This document shows positions 1 to 64,000 of a stretch of 64,000 bases of DNA, piece after piece (position 1 is the first letter of the stretch; each line of letters opens with the position of its first letter). Below the pieces are notes generated by a model, which was not told the DNA's origin, did not search any database, and saw only the letters and a program-made list of their open reading frames with translations. Source of the stretch: Utricularia gibba (taxonomy: Eukaryota; Streptophyta; Magnoliopsida; Lamiales; Lentibulariaceae); contig NEEC01000011.1 of NCBI GenBank assembly GCA_002189035.1, positions 2,728,001 through 2,792,000 of the forward strand, written 5' to 3'. The translations under genes were made by a program, and so were the position numbers.

Positions 1-192
1 GGACTTTCTGATTGGGACTTTGATGCAACTGTCTTTTGTGTAATTTTGTGGATTTCGAACAGATCTATACCTTTGTAGTTTGTTTTCCAGCTTGAGGAAT
101 CTTGCGCTTAAGATAATTTTTTTTGGTAGGATTATATTCCTTTTCAGCTTGATAGCTTACGGTTACCCTGTGTGCGTAGATTCTAAATCGAG

Positions 193-1715
<1,523 letters not shown>

Positions 1716-2369
1716 GAGGGTAAACTCATGGCATTGTCTCGTTTGGACACCATAAGATGCGTCCAATCCTTTCTGAAATTCGTATTTCAGGGGTACAACT
1801 TACCTGGGAGGCTGGTGGTGCTCAAGTTCCTCGATTTCAAATAGCGTTGGTTGCACTAGCTTGATGAGGGAACACTTTTTGTTGGTGTTTTCTTCTTCCT
1901 CTTTTTCACCATCCGTCATTATTTTGGTGATACAACAATTTGCATGCTGTGTGGAACGGGTTGTGCTGGTTGTTTTCTTGCATCTGAGGCTGCTGCATTC
2001 TGTCCTATGTTCGTTTCTGTAGCCAAACTGTATTCTTGTCGTATGCTATATATCACCATCTCGGGAAAAAGCAGGATCCTGCGGGGATTCGATGGATACG
2101 CACAATCAATTTACAAAGAAGATGGCGGAAATCGAACTCTAGGGTTCATCGCCGATTCGGTAATCAACACGGCGTCTCCAGCCATGCCATCTGCTACTGC
2201 TTGTTTTGGAAATAGGGAAGGAGACAACTCTGTCAAGCTCCCCGCCGTTGAAGACCTCGAAGGAGAAACCGTCAATGCCGGGGGTTACTATGGTTGAACC
2301 TAGGGTTTCATCCGAATCAAATACAAATCGTCTTCTGTAAGCTACTGTTTCGATTCGCCGTAGTTCCTC
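1716..2369. other. Actin 3' region and gap to VPS45
   Basis: The first few hundred bases are the T-rich 3' untranslated region of actin. The remainder runs to the stop codon of VPS45 on the other strand, so the two genes are convergent. An open frame at about 1944-2297 on the plus strand ends in a plausible peptide but matches no family I recognise. Two TAGGGTT-like motifs lie near 2141 and 2301. I support no gene here. Confidence 0.6.
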
Positions 2370-5219
2370 TCATAAGACATTTGCACTGGTTCTGGTGATT
2401 CTTTGGGCTTCTTCAAGATCCTTGAGGAACCTACAAGCAAGTGGATTACGATGAGCGACCGGAGTTACAGAGGAATGATTGATTCAGAGTGCAGGCAGTG
2501 CACGCACCCCTTCGAATTGAGGATCACGGAGCCGCCGAGGATGAAACGTATCCCTGAGTTGGTTGCATTCTGCAGAGAAACAGCCCGCGCTTCCTCGTAT
2601 GTAGTTCCTCCCACGATGAAAACTACCACATCCTGGAGCCTTTTGAGCCACGAGTTCGAACTTCAGCATGTGGCGGATTGGCAGAGATAGCAAAGAGGCT
2701 TGAATCTCACCTGGCTTGCTGGGCGTGACTTCCAACATAGGGGTAGTCCACATCTCTCAGACGCCCCTTGACGATGCTCTCCATCGTCTGAGATAGCAGA
2801 GGCTGGTGCTGGGTGTAAACATTCTCCACCCCTGGACAAGCATCATCAAAATCCATCAAAAACAGAGTTAAGCAATGCTGGGCGAGGGAGATCTTGGAAC
2901 GAACCAACCTTGAGACCGCGAGCCATGTTAAGGCATAGTTAAGCAGATCTCGGTTGCCATAGAGGTCCCCGGTCCGCCTATCAACTCCAGCTTGTTTCAG
3001 TAGGAACTGCACAAGCTGTTGCAGCAAGGTACACACTTACTTTGATCATATTCTGGATTAAGGGGAACGATGCAAACATGAAGATAGCATACCCCTGGCT
3101 TGTACTTGGGAGATCTTGATGCCAGTTTGTTGAACAGCTGCATTAACTGGACTGGACTTTCCTTCTCATACCGTAAAGCATACAGCATAACAAGGCGTAG
3201 ACGGTCGACATCAGTTATGCTGTCGTTATTCAGCAAGCCGGTAACAGCCTGCAAGGCAGAACAGGATGGAGGACAATCACAGATGCTCCCTTATTTGGAG
3301 AAAAAGGAGAGAAGAGAGAAGTGCCTCAAATGCCGCTGCTTGTCCTCCATTGCATGCTAATTCCTGTTCCGTCTGTGAGACCAGCATCAGTTTCCGGTCT
3401 TCGACAATTCTGCTCATTTCAGTCACCAAAGTCACATGCTTGGAAACGTTCCCGTGCATTTTTCTGTACTCAGGGTAGTTGTCCACAAATTTGGCCATAT
3501 CATCTACACAATGAAGGTAACTGATCAATGCCTTGCAGCTTAATAACACTCTTAGGAGCTAGGGGATCAGGAGGACAAAGACAGACAAACCTATTGTTTG
3601 AATATTCTGATTGCTTTTGGATACTTGCTGAAAATCATCCACCATCTTTTTAATACTGACTCCAATGTCTCCGAAGTTTTCATGCATGTTGGCTTTGAAG
3701 AAGGAATCCTGTTCAGCAGACAGTACAACCTCCTGGGAATGCAAATGACAAACTGAAGCATTAGCTTCAAAGCTTCACAGCACATGAAGATGAAAGGTAT
3801 TAGATGTGATGAGGGAACCTGTTGGTCATTGGTGTTTTTTACGATATTCCGAAGATCAACTTGATTATCTTGAATGCCAATAAGCTCATGCACCATAGCC
3901 TATACAGTACATTGTAGAACTTGAGCTGCAACTCTGGATATTCAATTGCAATGAAAAAGCTAATGAGGAAAAATACTAACCTGATATGTCCACTGATTAA
4001 GCAAGGGAGTGACAGGATCATCCCGTCTATCAAGAACTAACAACAAGGGAGAAACTTCTGCCCTTCGAAAATCGAACAGACCACTTTCCTGCTGGTACAT
4101 CAGCTTCTGCAGCAACAGAAGTCATGAATGAAAGTTCAATCTAAAACTGAATATTCTGAATCAGGCAGAGATAGCAGACCATACTGATGCTTCTTGAGCT
4201 ATTCTTTTTGCAACGTCAGATGTTCTTGAATAGCGAATGATGGGCCGACGTTTTAGAGCCAGGAATATTGCGGCAATTCCATCGACGACTCGATCACAGA
4301 AGACCTGTAAACTGGATGGATCCACAACGGCTGGGAGCATGTACATGTGGTTTGATTGGAGATTCAGAGTGAAGTGATATGTATCGACAGCCACAAAATC
4401 AGCATAAAACTCCTGCAAGAATAGTCACTGAATGCATTAACCACTCAGCAACCTTCAATGGAAAGCCAAAAGTTGCAGATTTTTCCACAAACTTCCATCT
4501 GCCATTTTCATCCCCAGAACAAGATAAGCATCAAACGAACCTGAACTTGCTGTATAATTTCCTGCTCGTCTGCATCTGCTATATTGTGAAGCTCGGTGTC
4601 CTTCAACATGTTGGAGAAAACTGCAGACACCATCCATAGCAGCAAGTTGATTACAATAGAAACAAGGGATTACAGTCAACCGCAACCAGAAAAACTGATA
4701 AGCTTTGAACATAAGCACAATTGAGTTTATGATAAAAAAAAAGGCACTCGAGTATCCGACTTCTGTAAGCTAAACCTGTAAAATTTCTTTACTGGAGATC
4801 ATCCTATGGAAAAACGAGAAGAAATCTTACACAGATGATACTCCCCAAAGCGAGGATTTGCCACCTGCCGCCTAACTCTCCGAATGTTCTCAGGCGTTGG
4901 ACGGAGAAAATACACCGCCTTAAGATGCGACATTGGTTCTCTAGACATGGAAATCGAGTCTACAAGCTCCACCAGGAAGACCTCTTTCCGAAGAAGCTCT
5001 GATTGTGAGTACGCAACACTGACTATACTCACCTGGGAAATGCTCAAGAACCCAAATCGGGATCAGGGAAAACAAAACCCAGACAACAGCAAAATCAAAA
5101 AAAAAAAAAAAAAAAGAGGGAATACTCACCGTTACTGAGTCAAGAATCAAGACTTTCATACCGGATATGTCTTGTAACATGCGATTGATATAGTCTCGAA
5201 CCGCCGTAACAAGCACCAT
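2370..5219 (-). CDS. VPS45: Vacuolar protein sorting protein VPS45 (Sec1/Munc18 family), frame broken as read
   Basis: Sec1/Munc18 protein that binds syntaxin-type SNAREs and promotes vesicle fusion at the trans-Golgi network and endosomes on the route to the vacuole. About a dozen exons cover the whole family length. Exon 1 (5219-5130) starts [15 protein letters not shown]. Later exons carry [48 protein letters not shown] and [11 protein letters not shown]. The last coding exons are 2508-2640 ([16 protein letters not shown]) and 2370-2430 ([10 protein letters not shown], stop TGA). Between GNRDLLN and GVENVYTQ the conserved NMARGLK segment is in another frame: one base seems missing near 2927-2932 and a second at the acceptor near 2829-2833. 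The rest is intact, so I read this as sequence error or a recent lesion. The gene is head to head with the CCCH gene at 6122. Confidence 0.93.
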
Positions 5220-6121
5220 CTTCCCCCCACAAACGGCGAATCGATCACTGAATTCGCCCAATGTTCGATATACTAACAACGGGCACTTGGAATCAGGATC
5301 AATAACACAGGATCGGAAAAATGGTACCCCCAACGAAAGATCGATGAATTGAAGGGCAGCCGGGTTTTTTCCTCCGCAACAAGCTAAGCTTCCTTTGACC
5401 ACTAATGGGCTAAATAGGTCTGCTTTTCATCAAAGATCGATTAACCAATTGGTTCCGACTGATCGCCACAACCCCTGACCGTAACCGTCAAGCCTCCAAT
5501 CGCCTCCGAAGTTTTCTTCTTTGAGAGCAGGTATTGAATGGGAGAGCCTCCTGCGTCGAGGAGTTACAGAAATGTATACTAAAATAATAGAAAATTATAA
5601 AGTGATTAAATAATAAGAGAAAAAAAAAGGAAGTTGTCGGTAAACTTGGGAGTCGCTGCTCCGGCCACTGTAAATTAAACGTCTTCCGCAGCTTCAAGAG
5701 GCAACAGTAGAAAGCTGGTGGGCGGCGCTGCGGTTCAACGGTTGCTTCGGTTCCGCGTGAGGTAAGTTCAGCTTCACGCGTCTGAAGACTCGAATGGAGG
5801 GTCAATTCGCCTTTCTTCTTCTCTGGGTTAGGGTTTCCTGGAATTTCTGTTAGGCAATGGCTGATTAATCGGCGACATTCTGTTGTTGCAATTTGTTGGA
5901 ATTGAATTTTTTTGTGTTAGCGCTTCTTTGAAGAAGACTGCTTGAGATGGGGTTAAAAAGATTGGAGCTTTGAGCTCGATTTTTAGCCTTGTTGCTGATG
6001 GTAGTATTATCACAGCATACACTTGGAGTTCTTACTACACTTGTATTGACATCCTTCTGTTTTTAATGTCCTTTGAACAGATTGAAGGTACCACAGACTG
6101 CAGTTAGTTTGCATTGACTAT
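5220..6121. promoter_or_regulatory. Divergent promoter region between VPS45 and the CCCH zinc-finger gene
   Basis: VPS45 begins on the minus strand at 5219 and the CCCH gene on the plus strand at 6122, so this 0.9 kb stretch must hold both promoters and leaders. The plus-strand leader probably starts near 5800, because a TTAGGGTTT telo-box lies at 5828-5836 and an intron-like acceptor (ttgaacag) precedes the ATG. No clear TATA box is visible for either gene. Confidence 0.5.
5828..5836 (+). promoter_or_regulatory. Telo-box motif
   Basis: TTAGGGTTT, the reverse complement of the plant telo-box AAACCCTAA, sits in the likely leader of the CCCH gene. This motif is common just downstream of start sites in plant genes for growth and RNA metabolism. 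Its function here is inferred from motif and position only. Confidence 0.45.
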
Positions 6122-8934
6122 ATGGGTGATAGGAGGAAAAGGAAGTCTTTGTGGGATGTGGATGAAGACCCGAGAAATTTCTCCAGAATGAACGAGCATG
6201 GCTCCTGGGCAGGAAGGGAACCCCACCATAGTCATCATGATAGTAGACGTTATCATAATTTTTCAGGATCAAGAGGCTATTCAGCTACCAAGTCCAGAGA
6301 AAATACTGGGCAAGGATATTGGGAACCCGTGGTGGAAGAATCTGGTTCTCTCATGAAAGGCCTCCGCCAGGAAAATGGTGGTGAAACTAGATATTTCCAG
6401 AACATGTCTCCTGGATTTGATAGGTCTGTCCTTTGTTCTGTTTTGAAGACATCTGTATGAAAGCTGGCTTTTGTTTGTTCTTTTAAATAAAAATGCGTTT
6501 TGTGTAGAATCATGAAGAAGATGCGGGTGGGCTTGTGAGCAAATATGTATTTGTTATGCATTTATCGTGTTTCTAATGTGTGTGGGTCAAATTTTTTATA
6601 ATGTAAGGATATCCTGGAAATTTTCTTCCCTGTATTGAACTGCCTTGCATTTTCCTGGTATTCTTGACAATAGGCATTTTGAAAGAAGTAGAAGCAGAAG
6701 TCGAAGTAGGAGCAGGACTAGAGGCAGGAGCCATAGCAGAAGCTTGAGTAGGGGAAGGACTAGTGAAAGGGAGAGGAGCAGAAATAGAAGCAGAGGAAAT
6801 GGTGGGGCAATGAGTCAATTGAGAAGCCATAGCCCTACTGGAGATTCATGGAAATCCAGTTCTTGGAGTGACAGGAGAAGTGTTCTCGGAAATGCATCTC
6901 AAGAATTTAAAGATTTTTCTTCTGGAAGGTCCAGGAAAGGTAACCAATGCAGATTTTCTCATTCACTGTATGTAACTAATGGAAATGTCAACTCATTACA
7001 ACATAAAACTGCAGACAGTTGGGAAAGCAAGGATGACCCTTATAGAAGAGGGGATGAACGGTCTCCAAACAGAAGTAGCCATACAGTTCCTTGCAGGGAA
7101 TTTGTGAAGGGAAGGTGCAGGTGGGGGGATGATTGCAGATTTTCTCATCATGTTGTATCTGACGAAAATTTTGGGAAGGGACCTGGTCGTAATCTATCAG
7201 ACATGGATATTCAACACCAATCATATAGGGATACAAGGCCCTTCTGCAAATTTTTTGCTGCTGGGAAGTGTGACAGAAGTAATTGTCGATTCTCTCATGA
7301 AGATTCTAGAATTGGCATCCTGGAAGGCAGGACTGCTGGAGCCATTGATGACAAGGGGCATGACAGTCGATCTGGTCATGGTTTGGAGAATGATGATATG
7401 AGTGTAGAAATACCTGAATGGATACCTGCGCCTATCAGGGACACTGGTTTTAATGGTGAGCGTGCAGGTGCTTCTGTGCCCCACATTGACAAGAGTAGTG
7501 CTAAAAAATTGGCTAGTCCTTTAGAAGGTCAGTTGCAAAGCCACGAGAGAAATAGGGAAACTGAAGTTCCTGATAGCCTTCCGGAACATGCATTTGCTAT
7601 TAAAGACTGGCATCAGAATATTGCTCCAGGCTCACTTCTTCGTCCTGAGAATCCTGGAGCAGCAGAAAGGGCTGCTGTGGGTTCATATCAATCTGATTTT
7701 ACATCTGAGAGAAAGGAGTTAAAAAAGACAGATCTGGATGTTGGAAGAGTGCTTACTCAAAATTCCTCAAGCTTGAATCAAGCCAATGGAACCCATAGTG
7801 GATACTATCCCAACCCATCAAATGGATTTTGTGCTAATTTCTCTGAGGCAAATGTCACGCATCTTAATTTGCTATCTCAGATACAATGCAATGAAAATGC
7901 TGTGCAAATGGCTGGAATTTCAGCAATGAAGGCTCCTCAACTCTTACCCAACTCAATCGGCACTCTGTTGACAAATGTTCCAGCTGCTATAGTTGATCAG
8001 AATAATCATGTAGCGGCAAACCATTCAACTTTACCCATGCAAAGCATTGAGAAGGAGCTACCTCACAAGAATACAGTCATAGATGCCAAGGAAATATTTG
8101 GAAATTCCTCTTTGATTGACTCAGCAAGTGCCCAGTCTAATCTACTGAGTACGACTATGGAGAATGGAAGTAGCAGGAATAGTATAATGCAGCAGTTACA
8201 GCCAAGTTTAATATCCAACGCTGGCACTGGACCTGCTGGCGTGAAGACAGATTGTTTAGGGAGCCCAGAACAGAAACAAGAGAAGGAATCTGCAAAACTA
8301 GAATCCACTGAACTCAGTAGGCCTAAATTGGAGAAAAGGGAGGGAGACCCTGAAATGAAGCAGTCTGAAGCGCATGATGAACTTGGGGGATATGATGACA
8401 TCGTTCCTAACAAGGATGATAAAGGTGTGCGTTTATTCAGAAATTCCCTGGTAGAGCTTGTAAAGGATATCTTGAGGCCAACATGGAAGGAAGGCAAATT
8501 GAGTAGAGAGGTTCACAAAACTGTCGTGAAAAAGGTGGTTGGCAAAGTCACTAGCACAATCCAAGCAGATCATATTCCAAAAACGCAGGATAAGATCGAC
8601 CAGTATTTGAAGTATTCCAAAACAAAGATCACAAAACTTGTTCAGGTGATAATCTATAGTTGAGCTTGGTTTTTACCTTTGCCTTTGAAGCTACAATTAG
8701 TCAACATCGTTAAGATGTGCTAGATCCCTGAAAAAGGTAAGATCTTTATGTATAGTGATTTGGGTTTCAAGACATAAGGTGTAGGATCCTTGGTTTCTGT
8801 TGTACTTCTCCGCATCTATCCTCTCAGCAGCAAAATCGTTTTCCTCCATTTTTGTGCTTTAAGCATTCTAAGACTTGAACTTCGATTTCTTGATGCAGGC
8901 ATATGTGGGGCGGTCTCTAAAGAAGGATACCTGA
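6122..8934 (+). CDS. CCCH-type zinc finger protein with SR-rich N-terminus
   Basis: Three coding exons (6122-6423, 6674-8645, 8899-8934) join in frame to give 769 residues. The N-terminal third has a long run of alternating Ser and Arg, as in splicing-related proteins. Two full zinc fingers follow: C-x7-C-x5-C-x3-H (start PCREFVKGRC) and C-x7-C-x4-C-x3-H (start FCKFFAAGKC), each ending CRFSH. A third, upstream CRFSH (NQCRFSH) lacks its first cysteines and is degenerate. The middle is Ser/Asn-rich and disordered. The C-terminal region (LVELVKDILRPTWKEG, then KVTSTI) is conserved in the plant ZFP36/38-like group, as I recall it. Such proteins bind RNA and are probably nuclear. The last coding exon is only 36 bases, giving AYVGRSLKKDT and stop. 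The exact orthologue is not certain. Confidence 0.88.
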
Positions 8935-10159
8935 ACTACTGTCATGGGGTGTACCATAGTGATCCGTTAAGTTACCTCGGCTTTGTATCTCCTAACGTAG
9001 CTTGTGGATTTGGAACCGCACATGCGTTTTCTGGGAAGTGTTTCCAAGTACTTAAGCTGGTTCACAATGTTGTATGTCACCTTGCGAAGAGAATGAAAAT
9101 TATGCGTTCATCAGCGTTCAAGAATCCCATCACGAAAATGAGGAGCAGAATCCGGTGCGGTGGCTGGCGATGGAAGTTTTGACTGCCTGACTGACTTTTG
9201 AGTTAGTTTTGCAAAACAGTGAGTGATTTTGTCAATGAAGAAATAGAATTCCAGTTTCAAAATGGGCGATCGTCTCTTCAACCGGCATCTCTTTACTCCT
9301 CCGCGCCGCCTCCTGGAGAAGTTTCCGGCAGGATTAGTTTGGTTTTGTCAGATCAACTAACGTGTGTGGTGCGAAGATGGCAGAACTTGGAAACAAAAAA
9401 ACACGAGGAATTGGGGATCTTTGATAGATGATCGATCATCAACATTTTGGTCTTGCACTGTAACACAATCGTATTTCTGATAAGAAATCTGAAGAAGCAA
9501 TTTCATATATCGTCGTGGTCGCCGTCGTGCGTTCCGTTAGTGTTTCCGCATCGCTTGCGATGACTTTCTTGGCAAGGTTTTGCGTTCCGGTATGACCAAG
9601 CATGGAGTGGGGATGCAAGGTCGAGGTTTTATGTATAAAAACGACAAGGTTGTGTGGTCACGGAATAGAGGTGGGTTCGGTTTGCTTCGGAATCATACGG
9701 TTCTTTGATTGGATCCATGTGGAATATTCGGCTGTACGCATTGTCCATTAAATTTGAGATAATTGTGCATATAGTCCCTACTATTTAATTAAATCATATA
9801 AGTAAATCCAAAAGGATCACAAATAAAGATTAAGTCATTTTCCAATTTTTTGTTTGCATTTTTTTGGATGCATAATACAATTTCCGCGAAGTTTCCGATG
9901 GTTTTTCTTCCTCTCCAAGTCTCTGGTTTTATATCCAGCGCCCAATCAGTGATTCATCTTTTAGATTTGTAAAAGGTCCTTTTTGTCGGAGGGTGATTCG
10001 CACATAAGGTACGCAGAAACCGATCGATAGCATATTACTTCTTGATCTAGAGAACATCAACGTTTACAAATTGATTTTCAAAGTGCAATGATATGTAAAG
10101 TCAAGGTGTTGTCATTATTGCTCTAGGCTCCATGTGGAAATCATGACTTATTTGTGATC
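8935..10159. other. 3' region of the CCCH gene and gene-free spacer
   Basis: The first part is the 3' untranslated region of the CCCH gene. After about 9450 the sequence becomes a mixed-composition spacer with no conserved open frame. The open frames at 8790-9182 and 9219-9431 have no recognisable motif and the former overlaps the last intron and exon, so neither is supported. Confidence 0.6.
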
Positions 10160-10422
10160 AGTACTATGGATGTTAAATAAGGCTCGAGGCTCGATCGAGT
10201 TCGAGCTGAGCCAATATCGAGCTCCAGCTGTGCATTACAAGGCTCGAGGCTCGAGGCTCGAGGAGGCACATTTTTGGGCTCGAATCGAGCCCAAATTCGA
10301 GCCAAGTTTTCTTGGGCTCAGTGAGCTTGAGCCTAAAAATATACAATCGAGCTAGAGCTCGAGCTCGAAACTTACCGGAAAGCTCGGCTCGGCTCGAGCT
10401 CGTTTGCAGCCCTAGTTACTAT
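10160..10422. mobile_element. hAT-like MITE (degenerate)
   Basis: A 247-base body (10168-10414) is packed with CTCGAG/GAGCTCG repeats. Its right end read backwards (AGGGCTGCAAACGAGCTCGAG) resembles its left end (GGATGTTAAATAAGGCTCGAG), as expected for imperfect terminal inverted repeats of hAT-type miniature elements. The flanks AGTACTAT (10160-10167) and GTTACTAT (10415-10422) agree at 6 of 8 positions, compatible with an old 8-bp target duplication. It has no coding capacity. Confidence 0.6.
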
Positions 10423-10479
10423 CTAGATTCTTCTGAGATTTGCAATCATATTTTAAAATTTTTTATTTATTATATGGCA

Positions 10480-10640
10480 AGCTCGTGGGCTGGATAGGGC
10501 CAGCCCGATGCTATAAATAATCGGGCTAGGGCCATGTTAATCATATTTTTATGTAATCGGGCTTTATCCCGGCCCTAGCCCGAAACTTGGCGAAGCCCTC
10601 TGAAATAGGGTCGGGCCAGCCCGGCCCGGCCCAACTTTCA
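10480..10640. repeat. GGGCTAGCCCGGCCC-type repeat, probable second hAT-related fragment
   Basis: The stretch repeatedly uses GGGCT, AGCCCG and CGGCCC words, with inverted copies at its two ends (GGGCCAGCCCGA near 10498 and CGGGCCAGCCCGG near 10612). This composition is typical of subterminal regions of hAT-related short elements. I could not define exact ends or target duplications. Confidence 0.4.
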
Positions 10641-10675
10641 TCTTTACTTGTTGAGTTGAGCTTAACTTCTTTAAC

Positions 10676-10692
10676 GGGGGGGGGGGGGGGGG
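10676..10692. repeat. G homopolymer (17 bases)
   Basis: An uninterrupted run of 17 G, followed by T and four more G, lies about 35 bases before the first ATG of the next gene. Runs of this kind are unstable and hard to sequence, so its length should be treated as uncertain. Confidence 0.9.
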
Positions 10693-10726
10693 TGGGGTTT
10701 CTTCTCATAAAGCTTTTAGCGTGAGG

Positions 10727-12100
10727 ATGGGTCAAGAGAAGATCAAGGAGATTTTTGAACTTGACATCTTACCTGAGTTTATGAAAGCAACCAGCATACC
10801 CGTGGCGGCGCTGAAGGAAGCATTCAATGAGGACAAGGACAAGAACATGTATCCGGAGGAACTAATCTATCAGGTAGCTGCATACATTATTTTTATAATG
10901 AATCGAACTGTTTCGTTTCCCTTTTTGAATGTTTGCTTTTTGATCACCAGACCGGACTTTTCGGTGCAAAGGATGCGCTGCAAAGCATGCGCTGCCGTCT
11001 TCTTTGGCCGATGACCTCACAAAAAGTTAATTTCGTTCCCATCTCTTTTCTTTTTTTTTTTGTTCGCTGTTTGTCGTTGGTTTCGACAGATACCGACCGC
11101 TTCTGAGTGTTAACAGATACAACGGCACATCTTGCGGAGCAATTTGCACGCTACGACAAAGGCCTGCGGCACTTCCATCTTCTTCATTTCATTCCCAGCT
11201 CTTTTTTTTTTTTTTTTTTTTTGCTTGCTGTTTGTCATTGGCTTCGATAGATAGCAGTCGCTTATGAGTTTTAACAGATACCACGGCACATATTGGGAAT
11301 CAACTTGCAACTGGAGGCCACGACTCGAGTCTACATCACTTGTCTCAGCAATGTGCCCTTGGTGAGTTCTAAGAGATTGCTTGCTGTTTGTCATTGGCTT
11401 CAATAGATAGCAGTCGCTTATGAGTTTTAACAGATACCAAGGCACATATTGGGACGCAACTTGCAACTGGAGGCCAGCACTTGTCTCAGGCAACTGCAGA
11501 CCACGGCTTGAGTCTGGCAACTGCAAACCACGAGTTGACTCTGCAGCACTTGTCTCAGCAATGTGCCCTTGGTGAGTTCTAAGAGATTGCTTTTTAAGTT
11601 ATTGAGTGAGTAGGTAGTACACATTTTGCATATATTCATTCATTCGTCTCGGATTTCAAAAGTCATGCAATGAAACAGGTTCTGTTATAGGAACTCTTGC
11701 TTCTTGGTCTGTTAGAATAGCACGTATTCTCCCCGGTTTCCTAATGAATCCCAGCTGCAAGAAAGGATATGAGATGCTGAAGGTCACGCTTGAAGAGATC
11801 GTCTGCGGCGTCATGACAGTCGGTGGGAAAATTCTTGGGGAATTTTCGGTTTTGGGAATTTCTGGATCATGGCGGCCGGCGGATTACTCGGTTAGTAGCT
11901 AGTGATTAATTAACTTGACTTTCTGTTAGATAATGTGATCGGATGCTGAACTTCTTCTGCCAGGAAACCTACTGGGCAAGTTTATCTCCAAGAGAATCGT
12001 CAAGCGCTGTTTGAAGATGCTTGGGATCAAGAAGGGAGGCTACAAACGTCACGGTTATGAGTACGTGGTTGGCGAATCCTATGACAGAGTATGCGGCTGA
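10727..12100 (+). CDS. Unrecognised gene with tandemly repeated exon
   Basis: I do not recognise this protein. Exon 1 (10727-10873) gives 49 residues starting MGQEKIKEIFELD and ends at a clean CAG|GTAGCT donor. A short exon after 10950 (TGLF, possibly spliced at TTCG|GTGCAA) may follow. Then come two similar exons, each flanked by TTTTAACAG and CCCTTG|GTGAGT and coding for D-T-x-A-H-I-G-x-Q-L-A-T-G-G. Both are in phase 1-1, so either may be included or skipped. The next exon (11679-11890) encodes SVIGTLASWSVRIARILPGF and a glycine-rich stretch. The last (11964-12100) is basic (KRIVKRCLKMLGIKKGG) and ends YDRVCG plus stop. Exon 11679-11890 is one base too short to join the last exon in frame, so a base may be missing in GGGG near 11837. 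The model is tentative. Confidence 0.4.
11065..11590 (+). repeat. Three tandem copies of an intron-plus-exon unit
   Basis: The unit CTGTTTGTC(A/G)TTGG...TTAACAGATAC...GGCACAT occurs three times. Copy A (about 11065-11150) is the most diverged and has no splice donor. Copies B (from 11223) and C (from 11379) are nearly identical outside the exon and share the donor CCCTTGGTGAGTTCTAAGAG. Copy C has an extra internal duplication of a 27-base unit beginning GCAACTGCA. A poly-T tract of about 20 bases separates A and B. Confidence 0.85.
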
Positions 12101-12945
12101 ATGGTATAAATTCAGGCACCAGTTGTTGCTGAACCTGTCTGTGGGTTTACTTATTTCTCAGTGACATCAGACACTCTTATTGTCACCTGTATCGTTGCTG
12201 TGTTTTGACGTTCCGAAAACCATTCTGTTTCAGTGCTTCGGCTTTGCTTAATTGTGTACTGATTCATTCTCAGTACCCTGCATTGAGAATCATCTCCCTC
12301 TTGATCCTACATTGCTTCGTTTTTTCTTGCTGGTTTTCATGGACATAGAACTCTTTGAAAATCATACATTCATTTAGACAGGGAGGGAGTAGCGAAGGGA
12401 AGATGCTTGACAAGGTGAGTTATTTATACTGCCTGACAGAGTTTTGAGTGATTGTTAGAGCTTCCAAAAAAAGCAGGATAACTTGCTTGATATGTGTTGG
12501 AGACTTTTGAAGCCTTTAAGAAGATTAAAATATGTTTTTGAAATGATATTTTCATTAGTTACAAATACAAGCATTGGTATTTATAAAAGGGTGAATATCT
12601 TCGTACAATACTGTTTTTTTTTTTCTTCATCTCTTTGTTATCTTGTTGTATAAATAATCGCTTCTCTTTTTTTCATTAAATTTTTCCAGTGGAAATAGAT
12701 GTGGGGTGCAAAATTTTAGGGGAAGAAAAGAGAAACAGATAGGTGAAAAATGAAAAAAATGTATTGTATTGGTATAAAAATGGAAATTTTAGGGATGATG
12801 GTATTTCGAGGAAGTGTTCGACGTTATGCCCCAAAGGAATGTGGTCACTTGTGTGGTAGGAGAAAAAATTGGCAATTTCATGTCTACTGTTTTACAAGGC
12901 ACTATGGCCATTTGAATGCTTTCACCTCATTTACTCGTAAGCCTG
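12101..12945. other. Gene-free spacer
   Basis: Holds the 3' region of the preceding gene and, from about 12430, AT-rich sequence before the stop codon of PPD4 on the minus strand. The short open frame at 12750-12983 shows no motif. I see nothing else to annotate. Confidence 0.6.
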
Positions 12946-14263
12946 TCACACTGTGTCTTCTTGGTTGTACTGCACAATCCTGAAAGACTCTGCTATTCTT
13001 TTCAAATCACCATAATGCTTCTTCCATTGAAGACCTGGAACAGAAAAGCTACTGGTTATATATACCTAGACTTTTGCAGAAAGGTTCTGCACATTGTGAA
13101 AGTAACAAATCCTCACCATTGCCAAGGATGTTGAACAAGTAGAGGCGATTCCCTGCAGCCGTAGCTGTGATCAAAACATGCGGAGACTCCAATTCAAACT
13201 GGTAATATTTCATTCCTGAATGCTCAGCCACTCCAGAGCTTAGAACCTTTCCCTCCACGCTTTCCCCAATCACCTCTGGACCAAATGCACTTATCACTTT
13301 CTCAGGAGTCCCTATCTTTTCTATTGAAGCATTGTCACCTAGCTCTGCAAATCATCATGCAACCATTACTGTGATCAGCTAAGGTTCTTTCCTAACATAA
13401 CAGATGAAAATCTGCTAGGGGATGGGGCTGATATCTTGTCTTTCCTTCTGAATCATAGAGTATTTTTCTACATTGTCATTGCAGATGGGGAACTAACTAT
13501 CTGAAAATCGAAGAACAGGAGCGACGACCACAAAGAGCCTCCCCTCTTTTGGGCTAGCAAATCTCAAGTCAATTTCTGTGCCCCCAAGGTCTGCTATGGA
13601 CACAGGAACCTATTCCAAGGGATAAATCATGCATAAGAGACCATTGAAAGACATACATTCTGTTCTTTTGCAAGGTGATGCAATCTATATTCATGGATTT
13701 CGTGTAGCTTTCTAATGAAACAAAGAAGGTTCGATCAAAAGAACAAGACTCTTAGCTACACAGTCAGAACAGTACCTCTTCCCAGCCCTCAGGCACGGAA
13801 AATTCATATGGAATGATGGGACTCCAGCCGACCCCATGGCCTCCAGACTTATCATCCGGTCTCCGGTATGTTCTCCACCCTGTCTACGCATCTTCGCATT
13901 TTATACAAAAGGTAGTCCAAAAACTAGACGAGCTTTTCAAATTTTTTTTTCACACTGCGTTAGTTTGGTCTAAGTCTAACCTTGCTCATCTTGTTCAGAG
14001 AGGCCAGGAATCCTCCCTGCCAAAAGGCCTTGCTTTACCACCGCATAGCTCTCTTCCTGAAATCCCAGTGAGGAAACTAGAGCAACCCCAGAAGCAATAG
14101 CAGCCGCTCTTCTGCTGATAACCATCTTCTTCTCCTCCGCGGGTGTAGTCTCATCTTGTGCTGCTGCTCTTATGATCCCATGGTGACCGGGCGCCTGATG
14201 AATCAACCTTTGCTTCCTCCAGACAAGGAGAAGAGGGGTTGCGCCCTGCAGAACGAAGCCCAT
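12946..14263 (-). CDS. PPD4: PsbP domain-containing protein 4, chloroplast thylakoid lumen
   Basis: A PsbP-like (Mog1/PsbP fold) protein of the thylakoid lumen. It is related to the oxygen-evolving complex subunit PsbP, but the job of this subfamily is not well defined. Exons join in frame: the first (14263 down to about 13978) holds a transit peptide and a twin-arginine signal, ISRRAAAIASGVALVSSLG, pointing to Tat export. The second gives WRTYRRPDDKSGGHGVGWSPI and the third VSIADLGGTEIDLRFASPKEG. The fourth (about 13345-13117) gives KVISAFGPEVIGESVEGK and HVLITATAAGNRLYLF. The last (13034-12946) gives LQWKKHYGDLKRIAESFRIV and an eight-residue tail. No frame break was found. It lies just downstream of ADH1 on the same strand, but the genes are separate. 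Subfamily assignment rests on remembered similarity to Arabidopsis PPD4. Confidence 0.88.
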
Positions 14264-14565
14264 TTGGTGCTGATCAGATTTGCAACCTGGACAAGTTTTT
14301 ATTTATTTGCCTTTTTCCACTTCTGTATTTCCCCTTTTTTTTGTGGGTGGACGATGGAGATCTCATATCTGATATCTCATCTCTCAACCTCTCATATTTT
14401 TGGCTGTCACTCTCTAAAAATAATAAAATAAAAAACAAAACAAGCCCAGATGAAAACAACTTCTTTTATTGTGGAAACAAGCCCAGAAGTGGCAACAGTA
14501 ATTACGCACAGAATCCTCAAGAAAACTAGAAAAGTATTTTCAACATCACATGTTTGTTCTCATGA

Positions 14566-16688
<2,123 letters not shown>

Positions 16689-16771
16689 AGTCTTCCAACG
16701 AAGCTCTGATGTAAGCTAATCAAAAATAGGCCTCAAAACTCTACGATGAAATGCCTAACCCGAAGGCAGCC

Positions 16772-16780
16772 AATATATAG
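16772..16780 (-). promoter_or_regulatory. TATA box of the ADH1 gene
   Basis: CTATATATT on the minus strand lies about 85 bases before the ADH1 ATG, a normal distance for a short leader. TTGGTTTC further upstream (near 16898, plus strand) resembles the GGTTT core of anaerobic response elements, but such a short match is weak evidence. Confidence 0.6.
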
Positions 16781-16789
16781 AAGCGAATG

Positions 16790-18785
16790 GGTTCCCCTAT
16801 TCTCTTTTTAAAAAAATTACAAAAAAAAATTCCAGTTGGAGCATATCGTAATCCAATCGGCGCCACTCTACGCCCCGGTTTTGATCCGGCGGCTCCATTG
16901 GTTTCTCTTTTTTCAAAGCGGAAGGCTCCATGGACTGACTGACTATTCAATTCTTCTTTAATTCTTTTTACAAATAAAAATAATAAAAATATTCGTAATT
17001 ATTCTACACCAATACATTTTCTCTATTAATTTAATTTCATATATAATAACATAATATTTTCATTCTGAATAATTCAGATTACGAGATCTTTGAAATTACT
17101 ACATAACATCCATTTAATTAATTAATTATTAATATTTTTAATATTGCATTCACAGTCATTCAATTTTGAAAATAAAAAAGAAAACTGTTGGCGCAGGCGG
17201 ATTTGCGATTGCACTCTTCCCACCACCAAAAGAGTTGACTTTTGAAAACCTTTTCTTTTACAATAAAAAAAGAGTTGCATAATATCATGTTAACAACAAC
17301 CCCAAAAATATACAATTTTCGAATTTGATCCAAAAAAACGAAATTTCAAGAAAATTCAGAAAATTTTTCATTTTGATAAAAATTTCAAATTATTATTTGG
17401 TTTATTCATGTTTTTGAGTTAAATACTTTTTAAAATGAGTTAAATAATGTAATAATAAACCTGAATAGAGGAACAATTAATATAGAGATCTTATTTAATT
17501 TTATATTAAGATTTTTTTTATCAAAAGTAAAGAACGTTAAACTGTGAGAGTTAGTTGTTCGAAGAAAATAATATTGTACAAGAATAACGTGGATTGTTTG
17601 TGATAATTTATGCTTCACTTTTTCTCAACGTGTATACATAACCATTTCAACACGTATTATGAGCTTATGGTGTAGAAGATATGCTTTTCTTAAGCTTGTT
17701 TTGAGCTCGTTAGGAGTCTCGTTGGAAATAAATATTTTTGAAAGAGATCACAATATATATAAAAGATAATTAGTTTAATTATGATATTTCATATTAATTA
17801 TTGGTGAATTAACAATATACTTAAATAAAATTATCTTTTAATATTGTTTTCCGTAAGTAAATAATGTAAAACGAGTGTATGATGAAAATCGAAAACGTGG
17901 GTTGTTGTCTACGCGGGTACCCCTACCGTCACATCCTCGAAATATCTAAAGAGTTTACAAATCGGGTTGCTATTTGTACAACTACAATAGGACAGGTCAT
18001 CCTTATCCACCCCCCACGTGTCTGTCGCTTTCTAATTTTAGATCCTTGACCTTGAAGATATTTTCAGTTCAATTCAATAAACTTTTTTATTTTTTTTAAT
18101 CTTGGTTCTGAACATGCCTCAATTTCAAACATAAAATTATTTTAATATCTAAAAAATTATCCATATATAATAATGTTATCGTTTTTTATTCACTTTACTC
18201 ATTGACAGGATATCCATGTCTCGTCTTAATTTAATAATGGGCCTATCCTATTGTATCCAAATTAAAATAGGGTTTATAATATGTAACCAGTTGGGCCCAC
18301 TATAAATGGGCCTATTCGACCCACAACACACAATTTAATTTATTTGAATATCTTTAAATGGTATTTTGGGTTTAAAAAACAAAAATTAGTAATAACGTAT
18401 GTTTTATATAAAAATTGTGAAATACTTCGAATTGAATATTTTAAAACTCACACTTTAAATAATGTAATTTATAAATTATTTATTTTAAATACATGTGTAT
18501 AAAAAATATGTAACAAAAGAATTTTAATTTTAATCATATGATCCAAGAATTGGGGGGGGGGGGATAAGATCCAAATGCAGGAACATTCTGGAAATCTAAC
18601 CGAAAGGACAGCATATTAATGAAATTAATTATGTAATATCATGGAAATTATTGGGAATTTAAGAAATTATTTTAATTATTAAATTTATGAGAAAAAAGTT
18701 AATCATTTATAAAGGTGGGGTGTCCGAGGAGAAAAAAAAGTCTCGGAAAACAAGATTCAATACGATCCAATAGATTTTTGACGTC
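16790..18785. other. AT-rich intergenic spacer between ADH1 and SEU
   Basis: About 2 kb that holds the upstream regions of the divergent ADH1 and SEU genes and very AT-rich sequence. A run of 12 G lies at 18552-18563. No open frame of meaningful length or recognisable repeat ends were found. Confidence 0.6.
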
Positions 18786-18790
18786 CGGCA

Positions 18791-18797
18791 TATAAAA
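18791..18797 (+). promoter_or_regulatory. TATA box of the SEUSS gene
   Basis: TATAAAA is followed after about 30 bases by a CT-rich initiator stretch (CTCTACTTTCTCTCTC), a typical plant promoter layout. The leader to the ATG at 19778 is then about 950 bases and probably contains at least one intron. Confidence 0.7.
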
Positions 18798-19777
18798 TCC
18801 CGCAAAACTCGCCTTCTTCTCTGCTCTACTTTCTCTCTCTAAAAGAAAGAAAAAGATTTGAGCTCCAACACGAACTCTGTCTCTGTTTGCTTCCAGCAGC
18901 TGTCTCTCTTAATACAGTGCAGTAGGAATTGCATCTACGTCTCTCGGATTGTGGGATGTGTTGATGTGTGGTGGCTTTTTTCAGATTGAGTCGTGCAGGA
19001 ACAGTGAATAGTTAAGAGGTGCAGAAGCATCTTGTTGTGACTTGGAAGATTAGTGTTCTTCGAGGTTACTGTAAGTACTTAGGTTTGCGGCTAGGGTTTA
19101 GTGTTTTGGGTTGAATTGTGCTGGTGGAGGGGGCTGTTCTGTTGTGTGAGCGCATGGCGTTTCGATTTGGGTTTTCAGTCGATTTGTCGTTTTTATGGTT
19201 GTCAAGATTTTCAATTCAGCTGGATTCTTTGAGCGTTCTTTGATTGTTCTTTGGTTAATAGCATTAAATTTTTGTGGGTCTGATGTTTTTCATGTGGGGA
19301 GACGGTTTTCTTTGCTTTTAGTTCTTGTACATTCGGGTAAAGGGGTATTTTTCTTGGATACTTTTATTGGGAGTTGCGGCTTTCTTTTCTGCCTTCTGAT
19401 AAACCTAGTTTGCTTTTGCTTTCTGTTTTTTTGCTTGTACAGTGAGAAATACCTGACTTTCATTGGCTGTTTTCTGTAGGGTTTCGTAAAGGGCTGGTGA
19501 AAGATTGTTGCTTGAATTGCAGTGGCACAAAGTTTGCGATGTTAGCTGATGGAAGTTGCTCCTTTCACTTCATATACAAGAAATTTAAACCTGAATCGTT
19601 CTCCACCCAGCCTTACATCTGAGCAGAGTTCTGTTCCTTTGCCCTGCATTCTAGTAAGTTTTGCTGTCTTCTTTCTCGGATAAGGCTTCTAGTGATGCCA
19701 TTCAGAAGTGGAATAGGTGGAGTGGTCTGAGTACTGTTTCTGACGTAGACACACTCGGTTCTGAATTCCGTATCAAA

Positions 19778-22700
19778 ATGGTGCCACAAGGGCCTCCGGC
19801 TCCACTCAGTGGAGCTCAGTCAGTTGCCCCATCTCTTTTGAGATCAAATTCAGGGATGTTGGGTGGAGAGGGTGGTGGAATGCCTTCACAAAATGGGTTT
19901 CCTTCACTTGTGCCACCTCGAAGTCAGTTCAATGGTATGAATATGCTTGGCAATGTTTCGAGCGTGTCATCTTTGCTTCATCACTCATTTGGAAATGGAG
20001 TTCCTGGGTCTGGTCATGGGAGCTCCCAACGGGGTCTAGTTGATGGTGGGGTAGAATCGGTTCCACTTTCAAGTGTTGGGAATGTGATGGGATTTAATAG
20101 TCCTTCCTCTTCTTATATCTCGTCGCCTATCGCTGCCAGCTCAAATTCATCTGGGCAAGTTATTGTACAACAGCAGCTCTCAAATCCTATGGGAAGCCAG
20201 GTGTTGTCGGACCAGCAACATGTTCAACAGCTTGATCAGCAGAATTCTCAGCATAATCAGCGGCAGATGCAACCATTTTGTGTACCCAATGGCACGCTAC
20301 AGCAGCAGCAGCAGCAACAACAGCAACAATTTCATTCAACGAGACCCACATTGGGAGGTGTGGGACCTGTGAAACTGGAGCCGCAATCAATGAATGATCA
20401 AGCATCACAACATCTACAAGCACTGAGAAATCTTGGATCTGTAAAGCTGGAGCCACAGCAACAGCAAAGCATGAGAAGTCTGGGTCCTGTCAAAATGGAG
20501 TCACAGCATTCAGACCCATCTTTTTTCTTGCAGCAGCAGCAACAACAGCTCCTCATGTCTCGACAGTCTCCCCAGGCTGCTGCTGCTGCACAGATGTTTC
20601 ATCAGCAACGTATTATGCAGATACAACAGCAGCAGCAGCAGCAACAGCAGCAGTTTTTGAAGACGATACCTCATCAGAGATCCCCCATGCAACAACAATT
20701 TCAACCTCAGAACATGCCTGTAAGATCACCAGTTAAACCAGTCTACGAGCCTGGAATGTGTGCTCGGAGGCTGACTCATTACATGTATCAACAACAGCAC
20801 CGACCTGAGGTAGGATGCTGTCCCTTAATGATTCTTTTTATTTGTTTCTCGAGAAATTTAACTATTTTGCGTTAATAGAAGATTCTCTATATTTTCAATC
20901 TTGTGATTTTTTTAGGACAACAGCATTGAATTTTGGAGGAAATTTGTTGCTGAATATTTTGCGCCAAATGCTAAAAAGAAATGGTGTGTTTCATTGTACG
21001 GAAGTGGTCGCCAAACTAATGGAGTTTTTCCACAGGTGTGCTGCTCAGTTTGAATCACTCTAAGTTTCCCGTTGTTTTCATTACACTTTTCAGTTTTGGA
21101 TCTAGTGTGAATTTGCTTTTTGCAAACACAAAGATGCTTCATCTCACCAACACTGGTATTCATGTTTTCCACAAAGTCCCTGACTTCAAACGTTCACATT
21201 TATTGCTTTATGTAGGATGTTTGGCATTGTGAGATCTGCAATTGCAAGCCAGGGCGTGGATTTGGTAGGTTGGCTCATGTTCGTTTCCAATATTGTGTCA
21301 TGGCTTCTGATGACTTTTCTTATGGCACTTGAACAAACTATATGGCATTGCTAATTAGTATTCTTGCTCATACTTTTTCCCTTCAGAGGCAACTTACGAG
21401 GTCCTGCCCAGACTCTTCAAAATAAAGTATGAAAGTGGCACTGTGGAAGAACTGCTATACGTTGATATGCCCCGGGAGTATCAGAATCCTGCAGGGCAAA
21501 TTGTTCTAGTTTACGCCAAAGCCTTACAGGAGAGTGTTTTTGAGCAGCTTCGTGTAGTGCGTGATGGTCAGCTTCGAGTTGTGTTCTCTCCTGACCTTAA
21601 GGTACCACTTTGAAATATATGTATGTGCTTTTGGGGCGATGGGAGGGGGAGGGTGTGGATGCTTGTACAACAATTGCATATTTGATACATGGCCGTCACC
21701 TGTGCTAGATATGCTCATGGGAGTTCTGCGCAGGGCGTCATGAAGAGCTTATTCCTAGAAAATTGTTGATTCCACAGGTTTGCCATATGAATTAAAGTTT
21801 ATCAACATGCTAGTTAGATGAAGTATGGCGAGTGCACCTTTCACTATTATATCGTCATCTTGCATGCAACTGTTACTGTAGGTAGGCCAACTTGGAGCTG
21901 CTGCCCAGAAGTACCAAGCTGCTACGCAGAATACTGCATCAACCAGCCCATCTGTAACTGATTTACAGAACAGCTGCAATATGTGAGTGTCAGTGAAAAG
22001 CTTTCAGTTGACATCCGCATATTAAAATATTATGCCTGTCAGATGCTATTTTTCTGTTGCTCTAAGCCTACCTAGCATAATTGGGTGATCAATGCATGGC
22101 TTTCTTTGATGTTTGAGATCAGCCACTCTTATTTATTCCAAATGAAGAATTCTACTATGCCTTCTACCTCAGGTTTGTTGCCTCTGCTCGCCAGCTAGCC
22201 AAAGCCTTGGAAGTTCCACTGGTAAATGACTTGGGATATACAAAGAGATACATCAGATGCTTGCAGGTGATCTGTTTTACCTTTTCAAATAACCGGTTTT
22301 TGATGCAGCTTTGAAACAAGAAATATCTATGAACTATCTCTCTATGATTGTTCCCATTTCCAAGTGAAGCTAAATATCCTGAACTTTCATCAATATCAAG
22401 CTTTCATTTTCTGAATTCCTAGACTGCAGTGTTGACCTCACTTTTTAGAATCTTTAGGCAGTAACTCTAGCCAGTGGGCAAATTTAGGGTTTAGTGCATT
22501 TGAGCTTGGTTCATTTGATCCCTGATTGACGCATGATATCTTCTTCTTCTTCTTTTTTTTTCATGTTGGTCTACAGATATCAGAAGTAGTGAACAGCATG
22601 AAAGATCTCATCGATTTTAGCCGTGAAACTGGTGCCGGTCCTATGGGTGAGTGAATCAGGTTACAGTATCGTAAGCTTGCTGCAATCAGGGAATATAGGA

Positions 22701-23696
22701 ATTGATTTCCTGATGTTCTGCATGGAAGCAAATATTTTATTATGATAAGCTGTTTTTATCTTTTGTTCAGAGAGCTTGACCAAGTTTCCAAGACGGACAA
22801 ATTCTCCATCCACATTTCAAGTACCCCGAGTATCTGAGGTACCCCCACACCAGCAGGAGCAGCATCAAACAGGGCTTCAAAACTCAAACGGTGATAATCC
22901 TGTCCAGGCGCAACCTGTGCAGTTGCCATCTGCCACAGGTGCACAGGGTATCAACAACAATTTGAATCCAGCATCCTCTTCGTCTCCTTCTAGTAATCCT
23001 GCTGGCATTCTTCATCAAAACTCAACGAATTCTAGACTGATGGCTGGTGCTAACGGCTCTTATGGAGGTAATGGCGTTCATATGCCATCTCCCGGTTCTT
23101 CAGGCAGTTTGCCACAAGGTCAGCTCTCAGTGTCTCCGACTCCGTCCTCATCTAATAATCCACAACCAGGTACTTATAGCAGCTTATCGGGAGCTAATGT
23201 GAATTCATCTAGTCTACATAATGCCTCAATGCAGCAGTCTGCTCTGTCTGGGGACACAGATACAAATGATACACAAAGCTCTGTTCAGAAAATAATACAT
23301 GATCTGATGATGTCTTCTCAGTTCAGTGGGAATGGTATGATGGGAATGACAACAATGGGTGGTGATGTAGAAAACGCAAATGGGATTTTATCAGCAAGTG
23401 TGAACCCAGCAATGAGCAGCGGTAATATACTTGTTGGAACTGGTGTATCCAATGGCAACACAGGCCTTGGGAGCATGGGAAATGGTCTTGGCCATTCATC
23501 AATGGTGAACGGCATTCGGACTGTGCTTGGTAATCATCCGGTGCCAATGAGAGGAGGAGTTGGCATGGGAATGCCACGAGAACAGGGCATCAACTCACAG
23601 CAGCAGGCCATGAGCAACCAGCTGCAGCTACTCAATGGCCTTGGGGCAGTAAATGGATTCAACAACCTTCATTTCGACTGGAAGACTTCCTCCTGA
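19778..23696 (+). CDS. SEU: Transcriptional co-regulator SEUSS (LDB/LIM-binding family)
   Basis: Nuclear adaptor that partners with LEUNIG-type corepressors and DNA-binding factors to repress floral and other developmental genes. The ATG at 19778 gives MVPQGPPAPLSGAQSVAPSLLR, the typical SEU start. Exon 1 (to 20809) is rich in Gln with several poly-Q runs. The LDB-like dimerisation domain follows over several exons: FWRKFVAEYFAPNAKKKWC, DVWHCEICNCKPGRGF, YEVLPRLFKIKYESGT, QLRVVFSPDLK, WEFCAGRHEELIPR and LEVPLVNDLGYTKRYIRC. The final exon (about 22771-23696) is Asn/Ser/Gly-rich and ends FNNLHFDWKTSS. All exon junctions checked join in frame. I found no lesion. The long leader contains several upstream ATGs. 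Confidence 0.95.
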
Positions 23697-24499
23697 CACC
23701 ACTCTTCACATTATCAGAGCATCATACATAGCAGCAGTTTGTGCAGCTTCATACCCCTTTGGAAGGGAAGACAGGAATGCATAGTGGAGCACCGAGGGAA
23801 GGCTCTTCGGCTCACATCCATGTCATGATAGGAAAACTTGAGAGTGTATCTTCCGTTGGTTGAATTCTTAGATGATTACCTCTGCTGCTTGTCTGTGTAT
23901 CTAACCAGTTTTCAAGCACAAGTGGGACTGGACTGATCCATCCGGCTTTCAGAATTCTACAGGAAGAAGGTGGCCAGCCAGGAACCCTCCTAACGCCTTT
24001 GGTTACCTCTGCTTCCACTTTTTTCAAATACGTGCTTGTGCATATAATGCATTCAGTCCATTTTCTGTGAATCTGAAGCAGCTTTTCGCACTGTGGATTG
24101 ATCTTGCTTCATTCTGTCTTCGAATCTGGGCCATGGGCCGTCTTTAGTTAATTAATTTATTTCATATGTAAGCCCAAAAATAACTGGGCTTGGCCCAGTT
24201 CGAATGCACTGAATGGACAACCCGAAAAATGATCGGGCGGAGGAGCCCAACCGCTGTACGTTTTCTGTTGCTTTCTCTTCACTTCGTCTTGTTCATGACT
24301 TTTACGATCTGAATGCGCTTCAGCAGTTTCGTGGTGCAGCTGATCTGCTCGCAAATTTGCGTAGGTTCAGTTTTAGGTGACGTATCTTTTGTATCCGGCG
24401 ATTGTGTTTGGATGCGTTGAATTCCGAAAAGTGTGTTGATTGCTTCTTTTTCTTTTTCGGGTGGATACTAGTGAACAGAATTTGGGATCTGAGGGGATT
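23697..24499. other. SEU 3' region and RABC1 upstream region
   Basis: Contains the SEU 3' untranslated region up to roughly 24110, then the promoter and leader of the GTPase gene. Two TGGGC (site II-like) words face each other in CTGGGCTTGGCCCAG at 24184-24198. A short intron may end at about 24470, just before the coding exon. Confidence 0.5.
24184..24198. promoter_or_regulatory. Inverted pair of site II (TGGGC) motifs
   Basis: CTGGGC-TTG-GCCCAG is a perfect 6-bp inverted repeat built from two TGGGCY-type elements, the kind bound by TCP factors in plant housekeeping promoters. It lies about 300 bases before the GTPase start codon. Confidence 0.5.
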
Positions 24500-26023
24500 A
24501 TGGAATCATCGTCAGGAGCAGTATCTGAATTTGATTATTTGTTCAAGTTGTTAATGATTGGCGATTCTGGGGTTGGGAAGAGCAGTCTTTTACTCAGCTT
24601 TACGTCGGATACATTCGAAGAGCTTTCTCCCACAATCGGTACGGTATTTCCACGAAATCTAGTCCGCTCAAGTTGTAATTTTTAGGGGTTTCGGGGTTTG
24701 TTATAATGTGTTGTGGTGCAAGTTTTTGTTTGTTGTTTTCCTTTATGGTGTATGAAATGTGCAGGATGACGCTTTTATTTGCCTTGTCGTATGGGTAATA
24801 CTGAATTTTTGTATTTCCTGCTGTTTGAAGGTGTTGATTTTAAAGTGAAGTATGTTACCGTTGGGGGTAAGAAATTGAAGCTTGCTATATGGGACACTGG
24901 TAAGATTGCTGCTTCAGATTGGGATCATATGGTCATCTCTTTTTTTTTTTTTCATTATGGCGTTTCCTGTGTTTTTTTAATCGACTTCAAGATCCATGTG
25001 CACTATGATTACGAAAAACTAATTTGAATCCAAAATCCCAAATTTAGACACAAAATATCAAGTAAGCTATTCTTGAAACAAGCTCCATATATCCTTGATT
25101 TACTTCCCTTTCCGCAATTTCTTTTTCCTGTTCAAAATTTTATGCATGGTCAGTGAATTCTTAGAAAGCATGTTTGTCCTGTAAGGTTGACTTCCCGCAG
25201 GATTAACAGTAGTTTACTATTATAATGTATCCACTGCAGCTGGACAGGAGAGGTTTAGGACTTTGACTAGTTCGTACTACAGAGGGGCTCAAGGAATTAT
25301 TATGGGTAGGCTTTCACTTTTTTTTTTTTTTTTGTTTGACCCTCCAAATCATTCTTGTAGAGCCCATTATTTGTTTTTCTTTCCTTGAGGTAGGCTGAAC
25401 ATTTCCCCTGAATCATCTTGTTTGTTGACAGTTTATGATGTCACACGCCGAGACACTTTCACAAATCTATCTGATATCTGGGCAAAGGAAATAGACCTTT
25501 ACTCGACGAATCAAGATTGCATCAAGATGCTTGTGGGAAATAAAGTGGATAAGGTTATTTATCCATCCCAATATCAACAAAATCTCTTTTGCAATCTCAA
25601 ATTTCAAATCAAAGTTTTCCCGCAAATGAACATGTCCAGATGCCTCTCTCCTGTTGTCTGGCTGCAGGAAGGTGAAAGGGTTGTTAGCAAAAAGGAGGGA
25701 ATTGAGCTTGCAAGGCAGAATGGTTGCCTCTTTATTGAGTGCAGTGCAAAGACTAGAGTTAATGTGGAGCAGTGCTTTGAGGAGCTTGTCCTGAAGGTGA
25801 TTTTTGTGAAAAAACCGGACTGGTTTGGCCACACCAGCCAAGTGTTTTCTTGATTGTTAAAAATACTTTACTCGTTTCTTTTTTGTTAATTGGTGTACAT
25901 ATTGACGTCCTTCAGGTACTGGAGACACCAAGCCTCTTGGCTGAGGGCACAGCCAGTGTGAAGAAGAACATCTTCAAGCAGAAACCTCCACCGTCTGACG
26001 CTTCTTCAGGAAGTTGCTGCTAA
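24500..26023 (+). CDS. RABC1: Rab-type small GTPase, RABC1/Rab18 subfamily
   Basis: Small GTPase of membrane traffic. Six or more exons join in frame. The G motifs are all present: GDSGVGKSS (P-loop), [12 protein letters not shown] (switch I), [19 protein letters not shown] (switch II), GNKVDK and ECSAK. The protein ends GSCC, a double-cysteine tail for geranylgeranyl attachment, giving membrane anchoring. The start at 24500 gives [18 protein letters not shown]. The [22 protein letters not shown] segment is typical of the plant RABC group. A short retained intron at the exon 1 donor (CCCACAATCG|GTACGG) would add a premature stop, so correct splicing is needed. Next gene downstream is a PP2C on the opposite strand. 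Confidence 0.94.
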
Positions 26024-26494
26024 CTATCTGCTTTCCTTTTCTTTCTTGCAAATTTAATTTACTTTCTCTAACTTGTTTGATATGAAATAAAAACCAACAT
26101 TTCGTCTGTCTGTAAATAACTCATCATGTTGTTCCAAGAAAAAAGGTAGTGCATGTTATTCAGCCAAGAGTAGATGAATCATGGCATGTTGTTTGGTATG
26201 CATTTCTACGGTGTAGCCTGTTTAACCAGCCATGTAATATACGTGCAGCATCAGAAAACCTACCAACTCACAGAAGCCCATCCTAGAATGCTGTTCTATG
26301 TATAACGCTGTAAACCAGTCAACCATAAAACAAATGCACAGGAAATGAAGAATGTCGTGACATCACGATACAGAGGTGATGGATGATTGGTCATGAAACC
26401 AAAAATATGACATTTGAGAGGATCATCTCTCAACTTAGTTTGAGTTAAGCTACAAAAAGTTTGATTGATTTATCTGTCTTCCTAGCTGCCCATT

Positions 26495-28001
26495 CAGTTC
26501 TGAAATCGAACAACGATGCAGGTTATGTTGTCGGAGCTCCCCCTCCCATAAGCCTCCTCCACTAGTTTTCTTGATGCAACTTCAGCATCTGGTATGTCTT
26601 GAACCAAAGTCACAGCTTCCTGAGTAAAACAAGCGATGTTGTTGTGAAGCTGTTTGTTTGACAAATATAGAGATCTTGTTCTCTTTCATGCCTCTGTAAG
26701 TTATGCTACAGTATGGTGTGCTCATTTTTCAAGTAGGTAGAAGTGCATGAGAAACAGTAACAATACCATAGAGTCATCGTTACCTTGTTGGATACAACAT
26801 TCCAGAGTCCATCACTAGCCAGTATAATGAAATCTACACCCTCAATGCCTTCTTCCTAACAAGGAGAGCAGCAAGGTCACAGTTGTCCTGGATTTATGTA
26901 TATCTTCAAACTTGAGTTGGAGGATACCTGGATCTCTGGTTCAGCCATGACATAAGGTCGAAGTAATTTATCCCCAAACGCACGAGACACAGCTAAAACA
27001 CCCCCAACCCTCCAAGTCCCTAGATGTGCACAGTAGTAGTTGCAGTCAGAATTAGAATTTTGTGTGATACCATCATACGCTTTTTATACGGGGCATGAGG
27101 ATATCCCCCTATCAACATAGCAATAAGATAGAAGGAAATGTTACCTGCCCAAATGACAAAACCTCCAGCTTGTTCTATACGCTCACGTTCATCGGACCTA
27201 TCTGGCTTGTGGTCGATGGACAGGGGAATAGCTGCCAAGAGAACCAGATTAGTCTATCAGTGACAAAATCCTATATGAACGTAACAATAATGGAAAAACT
27301 GTGTGTTGGTAATGGTTATGTGCTGCAGCTTCATGAGGAGGAGAAAATGCAATGAGACTGACTTCTCTTGCAACAACAAGCTTCACCACTAGAGTTGAAG
27401 CAAGGTACCTGAACCAGCTCTACATGCAACAACTCTAGAATCTCCCACATTGGCAACAAACAGTTTGTCACGCACAAAGACAGCAGTTGATGCAGTTGAA
27501 CCTGCGTCTCTCTGAGATCCCTTCTCTTCCTTAAGGTAATCTGTATCAGTCTGCTTAAATGTTTCAACTGCAACCAACAAGTGTTGATTAAATTTTCCTC
27601 CATTGAAGTCTTCAACTAATAATCCAACGGAATCTGGGATTCATACCTATGGCCAATTTTGTATCCCTAAGAAATTCAGGGTGGCTGCTTAGATTCTTGA
27701 ATAGGTTTTTCTTAAGGTACTCGGCAGTCCTGGACCCGCCATGTCCTAAATAACAGGCGCAAGGAGGCAAAACCGCAGTTATGTGGGAAGTGAATGCAAG
27801 TTTTCATACCATATTTTTGTTGGATTTCATGTAGATTCTGCTATTGGAAAAGTACTGCATACCATCATAAACACCGAAGAAGGCAACCATCTGGCCATCA
27901 ACTTGTGATACACGCGTCTCATAATAATCTTCCATGGAAGCTCGTTTCCCTTTGAAACTGGAATACCCATAACTAAATCTTGCATTCCTATCAGTAGTCA
28001 T
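26495..28001 (-). CDS. Protein phosphatase 2C (PPM family), 5' end uncertain
   Basis: Metal-dependent Ser/Thr phosphatase. Exons join in frame and carry the PPM motifs in order: [18 protein letters not shown] (metal-binding Glu and Asp), [75 protein letters not shown] and [12 protein letters not shown]. The stop is at 26495. I set the start at MTTDRNARF (28001), the first ATG in the conserved frame. The upstream exon (about 28297-28450) can splice in frame through AG|C, and then reads GVSFLGGDAIGDHDAIVTGGG, which looks like genuine protein. That frame has no ATG before a stop, while the next frame has several ATGs. Either translation starts at 28001 or a base is missing upstream. Short PP2Cs of this class are mostly cytosolic or nuclear and stress-linked. 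Confidence 0.9.
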
Positions 28002-28450
28002 GAAGCTGCACATCGGCATGCAAAGCTTATCAATAATGAAGAGATCGGCTATGGGACAACAAGAAAGGTTCCCAGATCTTAAAATCCAAAATATGCAACA
28101 TTTTGACCGCATTCTTACAAAATTCTGCAACAATTTCAGCCTTCCTAACAAACTTCTATTTCCCAGTTCCCCCATCAAACATCTCCAGATCGACAATGAA
28201 ATGCATTAATCAAAATAAACAGAGAATTTACGTACGCCACTCTTTATTGAGACTACCCGGAAAGGAAAGATCTCTGGAAATGGGAAGCACCTGATTCCGC
28301 CACCAGTGACAATGGCATCATGATCCCCGATGGCATCACCACCGAGGAAGCTGACTCCTGCTGCAGCGACGGAGGTACCTTCATTGCCGATCGCATCTTT
28401 TCCGACGATTCCGCCATCGTGGAAGGCGGCGCCGATGATGGGTGCATTTC

Positions 28451-28694
28451 CCGATTATTTTCCATCATTAATGCATATTCAAACATCCAAAGCAACGTTA
28501 CCTTCATTCCGTACCATAGAATGCAAGATCGCTTATAGCAATATGGGCCGAGAAAAGCCCAATACAATTAATACCCAATTACATATTTTGAGGCCCAATT
28601 ACGGATGCTCTTATGTGAACTGGATGGGAGTATAAAGCCCTTGCTCGGATTTCCGAACCCCGCCGATTTGTTGCAGATAATCGCCGCCGTGGAG
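28451..28694. promoter_or_regulatory. Divergent promoter between PP2C and RH29
   Basis: This interval of about 250 bases separates the head-to-head PP2C and helicase genes. It contains several GGGCC/GCCCA words (at 28545-28560 and 28590-28600), typical site II elements of shared plant housekeeping promoters. No TATA box is clear. Confidence 0.55.
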
Positions 28695-31600
28695 ATGGTG
28701 GAAGGAGGCGAGGTAGTGGCGGCATCATATAAGAAGAAACAGAAACATTCTAAGAAGTCGAAATCAGGAGGCTTTGAGTCGCTGGGACTGAGTCCCAACG
28801 TCTACAATGGCGTCAAGAAGAAGGGATACAGAGTACCGACGCCGATTCAGAGGAAGACGATGCCTTTGATTCTTGGAGGATGCGATGTGGTGGCGATGGC
28901 TCGAACTGGATCCGGTAAGACGGCAGCCTTCCTCATCCCCATGCTCCAGAAGCTTCAACATCACGTTCCCCAGGCTGGAGTTCGTGCACTTATTCTTTCT
29001 CCGACTCGTGATTTGGCTCTGCAGACTTTTAAATTTATGAAAGAACTTGGTCGTTTCACAGGTTCGTACTGTTCTGCTAATCATCTGCTTCTCTCGAGTT
29101 TTTTTTTTTTTTTTTTTGATGCAGTTTTCTGTGTGGAAAAAGCGTTTTTTTTTTCTCCCTTAAATGTAAGGCCTTTATTTTTCAGATATTCGTGCTAGTT
29201 TACTTGTTGGTGGTGATAGCATGGAAAGCCAGTTTGAAGAATTGGCCCAGAACCCTGATTGTATAATTGCTACTCCTGGTAGACTAATGCATCACTTGGA
29301 AGAAGTTGAAGACATGTCTTTGCGTACTGTGGAGTATGTTGTCTTTGATGAAGCCGACTGCTTATTTAGCATGGGTTTTGCGGAACAGTTGCACAGAATT
29401 CTTGCTCAGTTAGGTGAAAGTCGTCAAACTTTGCTGTTCAGTGCAACTTTACCAAGTGCACTGGCTGAATTTGCCAGAGCTGGACTCCGAGACCCTCAGC
29501 TTGTGAGACTGGATTTGGAGATGAAAATTAGCCCAGACTTGAAGCTCGTTTTTCTCACCTTAAGGCAGGAGGAAAAATATGCCGCATTATTGTATTTGAT
29601 AAGGGAACAGATCAGCTCTGATCAGCAAACGTTGGTTTTTGTTTCCACTAAGTATCATGTTGAATTTATTTCCTCCCTTTTGAAGGATGAAGGTATTGTC
29701 CCCTCACTATGCTATGGGGATATGGATCATGATGCCCGTATGATTCATGTATCACAATTTAGGGCTAGGAAAACTATGTTCCTCATTGTGACTGATGTGG
29801 CTGCCAGGGGGATTGACATTCCTCTACTTGATAATGTCATTAATTTTGACTATCCATGTAAACCTAAGTTGTTTGTCCATCGTGTGGGCAGAGCCGCAAG
29901 GGCAGGCCGCACTGGGACAGCATATTCTTTTGTGACATCAGAAGATATGCCTTACCTATTAGATCTTCATCTTTTCCTTTCCAAGCCAATCCGACATGCA
30001 CCCACTGAAGAAGAGCTGCAAAAAGATGTTGATGGTGTTATGGCTAAAATGGACCTAGCAATTGAGAATGGAGAAACTATATATGGTCGTCTTCCTCAGA
30101 GGGTAATAGATCTACTTTCAGATAGAGTTCGGGAAATCATTGACTCCTCTGCAGAGCTGGATGCTCTGCTGAAACCTTCTTTGAAAGCCTTTTCCTTGTA
30201 TGCAAAGACTAGAGAAAAGCCATCCGAGAGTCAGTTAAAAGAGCCAAGGACTTGCCACGTGAAGGTTTACATCCTATTTTCAGAGAGGTTGTAGGTGGTG
30301 ATGAATTATCTGCTTTAGCTTTTTCTGAACGCCTAAAAGCCTTTAGGTTCGTACTGCAAACTATGTTTAGTTGTTTGAATTTTGATTTGCAAAGACAAAT
30401 TTTAATTTCTCATGTTCCATCCCTTATTTATTATAATTTTAGGCCTAAACAAACCATCTTGGAAGCTGAAGGTGAGGCTGCAAAGTCAAAAAAACTGAAG
30501 GTATGATGGAGGCACAGCTTTCATTTTTCCAAGCCTGTATATAGCATAGCATATCCGAGATACAACATAGTTCGAGTATTGTTCTGTGAAGTGCAGTGAT
30601 GAGTTATAATTTCAGGGATCTTCTAGTAGCTGGGTTGATGTAATGCGAATGAAAAGAGCAGTTCACGAGGAAGTGATTGAAAAATACAATCAGCAGCGTG
30701 CCAAAGATAGTGTTGTTGAGGTATGTCTTTAGCAAATATGCTTTTCTCTTGTTTCATTTGTCTAGATATATGATTTTTTTTTTTTTGAATTCATATAGGA
30801 AAGAGAATCAGAAAATGAAACTTCTGAAGAAAATCGGAAAAAAGGAGGTTCGCGCCATTTTTCTGGAATCAAAAGGAAGGCACAAAATTTCAAAGACGAT
30901 GAGTATTTTATAAGTTCAGTGCCAACAAATCAGGTGAATTAACTTTGTAACTGTATATTGTCCATGCATTATCATTCAAGTGATGACGTACTCAGGTTTA
31001 TTCCATTTTCAGCATTTCGAAGCAGGGCTTTCTCTGAGATCCAACCAAGGTTTTGAATCAAACAGGTATGGATGCGTCTGGACAATGAAATTTTCATACT
31101 TACATTTCTCGAGATTGTTACCTTACATGAACTACTTAGCAGGCTGGAATCTGCTGTTCTTGATCTAAATGCTGATGATGGTCAAGGGTTGCATAAGCAG
31201 AAATCATCATATCATTGGGACAAGGTACAATTTACTGCGACTATTATGAATTTGAGAACGAAGACATAATTTGTATTTACAAGTAATTGTATTTGTCCAT
31301 ACAGAGGAGCAAAAAGTATGTCAAACTGAACAATGGAGATCGTGTGACTGCCAGCGGCAAGGTTACTCTCTTCTTCACTGCACAAAGTGTTCAAATCTCC
31401 TTCCCAGTCTCTATTTTATTTGCATTGTTTCCATTTAGCAATCCTCACAAGTTACAAGGGAACAGCATTAGACTCCTGTATACATATATACATACGGACC
31501 TTTATTTTTTCTTGTCGTTTCAGATAAAAACAGAAAGCGGTGCAAAATTGAAATCCCACAAAACCGGGATTTACAAGAAGTGGAAAGAGCGTACACACCA

Positions 31601-32018
31601 GAAGGTATCACTCAGAGCTGCGAATGACAGCAGTCTCGCTGAAGCTGATAGATCAGCAGGTAACATTTTGGATACCAACTGAAGAAGGCCAATTTCATCC
31701 ATCTGTTGCCATTGTTTCACCTATGGCATGCCATTTCATCTTTACATTCATTAGACATTTTTTTACATTGATTTGATGAGATATATTTTGTCCTCGAAAG
31801 GGTCTCGGGGTTTCCGTGGAGGTAGGGGAAGGTTCAAGGGTGGTAGAAGCCATCGATCAGTACCAAATGCGAATGTCCAGTCGGAACTCAAGGACATTGA
31901 ACAGGTTAGGAAGGAAAGACAGAAGAAAGCAAGCAGGGTTTCATACCTGAAGAACAGCAAAGCTAACAAGGGAAAGAGAGGGGGTAAAGGTGGCAAGAGA
32001 GGGAAGAATACAAGATAG
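28695..32018 (+). CDS. RH29: DEAD-box ATP-dependent RNA helicase 29 (DDX54/Dbp10 type), frame broken as read
   Basis: Nucleolar-type DEAD-box helicase expected to act in large-subunit ribosome assembly. The ATG at 28695 gives [11 protein letters not shown] and a basic stretch. Helicase motifs appear in order: TPIQRKTMP (Q motif), ARTGSGKTA (I), PTRDLALQ (Ia), TPGRL (Ib), DEAD (II), SAT (III), TDVAARGID (V) and [13 protein letters not shown] (VI). The first intron (about 29062-29185) contains a long poly-T tract. The C-terminal exons include [18 protein letters not shown] and [24 protein letters not shown], a segment specific to this family, and a [11 protein letters not shown] basic tail. At 30222-30226 the frame shifts: AKTREKPS continues in another frame as [18 protein letters not shown], consistent with one lost base. 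Identity is firm; the lesion may be a consensus error. Confidence 0.93.
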
Positions 32019-32447
32019 TGCTTCAACAAAATAGTTTTGTTCTGCAAGTTAAAAGTTGCTAACTCTATTCATACAGTGGCTTTCCAGGCAATCAAAAAAT
32101 TTTGTTTGAATTCATTGAGAAATCTCAGAGATTAACTCTGCCATCTTCAGCAGTTATTTTACTACCAAATGACAAGCTCAAGAACATACAGAGAGAAGAC
32201 AGTTAAGTCCGGACATTCCTCATAACTTAATTACCTAACACTGCAAAACCTCTTGAGTTTCACTATCCTTGAGTATCTGACACTCATGGCAGATAGCCTT
32301 GCTCTGAAAAAGGTCAAGTTTGATCATCCGATGAAGTTCGCTGCAATCACCTGCAATTGAGATATGGAATTTCCCTGAGCTGATTTTGTCCTTCCTTTTC
32401 TTGATCAGCACGGTTTGGAGCAGAAACAGATACTTTTATCAGCAGGG

Positions 32448-33945
32448 TTAGAACCAATTCGAAATATTGAAATCTCGGAGCTTCCTGAGATGCTTTTCCA
32501 TGTCATCTCTGGTCTTGTTCCACTCTTCCTTCTCTATCACCGTCGTTGGATCCTCTTGCTCGCTCTACACAACAATGCATGCACATGAATGAATGAATGA
32601 ATGATTAAGCCACGGCAATCAAAGCCTAAACAAATGGGATTTGAGCAGTCACCGCAGGAATGATTTTGAAGGAGTCCCCTTTATCACGAACAACCAGCAG
32701 ATCACCCTTCCTGTCTCGGTCTCTTCCTTCAGGAATAGTCACCTGCATCATCAAGAAATTCATAGTTTTATATGATGGTTAGCGGGCAAGAGGGTTACAA
32801 ATTTAATCAACTGTCAGACTTTGACATACCATAACTTTGGGTCTTGTGATAGACTTTGTTTTGGAATCGATTACATAAATCTCCTCAAAATCTAACATGA
32901 AATCTGGATCATCTGTACGACGATTTCTGTAGTGCTTAATGAGAAAAACCTGCCAAACAAAGCATTAATAAGAACAGACCTAGGACATAAAACAGTTTTA
33001 CAAATGTAAGCAGGGGCGTTGTGGGAGTACCTTCAAGATCTCCTTCTCAGACTTGTACATAGGGTCTCTAGGTGCGTCTATTGGTGGCTCCGTCACATTG
33101 TAGCATCCGTAATCGCTCTGTGCACATCGAATATACTGCAAAAAACATAGCAGAAGTGCTTAGCTTCCACATCATCCTTCTCATTAGCGGTTAAGAGAGC
33201 GATAGATAACTTGCCATCTTGCATAACCAGCATACCTTACTGGGCATTGGTGCAAGGACCTTTGGAATAGAATAGACATCGGTATCTGGAGGAGTAACAT
33301 ACATCTGCAACACAGAGTACAAAGGGGAAAAAGCTGCATTCACAATATAAAAAGGGATTGTTTTGCGGTAATTTCAAAACAATTTAATAAGTACCAAATC
33401 CGCGGTATTCTGCAGTGATAGCTGATGCTTAAAGGAAGTAAATTCAACCAAACAGTATGCAGGAATTTTGGGCAAAGCCTAACCTCCCGGAAATCATAGA
33501 CATCATTATCAGGATCAGGTGGTTTTCGGATGAAGAAGTCACAGTCCAAGAGCGAAATCTTGTGGAATTCATTCTCATTTATACGGTAATCCACTATTTT
33601 CTCCGGATCCCATCCTTTAGTAGAAACGAAGCTTTCGCTATTCACCATTGCAATATCATCGTCTCCAGCACCACCAGCAGCTTCCGCAGCCGTACCGTAA
33701 TCGACGTCGAAGTCCTTCTTATTGTCAGCCTCCTCGACCTCGTCCTCATCCATGTCGTAGTCGTCGGGGCCGCCGCCATCAGCATCTCCATCGTCGGCCC
33801 AGACCCTGAAGTCTGGTCTCGAATCCCGAGTTAGACAGGCATACCGGACACCGCACGGTCTCCTCGGTCGACATACTAAAACCCGGCGGCAGTTCGCCGG
33901 CCGCACGAAAAAACACGGCGACCACAGAACGGCAGCGGCGTTCAT
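32448..33945 (-). CDS. PTAC6: PTAC6/PAP8, plastid-encoded RNA polymerase-associated protein
   Basis: Chloroplast protein associated with the plastid-encoded RNA polymerase and needed for early chloroplast development; no enzymatic domain is known. The ATG at 33945 gives a Cys/Arg-rich transit-like N-terminus (MNAAAVLWSPCFFVRPANCR). An acidic stretch (DYDMDEDEVEEADNKKDFD) follows, then the conserved core VDYRINENEFHKISLLDCDFFIRK and YVTPPDTDVYSIPKVLAPMP. Next come YIRCAQSDYGCYNVTEPPID, FLIKHYRNRRTDDPDF and IYVIDSKTKSITRP. The last exon ends with MEKHLRKLRDFNISNWF and stop at 32448. Six or so exons join in frame; no lesion was found. It is head to head with the WW-domain gene. Identification rests on the strongly conserved core as I remember it from Arabidopsis. 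Confidence 0.9.
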
Positions 33946-34513
33946 CGCCGGTAAACAAGTGGCTGAACACAAAAAATGGAGGGAGTACAGCAGGATGACA
34001 CACAGGAGAAAACCAGCCAAAAGTGAAATTTTCATAATCTTTGGGGAGTAAACAGAAATTCCTTACAGTAATTGGGCTTTTGGGCCCGAATCCATTAGAC
34101 ATAATACCAGGGCTTGTACTTTTGGAAACAAGTGCTGTACGCTGATTAGGCCTCTTATAAGAATTGTTGAGTTTGATGAAATTAAGCTTGAGATTCTCGG
34201 GTGTTCTTCCCTCGCATGTTCTGGGAAAGCAGGTATTTTTTTACTGTATGCTTTATCAGCTTACGTTTATGGGAAAATGGTTCGCATTCCAATTTGAGTG
34301 GTGCAGCAATTTGTTTATTCGGTTGATTGGTATACGAGTTTTGGGAAGATTTAGAGTACCTAGTCGTACTTCGAATGTTCAATGTTGCTCTGAAGAAAAA
34401 GTGTAGTCCTTCTTTAATTTTTGTCAATACTACTTTCTTCGGTGAGGAGTGGGGTTGTTGTTTCTTTGTTTACCCTGCTGATGTTGGGATTGGTTTTGTT
34501 TGATTATCCAGCT
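33946..34513. promoter_or_regulatory. Divergent promoter between PTAC6 and the WW-domain gene
   Basis: A 570-base head-to-head interval. TTGGGCTTTTGGGCCC at 34073-34088 contains two site II-type motifs. The plus-strand gene probably has a leader intron ending at the acceptor TTATCCAG near 34510, immediately before its ATG. Confidence 0.5.
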
Positions 34514-37510
34514 ATGGATGCCCAGACAGTTGAGCCCGTTCCTCCTGGAACCCAATTCCAGAAAAGTTCGTTACCATTTTCTTCTTCTGAGGAAGGAATT
34601 TCCAATAGTTCGCATTTGAAGTATCAGGGAAGTAATGGTATTGAAGCTGCTGCCCAGAAGGCTGTGCTGCAAGAGCAAGTATTTCCTTTTAATGTGGCTG
34701 TTGTATCTTTATTATATGAGCTTCGTGTATCTAATGAGTTTTCAATCCGATTCAGGAAATTGCTACTCAGATTGTTATCAAGAGTCAGAGGTTTGTACTA
34801 GTTTTGGCTGTAAAATTAGGTTTAGATTTTGAATTGCTAATTATGCATTTGTATAGTTGATTTTTTTTTTTTTTTGAAATTAGGGAGTCCAATTCTTCGG
34901 GTGGATCTTTTGATGATAGTAGAGATATTTTAGCTGGGCGACATGACCCAAATGCTCTCAAGGTATTCTTTCAGCTCTTTTTTGCAATTTTTTCAGTGTG
35001 TATGTATCATCTGGTTGATTTACTAGGAGCATCTTCTGAGGATGGCCACACACCATCGAGCTGAAATGGCTGTAAAACGTGGAAAGCCAGCCTCTATGGA
35101 GGAAGGTTGGAATGCTACCTGAACTTTGTCTGTATCATGTTTTTTGCACGTGTGCTTTTATTCACAGTTCTACAGATGTCAGATGGCCGCCATCTGTCCT
35201 TTAGACATTATCAATCAGTTTTTTTAATCCTTTTTTGTAGAAATGATCTGATTTCATCATTTTTCCAGGCAACTTGGAGATTGGAAATGGGTATGGTGTG
35301 CCAGGAGGGGGAGCTTATTACGGTTCTTCAATACCTTGCACTGCTCATGGTACAGAGCAATAATCAGTGGTTTTGATTCTTCAGCTTTTTAATATGTGCG
35401 TCGAATTGAGAGTTTATTTTCCCTGAACGTTTTAGATAGAAAAGAGCATGATGGTGACAAAATGAGCAATACGAATCCTGATCTTACTGGTGATATGGGT
35501 CACAATTCAGCGTCCAATGGCTTACCTGATTATCTTAAAAAGAAGTTAAAAGCAAGAGGTATTCTGAAAGATGATAACAACGGAGACAAAACCCCTCTAT
35601 CAGGCAATGTTAGTTGCATTCTTGGATTCTTAATTTAATTTCTTTGATTTTGACCACGTTTATGTTCTCTACATTCTCATTTCCTTTTGGGTTCAATGTA
35701 ATATTGGGTTTTTTGTCATGGATCCCAGGTGTTGGACACTCAATCTGCACAGTCTACGCCATCTGGAAATCTACCACCAGGATGGGTGAGACATTCTCAT
35801 ATTGTAGTTAATCTTGTAGTTCCGTGGCATACATGTAGTTAGCATATTTGATTAACTATCCATACCTGAATGTGCAATGCAAAGCATTTCATGACATCAA
35901 ATTTCATTAAATGCATTACCTGCTCGCTTATCATATCATGAAATCTGTTCTCAGATTGAAACAAGAGACCCTGAAAGTGGTGTATTATTTTACTATAATG
36001 AGAGACTGGGAGTAAGTCAGTGGCAGAAACCTGTTGATGCAGCTTCTCATGTTGTATCGGCCTCTTCAGCTTTTCGGGGTGATTGGATAGAGTCAGTTGA
36101 TGTAACAACAGGTAGATAGATGTCTTTGATTTTCAAATACTGATGTATAAGATCTTTTTTTATGAAGCTATTGGTTTACCCTTTAGTGATTTACACTTAC
36201 TGACATGTCTTCCCAGTATATATTGTTGACTAGGAAAATTGCAGTCCACTTATTTGGAATTATATATATCATCTATTCGGAGTAACTCAACAATTGCTGC
36301 TTGACTGATGTATGCATTCATTTATTCCAGGCGTTAAATACTACTACAACACTAAGACGAATGTGTCACAGTGGGAGAATCCTTTTCCACAGCAGCAGCA
36401 ATCTCAGCAGCATGCCAGAATAGCCCCCCAGGTTATAGCAAAAGAGAATCTTTACCAGGGAAACTTACCGAAATGCAAAGGATGCGGTGGCTGGGGAGTA
36501 GGCCTTATACAGTCGTGGGGATACTGCAAGCATTGCACCCGGTAGTGTGTTCATGCATTGCATTTCGTATTCTTTTACTGTGATGTGAATTCAATAATGC
36601 GCACAAGCTACTCTGGTCTCGTGTCTCTTTAAATGTCTTGCATATTTTGTCCTCTTCTGTGTGGTGAAGCAAATGCCTGTTTGTTGTTGTACAGCGTTAA
36701 GAATCTTCCAGAAGTTCAGTATCTTTCTGTCTTAGAAGATGCTACAAGGAAGTCTTCCAACAAGAGGTATAAGTGTTTGCCAAATACATGCGCCAATAAT
36801 ATAACCTAACCTAATTGACTGACCTGCACAGGTCTGATAAGAAACCACCATCTGGGGGCCATAAGGAGCGTAAGAAGCGGACGTACAACCAGGAGGATGA
36901 CTTAGACCCTATGGATCCAAGCTCCTATTCGGATGCACCACGTGGTGGATGGTAAGCTGCTCTTTCAAGTTACAGCAGTTTTCACTACCTAAAAAATGAT
37001 GTTGACAAAAGGTGCATGCATATACAGGGTGGTTGGCCTCAAAGGAGTACAGCCAAGAGCAGCTGATACTACTGCCACTGTAAGTTTTCCCCTGCCGAAT
37101 GCTTGCACATAGAAAATGAAACAGATGAGCCACGGCGGCTCTAGCCCAAATTTTCCAATGCAGATTCATCCAAAAACTGCAGAAACCTGTTTTATTTTGC
37201 ATGATCCTGCATTGGAAAATATTTGCATGACCCTTGAGTAAACAAGTTACCAAATATTTTCTGCTTGTGCGATGTGGGAATCATTGTTCTTTTGCAAACA
37301 CTGGCATGAATGACTGATAAGACTCTCATGCTTGTACTGGAATGGCAGGGTCCACTCTTCCAGCAGCGACCCTACCCATCACCCGGTGCGGTGCTCAGGA
37401 AGAACGCAGAGATTGCTTCCTCCACGAAGAAGAAAAACAGCAGCAGCTCCTCCTACGCTCCAATCTCCAAGAGAGGGGACGGCAGTGATGGCCTGGGCGA
37501 AGCTGACTGA
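34514..37510 (+). CDS. PQBP1: WW-domain protein, PQBP1-like
   Basis: Plant homologue of polyglutamine-binding protein 1, a nuclear spliceosome-linked protein. The ATG at 34514 gives [16 protein letters not shown]. Two WW modules are seen: [20 protein letters not shown]...SQWQKP and [19 protein letters not shown] CxxC pair ([15 protein letters not shown]) follows, which is unlike the animal protein and may form a small zinc-binding unit. The C-terminal part is basic then acidic ([20 protein letters not shown]) and ends in [30 protein letters not shown], matching the U5-15kD-binding tail of PQBP1 in spirit. The frame is continuous over about ten exons to the stop at 37508-37510. Function is inferred from the family. 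Confidence 0.88.
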
Positions 37511-38189
37511 TTCCCAAGGCACCAACCAGGTGTTGTTGTATATGCTTCAGCAAGGAAAACCATTGTAACAGTTTGAGCTTAAAGACCAACCTACCAAGTT
37601 CACGTGCTATGTTTCGCTTTGTTAAGGATAGGTAGCTGACACCTCATTATAAAGAGCTTCCTTGTCATAATCTTTAAAAGCGCAAAAAGGGAGCTTTTGA
37701 AAGCAACGCTTATGGACATAAATCTTTTCATCTTTTATTTATTTATTTATTTATATACACATGTGTGTCAATAAATTTACAAATGGTTCCAAAAAGGAAA
37801 AAGAAGCACATTATGGGGCCAGAACATTTTAAAGGCAGCCCCCCATGTATTAAGAATTTGCATCTAGCCCCCTTAACTTTCCCTTTTTTTTACATACAAA
37901 CGGGATTAATTATGAAATAAAAGCAGTATTTGAAATGGGACTAGAATTAGATATTTATAAATGAAAATAATATTTTCAAAAAAAATAAATATTTGTGAAT
38001 ATTGCAGTTGTAAATTAGTTTCGTTTATCTATCTACAAGCTCCGGCGGTTCAGTCGGGTAAGGAAACCGAGACGGTTGTTGATTTGAAAAAGCTTTTGTT
38101 CATAAAGGCACATGAACCGCGAACCCGGTTCAACCCGGGCAAACAGATCTCGATCAAGGATCACGTACGTGCTATATATAGTATATTCA
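37511..38189. other. 3' region and AT-rich spacer
   Basis: Holds the 3' untranslated region of the WW-domain gene, a short ATTT-rich stretch at about 37735-37755, then sequence that probably includes the 3' untranslated region of the minus-strand gene at 38190. An open frame on the plus strand (37961-38257) encodes a basic-acidic peptide without known motif and is not supported. Confidence 0.5.
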
Positions 38190-38423
38190 TTATGCTGTAC
38201 TGCACGACTCCGGTTCAGTGGGCGGGTCAGTTGGGCCCCAGCAGCTCAAGTACATGACAGTGCGAAGCGACTCCTCGGCGGCTCTCATCCTCTCCGCCAA
38301 CTCCGCCGGCTTCTTCCCCTCTCCGGCGCAGGAGACCCTCACACTCCCGGAGGGCTCCTTAAACCGGAGAAAAGCCGACTCCGACTTGGACGCCGCGGGT
38401 CTGATCCCCTGCGGGTTCCTCAT
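38190..38423 (-). CDS. Small unnamed plant protein with AEESLRTVMYLSCWG motif
   Basis: A single-exon 77-residue protein starting MRNPQGIRPAASKSES. The central part is basic and disordered. The C-terminal motif AEESLRTVMYLSCWGP is a signature I recall from a family of short, uncharacterised plant proteins. I know no assigned function. A minus-strand TATA box at 38573-38582 lies about 150 bases upstream, supporting this strand over the antisense open frame 38218-38886. The 5' leader would include a TTTC-rich tract (AAAG on the minus strand). Confidence 0.65.
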   Translation of the reverse strand: MRNPQGIRPAASKSESAFLRFKEPSGSVRVSCAGEGKKPAELAERMRAAEESLRTVMYLSCWGPTDPPTEPESCSTA

Positions 38424-38572
38424 CTCTCCCCGTGGACCACCCTCGCCACATGGCGCGTGCTCATCATCTGTGATGGATCAATCAATGAAGAAGAAAGCGA
38501 TTATCTCTGCGGCGGCGCTCCTTTCTTTTCTTTCTTTCTTTCTTTTTCTCGGGAGCGAGGGGGCGTCCCTGC

Positions 38573-38582
38573 GTATATATAA
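38573..38582 (-). promoter_or_regulatory. TATA box of the small gene
   Basis: TTATATATAC on the minus strand, about 150 bases before the ATG at 38423. A GA/AAAG-rich tract follows it, which would form the leader. Confidence 0.5.
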
Positions 38583-38889
38583 TGCGAAGGAAGAACGGAA
38601 ACGGGGGGTCTGGGAAACTGGTGGGTGGCCTCCCGAGAAAAACCAGTGGCTGAGGAGGGGAACCCACGTCCCCGGTGGAGATAACTCAACCATGGTTGGG
38701 TTGGGTTGGGTCGTGACAGCGAAACCAGGGGCTCTTCTATTTGGGTTCCCATGGTATTGGTATTCCATTCCCCTGATCCGCCTTCTTCCGTCGCCATCCG
38801 CAGATAGCCAGATAGCAGATAGCTGGGTTTGTTATGCTATTTGGAGGTACGGACATTCAAACCCTTGGTCTTTTTCCTTTTTTTAATAT

Positions 38890-40233
38890 ATTTTTACTGT
38901 TGTACGGTAAACAGCCTTCTTTTTTTAATCAATTTTACCTCAAGTGGATAGAAGGATGACTGGAATGAAAGGATCATTTACATTTTATATTGAAATAAAA
39001 AATAATATCTAAATTGATATTTTTTATCAATAATATTTTATTTTTAACAAAAACATGAGGAATAGATTCTATGCTTTTTTCACACATGGAAAATGCAATC
39101 ACGTGTACTTGGTTAACCTTATCTATAGTGGATATTACATTATTTGGGTGATTTAGGAATATGATCACTAAATTTTAACTATATGAGAAAACTGGCAACT
39201 AGTCACCTTCAGTCCTTGTTTGCTATGAGGATATAAGGTTGGTTTATGATAATTTTAATAAAATTGTATTGTTTGGTATGTTAATATAATTATACTTTAT
39301 ATATGAGTATAATAATCATTATATCCATATAATACATTCATATATAGTTATATGTATACCCAATGAGAGTTATATGTATTTTTATACCCACATATTTGAG
39401 TTTAGCTAAACCCAAATAATTTAAATCTCTCAATATCTAAAACACATCAATCAAACAAGGTCTCCGTGTTAAATTTTTAACGTATTGTATATAATAGAAG
39501 GTGAGGATGGTCATTTTTCTAAATGACCCTACATTATTTACTACTGGTCATATTGAATTTCAACATTAAGTTCTCTCATTGAATATTCTGAATCTCGCAT
39601 ATCTTATTTTCCTCCCCTTGTCATAAGTCATACAAAACATTCATTTTTACTAATGAAAACTTTTCAATTTGTATCAATATTCATTTGAATTGATCATTTT
39701 TATCACACATGCAAATGATATGAGTGGATCTCCATCATAGAACATGAGTGATATTGTATGAAAAGTGTTGTTGTTCTATATTTTCAACTATTAAAAAAAG
39801 TGGGCCATGATATGAGAAGAAAACAAAGATGATGGGATTATCTTGTGAAGAATTGAAGAAATTTGGTGGTTTCGTAAGGTTCAATGGATTCATGCACGTC
39901 GCTAATTAGATGTTTGGCGAACATGATAATCGAGTCTACACCTATGAGTTAGCCATCAATTTTTTGTTGTGTCACGCTAAATTATTAATCATAGTATAGT
40001 CCAAGGAAGTGGATAGGTTTATTTATTTATTATTTATTATGAAGTGTGGAATTTTCGTGTTCTACAAAAGAAACAATGAATTGGGCTTGGAAGAATTGGG
40101 CCGGAGGCTACAAACTAATCACTGGATGGCGTTTTGGGCTGGGTATGAATAAGGCTCAATTACCTGATGGCCCACCTTATCTACTTGTATTGATTCTCTC
40201 AGTCTTTCTCACCGTCCAGTGTCCATCCCGGAA
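38890..40233. other. AT-rich intergenic region
   Basis: About 1.3 kb with no supported gene. It contains a possible miniature transposable element (39211-39462) and, close to 40233, the promoter and leader of the MORF gene with GGGCC/TGGGCT words around 40083-40170. Confidence 0.6.
39211..39462. mobile_element. Possible MITE
   Basis: AGTCCTTGTTTGCT at the left and the inverted counterpart (AGACCTTGTTTGAT read from the right) at the other end bracket about 250 bases of AT-rich sequence. CCTTGTTTG is perfectly inverted as CAAACAAGG. I could not see a convincing target duplication, so the superfamily is open. Confidence 0.4.
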
Positions 40234-41742
40234 ATGGCCGCCGTAAACCTCTCGGCGCTGCTTCCTAAAACCCTGTCGATTCGTCCAAAAACTCGTGTTT
40301 TTCGTTCAGAGTTGTCGAATTCGGCGCTGTTATTCCGTCTCGGAGCGTTTTGGCGCCCACACAGATCATTGGCTTCTAGTCTGGCGGTGGTCAAGGCTGT
40401 CATTGATGGGGAGTATTCATCCAGGAGGAGTTCCGGGGGTGAGGAAAGGGAGACGATAATGCTTCCTGGTTGTGACTATAACCATTGGCTAATCGTTATG
40501 GAGTTTCCTAAAGACCCTGCTCCAACTAGAGAACAGATGATCGATACTTACCTCAACACACTTGCAACTGTTCTTGGCAGGTTTCACTCTTTCCTGGACA
40601 TGCGTGGTTCTTTCGCTGTCTTCTTTCCTGGGGTTGAGAATTTGAGTGCGCTTTCTGTCGTAGATTCATTTGCCTCATGTAATTGATATGGGCAACGCAG
40701 ATTTGATAATGATGCGAAATTTTTGTTTGGTCGTTATCACATCGATCGGTTACTGGAATTGCCATGATTTTTAAGTGTTTCTTAGCTGCTATTTATATTC
40801 TCTCATTGACCTTAGAGATGGTCTTGTTTTCTTCTACAGCATGGAAGAGGCGAAAAAGAATATGTATGCGTTCAGCACAACAGTGTACACTGGTTTCCAG
40901 TGCACTGTTTCAGAGGAAACATCCGAGAAATTCAAGGGTAAGCTCGGGCTTTTTGTGACTGATGATCCTTTCGAAGCAATTTTTGTAACGCCAGATCACT
41001 TTTGGTTCTCCCTTTTGAAGCAGTCACTGTTTTTGCTTCTAGGCCTTCCAGGGGTGCTGTGGGTCCTTCCAGATTCATATATCGATGTAAAGAACAAGGA
41101 CTACGGAGGTTTGTCATTTATTTCTGGATAAAGTTTGTTTCATCGTTGAACGTTTGCCGAAGTTAGAATTAGACCAGAAGGGTTTGAAACGAAGTCTTGG
41201 ATCCATAAATGGACGATCGTCTATTGCTCAGTATGAATTGATGGAACAATTAGTTCCCTTGGCTGGTAAACTATGTCACGGAACTGGATGAATGGTTATC
41301 CTTGATGCCCTTCCGAGCAATGAATTGGACCCTCATCTTGTTGAAGTCAGGTGGTTCCCCTTAGTGTTACTTGATCCAAGAACTTAACTCCTCTCGAATT
41401 CTTGAGGAATCGTTGACTCTTCAAGGATTCTTGAGGAATCCTTGACCCTTGACCACAACTCCTTGAAATTAGAAGTTTTGCTTATCTTTTTTGTTATTAT
41501 ACTTTTTCCCTGAAGTTCATGCTATCTGCAACTGGTTTTAAAGCATTCTCTGTGCTTCAGGAGATAAGTACATCAATGGAGAGATTATTCCTTCCCAGCA
41601 CCCAAGATACGATCCAAATCAGGAAAGAAGAGGGTCCAAATACAAAAGCAAGGCATATGTTAGACAGAGAGACGGCCCTCCATCTGACCGAAAACGGCCT
41701 GTTCAAAGACAAGAACCTTCTCCAGAATCTGCTACTCAGTGA
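40234..41742 (+). CDS. MORF9: Multiple organellar RNA editing factor, MORF9-like (chloroplast)
   Basis: Accessory protein of C-to-U RNA editing that pairs with PPR proteins in the chloroplast. The start at 40234 gives [21 protein letters not shown], a Ser/Arg-rich transit peptide. The MORF box follows: [51 protein letters not shown] and YTGFQC, then [33 protein letters not shown]. The tail is Arg/Gln-rich ([17 protein letters not shown]) and ends SATQ at 41742. Four exons join in frame. The tail length and [10 protein letters not shown] point to MORF9 rather than MORF2 or MORF8; this subtype call is from memory. Confidence 0.9.
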
Positions 41743-42808
41743 ACAGACACTGGGTTGGCGGAAAAGGTGAGATTCTCCCTGAACAGTTCGGTAGTTTTGT
41801 AGTTTCTGAGGTGCAGTGTCACTGAAACTGAGGTTATCTGCTGAATGCGAATGTATGATTTAAACCAATGGTGATCGTTGTTGCAGGAAAATTTCTGATA
41901 GTTCTGCTTCTTCTGTTTTGTTGTTTTTTTCTTTCAAGTCACTGGATCAAGCGTAGGTAATCGTGATGCTAGGTTTGCATTATGTTTGGCTATGTAAGAT
42001 GCGGGTTCCCGAGCTTTATCTCTGGGCATGGCTGCGGTTGTACCGAGCTCTAAGCACTCGATTCGTTTAGTCTGGGAAAAACTGTAGTAATTTTGCACTA
42101 GTGAATCACCACATTCTTGGATTGTCTGCCTGAAGGAGGTATTGCGAGCCCAGAGAAGAAACTAGCATACAAGAACAGAAAGGACAGAGAAGGAGCTTTT
42201 CCAAGCCTGGAAAACTGTGAAAATGGTACGAGGAAGACAGGCAAGCGACATCCCTGGAAATGCCCAGTGGGGTTCAACATTTAAATGCAGTGTGGTTTCA
42301 ATGGACAACAGCAGATACAGTTGCTCCATGGATCCCCTAACCCATCTCGTGCTACTGCAATTCCATCTCCGGTGGAACAAATCCACATATTCCCATAGTT
42401 GCGGTTACAGTTCCAGCTGAAGTATTATAAGTAGATCAGTCTAGTGAGTAGCTCACCTGTGACATCAGTAGAGCAAGAGAGCACAGAATTAGTAGACTCT
42501 GAAGGCCTCAAATCTCAAACGTCCACAATCCTCATCCAATCAGAGAAACTGCAGAATTGTGCAGCAGGAAGAATGCTGGAAAGCATAACTCAATGATGAA
42601 CCTTAGAAGTGAGGACATGACATGAAAACATATGGTTTGCAACGCCTCTAGAATGACATTTGGACCATCAGGGAAAAGCACAGAATCTGTACATAATCCT
42701 TTCCAGTGTTCATAGATATGCATATAGTCGAACATGACATATTCCAATGTTCATGAATCATATGAAATCACAAAAATAGTTGCAGGACACAAATTCTGGA
42801 TCCTCATC
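41743..42808. other. Convergent 3' regions of MORF9 and ATPC1
   Basis: Holds the 3' regions of the two convergent genes. In one plus-strand frame at about 42120-42400, peptides reading KLAYKNRKDREGAFPS, KTGKRHPWKCPVGFN and LLHGSPNPSRATAIPSPVEQ are separated by stops, perhaps an old gene relic. No intact gene is supported. Confidence 0.4.
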
Positions 42809-43924
42809 TCAAGCCAAAGCATTAGCTCCTGCAACAATCTCCAGAATCTCGCCTGTAATTTTAGCTTGTCTTGCCCTGTTATAAACTCTGGACAAGTTTT
42901 TCCGCAGCTCAACTGCATTATCAGTAGCATTACTCATTGCACTCATCCTCGCTGCAAGCTCACTCGCAAGAGATTCTTGCAGAGCTCTCAAAATCTGACT
43001 GTTGAGATAAAGCGGCAGCAAAGCATCAAGGATCTGAACAGGGTCCTGCTCAAATTGCAAGATTGGTGAAAAATCAGCCGTCTTGGTACGCATCACATCT
43101 CTTTCTACTGTGAGTTTCCCTTCTTTTGTGGTTAACCGGAAAAACTCGTCCTCTGCCGCGTCGACACAGACGCCGTTTATGTCGCAGATTTCTCCTCTCG
43201 GAGACAAGGGAAGTAGAGTGTGGATAACCGGATCGGATTTCACTAAAGAGACGAATTTTGTGTAGAGAAGCTCAACTTTATCCACTTCTTCGCTCACGAA
43301 AAGGGAAAACACATCGTCGGCGATCGCTTGAGCTTCCTTCGCCGTCGGAAGATTGCTTCCTTCGATAAATTTATCCACCGGAATATATGGGCGGCGGATG
43401 AAATACGAATTCCCTTTTTTCCCTACACTGATGACAGTGTATTCCAGGCCTAGAGTTTTCAATTCCCGGATCCGCGCCTCGGCCTTCTTGATAATCGAGT
43501 TATTGAATCCGCCGCAGAGCCCACGATCGCCGGTAACGACAACCAGCGCGACCTTTTTCACAGGGCGAACTTTTGTCAGCGGAATATCGATATCCTCCGT
43601 CCCCAGCTGCTCATTTATGTTATACAGAACCTCGACGAGCGTCTCCGAGAAGGGGCGAGCGTTAACGACAGCTTCCTGGGCTCTTCGGACTTTAGCGGCG
43701 GCCACCAGCTTCATGGCCTCTGTAATTTTCTGCGTATTTTTCACCGAGTCAATCCGATCTCGGAGCTCACGGAGGCCGCACTGGACCTGGGTGCATCTGG
43801 ACGACGGCGCCCCGGCGCCGGCGTTGGGGACGTGAAGAGGAAGAGGGGCGAGGAAGGAGCGTGAGGACAGGGCAGACGGATCGGGTTTGGAGGAAACCCA
43901 CATTGTCAGATTGGAAGCAGCCAT
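42809..43924 (-). CDS. ATPC1: ATP synthase gamma chain, chloroplastic
   Basis: Central rotor subunit of the CF1 part of chloroplast ATP synthase, which couples proton flow across the thylakoid to ATP synthesis. A single exon gives 371 residues. The ATG at 43924 starts MAASNLTMWVSSKPDP, a Ser-rich transit peptide. The mature part begins near ELRDRIDSVKNTQKITEAMKL. GDRGLCGGFN is the gamma signature. The chloroplast-specific redox loop is present with its two cysteines in CDINGVC, which thioredoxin reduces in the light to activate the enzyme. The C-terminus ends with TGEILEIVAGANALA. The gene is intronless and faces MORF9 tail to tail. The open frame continues upstream to 44113, but those residues are not typical. 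Confidence 0.96.
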   Translation of the reverse strand: MAASNLTMWVSSKPDPSALSSRSFLAPLPLHVPNAGAGAPSSRCTQVQCGLRELRDRIDSVKNTQKITEAMKLVAAAKVRRAQEAVVNARPFSETLVEVLYNINEQLGTEDIDIPLTKVRPVKKVALVVVTGDRGLCGGFNNSIIKKAEARIRELKTLGLEYTVISVGKKGNSYFIRRPYIPVDKFIEGSNLPTAKEAQAIADDVFSLFVSEEVDKVELLYTKFVSLVKSDPVIHTLLPLSPRGEICDINGVCVDAAEDEFFRLTTKEGKLTVERDVMRTKTADFSPILQFEQDPVQILDALLPLYLNSQILRALQESLASELAARMSAMSNATDNAVELRKNLSRVYNRARQAKITGEILEIVAGANALA

Positions 43925-44496
43925 GGATGAGCAAGACGAAATGATCCTCAACAACAGATGTTGTTTTGATCGAGAGGCAAGAAAGTGTTCATCAGTTCGG
44001 AGCGAAACGAGAGGTTCAGAGAAGACGACCGAGATTTTCAGGGGATAAGGAGGGTTTACTGTTTGGGCCTCGTTTACCGGGCCAGGCCCACTTCTCTCTT
44101 TCATAGAGAACATGCTCCTATATGGTCAGGAAAAAGGACACGGCTACCAACCTCACTTTGTGGTTTGATGAGGACACTGCTACTGCTAGTGCTTGCTCCT
44201 GTTCTTTTTTCATAGGCTGATGGGATCTGATCCCTTAAAAGATGTTGATACCAAATGATGATAACATTACCACGAGAATAATCTCTAGCACCCCAACAAT
44301 CAATGGAAAAGAGAAGTTGATTGAGTACAAATCGGACAACAAGACAGAAAAAGTTGCAGCAGAACAAGTACAGAGAGACATGAATTTGGAGGGTCTGTCT
44401 GTGCAGAGACTTGCGGCCCTTGTTCATGATCTCATCGGGTCACTGAACAGAGAAAAGTAGCTCACACACCTTTGTCTACAGTAATAAACACAAGTT
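43925..44496. promoter_or_regulatory. ATPC1 upstream region
   Basis: Separates ATPC1 from the 3' end of RBP45, both on the minus strand. Site II-like GGGCC words (44066-44072 and 44079-44093) lie about 150 bases before the ATG. No TATA box is obvious. Confidence 0.45.
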
Positions 44497-47400
44497 TCAT
44501 TCAAGGAACGCAGGTACCTGAGGTGGCTGCTGCAGCATCTGCTGGCCTTGTTGTGGAGGTGGAGGGTAGTTGCCATATCCAGGATAGCCAGAATAGTAGA
44601 TGCTTGGATCCTGTGGGGGTGGAGCAGCGTATCCGTAAGTGTCATACCCATGTGGGTACCCATAGTATCCATTCCACTGGCTTTGGTCAGACTGGGGCTG
44701 GAACATAAGATGAATTGGATAGATGGGAAAAATTCAAGTTAAAATATGAGCGCTATGATGCTCAGGAAGATTGGATCGGAAAGCAAATAGCAATGATGAC
44801 CTGTTTACTGGACGGGTTACGGCCCCAAGACAGTCTGATGCTCTGTCCTCCTAATGGCGTTCCATTCAACACCCGCAATGCTTCTTCGGCACAGCTTCTG
44901 CCGCATTGGAATCATACAACACAATACAGGAATGAGGTGCCATTCAACCAACACTGAATAATTGGTGGTCATTTTCATGCAAATTGGTAATTACCTGTCA
45001 GCAAACTGGACAAACCCACACCGCTTGCCCACAGGTATCTTTACATGAAGCAGCTGTCCGTACTGTCCGAATACCTGCCTCAGATGGTCATCAGTGACAT
45101 TGGAATCCAAATTCCCAACAAAGATCTGGAAGAACAAAAAAAAACCACATAACTTTTCCTTTCTGCACCAACACAAGGTGAGCAAAAGTCTTAAAAAACT
45201 TTACTAACGGTAGTATTAGAGGGGTCATCCTCTGTAGGTAATGTTCCTTGTGAACTTGGGTAAGAGGCTGCAATTTTAGGACATGTGGTGGGAGAAACCG
45301 GAATTTAATCACAACAGCATAAAACAGAGCATAAAATTTATCTACCACACAGCATTAACAAAAATAGCTGAAATTTGCACCGTTGTGGCATTACAAGAAT
45401 TACATGAAGTAATACAAATTAAGCTAACAACTAAGAACACGAACAATGAGGAATCAAAAGGACATTTCAAGTTAAACAAATGCCCAAGCACTTAAACAAT
45501 GCATAACAACCTGACATCGTCAGAATACTCAAATCGTCAAAATCAAACAGAATATAGAACACAACCAAGCAACATGCCATCATAGACACAAGACAGTTAC
45601 CCAATAATACACCCATGGCACTAAAACCACGACTAATCATAAACTACTAACAAAAACATCAGGCTAACTTAACAGCACCATCACAAGGATAGGTCGGTCC
45701 TAAGGGTCAAAATTCGGGGATTACAAATTTTAAGCTTCAATCTAACAGAAATAAGAGCGTGAACAAAGGATTAAATAATAGCGAGATATACGGGAAGAAT
45801 AGATGAGCAGAGCAGAATCCCTCCAACACTCCAACCCATTTCTACTTAGAAACTCTGATAGTATGATTGCTTAAAATGCAAGATAGTTGGATAATTGATA
45901 ATCAAACTGGATAATTTATGAAAAAGAGCAAGGGAAACGAAGGATGGATATATGAAGGAAATAACGGCGGAAATGTAAACAATGGATAAGCGACCATAAA
46001 AATGGTTGGAGCTCAAAGTAAAAGGACTTAATGTGCCATAAAAAAGCTCTGGAATAATTAATGGATCAATATCCAAAAAAGCGCATTAAAGGAACTGACC
46101 TAAACACAACCAGGCATTTAAACGTTATCATTTCAGCTGAAATCAACTCCAGGCCCCTATGACAGAGCCTCCAGACGCCCGTTCTGAGACAACCGGAGTT
46201 TTTATGAGATTATGTAATGTAAGCATTTTTAAACCATTAACTTGCTAGTACAGAAAGGTAATGACTCTAGCAGAATGACTTCAAGAGCTCAAAGAAAGCA
46301 AATTAATAGCGTTTCACAACAAAATTGAATACGGCACCCCAACCCAATGAAACTGTCACGTTCAGAAATCAAGGTATCAGTTAATTAAGTACAAAAAAAG
46401 AGAAATAAAACACCAATTCTTATTGGCCTCGTAGCCTTTTGTGTCAAGGGGCTTACCAGTGGTTTGCACACTCCCTTTTTGTTTGTTTGCAGCCGGACCA
46501 ATTCTCATTGGCCTCGTAGAACAAAATCTCCCATTCATTTCAGTCATTGCGCGTATCTGTTCACTTTCATCACCAAACTTGACAAAACCATACCCTTTTG
46601 TCCGACCAGTGATTTTATCAGTGACGACCTTGGCACCCTTGACTGACTGGTAGTTGGCCCTAAAAGTCTCTTGAAGCATATAATCTGTGACATCAGCAGC
46701 CAAATCTCCAACAAAAATTGTGTACTCAAGAGCATCATCACGTTTCTCTCCAGCACCCATAGATGCCCAATTCATGCGAAAAGTTTGCTCCACATTCGGC
46801 ATCAAAGTACCATTGTATGCCTGCAGGCTCCTCTCAGCAGCAGCATGACTGGCGAATTCTATGAAACCATAGCCCTCCGGTTGCCCAGAATTCCTATTTC
46901 GTATCACTTTAACAGAGACAACCTAAAAAAGGGGTAAAGGCAGATTTCTAAGACAAACATATTACAAATTAACCTTATCGACACATTATAATGCGTCTGA
47001 ACTCTCTCCCCAGGAGAAAAAACTGATTGCTAATAATCGAAGTTAAAGGGAAAAACCAGGCCAGATTTGCAAGATAAGTGGACACACCCTACCCCGCTCA
47101 GTCAAGAGTTCCAAAAGTAAGACTTTCAATTCTTGAGTATGCAGCAGCCAGAAGAGAACCAAATACTCAAAACAATATCGACAATTCTCAAGTGACCCAA
47201 GCCGAATATGGAAAATAAACAAAAAGAGTACCTCCCCCGTCGCGGCGAAGCAACTATACAGATACTGTTCGTCCATCCAATACTGCAGATCTCCGATCCA
47301 TAAACTCCTAATCCCGTCATCCATCATCTGAACCTGCCCAGTCTGCACTGCACCATACTGCTGGGGTGGTGCCGTGCCCATAGGAGGCTGCGCCGGAGGC

Positions 47401-47546
47401 TGCTGGTAATAGTATGCCGCAGACGGCGGCATCTGAGGCGGCGGAACTTGGTACTGAGGCTGAGGAGGCTGTTGCTGCATCCACGGCTGCGGCTGCTGCT
47501 GGTACTGAGGCGGCGGCGGAACCATAGAAGAAGCCGGCGGCATCAT
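44497..47546 (-). CDS. RNA-binding protein, RBP45/RBP47 family (three RRMs)
   Basis: Nuclear oligouridylate/poly(A)-binding protein with a Pro/Gln-rich N-terminus (MMPPASSMVPPPPQYQQQ). Three RRMs are carried over several exons. RRM1 begins SLWIGDLQYWMDEQYLYSCF with RNP1 GYGFIEFAS. RRM2 begins TIFVGDLAADVTDYMLQETF with RNP1 KGYGFVKFGD. RRM3 begins IFVGNLDSNVTDDHLRQVFG with RNP1 RCGFVQFAD and LGGQSIRLSWGR. The C-terminus is Tyr/Gly/Gln-rich. An intron of about 1.1 kb separates RRM2 and RRM3. The stop at 44497 follows PPQVPAFLE; the CAG|GTACCT just before it could also be a splice donor, so the true end may lie further downstream. The start at 47546 is the first ATG in frame. Confidence 0.9.
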
Positions 47547-47588
47547 CTTCAATTTCTAGCCTGAGAAGGTGCGTCGAAGAAAAGGCGA

Positions 47589-47597
47589 AAACCCTAA
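47589..47597 (-). promoter_or_regulatory. Telo-box in the RBP45/47 leader
   Basis: TTAGGGTTT on the minus strand (AAACCCTAA on the plus strand), about 45 bases before the ATG. Position and motif fit the interstitial telo-box found near plant start sites. TGGGCC and GGCCCA words lie further upstream, near 47706-47729. Confidence 0.5.
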
Positions 47598-47885
47598 TCC
47601 AATCCAATAGCCGGTCGCAAAACAGACAGCAGCACCTCAGCCGCAGAAAACAAACTTTAATTTCCGTTTATTTATCTAAACCAAGCTTTAGTTGCCAATC
47701 TCACATGGGCCGGTTTCGGCAGGCCCAAATTCAAATGGTTAATAAATTTAATGAATTAAATTTATTTTTTTTAATGATTTAAATTTCAGTTTTAAGATTG
47801 TAATTTTTTTAAATAGCTGTTTTATTTAAGAGGAGGAGTACACGGGGGTCCCCAAAAAGACCAACCATTTTTCTTAAAATGGAAA

Positions 47886-49078
<1,193 letters not shown>

Positions 49079-49401
49079 TTAGATCTGAGCAGGTGAGGAG
49101 TATAGTGAAGACGATGAGTGTTATATGAAGGAAAAATATCTCCTTTTTTTGAATACAGCAAATAAAAAATATCTCATGAGAAAATATCTGAAACTGGATT
49201 GAGATAGAAAACCAACGTTGGAGATTTTTTCTAATTTTCTTGGGGTTTTCAATGACGTGGAAAATTTTGGACCGTCGGTTAGGGGAGTACCTAATCCCTT
49301 TTATCGGGACACAGTTTCCGAAGCTTGCCTATTTTGGCTGATCTCACTCGACATCTTGGGCCTACGTTAATGAGCCTCCATAACCATATTTGGGCCCTGG
49401 C

Positions 49402-49409
49402 TCCACGTG
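49402..49409. promoter_or_regulatory. G-box (CCACGTGG)
   Basis: A palindromic CACGTG core with flanking CC and GG sits about 360 bases upstream of the THI1 start codon, followed by TATATAA on the plus strand. G-boxes bind bZIP/bHLH factors and are common in light- and stress-regulated genes. Which gene it serves is not decided by the sequence. Confidence 0.5.
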
Positions 49410-49701
49410 GTATATAAACGTATTAGGATTAAACTAAGTAAATATTTTAATATATTCAATTAATTAGAAGTAATTTACTTTAATAAAGTAATTTAAATCT
49501 CTCAAAACCCTTGTCTAAAAAATTTGCACTATTTTTTATACACTAATTTGATTTATTATTTAATTTTTATATTGTTTAATTGATTTAATATCCTCATGTG
49601 ATGTATAATCATAGATGACTGTGCATACACATCAACGGCGGCGCCTTGGAGATGACGGCCGGCGCTGAACCTTGGAGGCCGAGGCGGATCCAGAAGCAAG
49701 A

Positions 49702-52292
<2,591 letters not shown>

Positions 52293-53876
52293 CTAAAGTT
52301 GCCTTAATTTATAGCTGGATGAAGAAAACAAGTGAAATATTAGTGCACATGATAGAAAGGTACTCATAGCTTGAACAGATATATAAGCTGTATAGGAGGG
52401 AAGATCGTCAGGTCAACATATAATTTATGTTTCTGTACACTCATCCTCAACTAACTGAATCCCATCAATCTTGCGCCACAAGCCTCCGCTCACAAAAAAA
52501 CATTGCACAATGAATTACGTGTCAAGATTAAACCCCTAAGGCAAATAAATGATTGCAATCTTCCAGGCAAGCTCCTTCATCGACTGCACAAACCCCTTTC
52601 AAACAAGGCTTTCAAATATGAATTTTTCCCTTCAGCTCAGAAAGAAAACATCCTAAAACTATTTCTCAACCGAGAAAAAGAAAACTAAAGGACAAACGCA
52701 GAACACGTGAAAAAAAAGTGGAGCTTTACACCAAATACTAGACTAATAGATTGCAGGAACGATTACAACGATCATCTTTCCGAACCTTGATTCTTGCATG
52801 CGAGAAACATGGGCATTAAGTAATGAACGCACCCAAAAAGAAGAAGAAGCAACAAAATACAAAACCCAGAACAGGAAGAACTGAGAAAAGATTCGAACGA
52901 CTTGCAGCTGCTATCTCCAGTGGCGTAAATAAATAAAGGCGGGGGGAAAGGAAACGGCGAAAGATTGTCGCTTTTTGACGATATCCCGGCCAGCTATTAC
53001 TTTTTCTCACACCAGCAAGCAAGATCGTTGCCTTCCCTGGATCTTAAACTTCTCCAAAAGGAGGTTGAGTTACGTGGCTAACAATACAAATCGCGTTGCG
53101 TCAGAAGCAAGCGGAGAAAAGAGAATGGGCCTACAGAAACGGCGTCGCATTCGCATGTCACAGAAATCGCCATATCCGTTACCCACGAGGTGCTCAATAA
53201 ACAACTTGGGTGAGAGTACTGAAGGCAACTTTGCGACGTGCAGTTTTGAAATAACCAGTTCAAGAAACATTGGCAAGAGTGGCATTTCTTTACCGAAATT
53301 CTTCATCTTTGTATGAATGACATTCTTCTTCATCCCCGTTACTCGAAGAACCCTGGCCATCCTCAACCTGGTATTACAACCCAACACTGCTGTCGCGACG
53401 TTGAATTCGTTTGAAATTGACGCCGATTGAAGGCTAGCATCAACAGATGTTAGAGAATAGATGGTAAACAAAACCCACTGCTTTATTTGACAATGGATAC
53501 CGAAATGCGGCCAATTACAACTGAAGAAGCATGCAGTTAAACCCATGACAACTAATCGATTATGGGTTTTGATTCTTTTTTGAAGAATTGGGACTCTGAA
53601 TTTCTCTTACCCATTTGCTTTCAAGAGAATGGTTGCAAACAGGGAGTTGCAGAGAATCAGGGGGTCGTCGGACGGCGGACCGGCCGGTCAGAACAGGTGA
53701 AACTGCCAACACACTCAAAAATACTAATATAAAAAATAACTATTTATTTCTCATGTTAATTAATTAAAATATTGGGATATTATAAAAATCATAAAATATT
53801 ATTATAAGTTAAATTTATTATATTTATAAAATCTTATTAATCATTATTTCTATTCCGGTTGATCGGAAAGGCCGAT
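52293..53876. other. Aspartic proteinase upstream region and spacer
   Basis: Likely holds the leader of the aspartic proteinase, perhaps with a leader intron, and then AT-rich sequence up to the stop codon of the WRKY gene. An open frame on the minus strand at 53070-53546 is 158 codons long but shows no family motif or intron support, so I do not call it. Confidence 0.5.
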
Positions 53877-55114
53877 CTAGAAACACTGCCACGCTGTCGT
53901 TGAGGGAAGCATTATTGTGTTGGCCGTGGATGCCATCGCACCGGAGACGGTCATGGCGGAGGCGGTCGTGGTGGCAGATGCGATGGCCATGGCCTCCAGC
54001 GGCAGAGGGTGGCTATGGGTACCTTCGTAAGTAGTCACTAGAATTTTCGCATCCCCCGCTGATCTTTGAACCTGCGGGAGTTCGATACAAGTAACTGAAG
54101 GCAGCAGCTGTTCGCAGTTGTTTTGAATGGTAGCTTACCTGTTTCCTCACAGGGCAGCCGCTGGCCATCGTGCAACGGTAATAAGACCGTGGATAAGGAT
54201 TCCCTTTCGCCATTTTTTGCCCGTACTTCCTCCACTGGCACCCATCGGAGACCTTCTGATCCTGGCCAGAGAGACAACACAGGTTACCAAAATTCAACCC
54301 AGCCTCCTAGTCCCAATTCGCCTTTCTCACCATAGGTGCTTCTGATCGGGTCATGACGGAGACCCGAGGCTTCCTCATGATCGGATCGCCGATGTGCTCC
54401 GTCGTCCACGGCGAGCCCTGGTTCGAGTTCACGAGCTCCCGCTTCCTCTGCCCAACATCAGACTAAAAAATCACCGTCGAAAAGATGGTAAAAGGAGGAG
54501 GAGCTTCAACCGTGAAACGAATGAATGAATACTTGGTGGAGTCCATTTGGACCGCCTCTCGAGATCCGCCTCTGAAGCTCCTCGAAGCTTCTGGTCGTGG
54601 CGGCGAGCACGCCGTGAAGCTTCGCGTTCTCGGTGCTGAGCCTCTCCACTTGGGATTTAAGCCGGTCCAGCTTCGACATTATTACACAAACTAACGTTTA
54701 ACAATTTATTGAAAGGAATTACGATGATCCGACCCGAACCCGGATTTCGATGACTGAATATGGTACCCCTTCTATTACCTTCGCCTTCGCCGATCGGTTT
54801 CCAACTCCGCCGGCGCTCAGAAGTTGCAATGTCGTCTAGTGAAAGAAATCGCCGCGAATTTGATACTATTCCGATGGAAACAAAACCCATGAAAAAAAAT
54901 AGGCTCGAACACGGCACATTCCGAATCAGAAACCACTCACATTGACAGCAGATTCCGGCGAGGCATGAGCACGGATATCACCGTCGTTCCTCCTCCGGGT
55001 CACCCCCGGACCCTCATTGGAACCCATCGGAACCGCACCCCGGTACGCCGGAGCCGAGACAGCATCGATAACGGGCTTCTTCCCGGAAACCTCAACTCCT
55101 CCACATCCCTCCAT
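53877..55114 (-). CDS. WRKY transcription factor (group IIb-like), 5' structure uncertain
   Basis: DNA-binding regulator recognising W-boxes. Several exons are readable. A coiled-coil exon (54679 to about 54532) gives [20 protein letters not shown], as in IIb members. A linker exon gives [16 protein letters not shown]. The DNA-binding exon gives [20 protein letters not shown] and [15 protein letters not shown]. The last exon gives [20 protein letters not shown] and the zinc-binding HSH before PLPLEAMA. The zinc ligands fit C-x5-C-x23-H-x1-H. The protein stops (AWQCF) only about 35 residues after the domain, shorter than usual for this group. A separate first exon may start at 55114 ([13 protein letters not shown]) and donate at AAT|GTGAGT, but I could not join it to the coiled-coil exon, so the 5' boundary is tentative. 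Confidence 0.75.
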
Positions 55115-55939
55115 GGACAACAACCGCACCTCTCCCAAGACAAATAAAACATTACAAGACTGAGTGACGTGTGTATGTAAAGTCAACGGAGTTGACCACG
55201 GCCAACAAAATTAATTTTAATAAAAGAAAATAGTAAAATAATGATACCTAGAGGGGGATCGGGGAGACCTACCCAGATGGAGACTGAAACTAAGGGCCCT
55301 AAGACAAGGACAGTGCTTCATGACCATGGGAAAGTCATGAGCCACAGTTGCTATGTGCACAAAGGCCTTCAGAGACCAAACATTTGGTACCTAGGTGAAG
55401 AGGTTGCACTTCTGGTCTTCCTTAAGTTAGTGTTTTCATTACTTGATGTACGTAACCTAATGTCTATGTGTAGTGCGAATGGAAAACGTAAATTCGTGAG
55501 ATGTCAATTCGGGTTATGTTTCAAAATAAATTTATAAAAAATGAAAATGAGTAAGAGAATTATGAGTTAAATTTAAGTTTTATATTTCAAAAGTAAAAAT
55601 AATTTATAATGTGAAAATATAAATTTTATTTGTATTTTTCAAAAAATAAAAATAATTTATGTTATGTATTTTTTAAAATATTAATTTTTATTTTTATGAA
55701 TGAGAAATGGGCTGGGCCGGTTGGGCCTCACTGGTCTTGGTTTTGTTGTTTTATGTGTATATTTTTATATTTTTTTGGTGAAACATGTTTTTATGTAGAA
55801 GAAGAAAATGCAGAGGAGTATTTTTATGCTTGAGACGGAACTGAGTCGGGTGTCAAGAACTCTCTGTAATCTGCTTCGGAATGCCTTAACGTTGCTTCGA
55901 AATCATCCACGGCAGGGTTTCTTTTCTGAGTTTTGAGCC
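55115..55939. other. AT-rich spacer before the PPR gene
   Basis: Mostly AT-rich with many runs of A and T from 55540 to 55700. GGGCTGGGCC and TTGGGCC words at about 55710-55728 resemble site II elements for the PPR gene. An open frame near 55241-55537 has no recognisable motif. Confidence 0.55.
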
Positions 55940-58210
55940 ATGATCAATGAGCAAGATCGCCCATTCTGCAAAGCAACATCCGGCAGGGCTCGTGGCTGCG
56001 GCGGCGGCGGCAACAACCAGATCGTTAAATGCGGCAATCGGCCGTCTCTCTGCGGAAGGATTGCATCGTGGGTTCTCGAGACTTTCCGTTCCATGCTCAA
56101 GTCTCCTACAGCTTCGCCGGACTCGTTCACTTACCCATCGGTGCTCAAAGCTTGCACCTCGCTCAGGTTCTTTACTCTGGGCTTGTCGGTTCATCAGCGG
56201 ATCATTGTTAGTGGATTGGAGTCAGACTCCTACATTGCATCTTCGTTGATTAGTTTTCACACCAGTTTGAAGAACACTGACTTTGCAGTAAAGGTGTTCG
56301 ATAGAATGACCGACAGAAATATAGTTGCCTGGACGGCGATTATAAGATGCTATTCTTGTGCTGGTGATATGAAAAATGCGTTCTTTATGTTTAATTCAAT
56401 GCAGTATGAAGGCATCCCACCTAGCTCGATTACGATTCTGAATATGCTTTCTGGTGTTACAGAGAGTAATCATGCCGAAATGCTGCACACTTCCATAATT
56501 AAAAGTGGCTATGTTTGTGATACAGTTTTAGGCAACTGTCTGTTGAGTGTCTATGCAAAATGTGGAAGGCTTGAGGACTCAAGGCGGATGTTTGATCAGT
56601 TAGATGCAAAAGATCTAGTTTCTTGGAATAGCTTGATAAATGCATACTCCAGCATCGGTAACTTGAATGAAGCCTTGAAGCTTTTCTGCAAAATGAGACA
56701 AGAATGTATGAAACCAGATCAGCAGACATTTGGATCATTAGTTTCCGCTATTGCAAATGAAGATAATCTTGAAGTAGGAAGAGTAGTACATGGACAGATT
56801 GTGACAAACGGATTTGAGTATGATAAACATGTTGGAACATCTCTTGTTTCACTTCTTTCTAGATGTGGCAATGTAGAGCAAGCACAGTGGATTTTTGAGA
56901 GGTCTGATGATAAAGATGTAGTGTATTGGACATCCATGATTTCTGGACTTGTGCAGAAAGATTCTGCAGACAAGGCATTGCATATTTTCAAGGAAATGCT
57001 AACCTCAAGATTCACACCATCTGGCGCAACCATTGCCTGCGCTCTTGCAGCTTGTGCCCAGCTAGGATATTCAAAGCTTGGAAGATCAATACATGGCTTT
57101 GCATTGAGGAGGCGAATGATGGTAGACATCTCTACATGGAACTCTCTGGTTTCCATGTATGCAAAATGTGGCCTTCTGGAGAAGAGTTTTCAAGTTTTCA
57201 GTGACATGGAAAAAAGGGATATTGTCTCCTGGAATGCCATCGTTGCGGGCTATGCACAACATGGATATCTAGAGAGGTCACTGTATTTGTTTCAAGAAAT
57301 GAGGCTGTCCCAACAAGTGCCTGATTCAGTAACTGTCATCTGCCTTCTCCAAGCCTGTGCCTCAATTGGGGCATTCCAGCAAGGAAAATGGATCCATAAC
57401 TTCATCCTGAGAAGCTGTCTTGGACCATCCATTCGTGTGGGAACAGCACTGGTTGACATGTATGCTAAATGTGGTAATCTAGATTATGCTAGAATATGCT
57501 TCGACAGGATGCCGCAGCACGATAACATCTCCTGGAGCACCATCATCTCAGGATACGGTAGCCATGGAAGGGGGGACACTGCTCTGGATATGTTCTCAAG
57601 GTTCTTGCAAAGTGGACTCAAACCAAATGACGTTGTGTTCCTATCTGCTCTCTGTGCCTGCAGCCACAACGGCCTCCTGGAAACAGGTACCACGCTGTTC
57701 AATTCCATGACAAACGAGTATGGCATGGAACCATCCATCGAACACTGTGCGTGCATGGTGGATCTCCTCTGTCGAGCCGGCAGGGTAACCGAAGCCTATG
57801 ACTTCTACAAGAAGATGTTCACTGAACCCATGGTTGACGTCCTCGGCATACTCCTCGATGCCTGTCGGAGTTCCAGCAACGAAGATCTCGGAGAGGCGAT
57901 TGCCAAGGAAATCTCCAACTTCGAGCCCGATGATGCCGGCAAGTACGTGCAACTGGCGCACAGCTTCGCCGCAACAGCGAAGTGGCATAGCGTTGGAGAA
58001 GCCTGGGCCCAGATGAGATCCCTAGGGCTGAAGAAGCTCCCAGGGTGGAGCTTCGTGGAGATGCAGGGCGCCATAACCCCATTCTTCAACAGCCACAATT
58101 CGCATCCCCGACAGGAAGAGATCGTGTCGAGCTTGCAAAGCTTAACCAGTGAAGCCAGGGAAGCAGAGCCGTTATGGGAGTATGACGAATTCCTCGCCTT
58201 CTCCGCCTGA
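55940..58210 (+). CDS. Pentatricopeptide repeat protein, PLS subfamily with E-type C-terminus; N-terminal frame break
   Basis: RNA-binding repeat protein expected in chloroplasts or mitochondria, acting in organelle RNA editing or processing. One intronless frame of 756 codons runs through a long array of PPR motifs (for example YAKCGRLEDSRRMFDQ, DLVSWNSLINAYSSIGN, LVDMYAKCGNLDYARICFDR) and an E-type end (LPGWSFVEMQGAITPF). There is no DYW tail. The ATG at 55940 gives an N-terminus unlike the family. The alternative frame from 55947 reads RSLNAAIGRLSAEGLHR, which is the usual start of a first repeat, and would continue in the main frame (VLETFRSMLKSP) if one G were restored at 56070-56072. 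I therefore believe the true start is at 55947. Orthology to a given Arabidopsis locus is not settled. Confidence 0.88.
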   Translation: MINEQDRPFCKATSGRARGCGGGGNNQIVKCGNRPSLCGRIASWVLETFRSMLKSPTASPDSFTYPSVLKACTSLRFFTLGLSVHQRIIVSGLESDSYIASSLISFHTSLKNTDFAVKVFDRMTDRNIVAWTAIIRCYSCAGDMKNAFFMFNSMQYEGIPPSSITILNMLSGVTESNHAEMLHTSIIKSGYVCDTVLGNCLLSVYAKCGRLEDSRRMFDQLDAKDLVSWNSLINAYSSIGNLNEALKLFCKMRQECMKPDQQTFGSLVSAIANEDNLEVGRVVHGQIVTNGFEYDKHVGTSLVSLLSRCGNVEQAQWIFERSDDKDVVYWTSMISGLVQKDSADKALHIFKEMLTSRFTPSGATIACALAACAQLGYSKLGRSIHGFALRRRMMVDISTWNSLVSMYAKCGLLEKSFQVFSDMEKRDIVSWNAIVAGYAQHGYLERSLYLFQEMRLSQQVPDSVTVICLLQACASIGAFQQGKWIHNFILRSCLGPSIRVGTALVDMYAKCGNLDYARICFDRMPQHDNISWSTIISGYGSHGRGDTALDMFSRFLQSGLKPNDVVFLSALCACSHNGLLETGTTLFNSMTNEYGMEPSIEHCACMVDLLCRAGRVTEAYDFYKKMFTEPMVDVLGILLDACRSSSNEDLGEAIAKEISNFEPDDAGKYVQLAHSFAATAKWHSVGEAWAQMRSLGLKKLPGWSFVEMQGAITPFFNSHNSHPRQEEIVSSLQSLTSEAREAEPLWEYDEFLAFSA

Positions 58211-59654
58211 AAATAAAAAATAAAAAAAAAAGATTATTGTGTGGAGAAGAAGTACGTGGGCTTCGAAGGGGATCCGATGAGGCCCAAGATCCAGCCCAGG
58301 AGAGGGATCAACTGAAATGGAGGCTAATGACCAAGGAACCAGGAATCTTTGAGACCACAAGATTAATGATGAAGGGTGCTTTGGGAATAATCAGTTAGTC
58401 GGAGGGTGAAGTGATGGGGTGAGTGATGACGAATGACTATAGGGGAACGTGGTGGGGCCTACAGGGCATTGAAATAACGTACGAATCGATGTCGGGGAGG
58501 TCAGGCCAGCGATGATTGGGGAAAGCGGGCGGAGGATTAGGATCGGAAACGACGTCGTGGAGACCCCCGCCCCGCCCTAGTGATGATGATCATGAATTTC
58601 ACCGACGCCCAGGAAATGGCGGTGATCTCAGTCTCGGCTCCCGGACATCATGACGGTTTTGCCCTTAGGGTTCTCGTTTGACGACGATGATTTGACGGAC
58701 ACAGGTTGGGGCCAGTTTGAGAATGCCGGGCGGATGATGCGGATGAGTCTGTGCTCGTGTTCCATTGAGGTTCAGTCAGAGTCCATCTTCATCCGATCAC
58801 GATGTGAATTGTGATCATGACGCATGCCGAGTTCTTGCGAAAGATGAGTCCTTGCGCTGCGCTACGCCGTGGGGAGAGGGCTGCCTGTGGGATGGCGTCG
58901 TCCCCACCGGCGCCACATCGGCGGCGGCGGAGGAGGAGGAGGAGGGAGGTATGTCCTAATCATCAGATGAGGACAAGCTTGTCATTTCTCAGGGGCCCTC
59001 CTTTCCCTTGTTTGTTTTTGTTTTAACTTCTTCCTGTCCTGTCCGCCACCACCAACTACCCAAAATCCAGTCTCATTTCCATGGATGAATGAAGGGCGTT
59101 CTGGTCCACTCGTTCCACCTTCCCTTGCCTGCCACTGCCATCAATGCACTCCTTCACTGCCCCCACCACTTGCTCACCGTCTTCGACCAATACTTCACTA
59201 AATAGGTGCATTTTGCTGAGGATTATGAGCTATCAAAGATCAGCCCAGTTGTTGTTTATGCACGTAATGTGTAGAAACTAGTGTTTCTGAGGAAAAAAAC
59301 ATAACTATCGCGATGCCGACCAGAAAAAGGTGAGGATTTCAAGTGACAGGTGTTTTCTAATGAATAAATGGGCTAACAGCGACTTTTACAAGAACAGTAG
59401 ATGGAGAGGAGAATAGCCAAAAGTACATCATAAGGAAGTAAAATTGTTATATTTATTTCCGTAAAAAGCTGGTAGGAATCAGCAGCTTTCTAGTGGCACA
59501 TTTTTGGTTCATTTGAGCTTTTCACTTTCTGGGTGTTTATGAAGCCTTGAATTCAACGAGTTTTCAAGTGACAGTGACCTCGTGACCGGAGGATCTGGGC
59601 TCCCGGCGAGGATGGTCGGCGGCGCGTGGCGTCCGAGCGTTTGAAGTTCTGAAA
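58211..59654. other. Intergenic region between PPR and SRF genes
   Basis: About 1.4 kb with no supported gene. It contains a (GGC)n(GGA)n microsatellite near 58920-58948. Presumably it holds the promoter of the receptor gene in its last part. Open frames at 58765-59026 have no protein-like features beyond the low-complexity Arg run. Confidence 0.6.
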
Positions 59655-62600
59655 ATGGGGGGCGAGCGGCGGCATGCTGCTCATTGCTCTTCTTCCTTGA
59701 CGCTGCGGCCCTGCTCCTCAGCTTATGCACCATTGTTGGTGCCGTTACTGACCCGAATGATGGTGAGTTTTTGCTTGGTTCTCATTTGCTTCTGTCGTAA
59801 GAAGTAATGGTGTTTTTGTTGTTTGATTGGTTCAATTGTCGAGATTCGGCGAAAATGACGTTTCTTTTCTCTCTTCGATTGGGTACTTCTTTTTTCGTTC
59901 CGTTTTCTGGGAATGGTGATCTGCCATTTTCTGTAAATTTTGAGTTTGGTGGACTCACTTTACAGTTCTTATTTTGGATATTGTTGTTCTTGAGGGAAAC
60001 ATTAGCAAGTAACTGCAGAAGCTACTTTTCTGCCGGAAAATTGATTTTGAAAAGAACGCAATACCTACGAGATTTGGAAAGTTTACGACACTTGTATCAT
60101 GATCTGGAAAAATTGGTAGCCATGCTTATTCTCAATTCAATGCAAGTTTGATTCTTTTTCTTTGTACAGTTCAAGCGCTTCAAGTTTTGTATGCTTCGTT
60201 GAATAGTCCTTCACAGCTTAGTGGCTGGAATTCAAGCGGCAGTGACCCCTGCGGAGAGTCCTGGGTGGGCATCACATGCCAGGGTTCTTCTGTTGTCTCT
60301 CTGTGAGTGCTGCTTTCTTTGATTCTCTCATAAAATGTGATTTTTTTATTCTTCTGAAACATGGGAACTACAGTCAGTTATCCGGTTTGGAACTCAATGG
60401 TACAATGGGATACATGCTCAACAAGCTGACGTCACTAAGGACACTGTGAGGATGCTGTCTTCTCTGCCATCCTGCATTTGAAGTCATGTGGTTTTTCTTA
60501 GAACTCTCCTTCACATCCTGCAGGGATTTGAGCAACAATCGTATCCACGATACAGTTCCATATCAGCTTCCACCAAGTGTCACAAGCCTGTAATGTTGGA
60601 CTTCGTAGTGTAGCTACTGAATGTTCTCAGCAGTCTTGCTCTGTCTCATTCTTTTCCAGTTTTGGTGCAGAAACCTTGCAGGAAATAATTTAATCGGGGT
60701 GCTCCCGTACTCCATGTCTTCTCTCCGTTCACTTAACTATTTGTGAGTGGCAGGCAATCCTTCACTGCTTCATGTTTCTTTATGTCTTAATCTAACACAA
60801 GGTTTCTCAGAAACATCAGCAGAAACATGCTTTCTCAAGAACTGGTGGACATGTTTTCTGATGATTCTGAGTTAGCTACTTTGTGAGTCTCATTTCCTTT
60901 AGAGCTTTCACACCAGCAGCTGCATTTTCTTTCTTTTCTCATCGCTTGCTTCTCTGGTCAGTGATGCGTCCTTCAACAATTTTTCTGGTCATCTTCCACC
61001 ATCATTCTCATCTTTGACAAGCCTCACAACTCTGTGAGTCCAGTTATCTTTACCTATTCGACTTGTTCAGCTATATCCTCCTATGAGATTGAATTACCAA
61101 GTTATGTTCCTTTGATAGCCAGTTACAGAATAACAAGTTTTCCGGCCCTCTCAGTATCCTCGTTGGCCTGCCTCTGACAACTCTGTAAGCACTGTTGCCA
61201 TTGTCTATGCCACCGGACGTATTGTCCTGAAGCAGCCAGACACACTGCCACTGTTCTTTGAATCTACCTAACTCTTAATTTATCAGGAATGTTGCAAACA
61301 ACAATTTCAGTGGCGAGATTCCAACAGAATTGCTTTCTCTGCCCAGTTTTTTGTAAGTTTCTTGTCTTTTTTAGACGGATGTTGGAGGCATGTAGTCATC
61401 TTCTTCAACTGAAGTACCTTTCATGAACCAGATATGGTGGGAATGCATTTTCAAATGTTCCTGCTTCTCCTGTGCCGTATGCACCACCTCGTCTCGATAG
61501 CCAACCGATCAGGCAACCTTTGGTTCCTTCTCCAGATGCTCCAAGCAGCCCTCACCTTGTGAAGAAAACCAGTCCACTCACAGCAGGATCTGTAGTGGGC
61601 ATCGTGCTGGGTTCATTATTTCTGGTGGTCTTGCTGCTTCTAGCGCTAGATTTTGCTAAAAGGCGGGGAAACAGAAAGGGAATAGAGGCACAGTCTTCAA
61701 TTGAAACTCCTGCTGTTTACAGCATTGATAAAGGTGACATTTTTCATGTCCCACTCACCTTTGGAGGATCCAGAAACATCCTGCTGTATCTTTTTTCTGT
61801 TTTCCAGTGAATGCAGAGATTCCAGAGCATCTGCCAAAAGCAGCAGCCGTTGTTTCTGATGTAAACCCTCCAATGTTCAGCGAGGATGTAATGGTGGACA
61901 CCTTAAATGGGAAGAGCGGGTCTCTGAGAAGGGTGAAGTCTCCAACAACATCGACTCCTTACACAGTGGCCACTCTTCAGATCGCTACTAATAGCTTCAG
62001 TCAAGAGAATCTGGTTGCTGAAGGATCGGTTGGCCGTGTTTATAGAGGAGTGTTTCCTAACGGAAAGGTAGCAGTTCTCTTCTCACTGACTTGTGTTCAT
62101 AAAAAACTGCTCACTGGAGCATCTTGCTTCGCCCCAGGTAATGGCGATCAAGAAGATCGACAGTACAGCAGCGTCACTGCAGGAGGAAGACAACTTTCTT
62201 GAAGCCATTTCAAACATGTCGCGCCTGAGGCATCCAAATATACTGGCATTGGTCGGATACTGTGCTGAGCATGGCCAACGCCTTCTGATACATGAATTCA
62301 TGAGCAATGGGAGTCTGCAGGATATGCTGCATCTTGCTGATGACAGAAGCAAGCTATTGACATGGAATACTCGCGTTCGAATTGCGCTCGGAGCTGCTCG
62401 AGCTCTGGAGTATGATCCTGCTATCCATCTCTTGCTGATAACAGAATCAAACATTCCATCACTTGCTGATCCCCTGCTTTCTTGGACAGGTACTTGCATG
62501 AAGTGTGCCTGCCTTCTGTTGTGCACAGAAACCTCAAGTCATCCAACATTTTGCTTGACGAAGAGCTGAATCCGCATCTCTCGGACAGCGGACTAGCTGT

Positions 62601-63323
62601 TTTAGCACCAGCTGCTGACAGGCAGGTAAGAAAATTTAGGAGGGGTGACACAGAATTCACCAATGAGCTTCCTTGAAGGCCTGTAACATATCCCCACACT
62701 GCTTCCAGATTTCTTCAACGCAAATGGTTGGTTCATTTGGCTACTCCGCACCTGAATGTGCCTTCTCAGGAGTTTACACAGTAAAAAGCGATGTTTATAG
62801 CTTCGGTGTGGTTATGCTGGAGCTTCTTACCGGGAGGAAGCCGCTGGATAGGTAACGCTTCATTCCCCTGCGTTCAAGGTTGCTACTGTTACTTCACCGT
62901 GGTCATCACCATCTTACCATTTTCACAGTTCAAAGGCGAGATCTGAGCAATCGCTTGTAAGATGGGCGGCCCCTCAGCTACATGACATCGATGCTTTATC
63001 CAAGATGGTTGATCCTTCCCTAAACGGCATGTATCCTGCGAAGTCCTTGAGCTGCTTTGCGGATATCATAGCCCTCTGCATTCAGGTGAGTGTTCGAAAC
63101 AACCACTGGATGGATGTTTCTTTTCTGAGGAGCATTTAGAGAAGATCACCATAAGGCTTCTTTGAAAGTGCAGACTGAACCTGAGTTTCGCCCTCCGATG
63201 TCTGAAGTGGTCCAAGCGCTGGTTCGACTGATGCAACGAGCGAGTGTGATCAGAAGGCGCAGCAGCGAGGAGTACAGGTTTGCTTTCAGACTTCAGGAGC
63301 ATGAAGCTGGCGATGCAACGTAG
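59655..63323 (+). CDS. STRUBBELIG-receptor family LRR protein, predicted pseudokinase
   Basis: Plasma-membrane LRR receptor-like protein. More than ten exons join in frame from exon 2 onward. An N-terminal cap has [17 protein letters not shown]. About six LRRs follow, one per short exon ([36 protein letters not shown]). Then a Pro-rich stretch (PVPYAPPRL), a membrane segment ([20 protein letters not shown]) and a kinase-like domain. The catalytic loop reads [14 protein letters not shown], with Asn in place of the catalytic Asp, and the DFG site reads DSG. The ATP-site lysine in MAIKK remains. SUB-type members of this family signal without kinase activity, so I infer a pseudokinase. The ATG at 59655 starts MGGERR and stops early, whereas [20 protein letters not shown] would be a good signal peptide if one G were added. 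The C-terminus ends EAGDAT at 63323. Confidence 0.88.
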
Positions 63324-63790
63324 GAGGCATGCTCCAGAGTACCTACACAGTTTTGTACACAACATCGATATGGCGTTGCTGAATGAAGAAGAAAAAGACC
63401 TAACATCCACCAAACGGGGAGCCAGGCGTGCGGATGACGTGATATCTTCTTCTCCATGTTGTCTGTTCTGGATTTACACAAGTTTGATCTTCAAATCACT
63501 TACATTGCTGAGTATATACATCCCTTGTGGCTTCCCGATTTCTATGTTCTGCATCTTATTCCTTGAAGAAAACAGATCAAGGTTCATATTCTCATTCGAA
63601 ATGCTTCAACATGGGAAGATTTTGGGAGGTTCCTGGCAGAAGATGGTACTACGAAGACACAGGTAGTGGAAAAAAAAAAAAAAAAACAGCTCAGCTCAGT
63701 ACCATGAATCCGAGGAGCATTCAGACCTCGCTCCGAGTTCCAGCAGCAAAGCGTGATTAAATTTATCGCCAAAATGACCAGCAAATTGGA
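63324..63790. other. SRF 3' region
   Basis: 3' untranslated region of the receptor gene and the gap to the convergent minus-strand gene at the edge. It includes a run of 17 or so A near 63669-63686. The plus-strand open frame here is not coding. Confidence 0.6.
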
Positions 63791-64000
63791 TCAAACCTAC
63801 AAACACATATGAAAGCATAATGATGCAAAGCCACCTTCAAATCTAATGCTACACTGGACAACTCTGCTTACCAGGACTAACTTATCGGTTGTTAAGAGCC
63901 CAATCTTCCCAAGAGGCTGTAATTTCTTGAATGGGGCACCTGTAAATGGCCATCATAAGTGCGCCAACAGTTCGTAGGCAACAAGAGGAATGTAAGTCGG
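63791..64000 (-). CDS. Unrecognised gene, 3' end only (cut by window edge)
   Basis: The minus strand shows an exon at 63872-63939 with acceptor TTTACAG and donor GTAAGCAG. It codes for APFKKLQPLGKIGLLTTDK and ends LVL. An intron follows, and the terminal coding exon is just six bases (63791-63796), GTT TGA, giving a final Val and stop. The acceptor TTTGTAG for this mini-exon is good. Upstream of 63939 the exon structure runs off the window. I do not recognise the protein and assign no function. Confidence 0.45.

Follow-up and report, generated by a model that had tools for sequence, protein, structure and literature searches.

A duplicated exon and a broken reading frame in a putative single-copy gene of Utricularia gibba

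The locus described here lies at positions 10,727 to 12,100 of a 64,000-nucleotide window of the Utricularia gibba genome (contig NEEC01000011.1, positions 2,728,001 to 2,792,000, forward strand), to which all coordinates below refer unless otherwise indicated. Coding potential was scored with a 3-periodic Markov model whose training set was 117 long ORFs (24,462 codons) from the 64-kb window and from twenty 10-kb pieces (200 kb) of the same genome. This model replaced a codon-usage table derived from the window only, which was dropped as too weak after a marginal result (score 35.1, shuffle mean 22.1; at least 5 of 150 shuffles scored higher). Splice sites were scored with approximate general plant consensus frequencies, not trained on U. 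gibba, and a gene finder based on free dynamic programming was run on positions 10600-12300. The features are the following.

10727..10873, + strand: exon 1, MGQEKIKEIF...EELIYQ, 49 codons, ending in phase 0 (LLR 17.2 bits, donor 6.8)
10951..11025, + strand: candidate exon 2, 75 nt, phase 0-0 as sequenced (acceptor 7.16, strong; donor 4.16)
10951..10963, + strand: possible 13-nt microexon, ...YQTGLF/D (acceptor 7.16; donor 1.02, weak)
10965..10992, + strand: 14-nt tandem duplication, TGCAAAGGATGCGC / TGCAAAGCATGCGC (Tandem Repeats Finder, period 14)
11027..11182, + strand: copy A, comprising a poly-T intron end, an acceptor at 11117 and the 5' part of an exon, donor absent
11278..11361, + strand: copy B exon, 84 nt, phase 1-1 (acceptor 6.55, donor 5.39; LLR 8.2 bits in the claimed frame)
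11434..11571, + strand: copy C exon, 138 nt, phase 1-1 (acceptor 6.55, donor 5.39; LLR 22.0 bits)
11691..11890, + strand: exon 4, GTLASWSVRIARILPGFL... (LLR about 22 bits, single open frame; donor 5.53)
11964..12100, + strand: candidate last exon (exon 5), NLLGKFISKRIVKRCLKMLGIKKGGYKRHGYEYVVGESYDRVCG-stop (acceptor 7.07; LLR 8.4 bits, weak)

Among open non-coding stretches, the LLR of exon 1 is attained by 1.3%, and that of copy C in the claimed frame and that of exon 4 by 0.4% each; the value of copy B is weak taken alone. Exon 1 has stops in all five other frames. Exon 4 can be entered through two acceptors in the same phase, scoring 6.11 and 4.15, the alternative site lying 12 nt upstream at 11679. 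The gene finder, which was independent of the sequence-only reading that had proposed a gene here, selected 10727-10873, 11278-11361, 11434-11571 and 11691-11890, that is exon 1, B, C and exon 4. Its score of 79.9 compares with shuffle means of 31.5-37.7 and was attained by 0 of 400 shuffles in each of three schemes (0 of 1,200), and by 1 of 300 in an earlier run. The signal persisted when exon copies were removed: with one exon copy it was still higher than in all shuffles, and with none it was higher than in all but one of 300. Plus frame 2 (SLMSFNRY...) was considered as a coding frame and rejected for its lower coding score. The terminal joins proposed by the gene finder are not believable, exon 2 being extended into a poly-T tract and the 3' end being patched. 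The middle of the gene model is thus good, and its two ends are uncertain. The region is likely to be a protein-coding gene.

We found that the tandem duplication of one small exon at this locus is genuine. The three intron-plus-exon units lie where they had been described, with spacings of 161 and 156, and form a repeat family of 105 nt starting at 11060, 11221 and 11377 (identity 73%, 100% and 94% for A, B and C). Copies B and C are 94% identical over these 105 nt; for A against B, identity is 87% in the 38 nt that precede the acceptor region and 80% in the 90 nt that follow, and the match is poor beyond. The top self-match at offsets 100-400 reaches 86/90, against a maximum of 46/90 in 100 shuffles. 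B and C are adjacent homologous exons, each with its own acceptor and donor, as in the earlier description, with equal splice-site scores and with the same symmetric phase, separated by a 72-nt intron. Copy A retains the acceptor at 11117 and, as previously noticed, has lost its donor, no GT occurring up to the next poly-T tract; this is what would be expected if the first duplication stopped inside the exon, and its boundary was probably there. Read in phase 1, B and C each encode (x)T-x-A-H-I-G-x-Q-L-A-T-G-G, so that the shared peptide of the sequence-only reading holds from the T onward, its leading D requiring an upstream exon ending in G. The internal 27-base duplication reported for C proved to be larger: C carries three 27-nt units at 11463-11543 where B has one, a difference of two units (54 nt). 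Short tandem duplications crowd the interval 10960-11545, where independent events of 14 nt, of about 156 nt (twice) and of 27-nt units fall within 600 nt, and a possible imperfect 16-nt tandem duplication lies within exon 4 at 11830-11865. This local density is unusual.

The search for relatives covered protein families, structures, RNA families, viral contigs and the genome itself. In agreement with the earlier statement that the family is unrecognised, the plus-strand protein had no match in Pfam or NCBIfam at E values up to 10 and no meaningful match in PDB (best E 0.17, unrelated molecules); no relative was found among viral contigs and no RNA family in the 64-kb window. No close paralogue was found in the genome (100.09 Mb, 516 contigs). 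Two weak matches to exons 4-5 were observed on the same contig, minus strand, at contig positions 2638646-2638867 and 2640919-2641122 (E 0.004 and 0.12), separated by 2.3 kb and lying about 98 kb away from the gene. They were obtained with a query in which the last part of exon 4 was read in another frame; the best E of the reversed-sequence control was 0.33, and exon 4 as sequenced, queried alone, matched one of the two with E 0.31. These matches may be diverged paralogues. Taken together, the locus appears to be a single-copy gene of about 200 codons without a recognisable family, for which a lineage-specific or diverged gene is the best reading.

The sequence-only reading would have been refuted had the segments proved part of a common transposon. 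Two families of dispersed repeats, of about 200 nt each, lie side by side just upstream (10188-10420 and 10444-10655, CTCGAG-rich and GGGCC-rich), with at least 48 matching stretches in the genome, and are followed by a run of about 18 G near 10680. Their presence could suggest that the tandem units belong to a common transposable element. However, the dispersed repeats stop about 80 nt before the ATG and none of their matches passes about 10655, and the sole genomic match of 11000-11600 is itself, in a search that skips very common words and is therefore strong and not absolute. A transposon origin of the duplicated segment was rejected on account of this single genomic copy, and we regard a transposable element as scarcely credible.

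The exon 1 donor is in phase 0 and phase 1 is needed by B and C, so that a direct join of exon 1 to either copy leaves the claimed frame. The claim that these exons can be skipped without breaking the frame holds in part: the lengths of B and C are both multiples of three, and all four combinations of inclusion keep the frame of exon 4 provided that the series is entered in phase 1. The strong upstream path runs through candidate exon 2 and delivers phase 0; all isoforms using exon 2 with B and/or C run into stop codons, either within C or where exon 4 begins. No open frame leads from the start codon to the duplicated exons through well-scoring splice sites, and the proposal that the locus could make several isoforms was not supported by this analysis. 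The coding signal of exon 2 itself switches frame: TGLFGAKDA is favoured in frame 1 (3.4 bits), followed by AKHALPSSLADDLTK in frame 0, with 7.0 bits where the read-on frame has -1.9. The switch coincides with the 14-nt duplication. With one 14-nt copy fewer, exon 2 would measure 61 nt and pass from phase 0 to phase 1, the phase required by B and C. It is because of this duplication inside exon 2 that B, C and exon 4 are out of frame on the strong route, and the simplest reading is that the 14-nt duplication broke the frame.

At the 3' end, the best exon 4 donor (after 11890) is in phase 0, whereas phase 1 is the one in which the last exon reads well; the two agree only when the MAAGGLLG frame closes exon 4 or the weak donor after 11822 is used. 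All three frames have similar scores over the final part of exon 4, so that the coding model does not place the position of the shift. An assembly indel near the end of exon 4 is possible.

Comparison of the copies indicates how they have changed since they separated. In the claimed frame, B and C differ by 3 synonymous and 11 non-synonymous codon changes, where changes falling at random would give 2.9 synonymous ones. No frame of B/C has a significant synonymous excess, and the A/B and B/C changes fit neutrality in every frame, although they are few. We thus see no purifying selection on B and C since their split in the claimed frame, the small number of changes leaving room for weak selection. 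Indeed, the two copies differ more in the exon (12 of 84 positions) than in the flanking intron (1 of 76; P 0.003), which is the reverse of constraint. Part of this excess may reflect exchange among the 27-nt units and, for this reason, positive selection is not claimed.

Several explanations of these observations were weighed. The locus could be a gene that is intact and expressed and that uses B and C either together or as alternatives, the frame being opened by the microexon at 10951-10963 or by another weak site; it would then make up to four isoforms, differing by 28 and 46 residues. This microexon is the only clean route into B and C in phase 1 that avoids reading through the poly-T tract and, when it is used, the frame that starts in exon 1 stays fully open into exon 4 for each of the four combinations of B and C. 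Exactly this chain was picked in the first gene-finder run, with the simple model, and the splice sites of B and C are good. Against this, the donor of the microexon is poor, scoring 1.0 where the competing donor after 11025 scores 4.2; the microexon is absent from the chain of the second gene-finder run, and the 3' end does not close cleanly. We consider an intact gene of this kind rather unlikely. A more specific version, in which a lineage-specific gene would splice a variable number of duplicated cassette exons, in frame and with a 9-residue repeat that is expanding, entered through the 13-nt microexon beside the frame-shifting duplication, seems distinctly improbable.

An absence of any gene, with chance open frames in non-coding DNA that underwent ordinary local tandem duplication, would account for the missing homologue, for the marginal score of the simple codon model and for the absence of constraint in every frame of B and C, and dispersed repeats do come close to the ATG. 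It is difficult to reconcile with three separate exons that each show one clearly coding-like frame and with the ranking of the region by the better-trained model above all 1,200 shuffles, and we hold it to be unlikely. The coding strand could otherwise be the minus strand, where a 162-codon ORF (11110-11598) spans both B and C, the 156-nt repeat spacing being a multiple of three, and would encode a tandem-repeat protein with a poly-lysine stretch. In this antisense frame copy C scores 18.6 bits, and the B unit differs from unit C2 by 4 synonymous and 0 non-synonymous changes. The synonymous excess over all comparisons nevertheless does not reach significance (P 0.10-0.17, uncorrected for six frames), the 8.8 bits of the whole ORF are low for its length, and gene models reach 35.3 at best on the minus strand, compared with 79.9 on the plus strand, which leaves minus-strand coding very improbable.

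The explanation that we favour, and to which we give about an even chance, is that the locus is a decaying gene (a pseudogene, or at best a weakly functional gene that relies on cryptic splicing) and not an isoform generator. Decay is the most likely reading because of the frame break at exon 2 and the out-of-phase junction between exons 4 and 5. Briefly, one internal exon would have undergone two successive local tandem duplications. The first, covering an intron end and part of the exon, would have produced the donorless copy A; the second, covering the complete exon and its splice sites, would have produced B and C. Afterwards C would have gained two 27-nt units, unless B lost them. Being phase-symmetric, B and C could serve as cassette exons, but the additional 14-nt duplication inside exon 2 puts the main splice path out of frame.

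These features can be compared with three known systems. Microexons of up to 15 nt are used in plants, and their adjoining introns tend to carry strong splicing signals (PMC8831610). The 13-nt exon needed here for the frame resembles them in size; unlike them, this candidate has a weak donor. As a short multi-exon coding locus in single copy and without a known domain, the gene also resembles the lineage-specific (orphan) genes of plants, a likeness drawn from comparison with Pfam, NCBIfam, PDB, its own genome and viral contigs. A third parallel is tandem exon duplication, an established process and a source of alternative or mutually exclusive exons (Kondrashov and Koonin 2001, cited in PMC2674458). 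As in such systems, B and C are adjacent, keep both splice sites and share a symmetric phase, and either can be skipped; in contrast, the upstream frame of the main path is broken here, the third copy is truncated, the copies evolve without visible constraint and the case is read from the DNA only. The locus would therefore be a further instance of this known process and, if expressed, a compact example from a plant of a recent tandem exon duplication at an early stage: within 1.4 kb, good copies stand beside a dead one and a break in the frame. It illustrates that phase symmetry of duplicated exons, even when perfect, is not equivalent to usable isoforms, and that the frame must be traced from the start codon.
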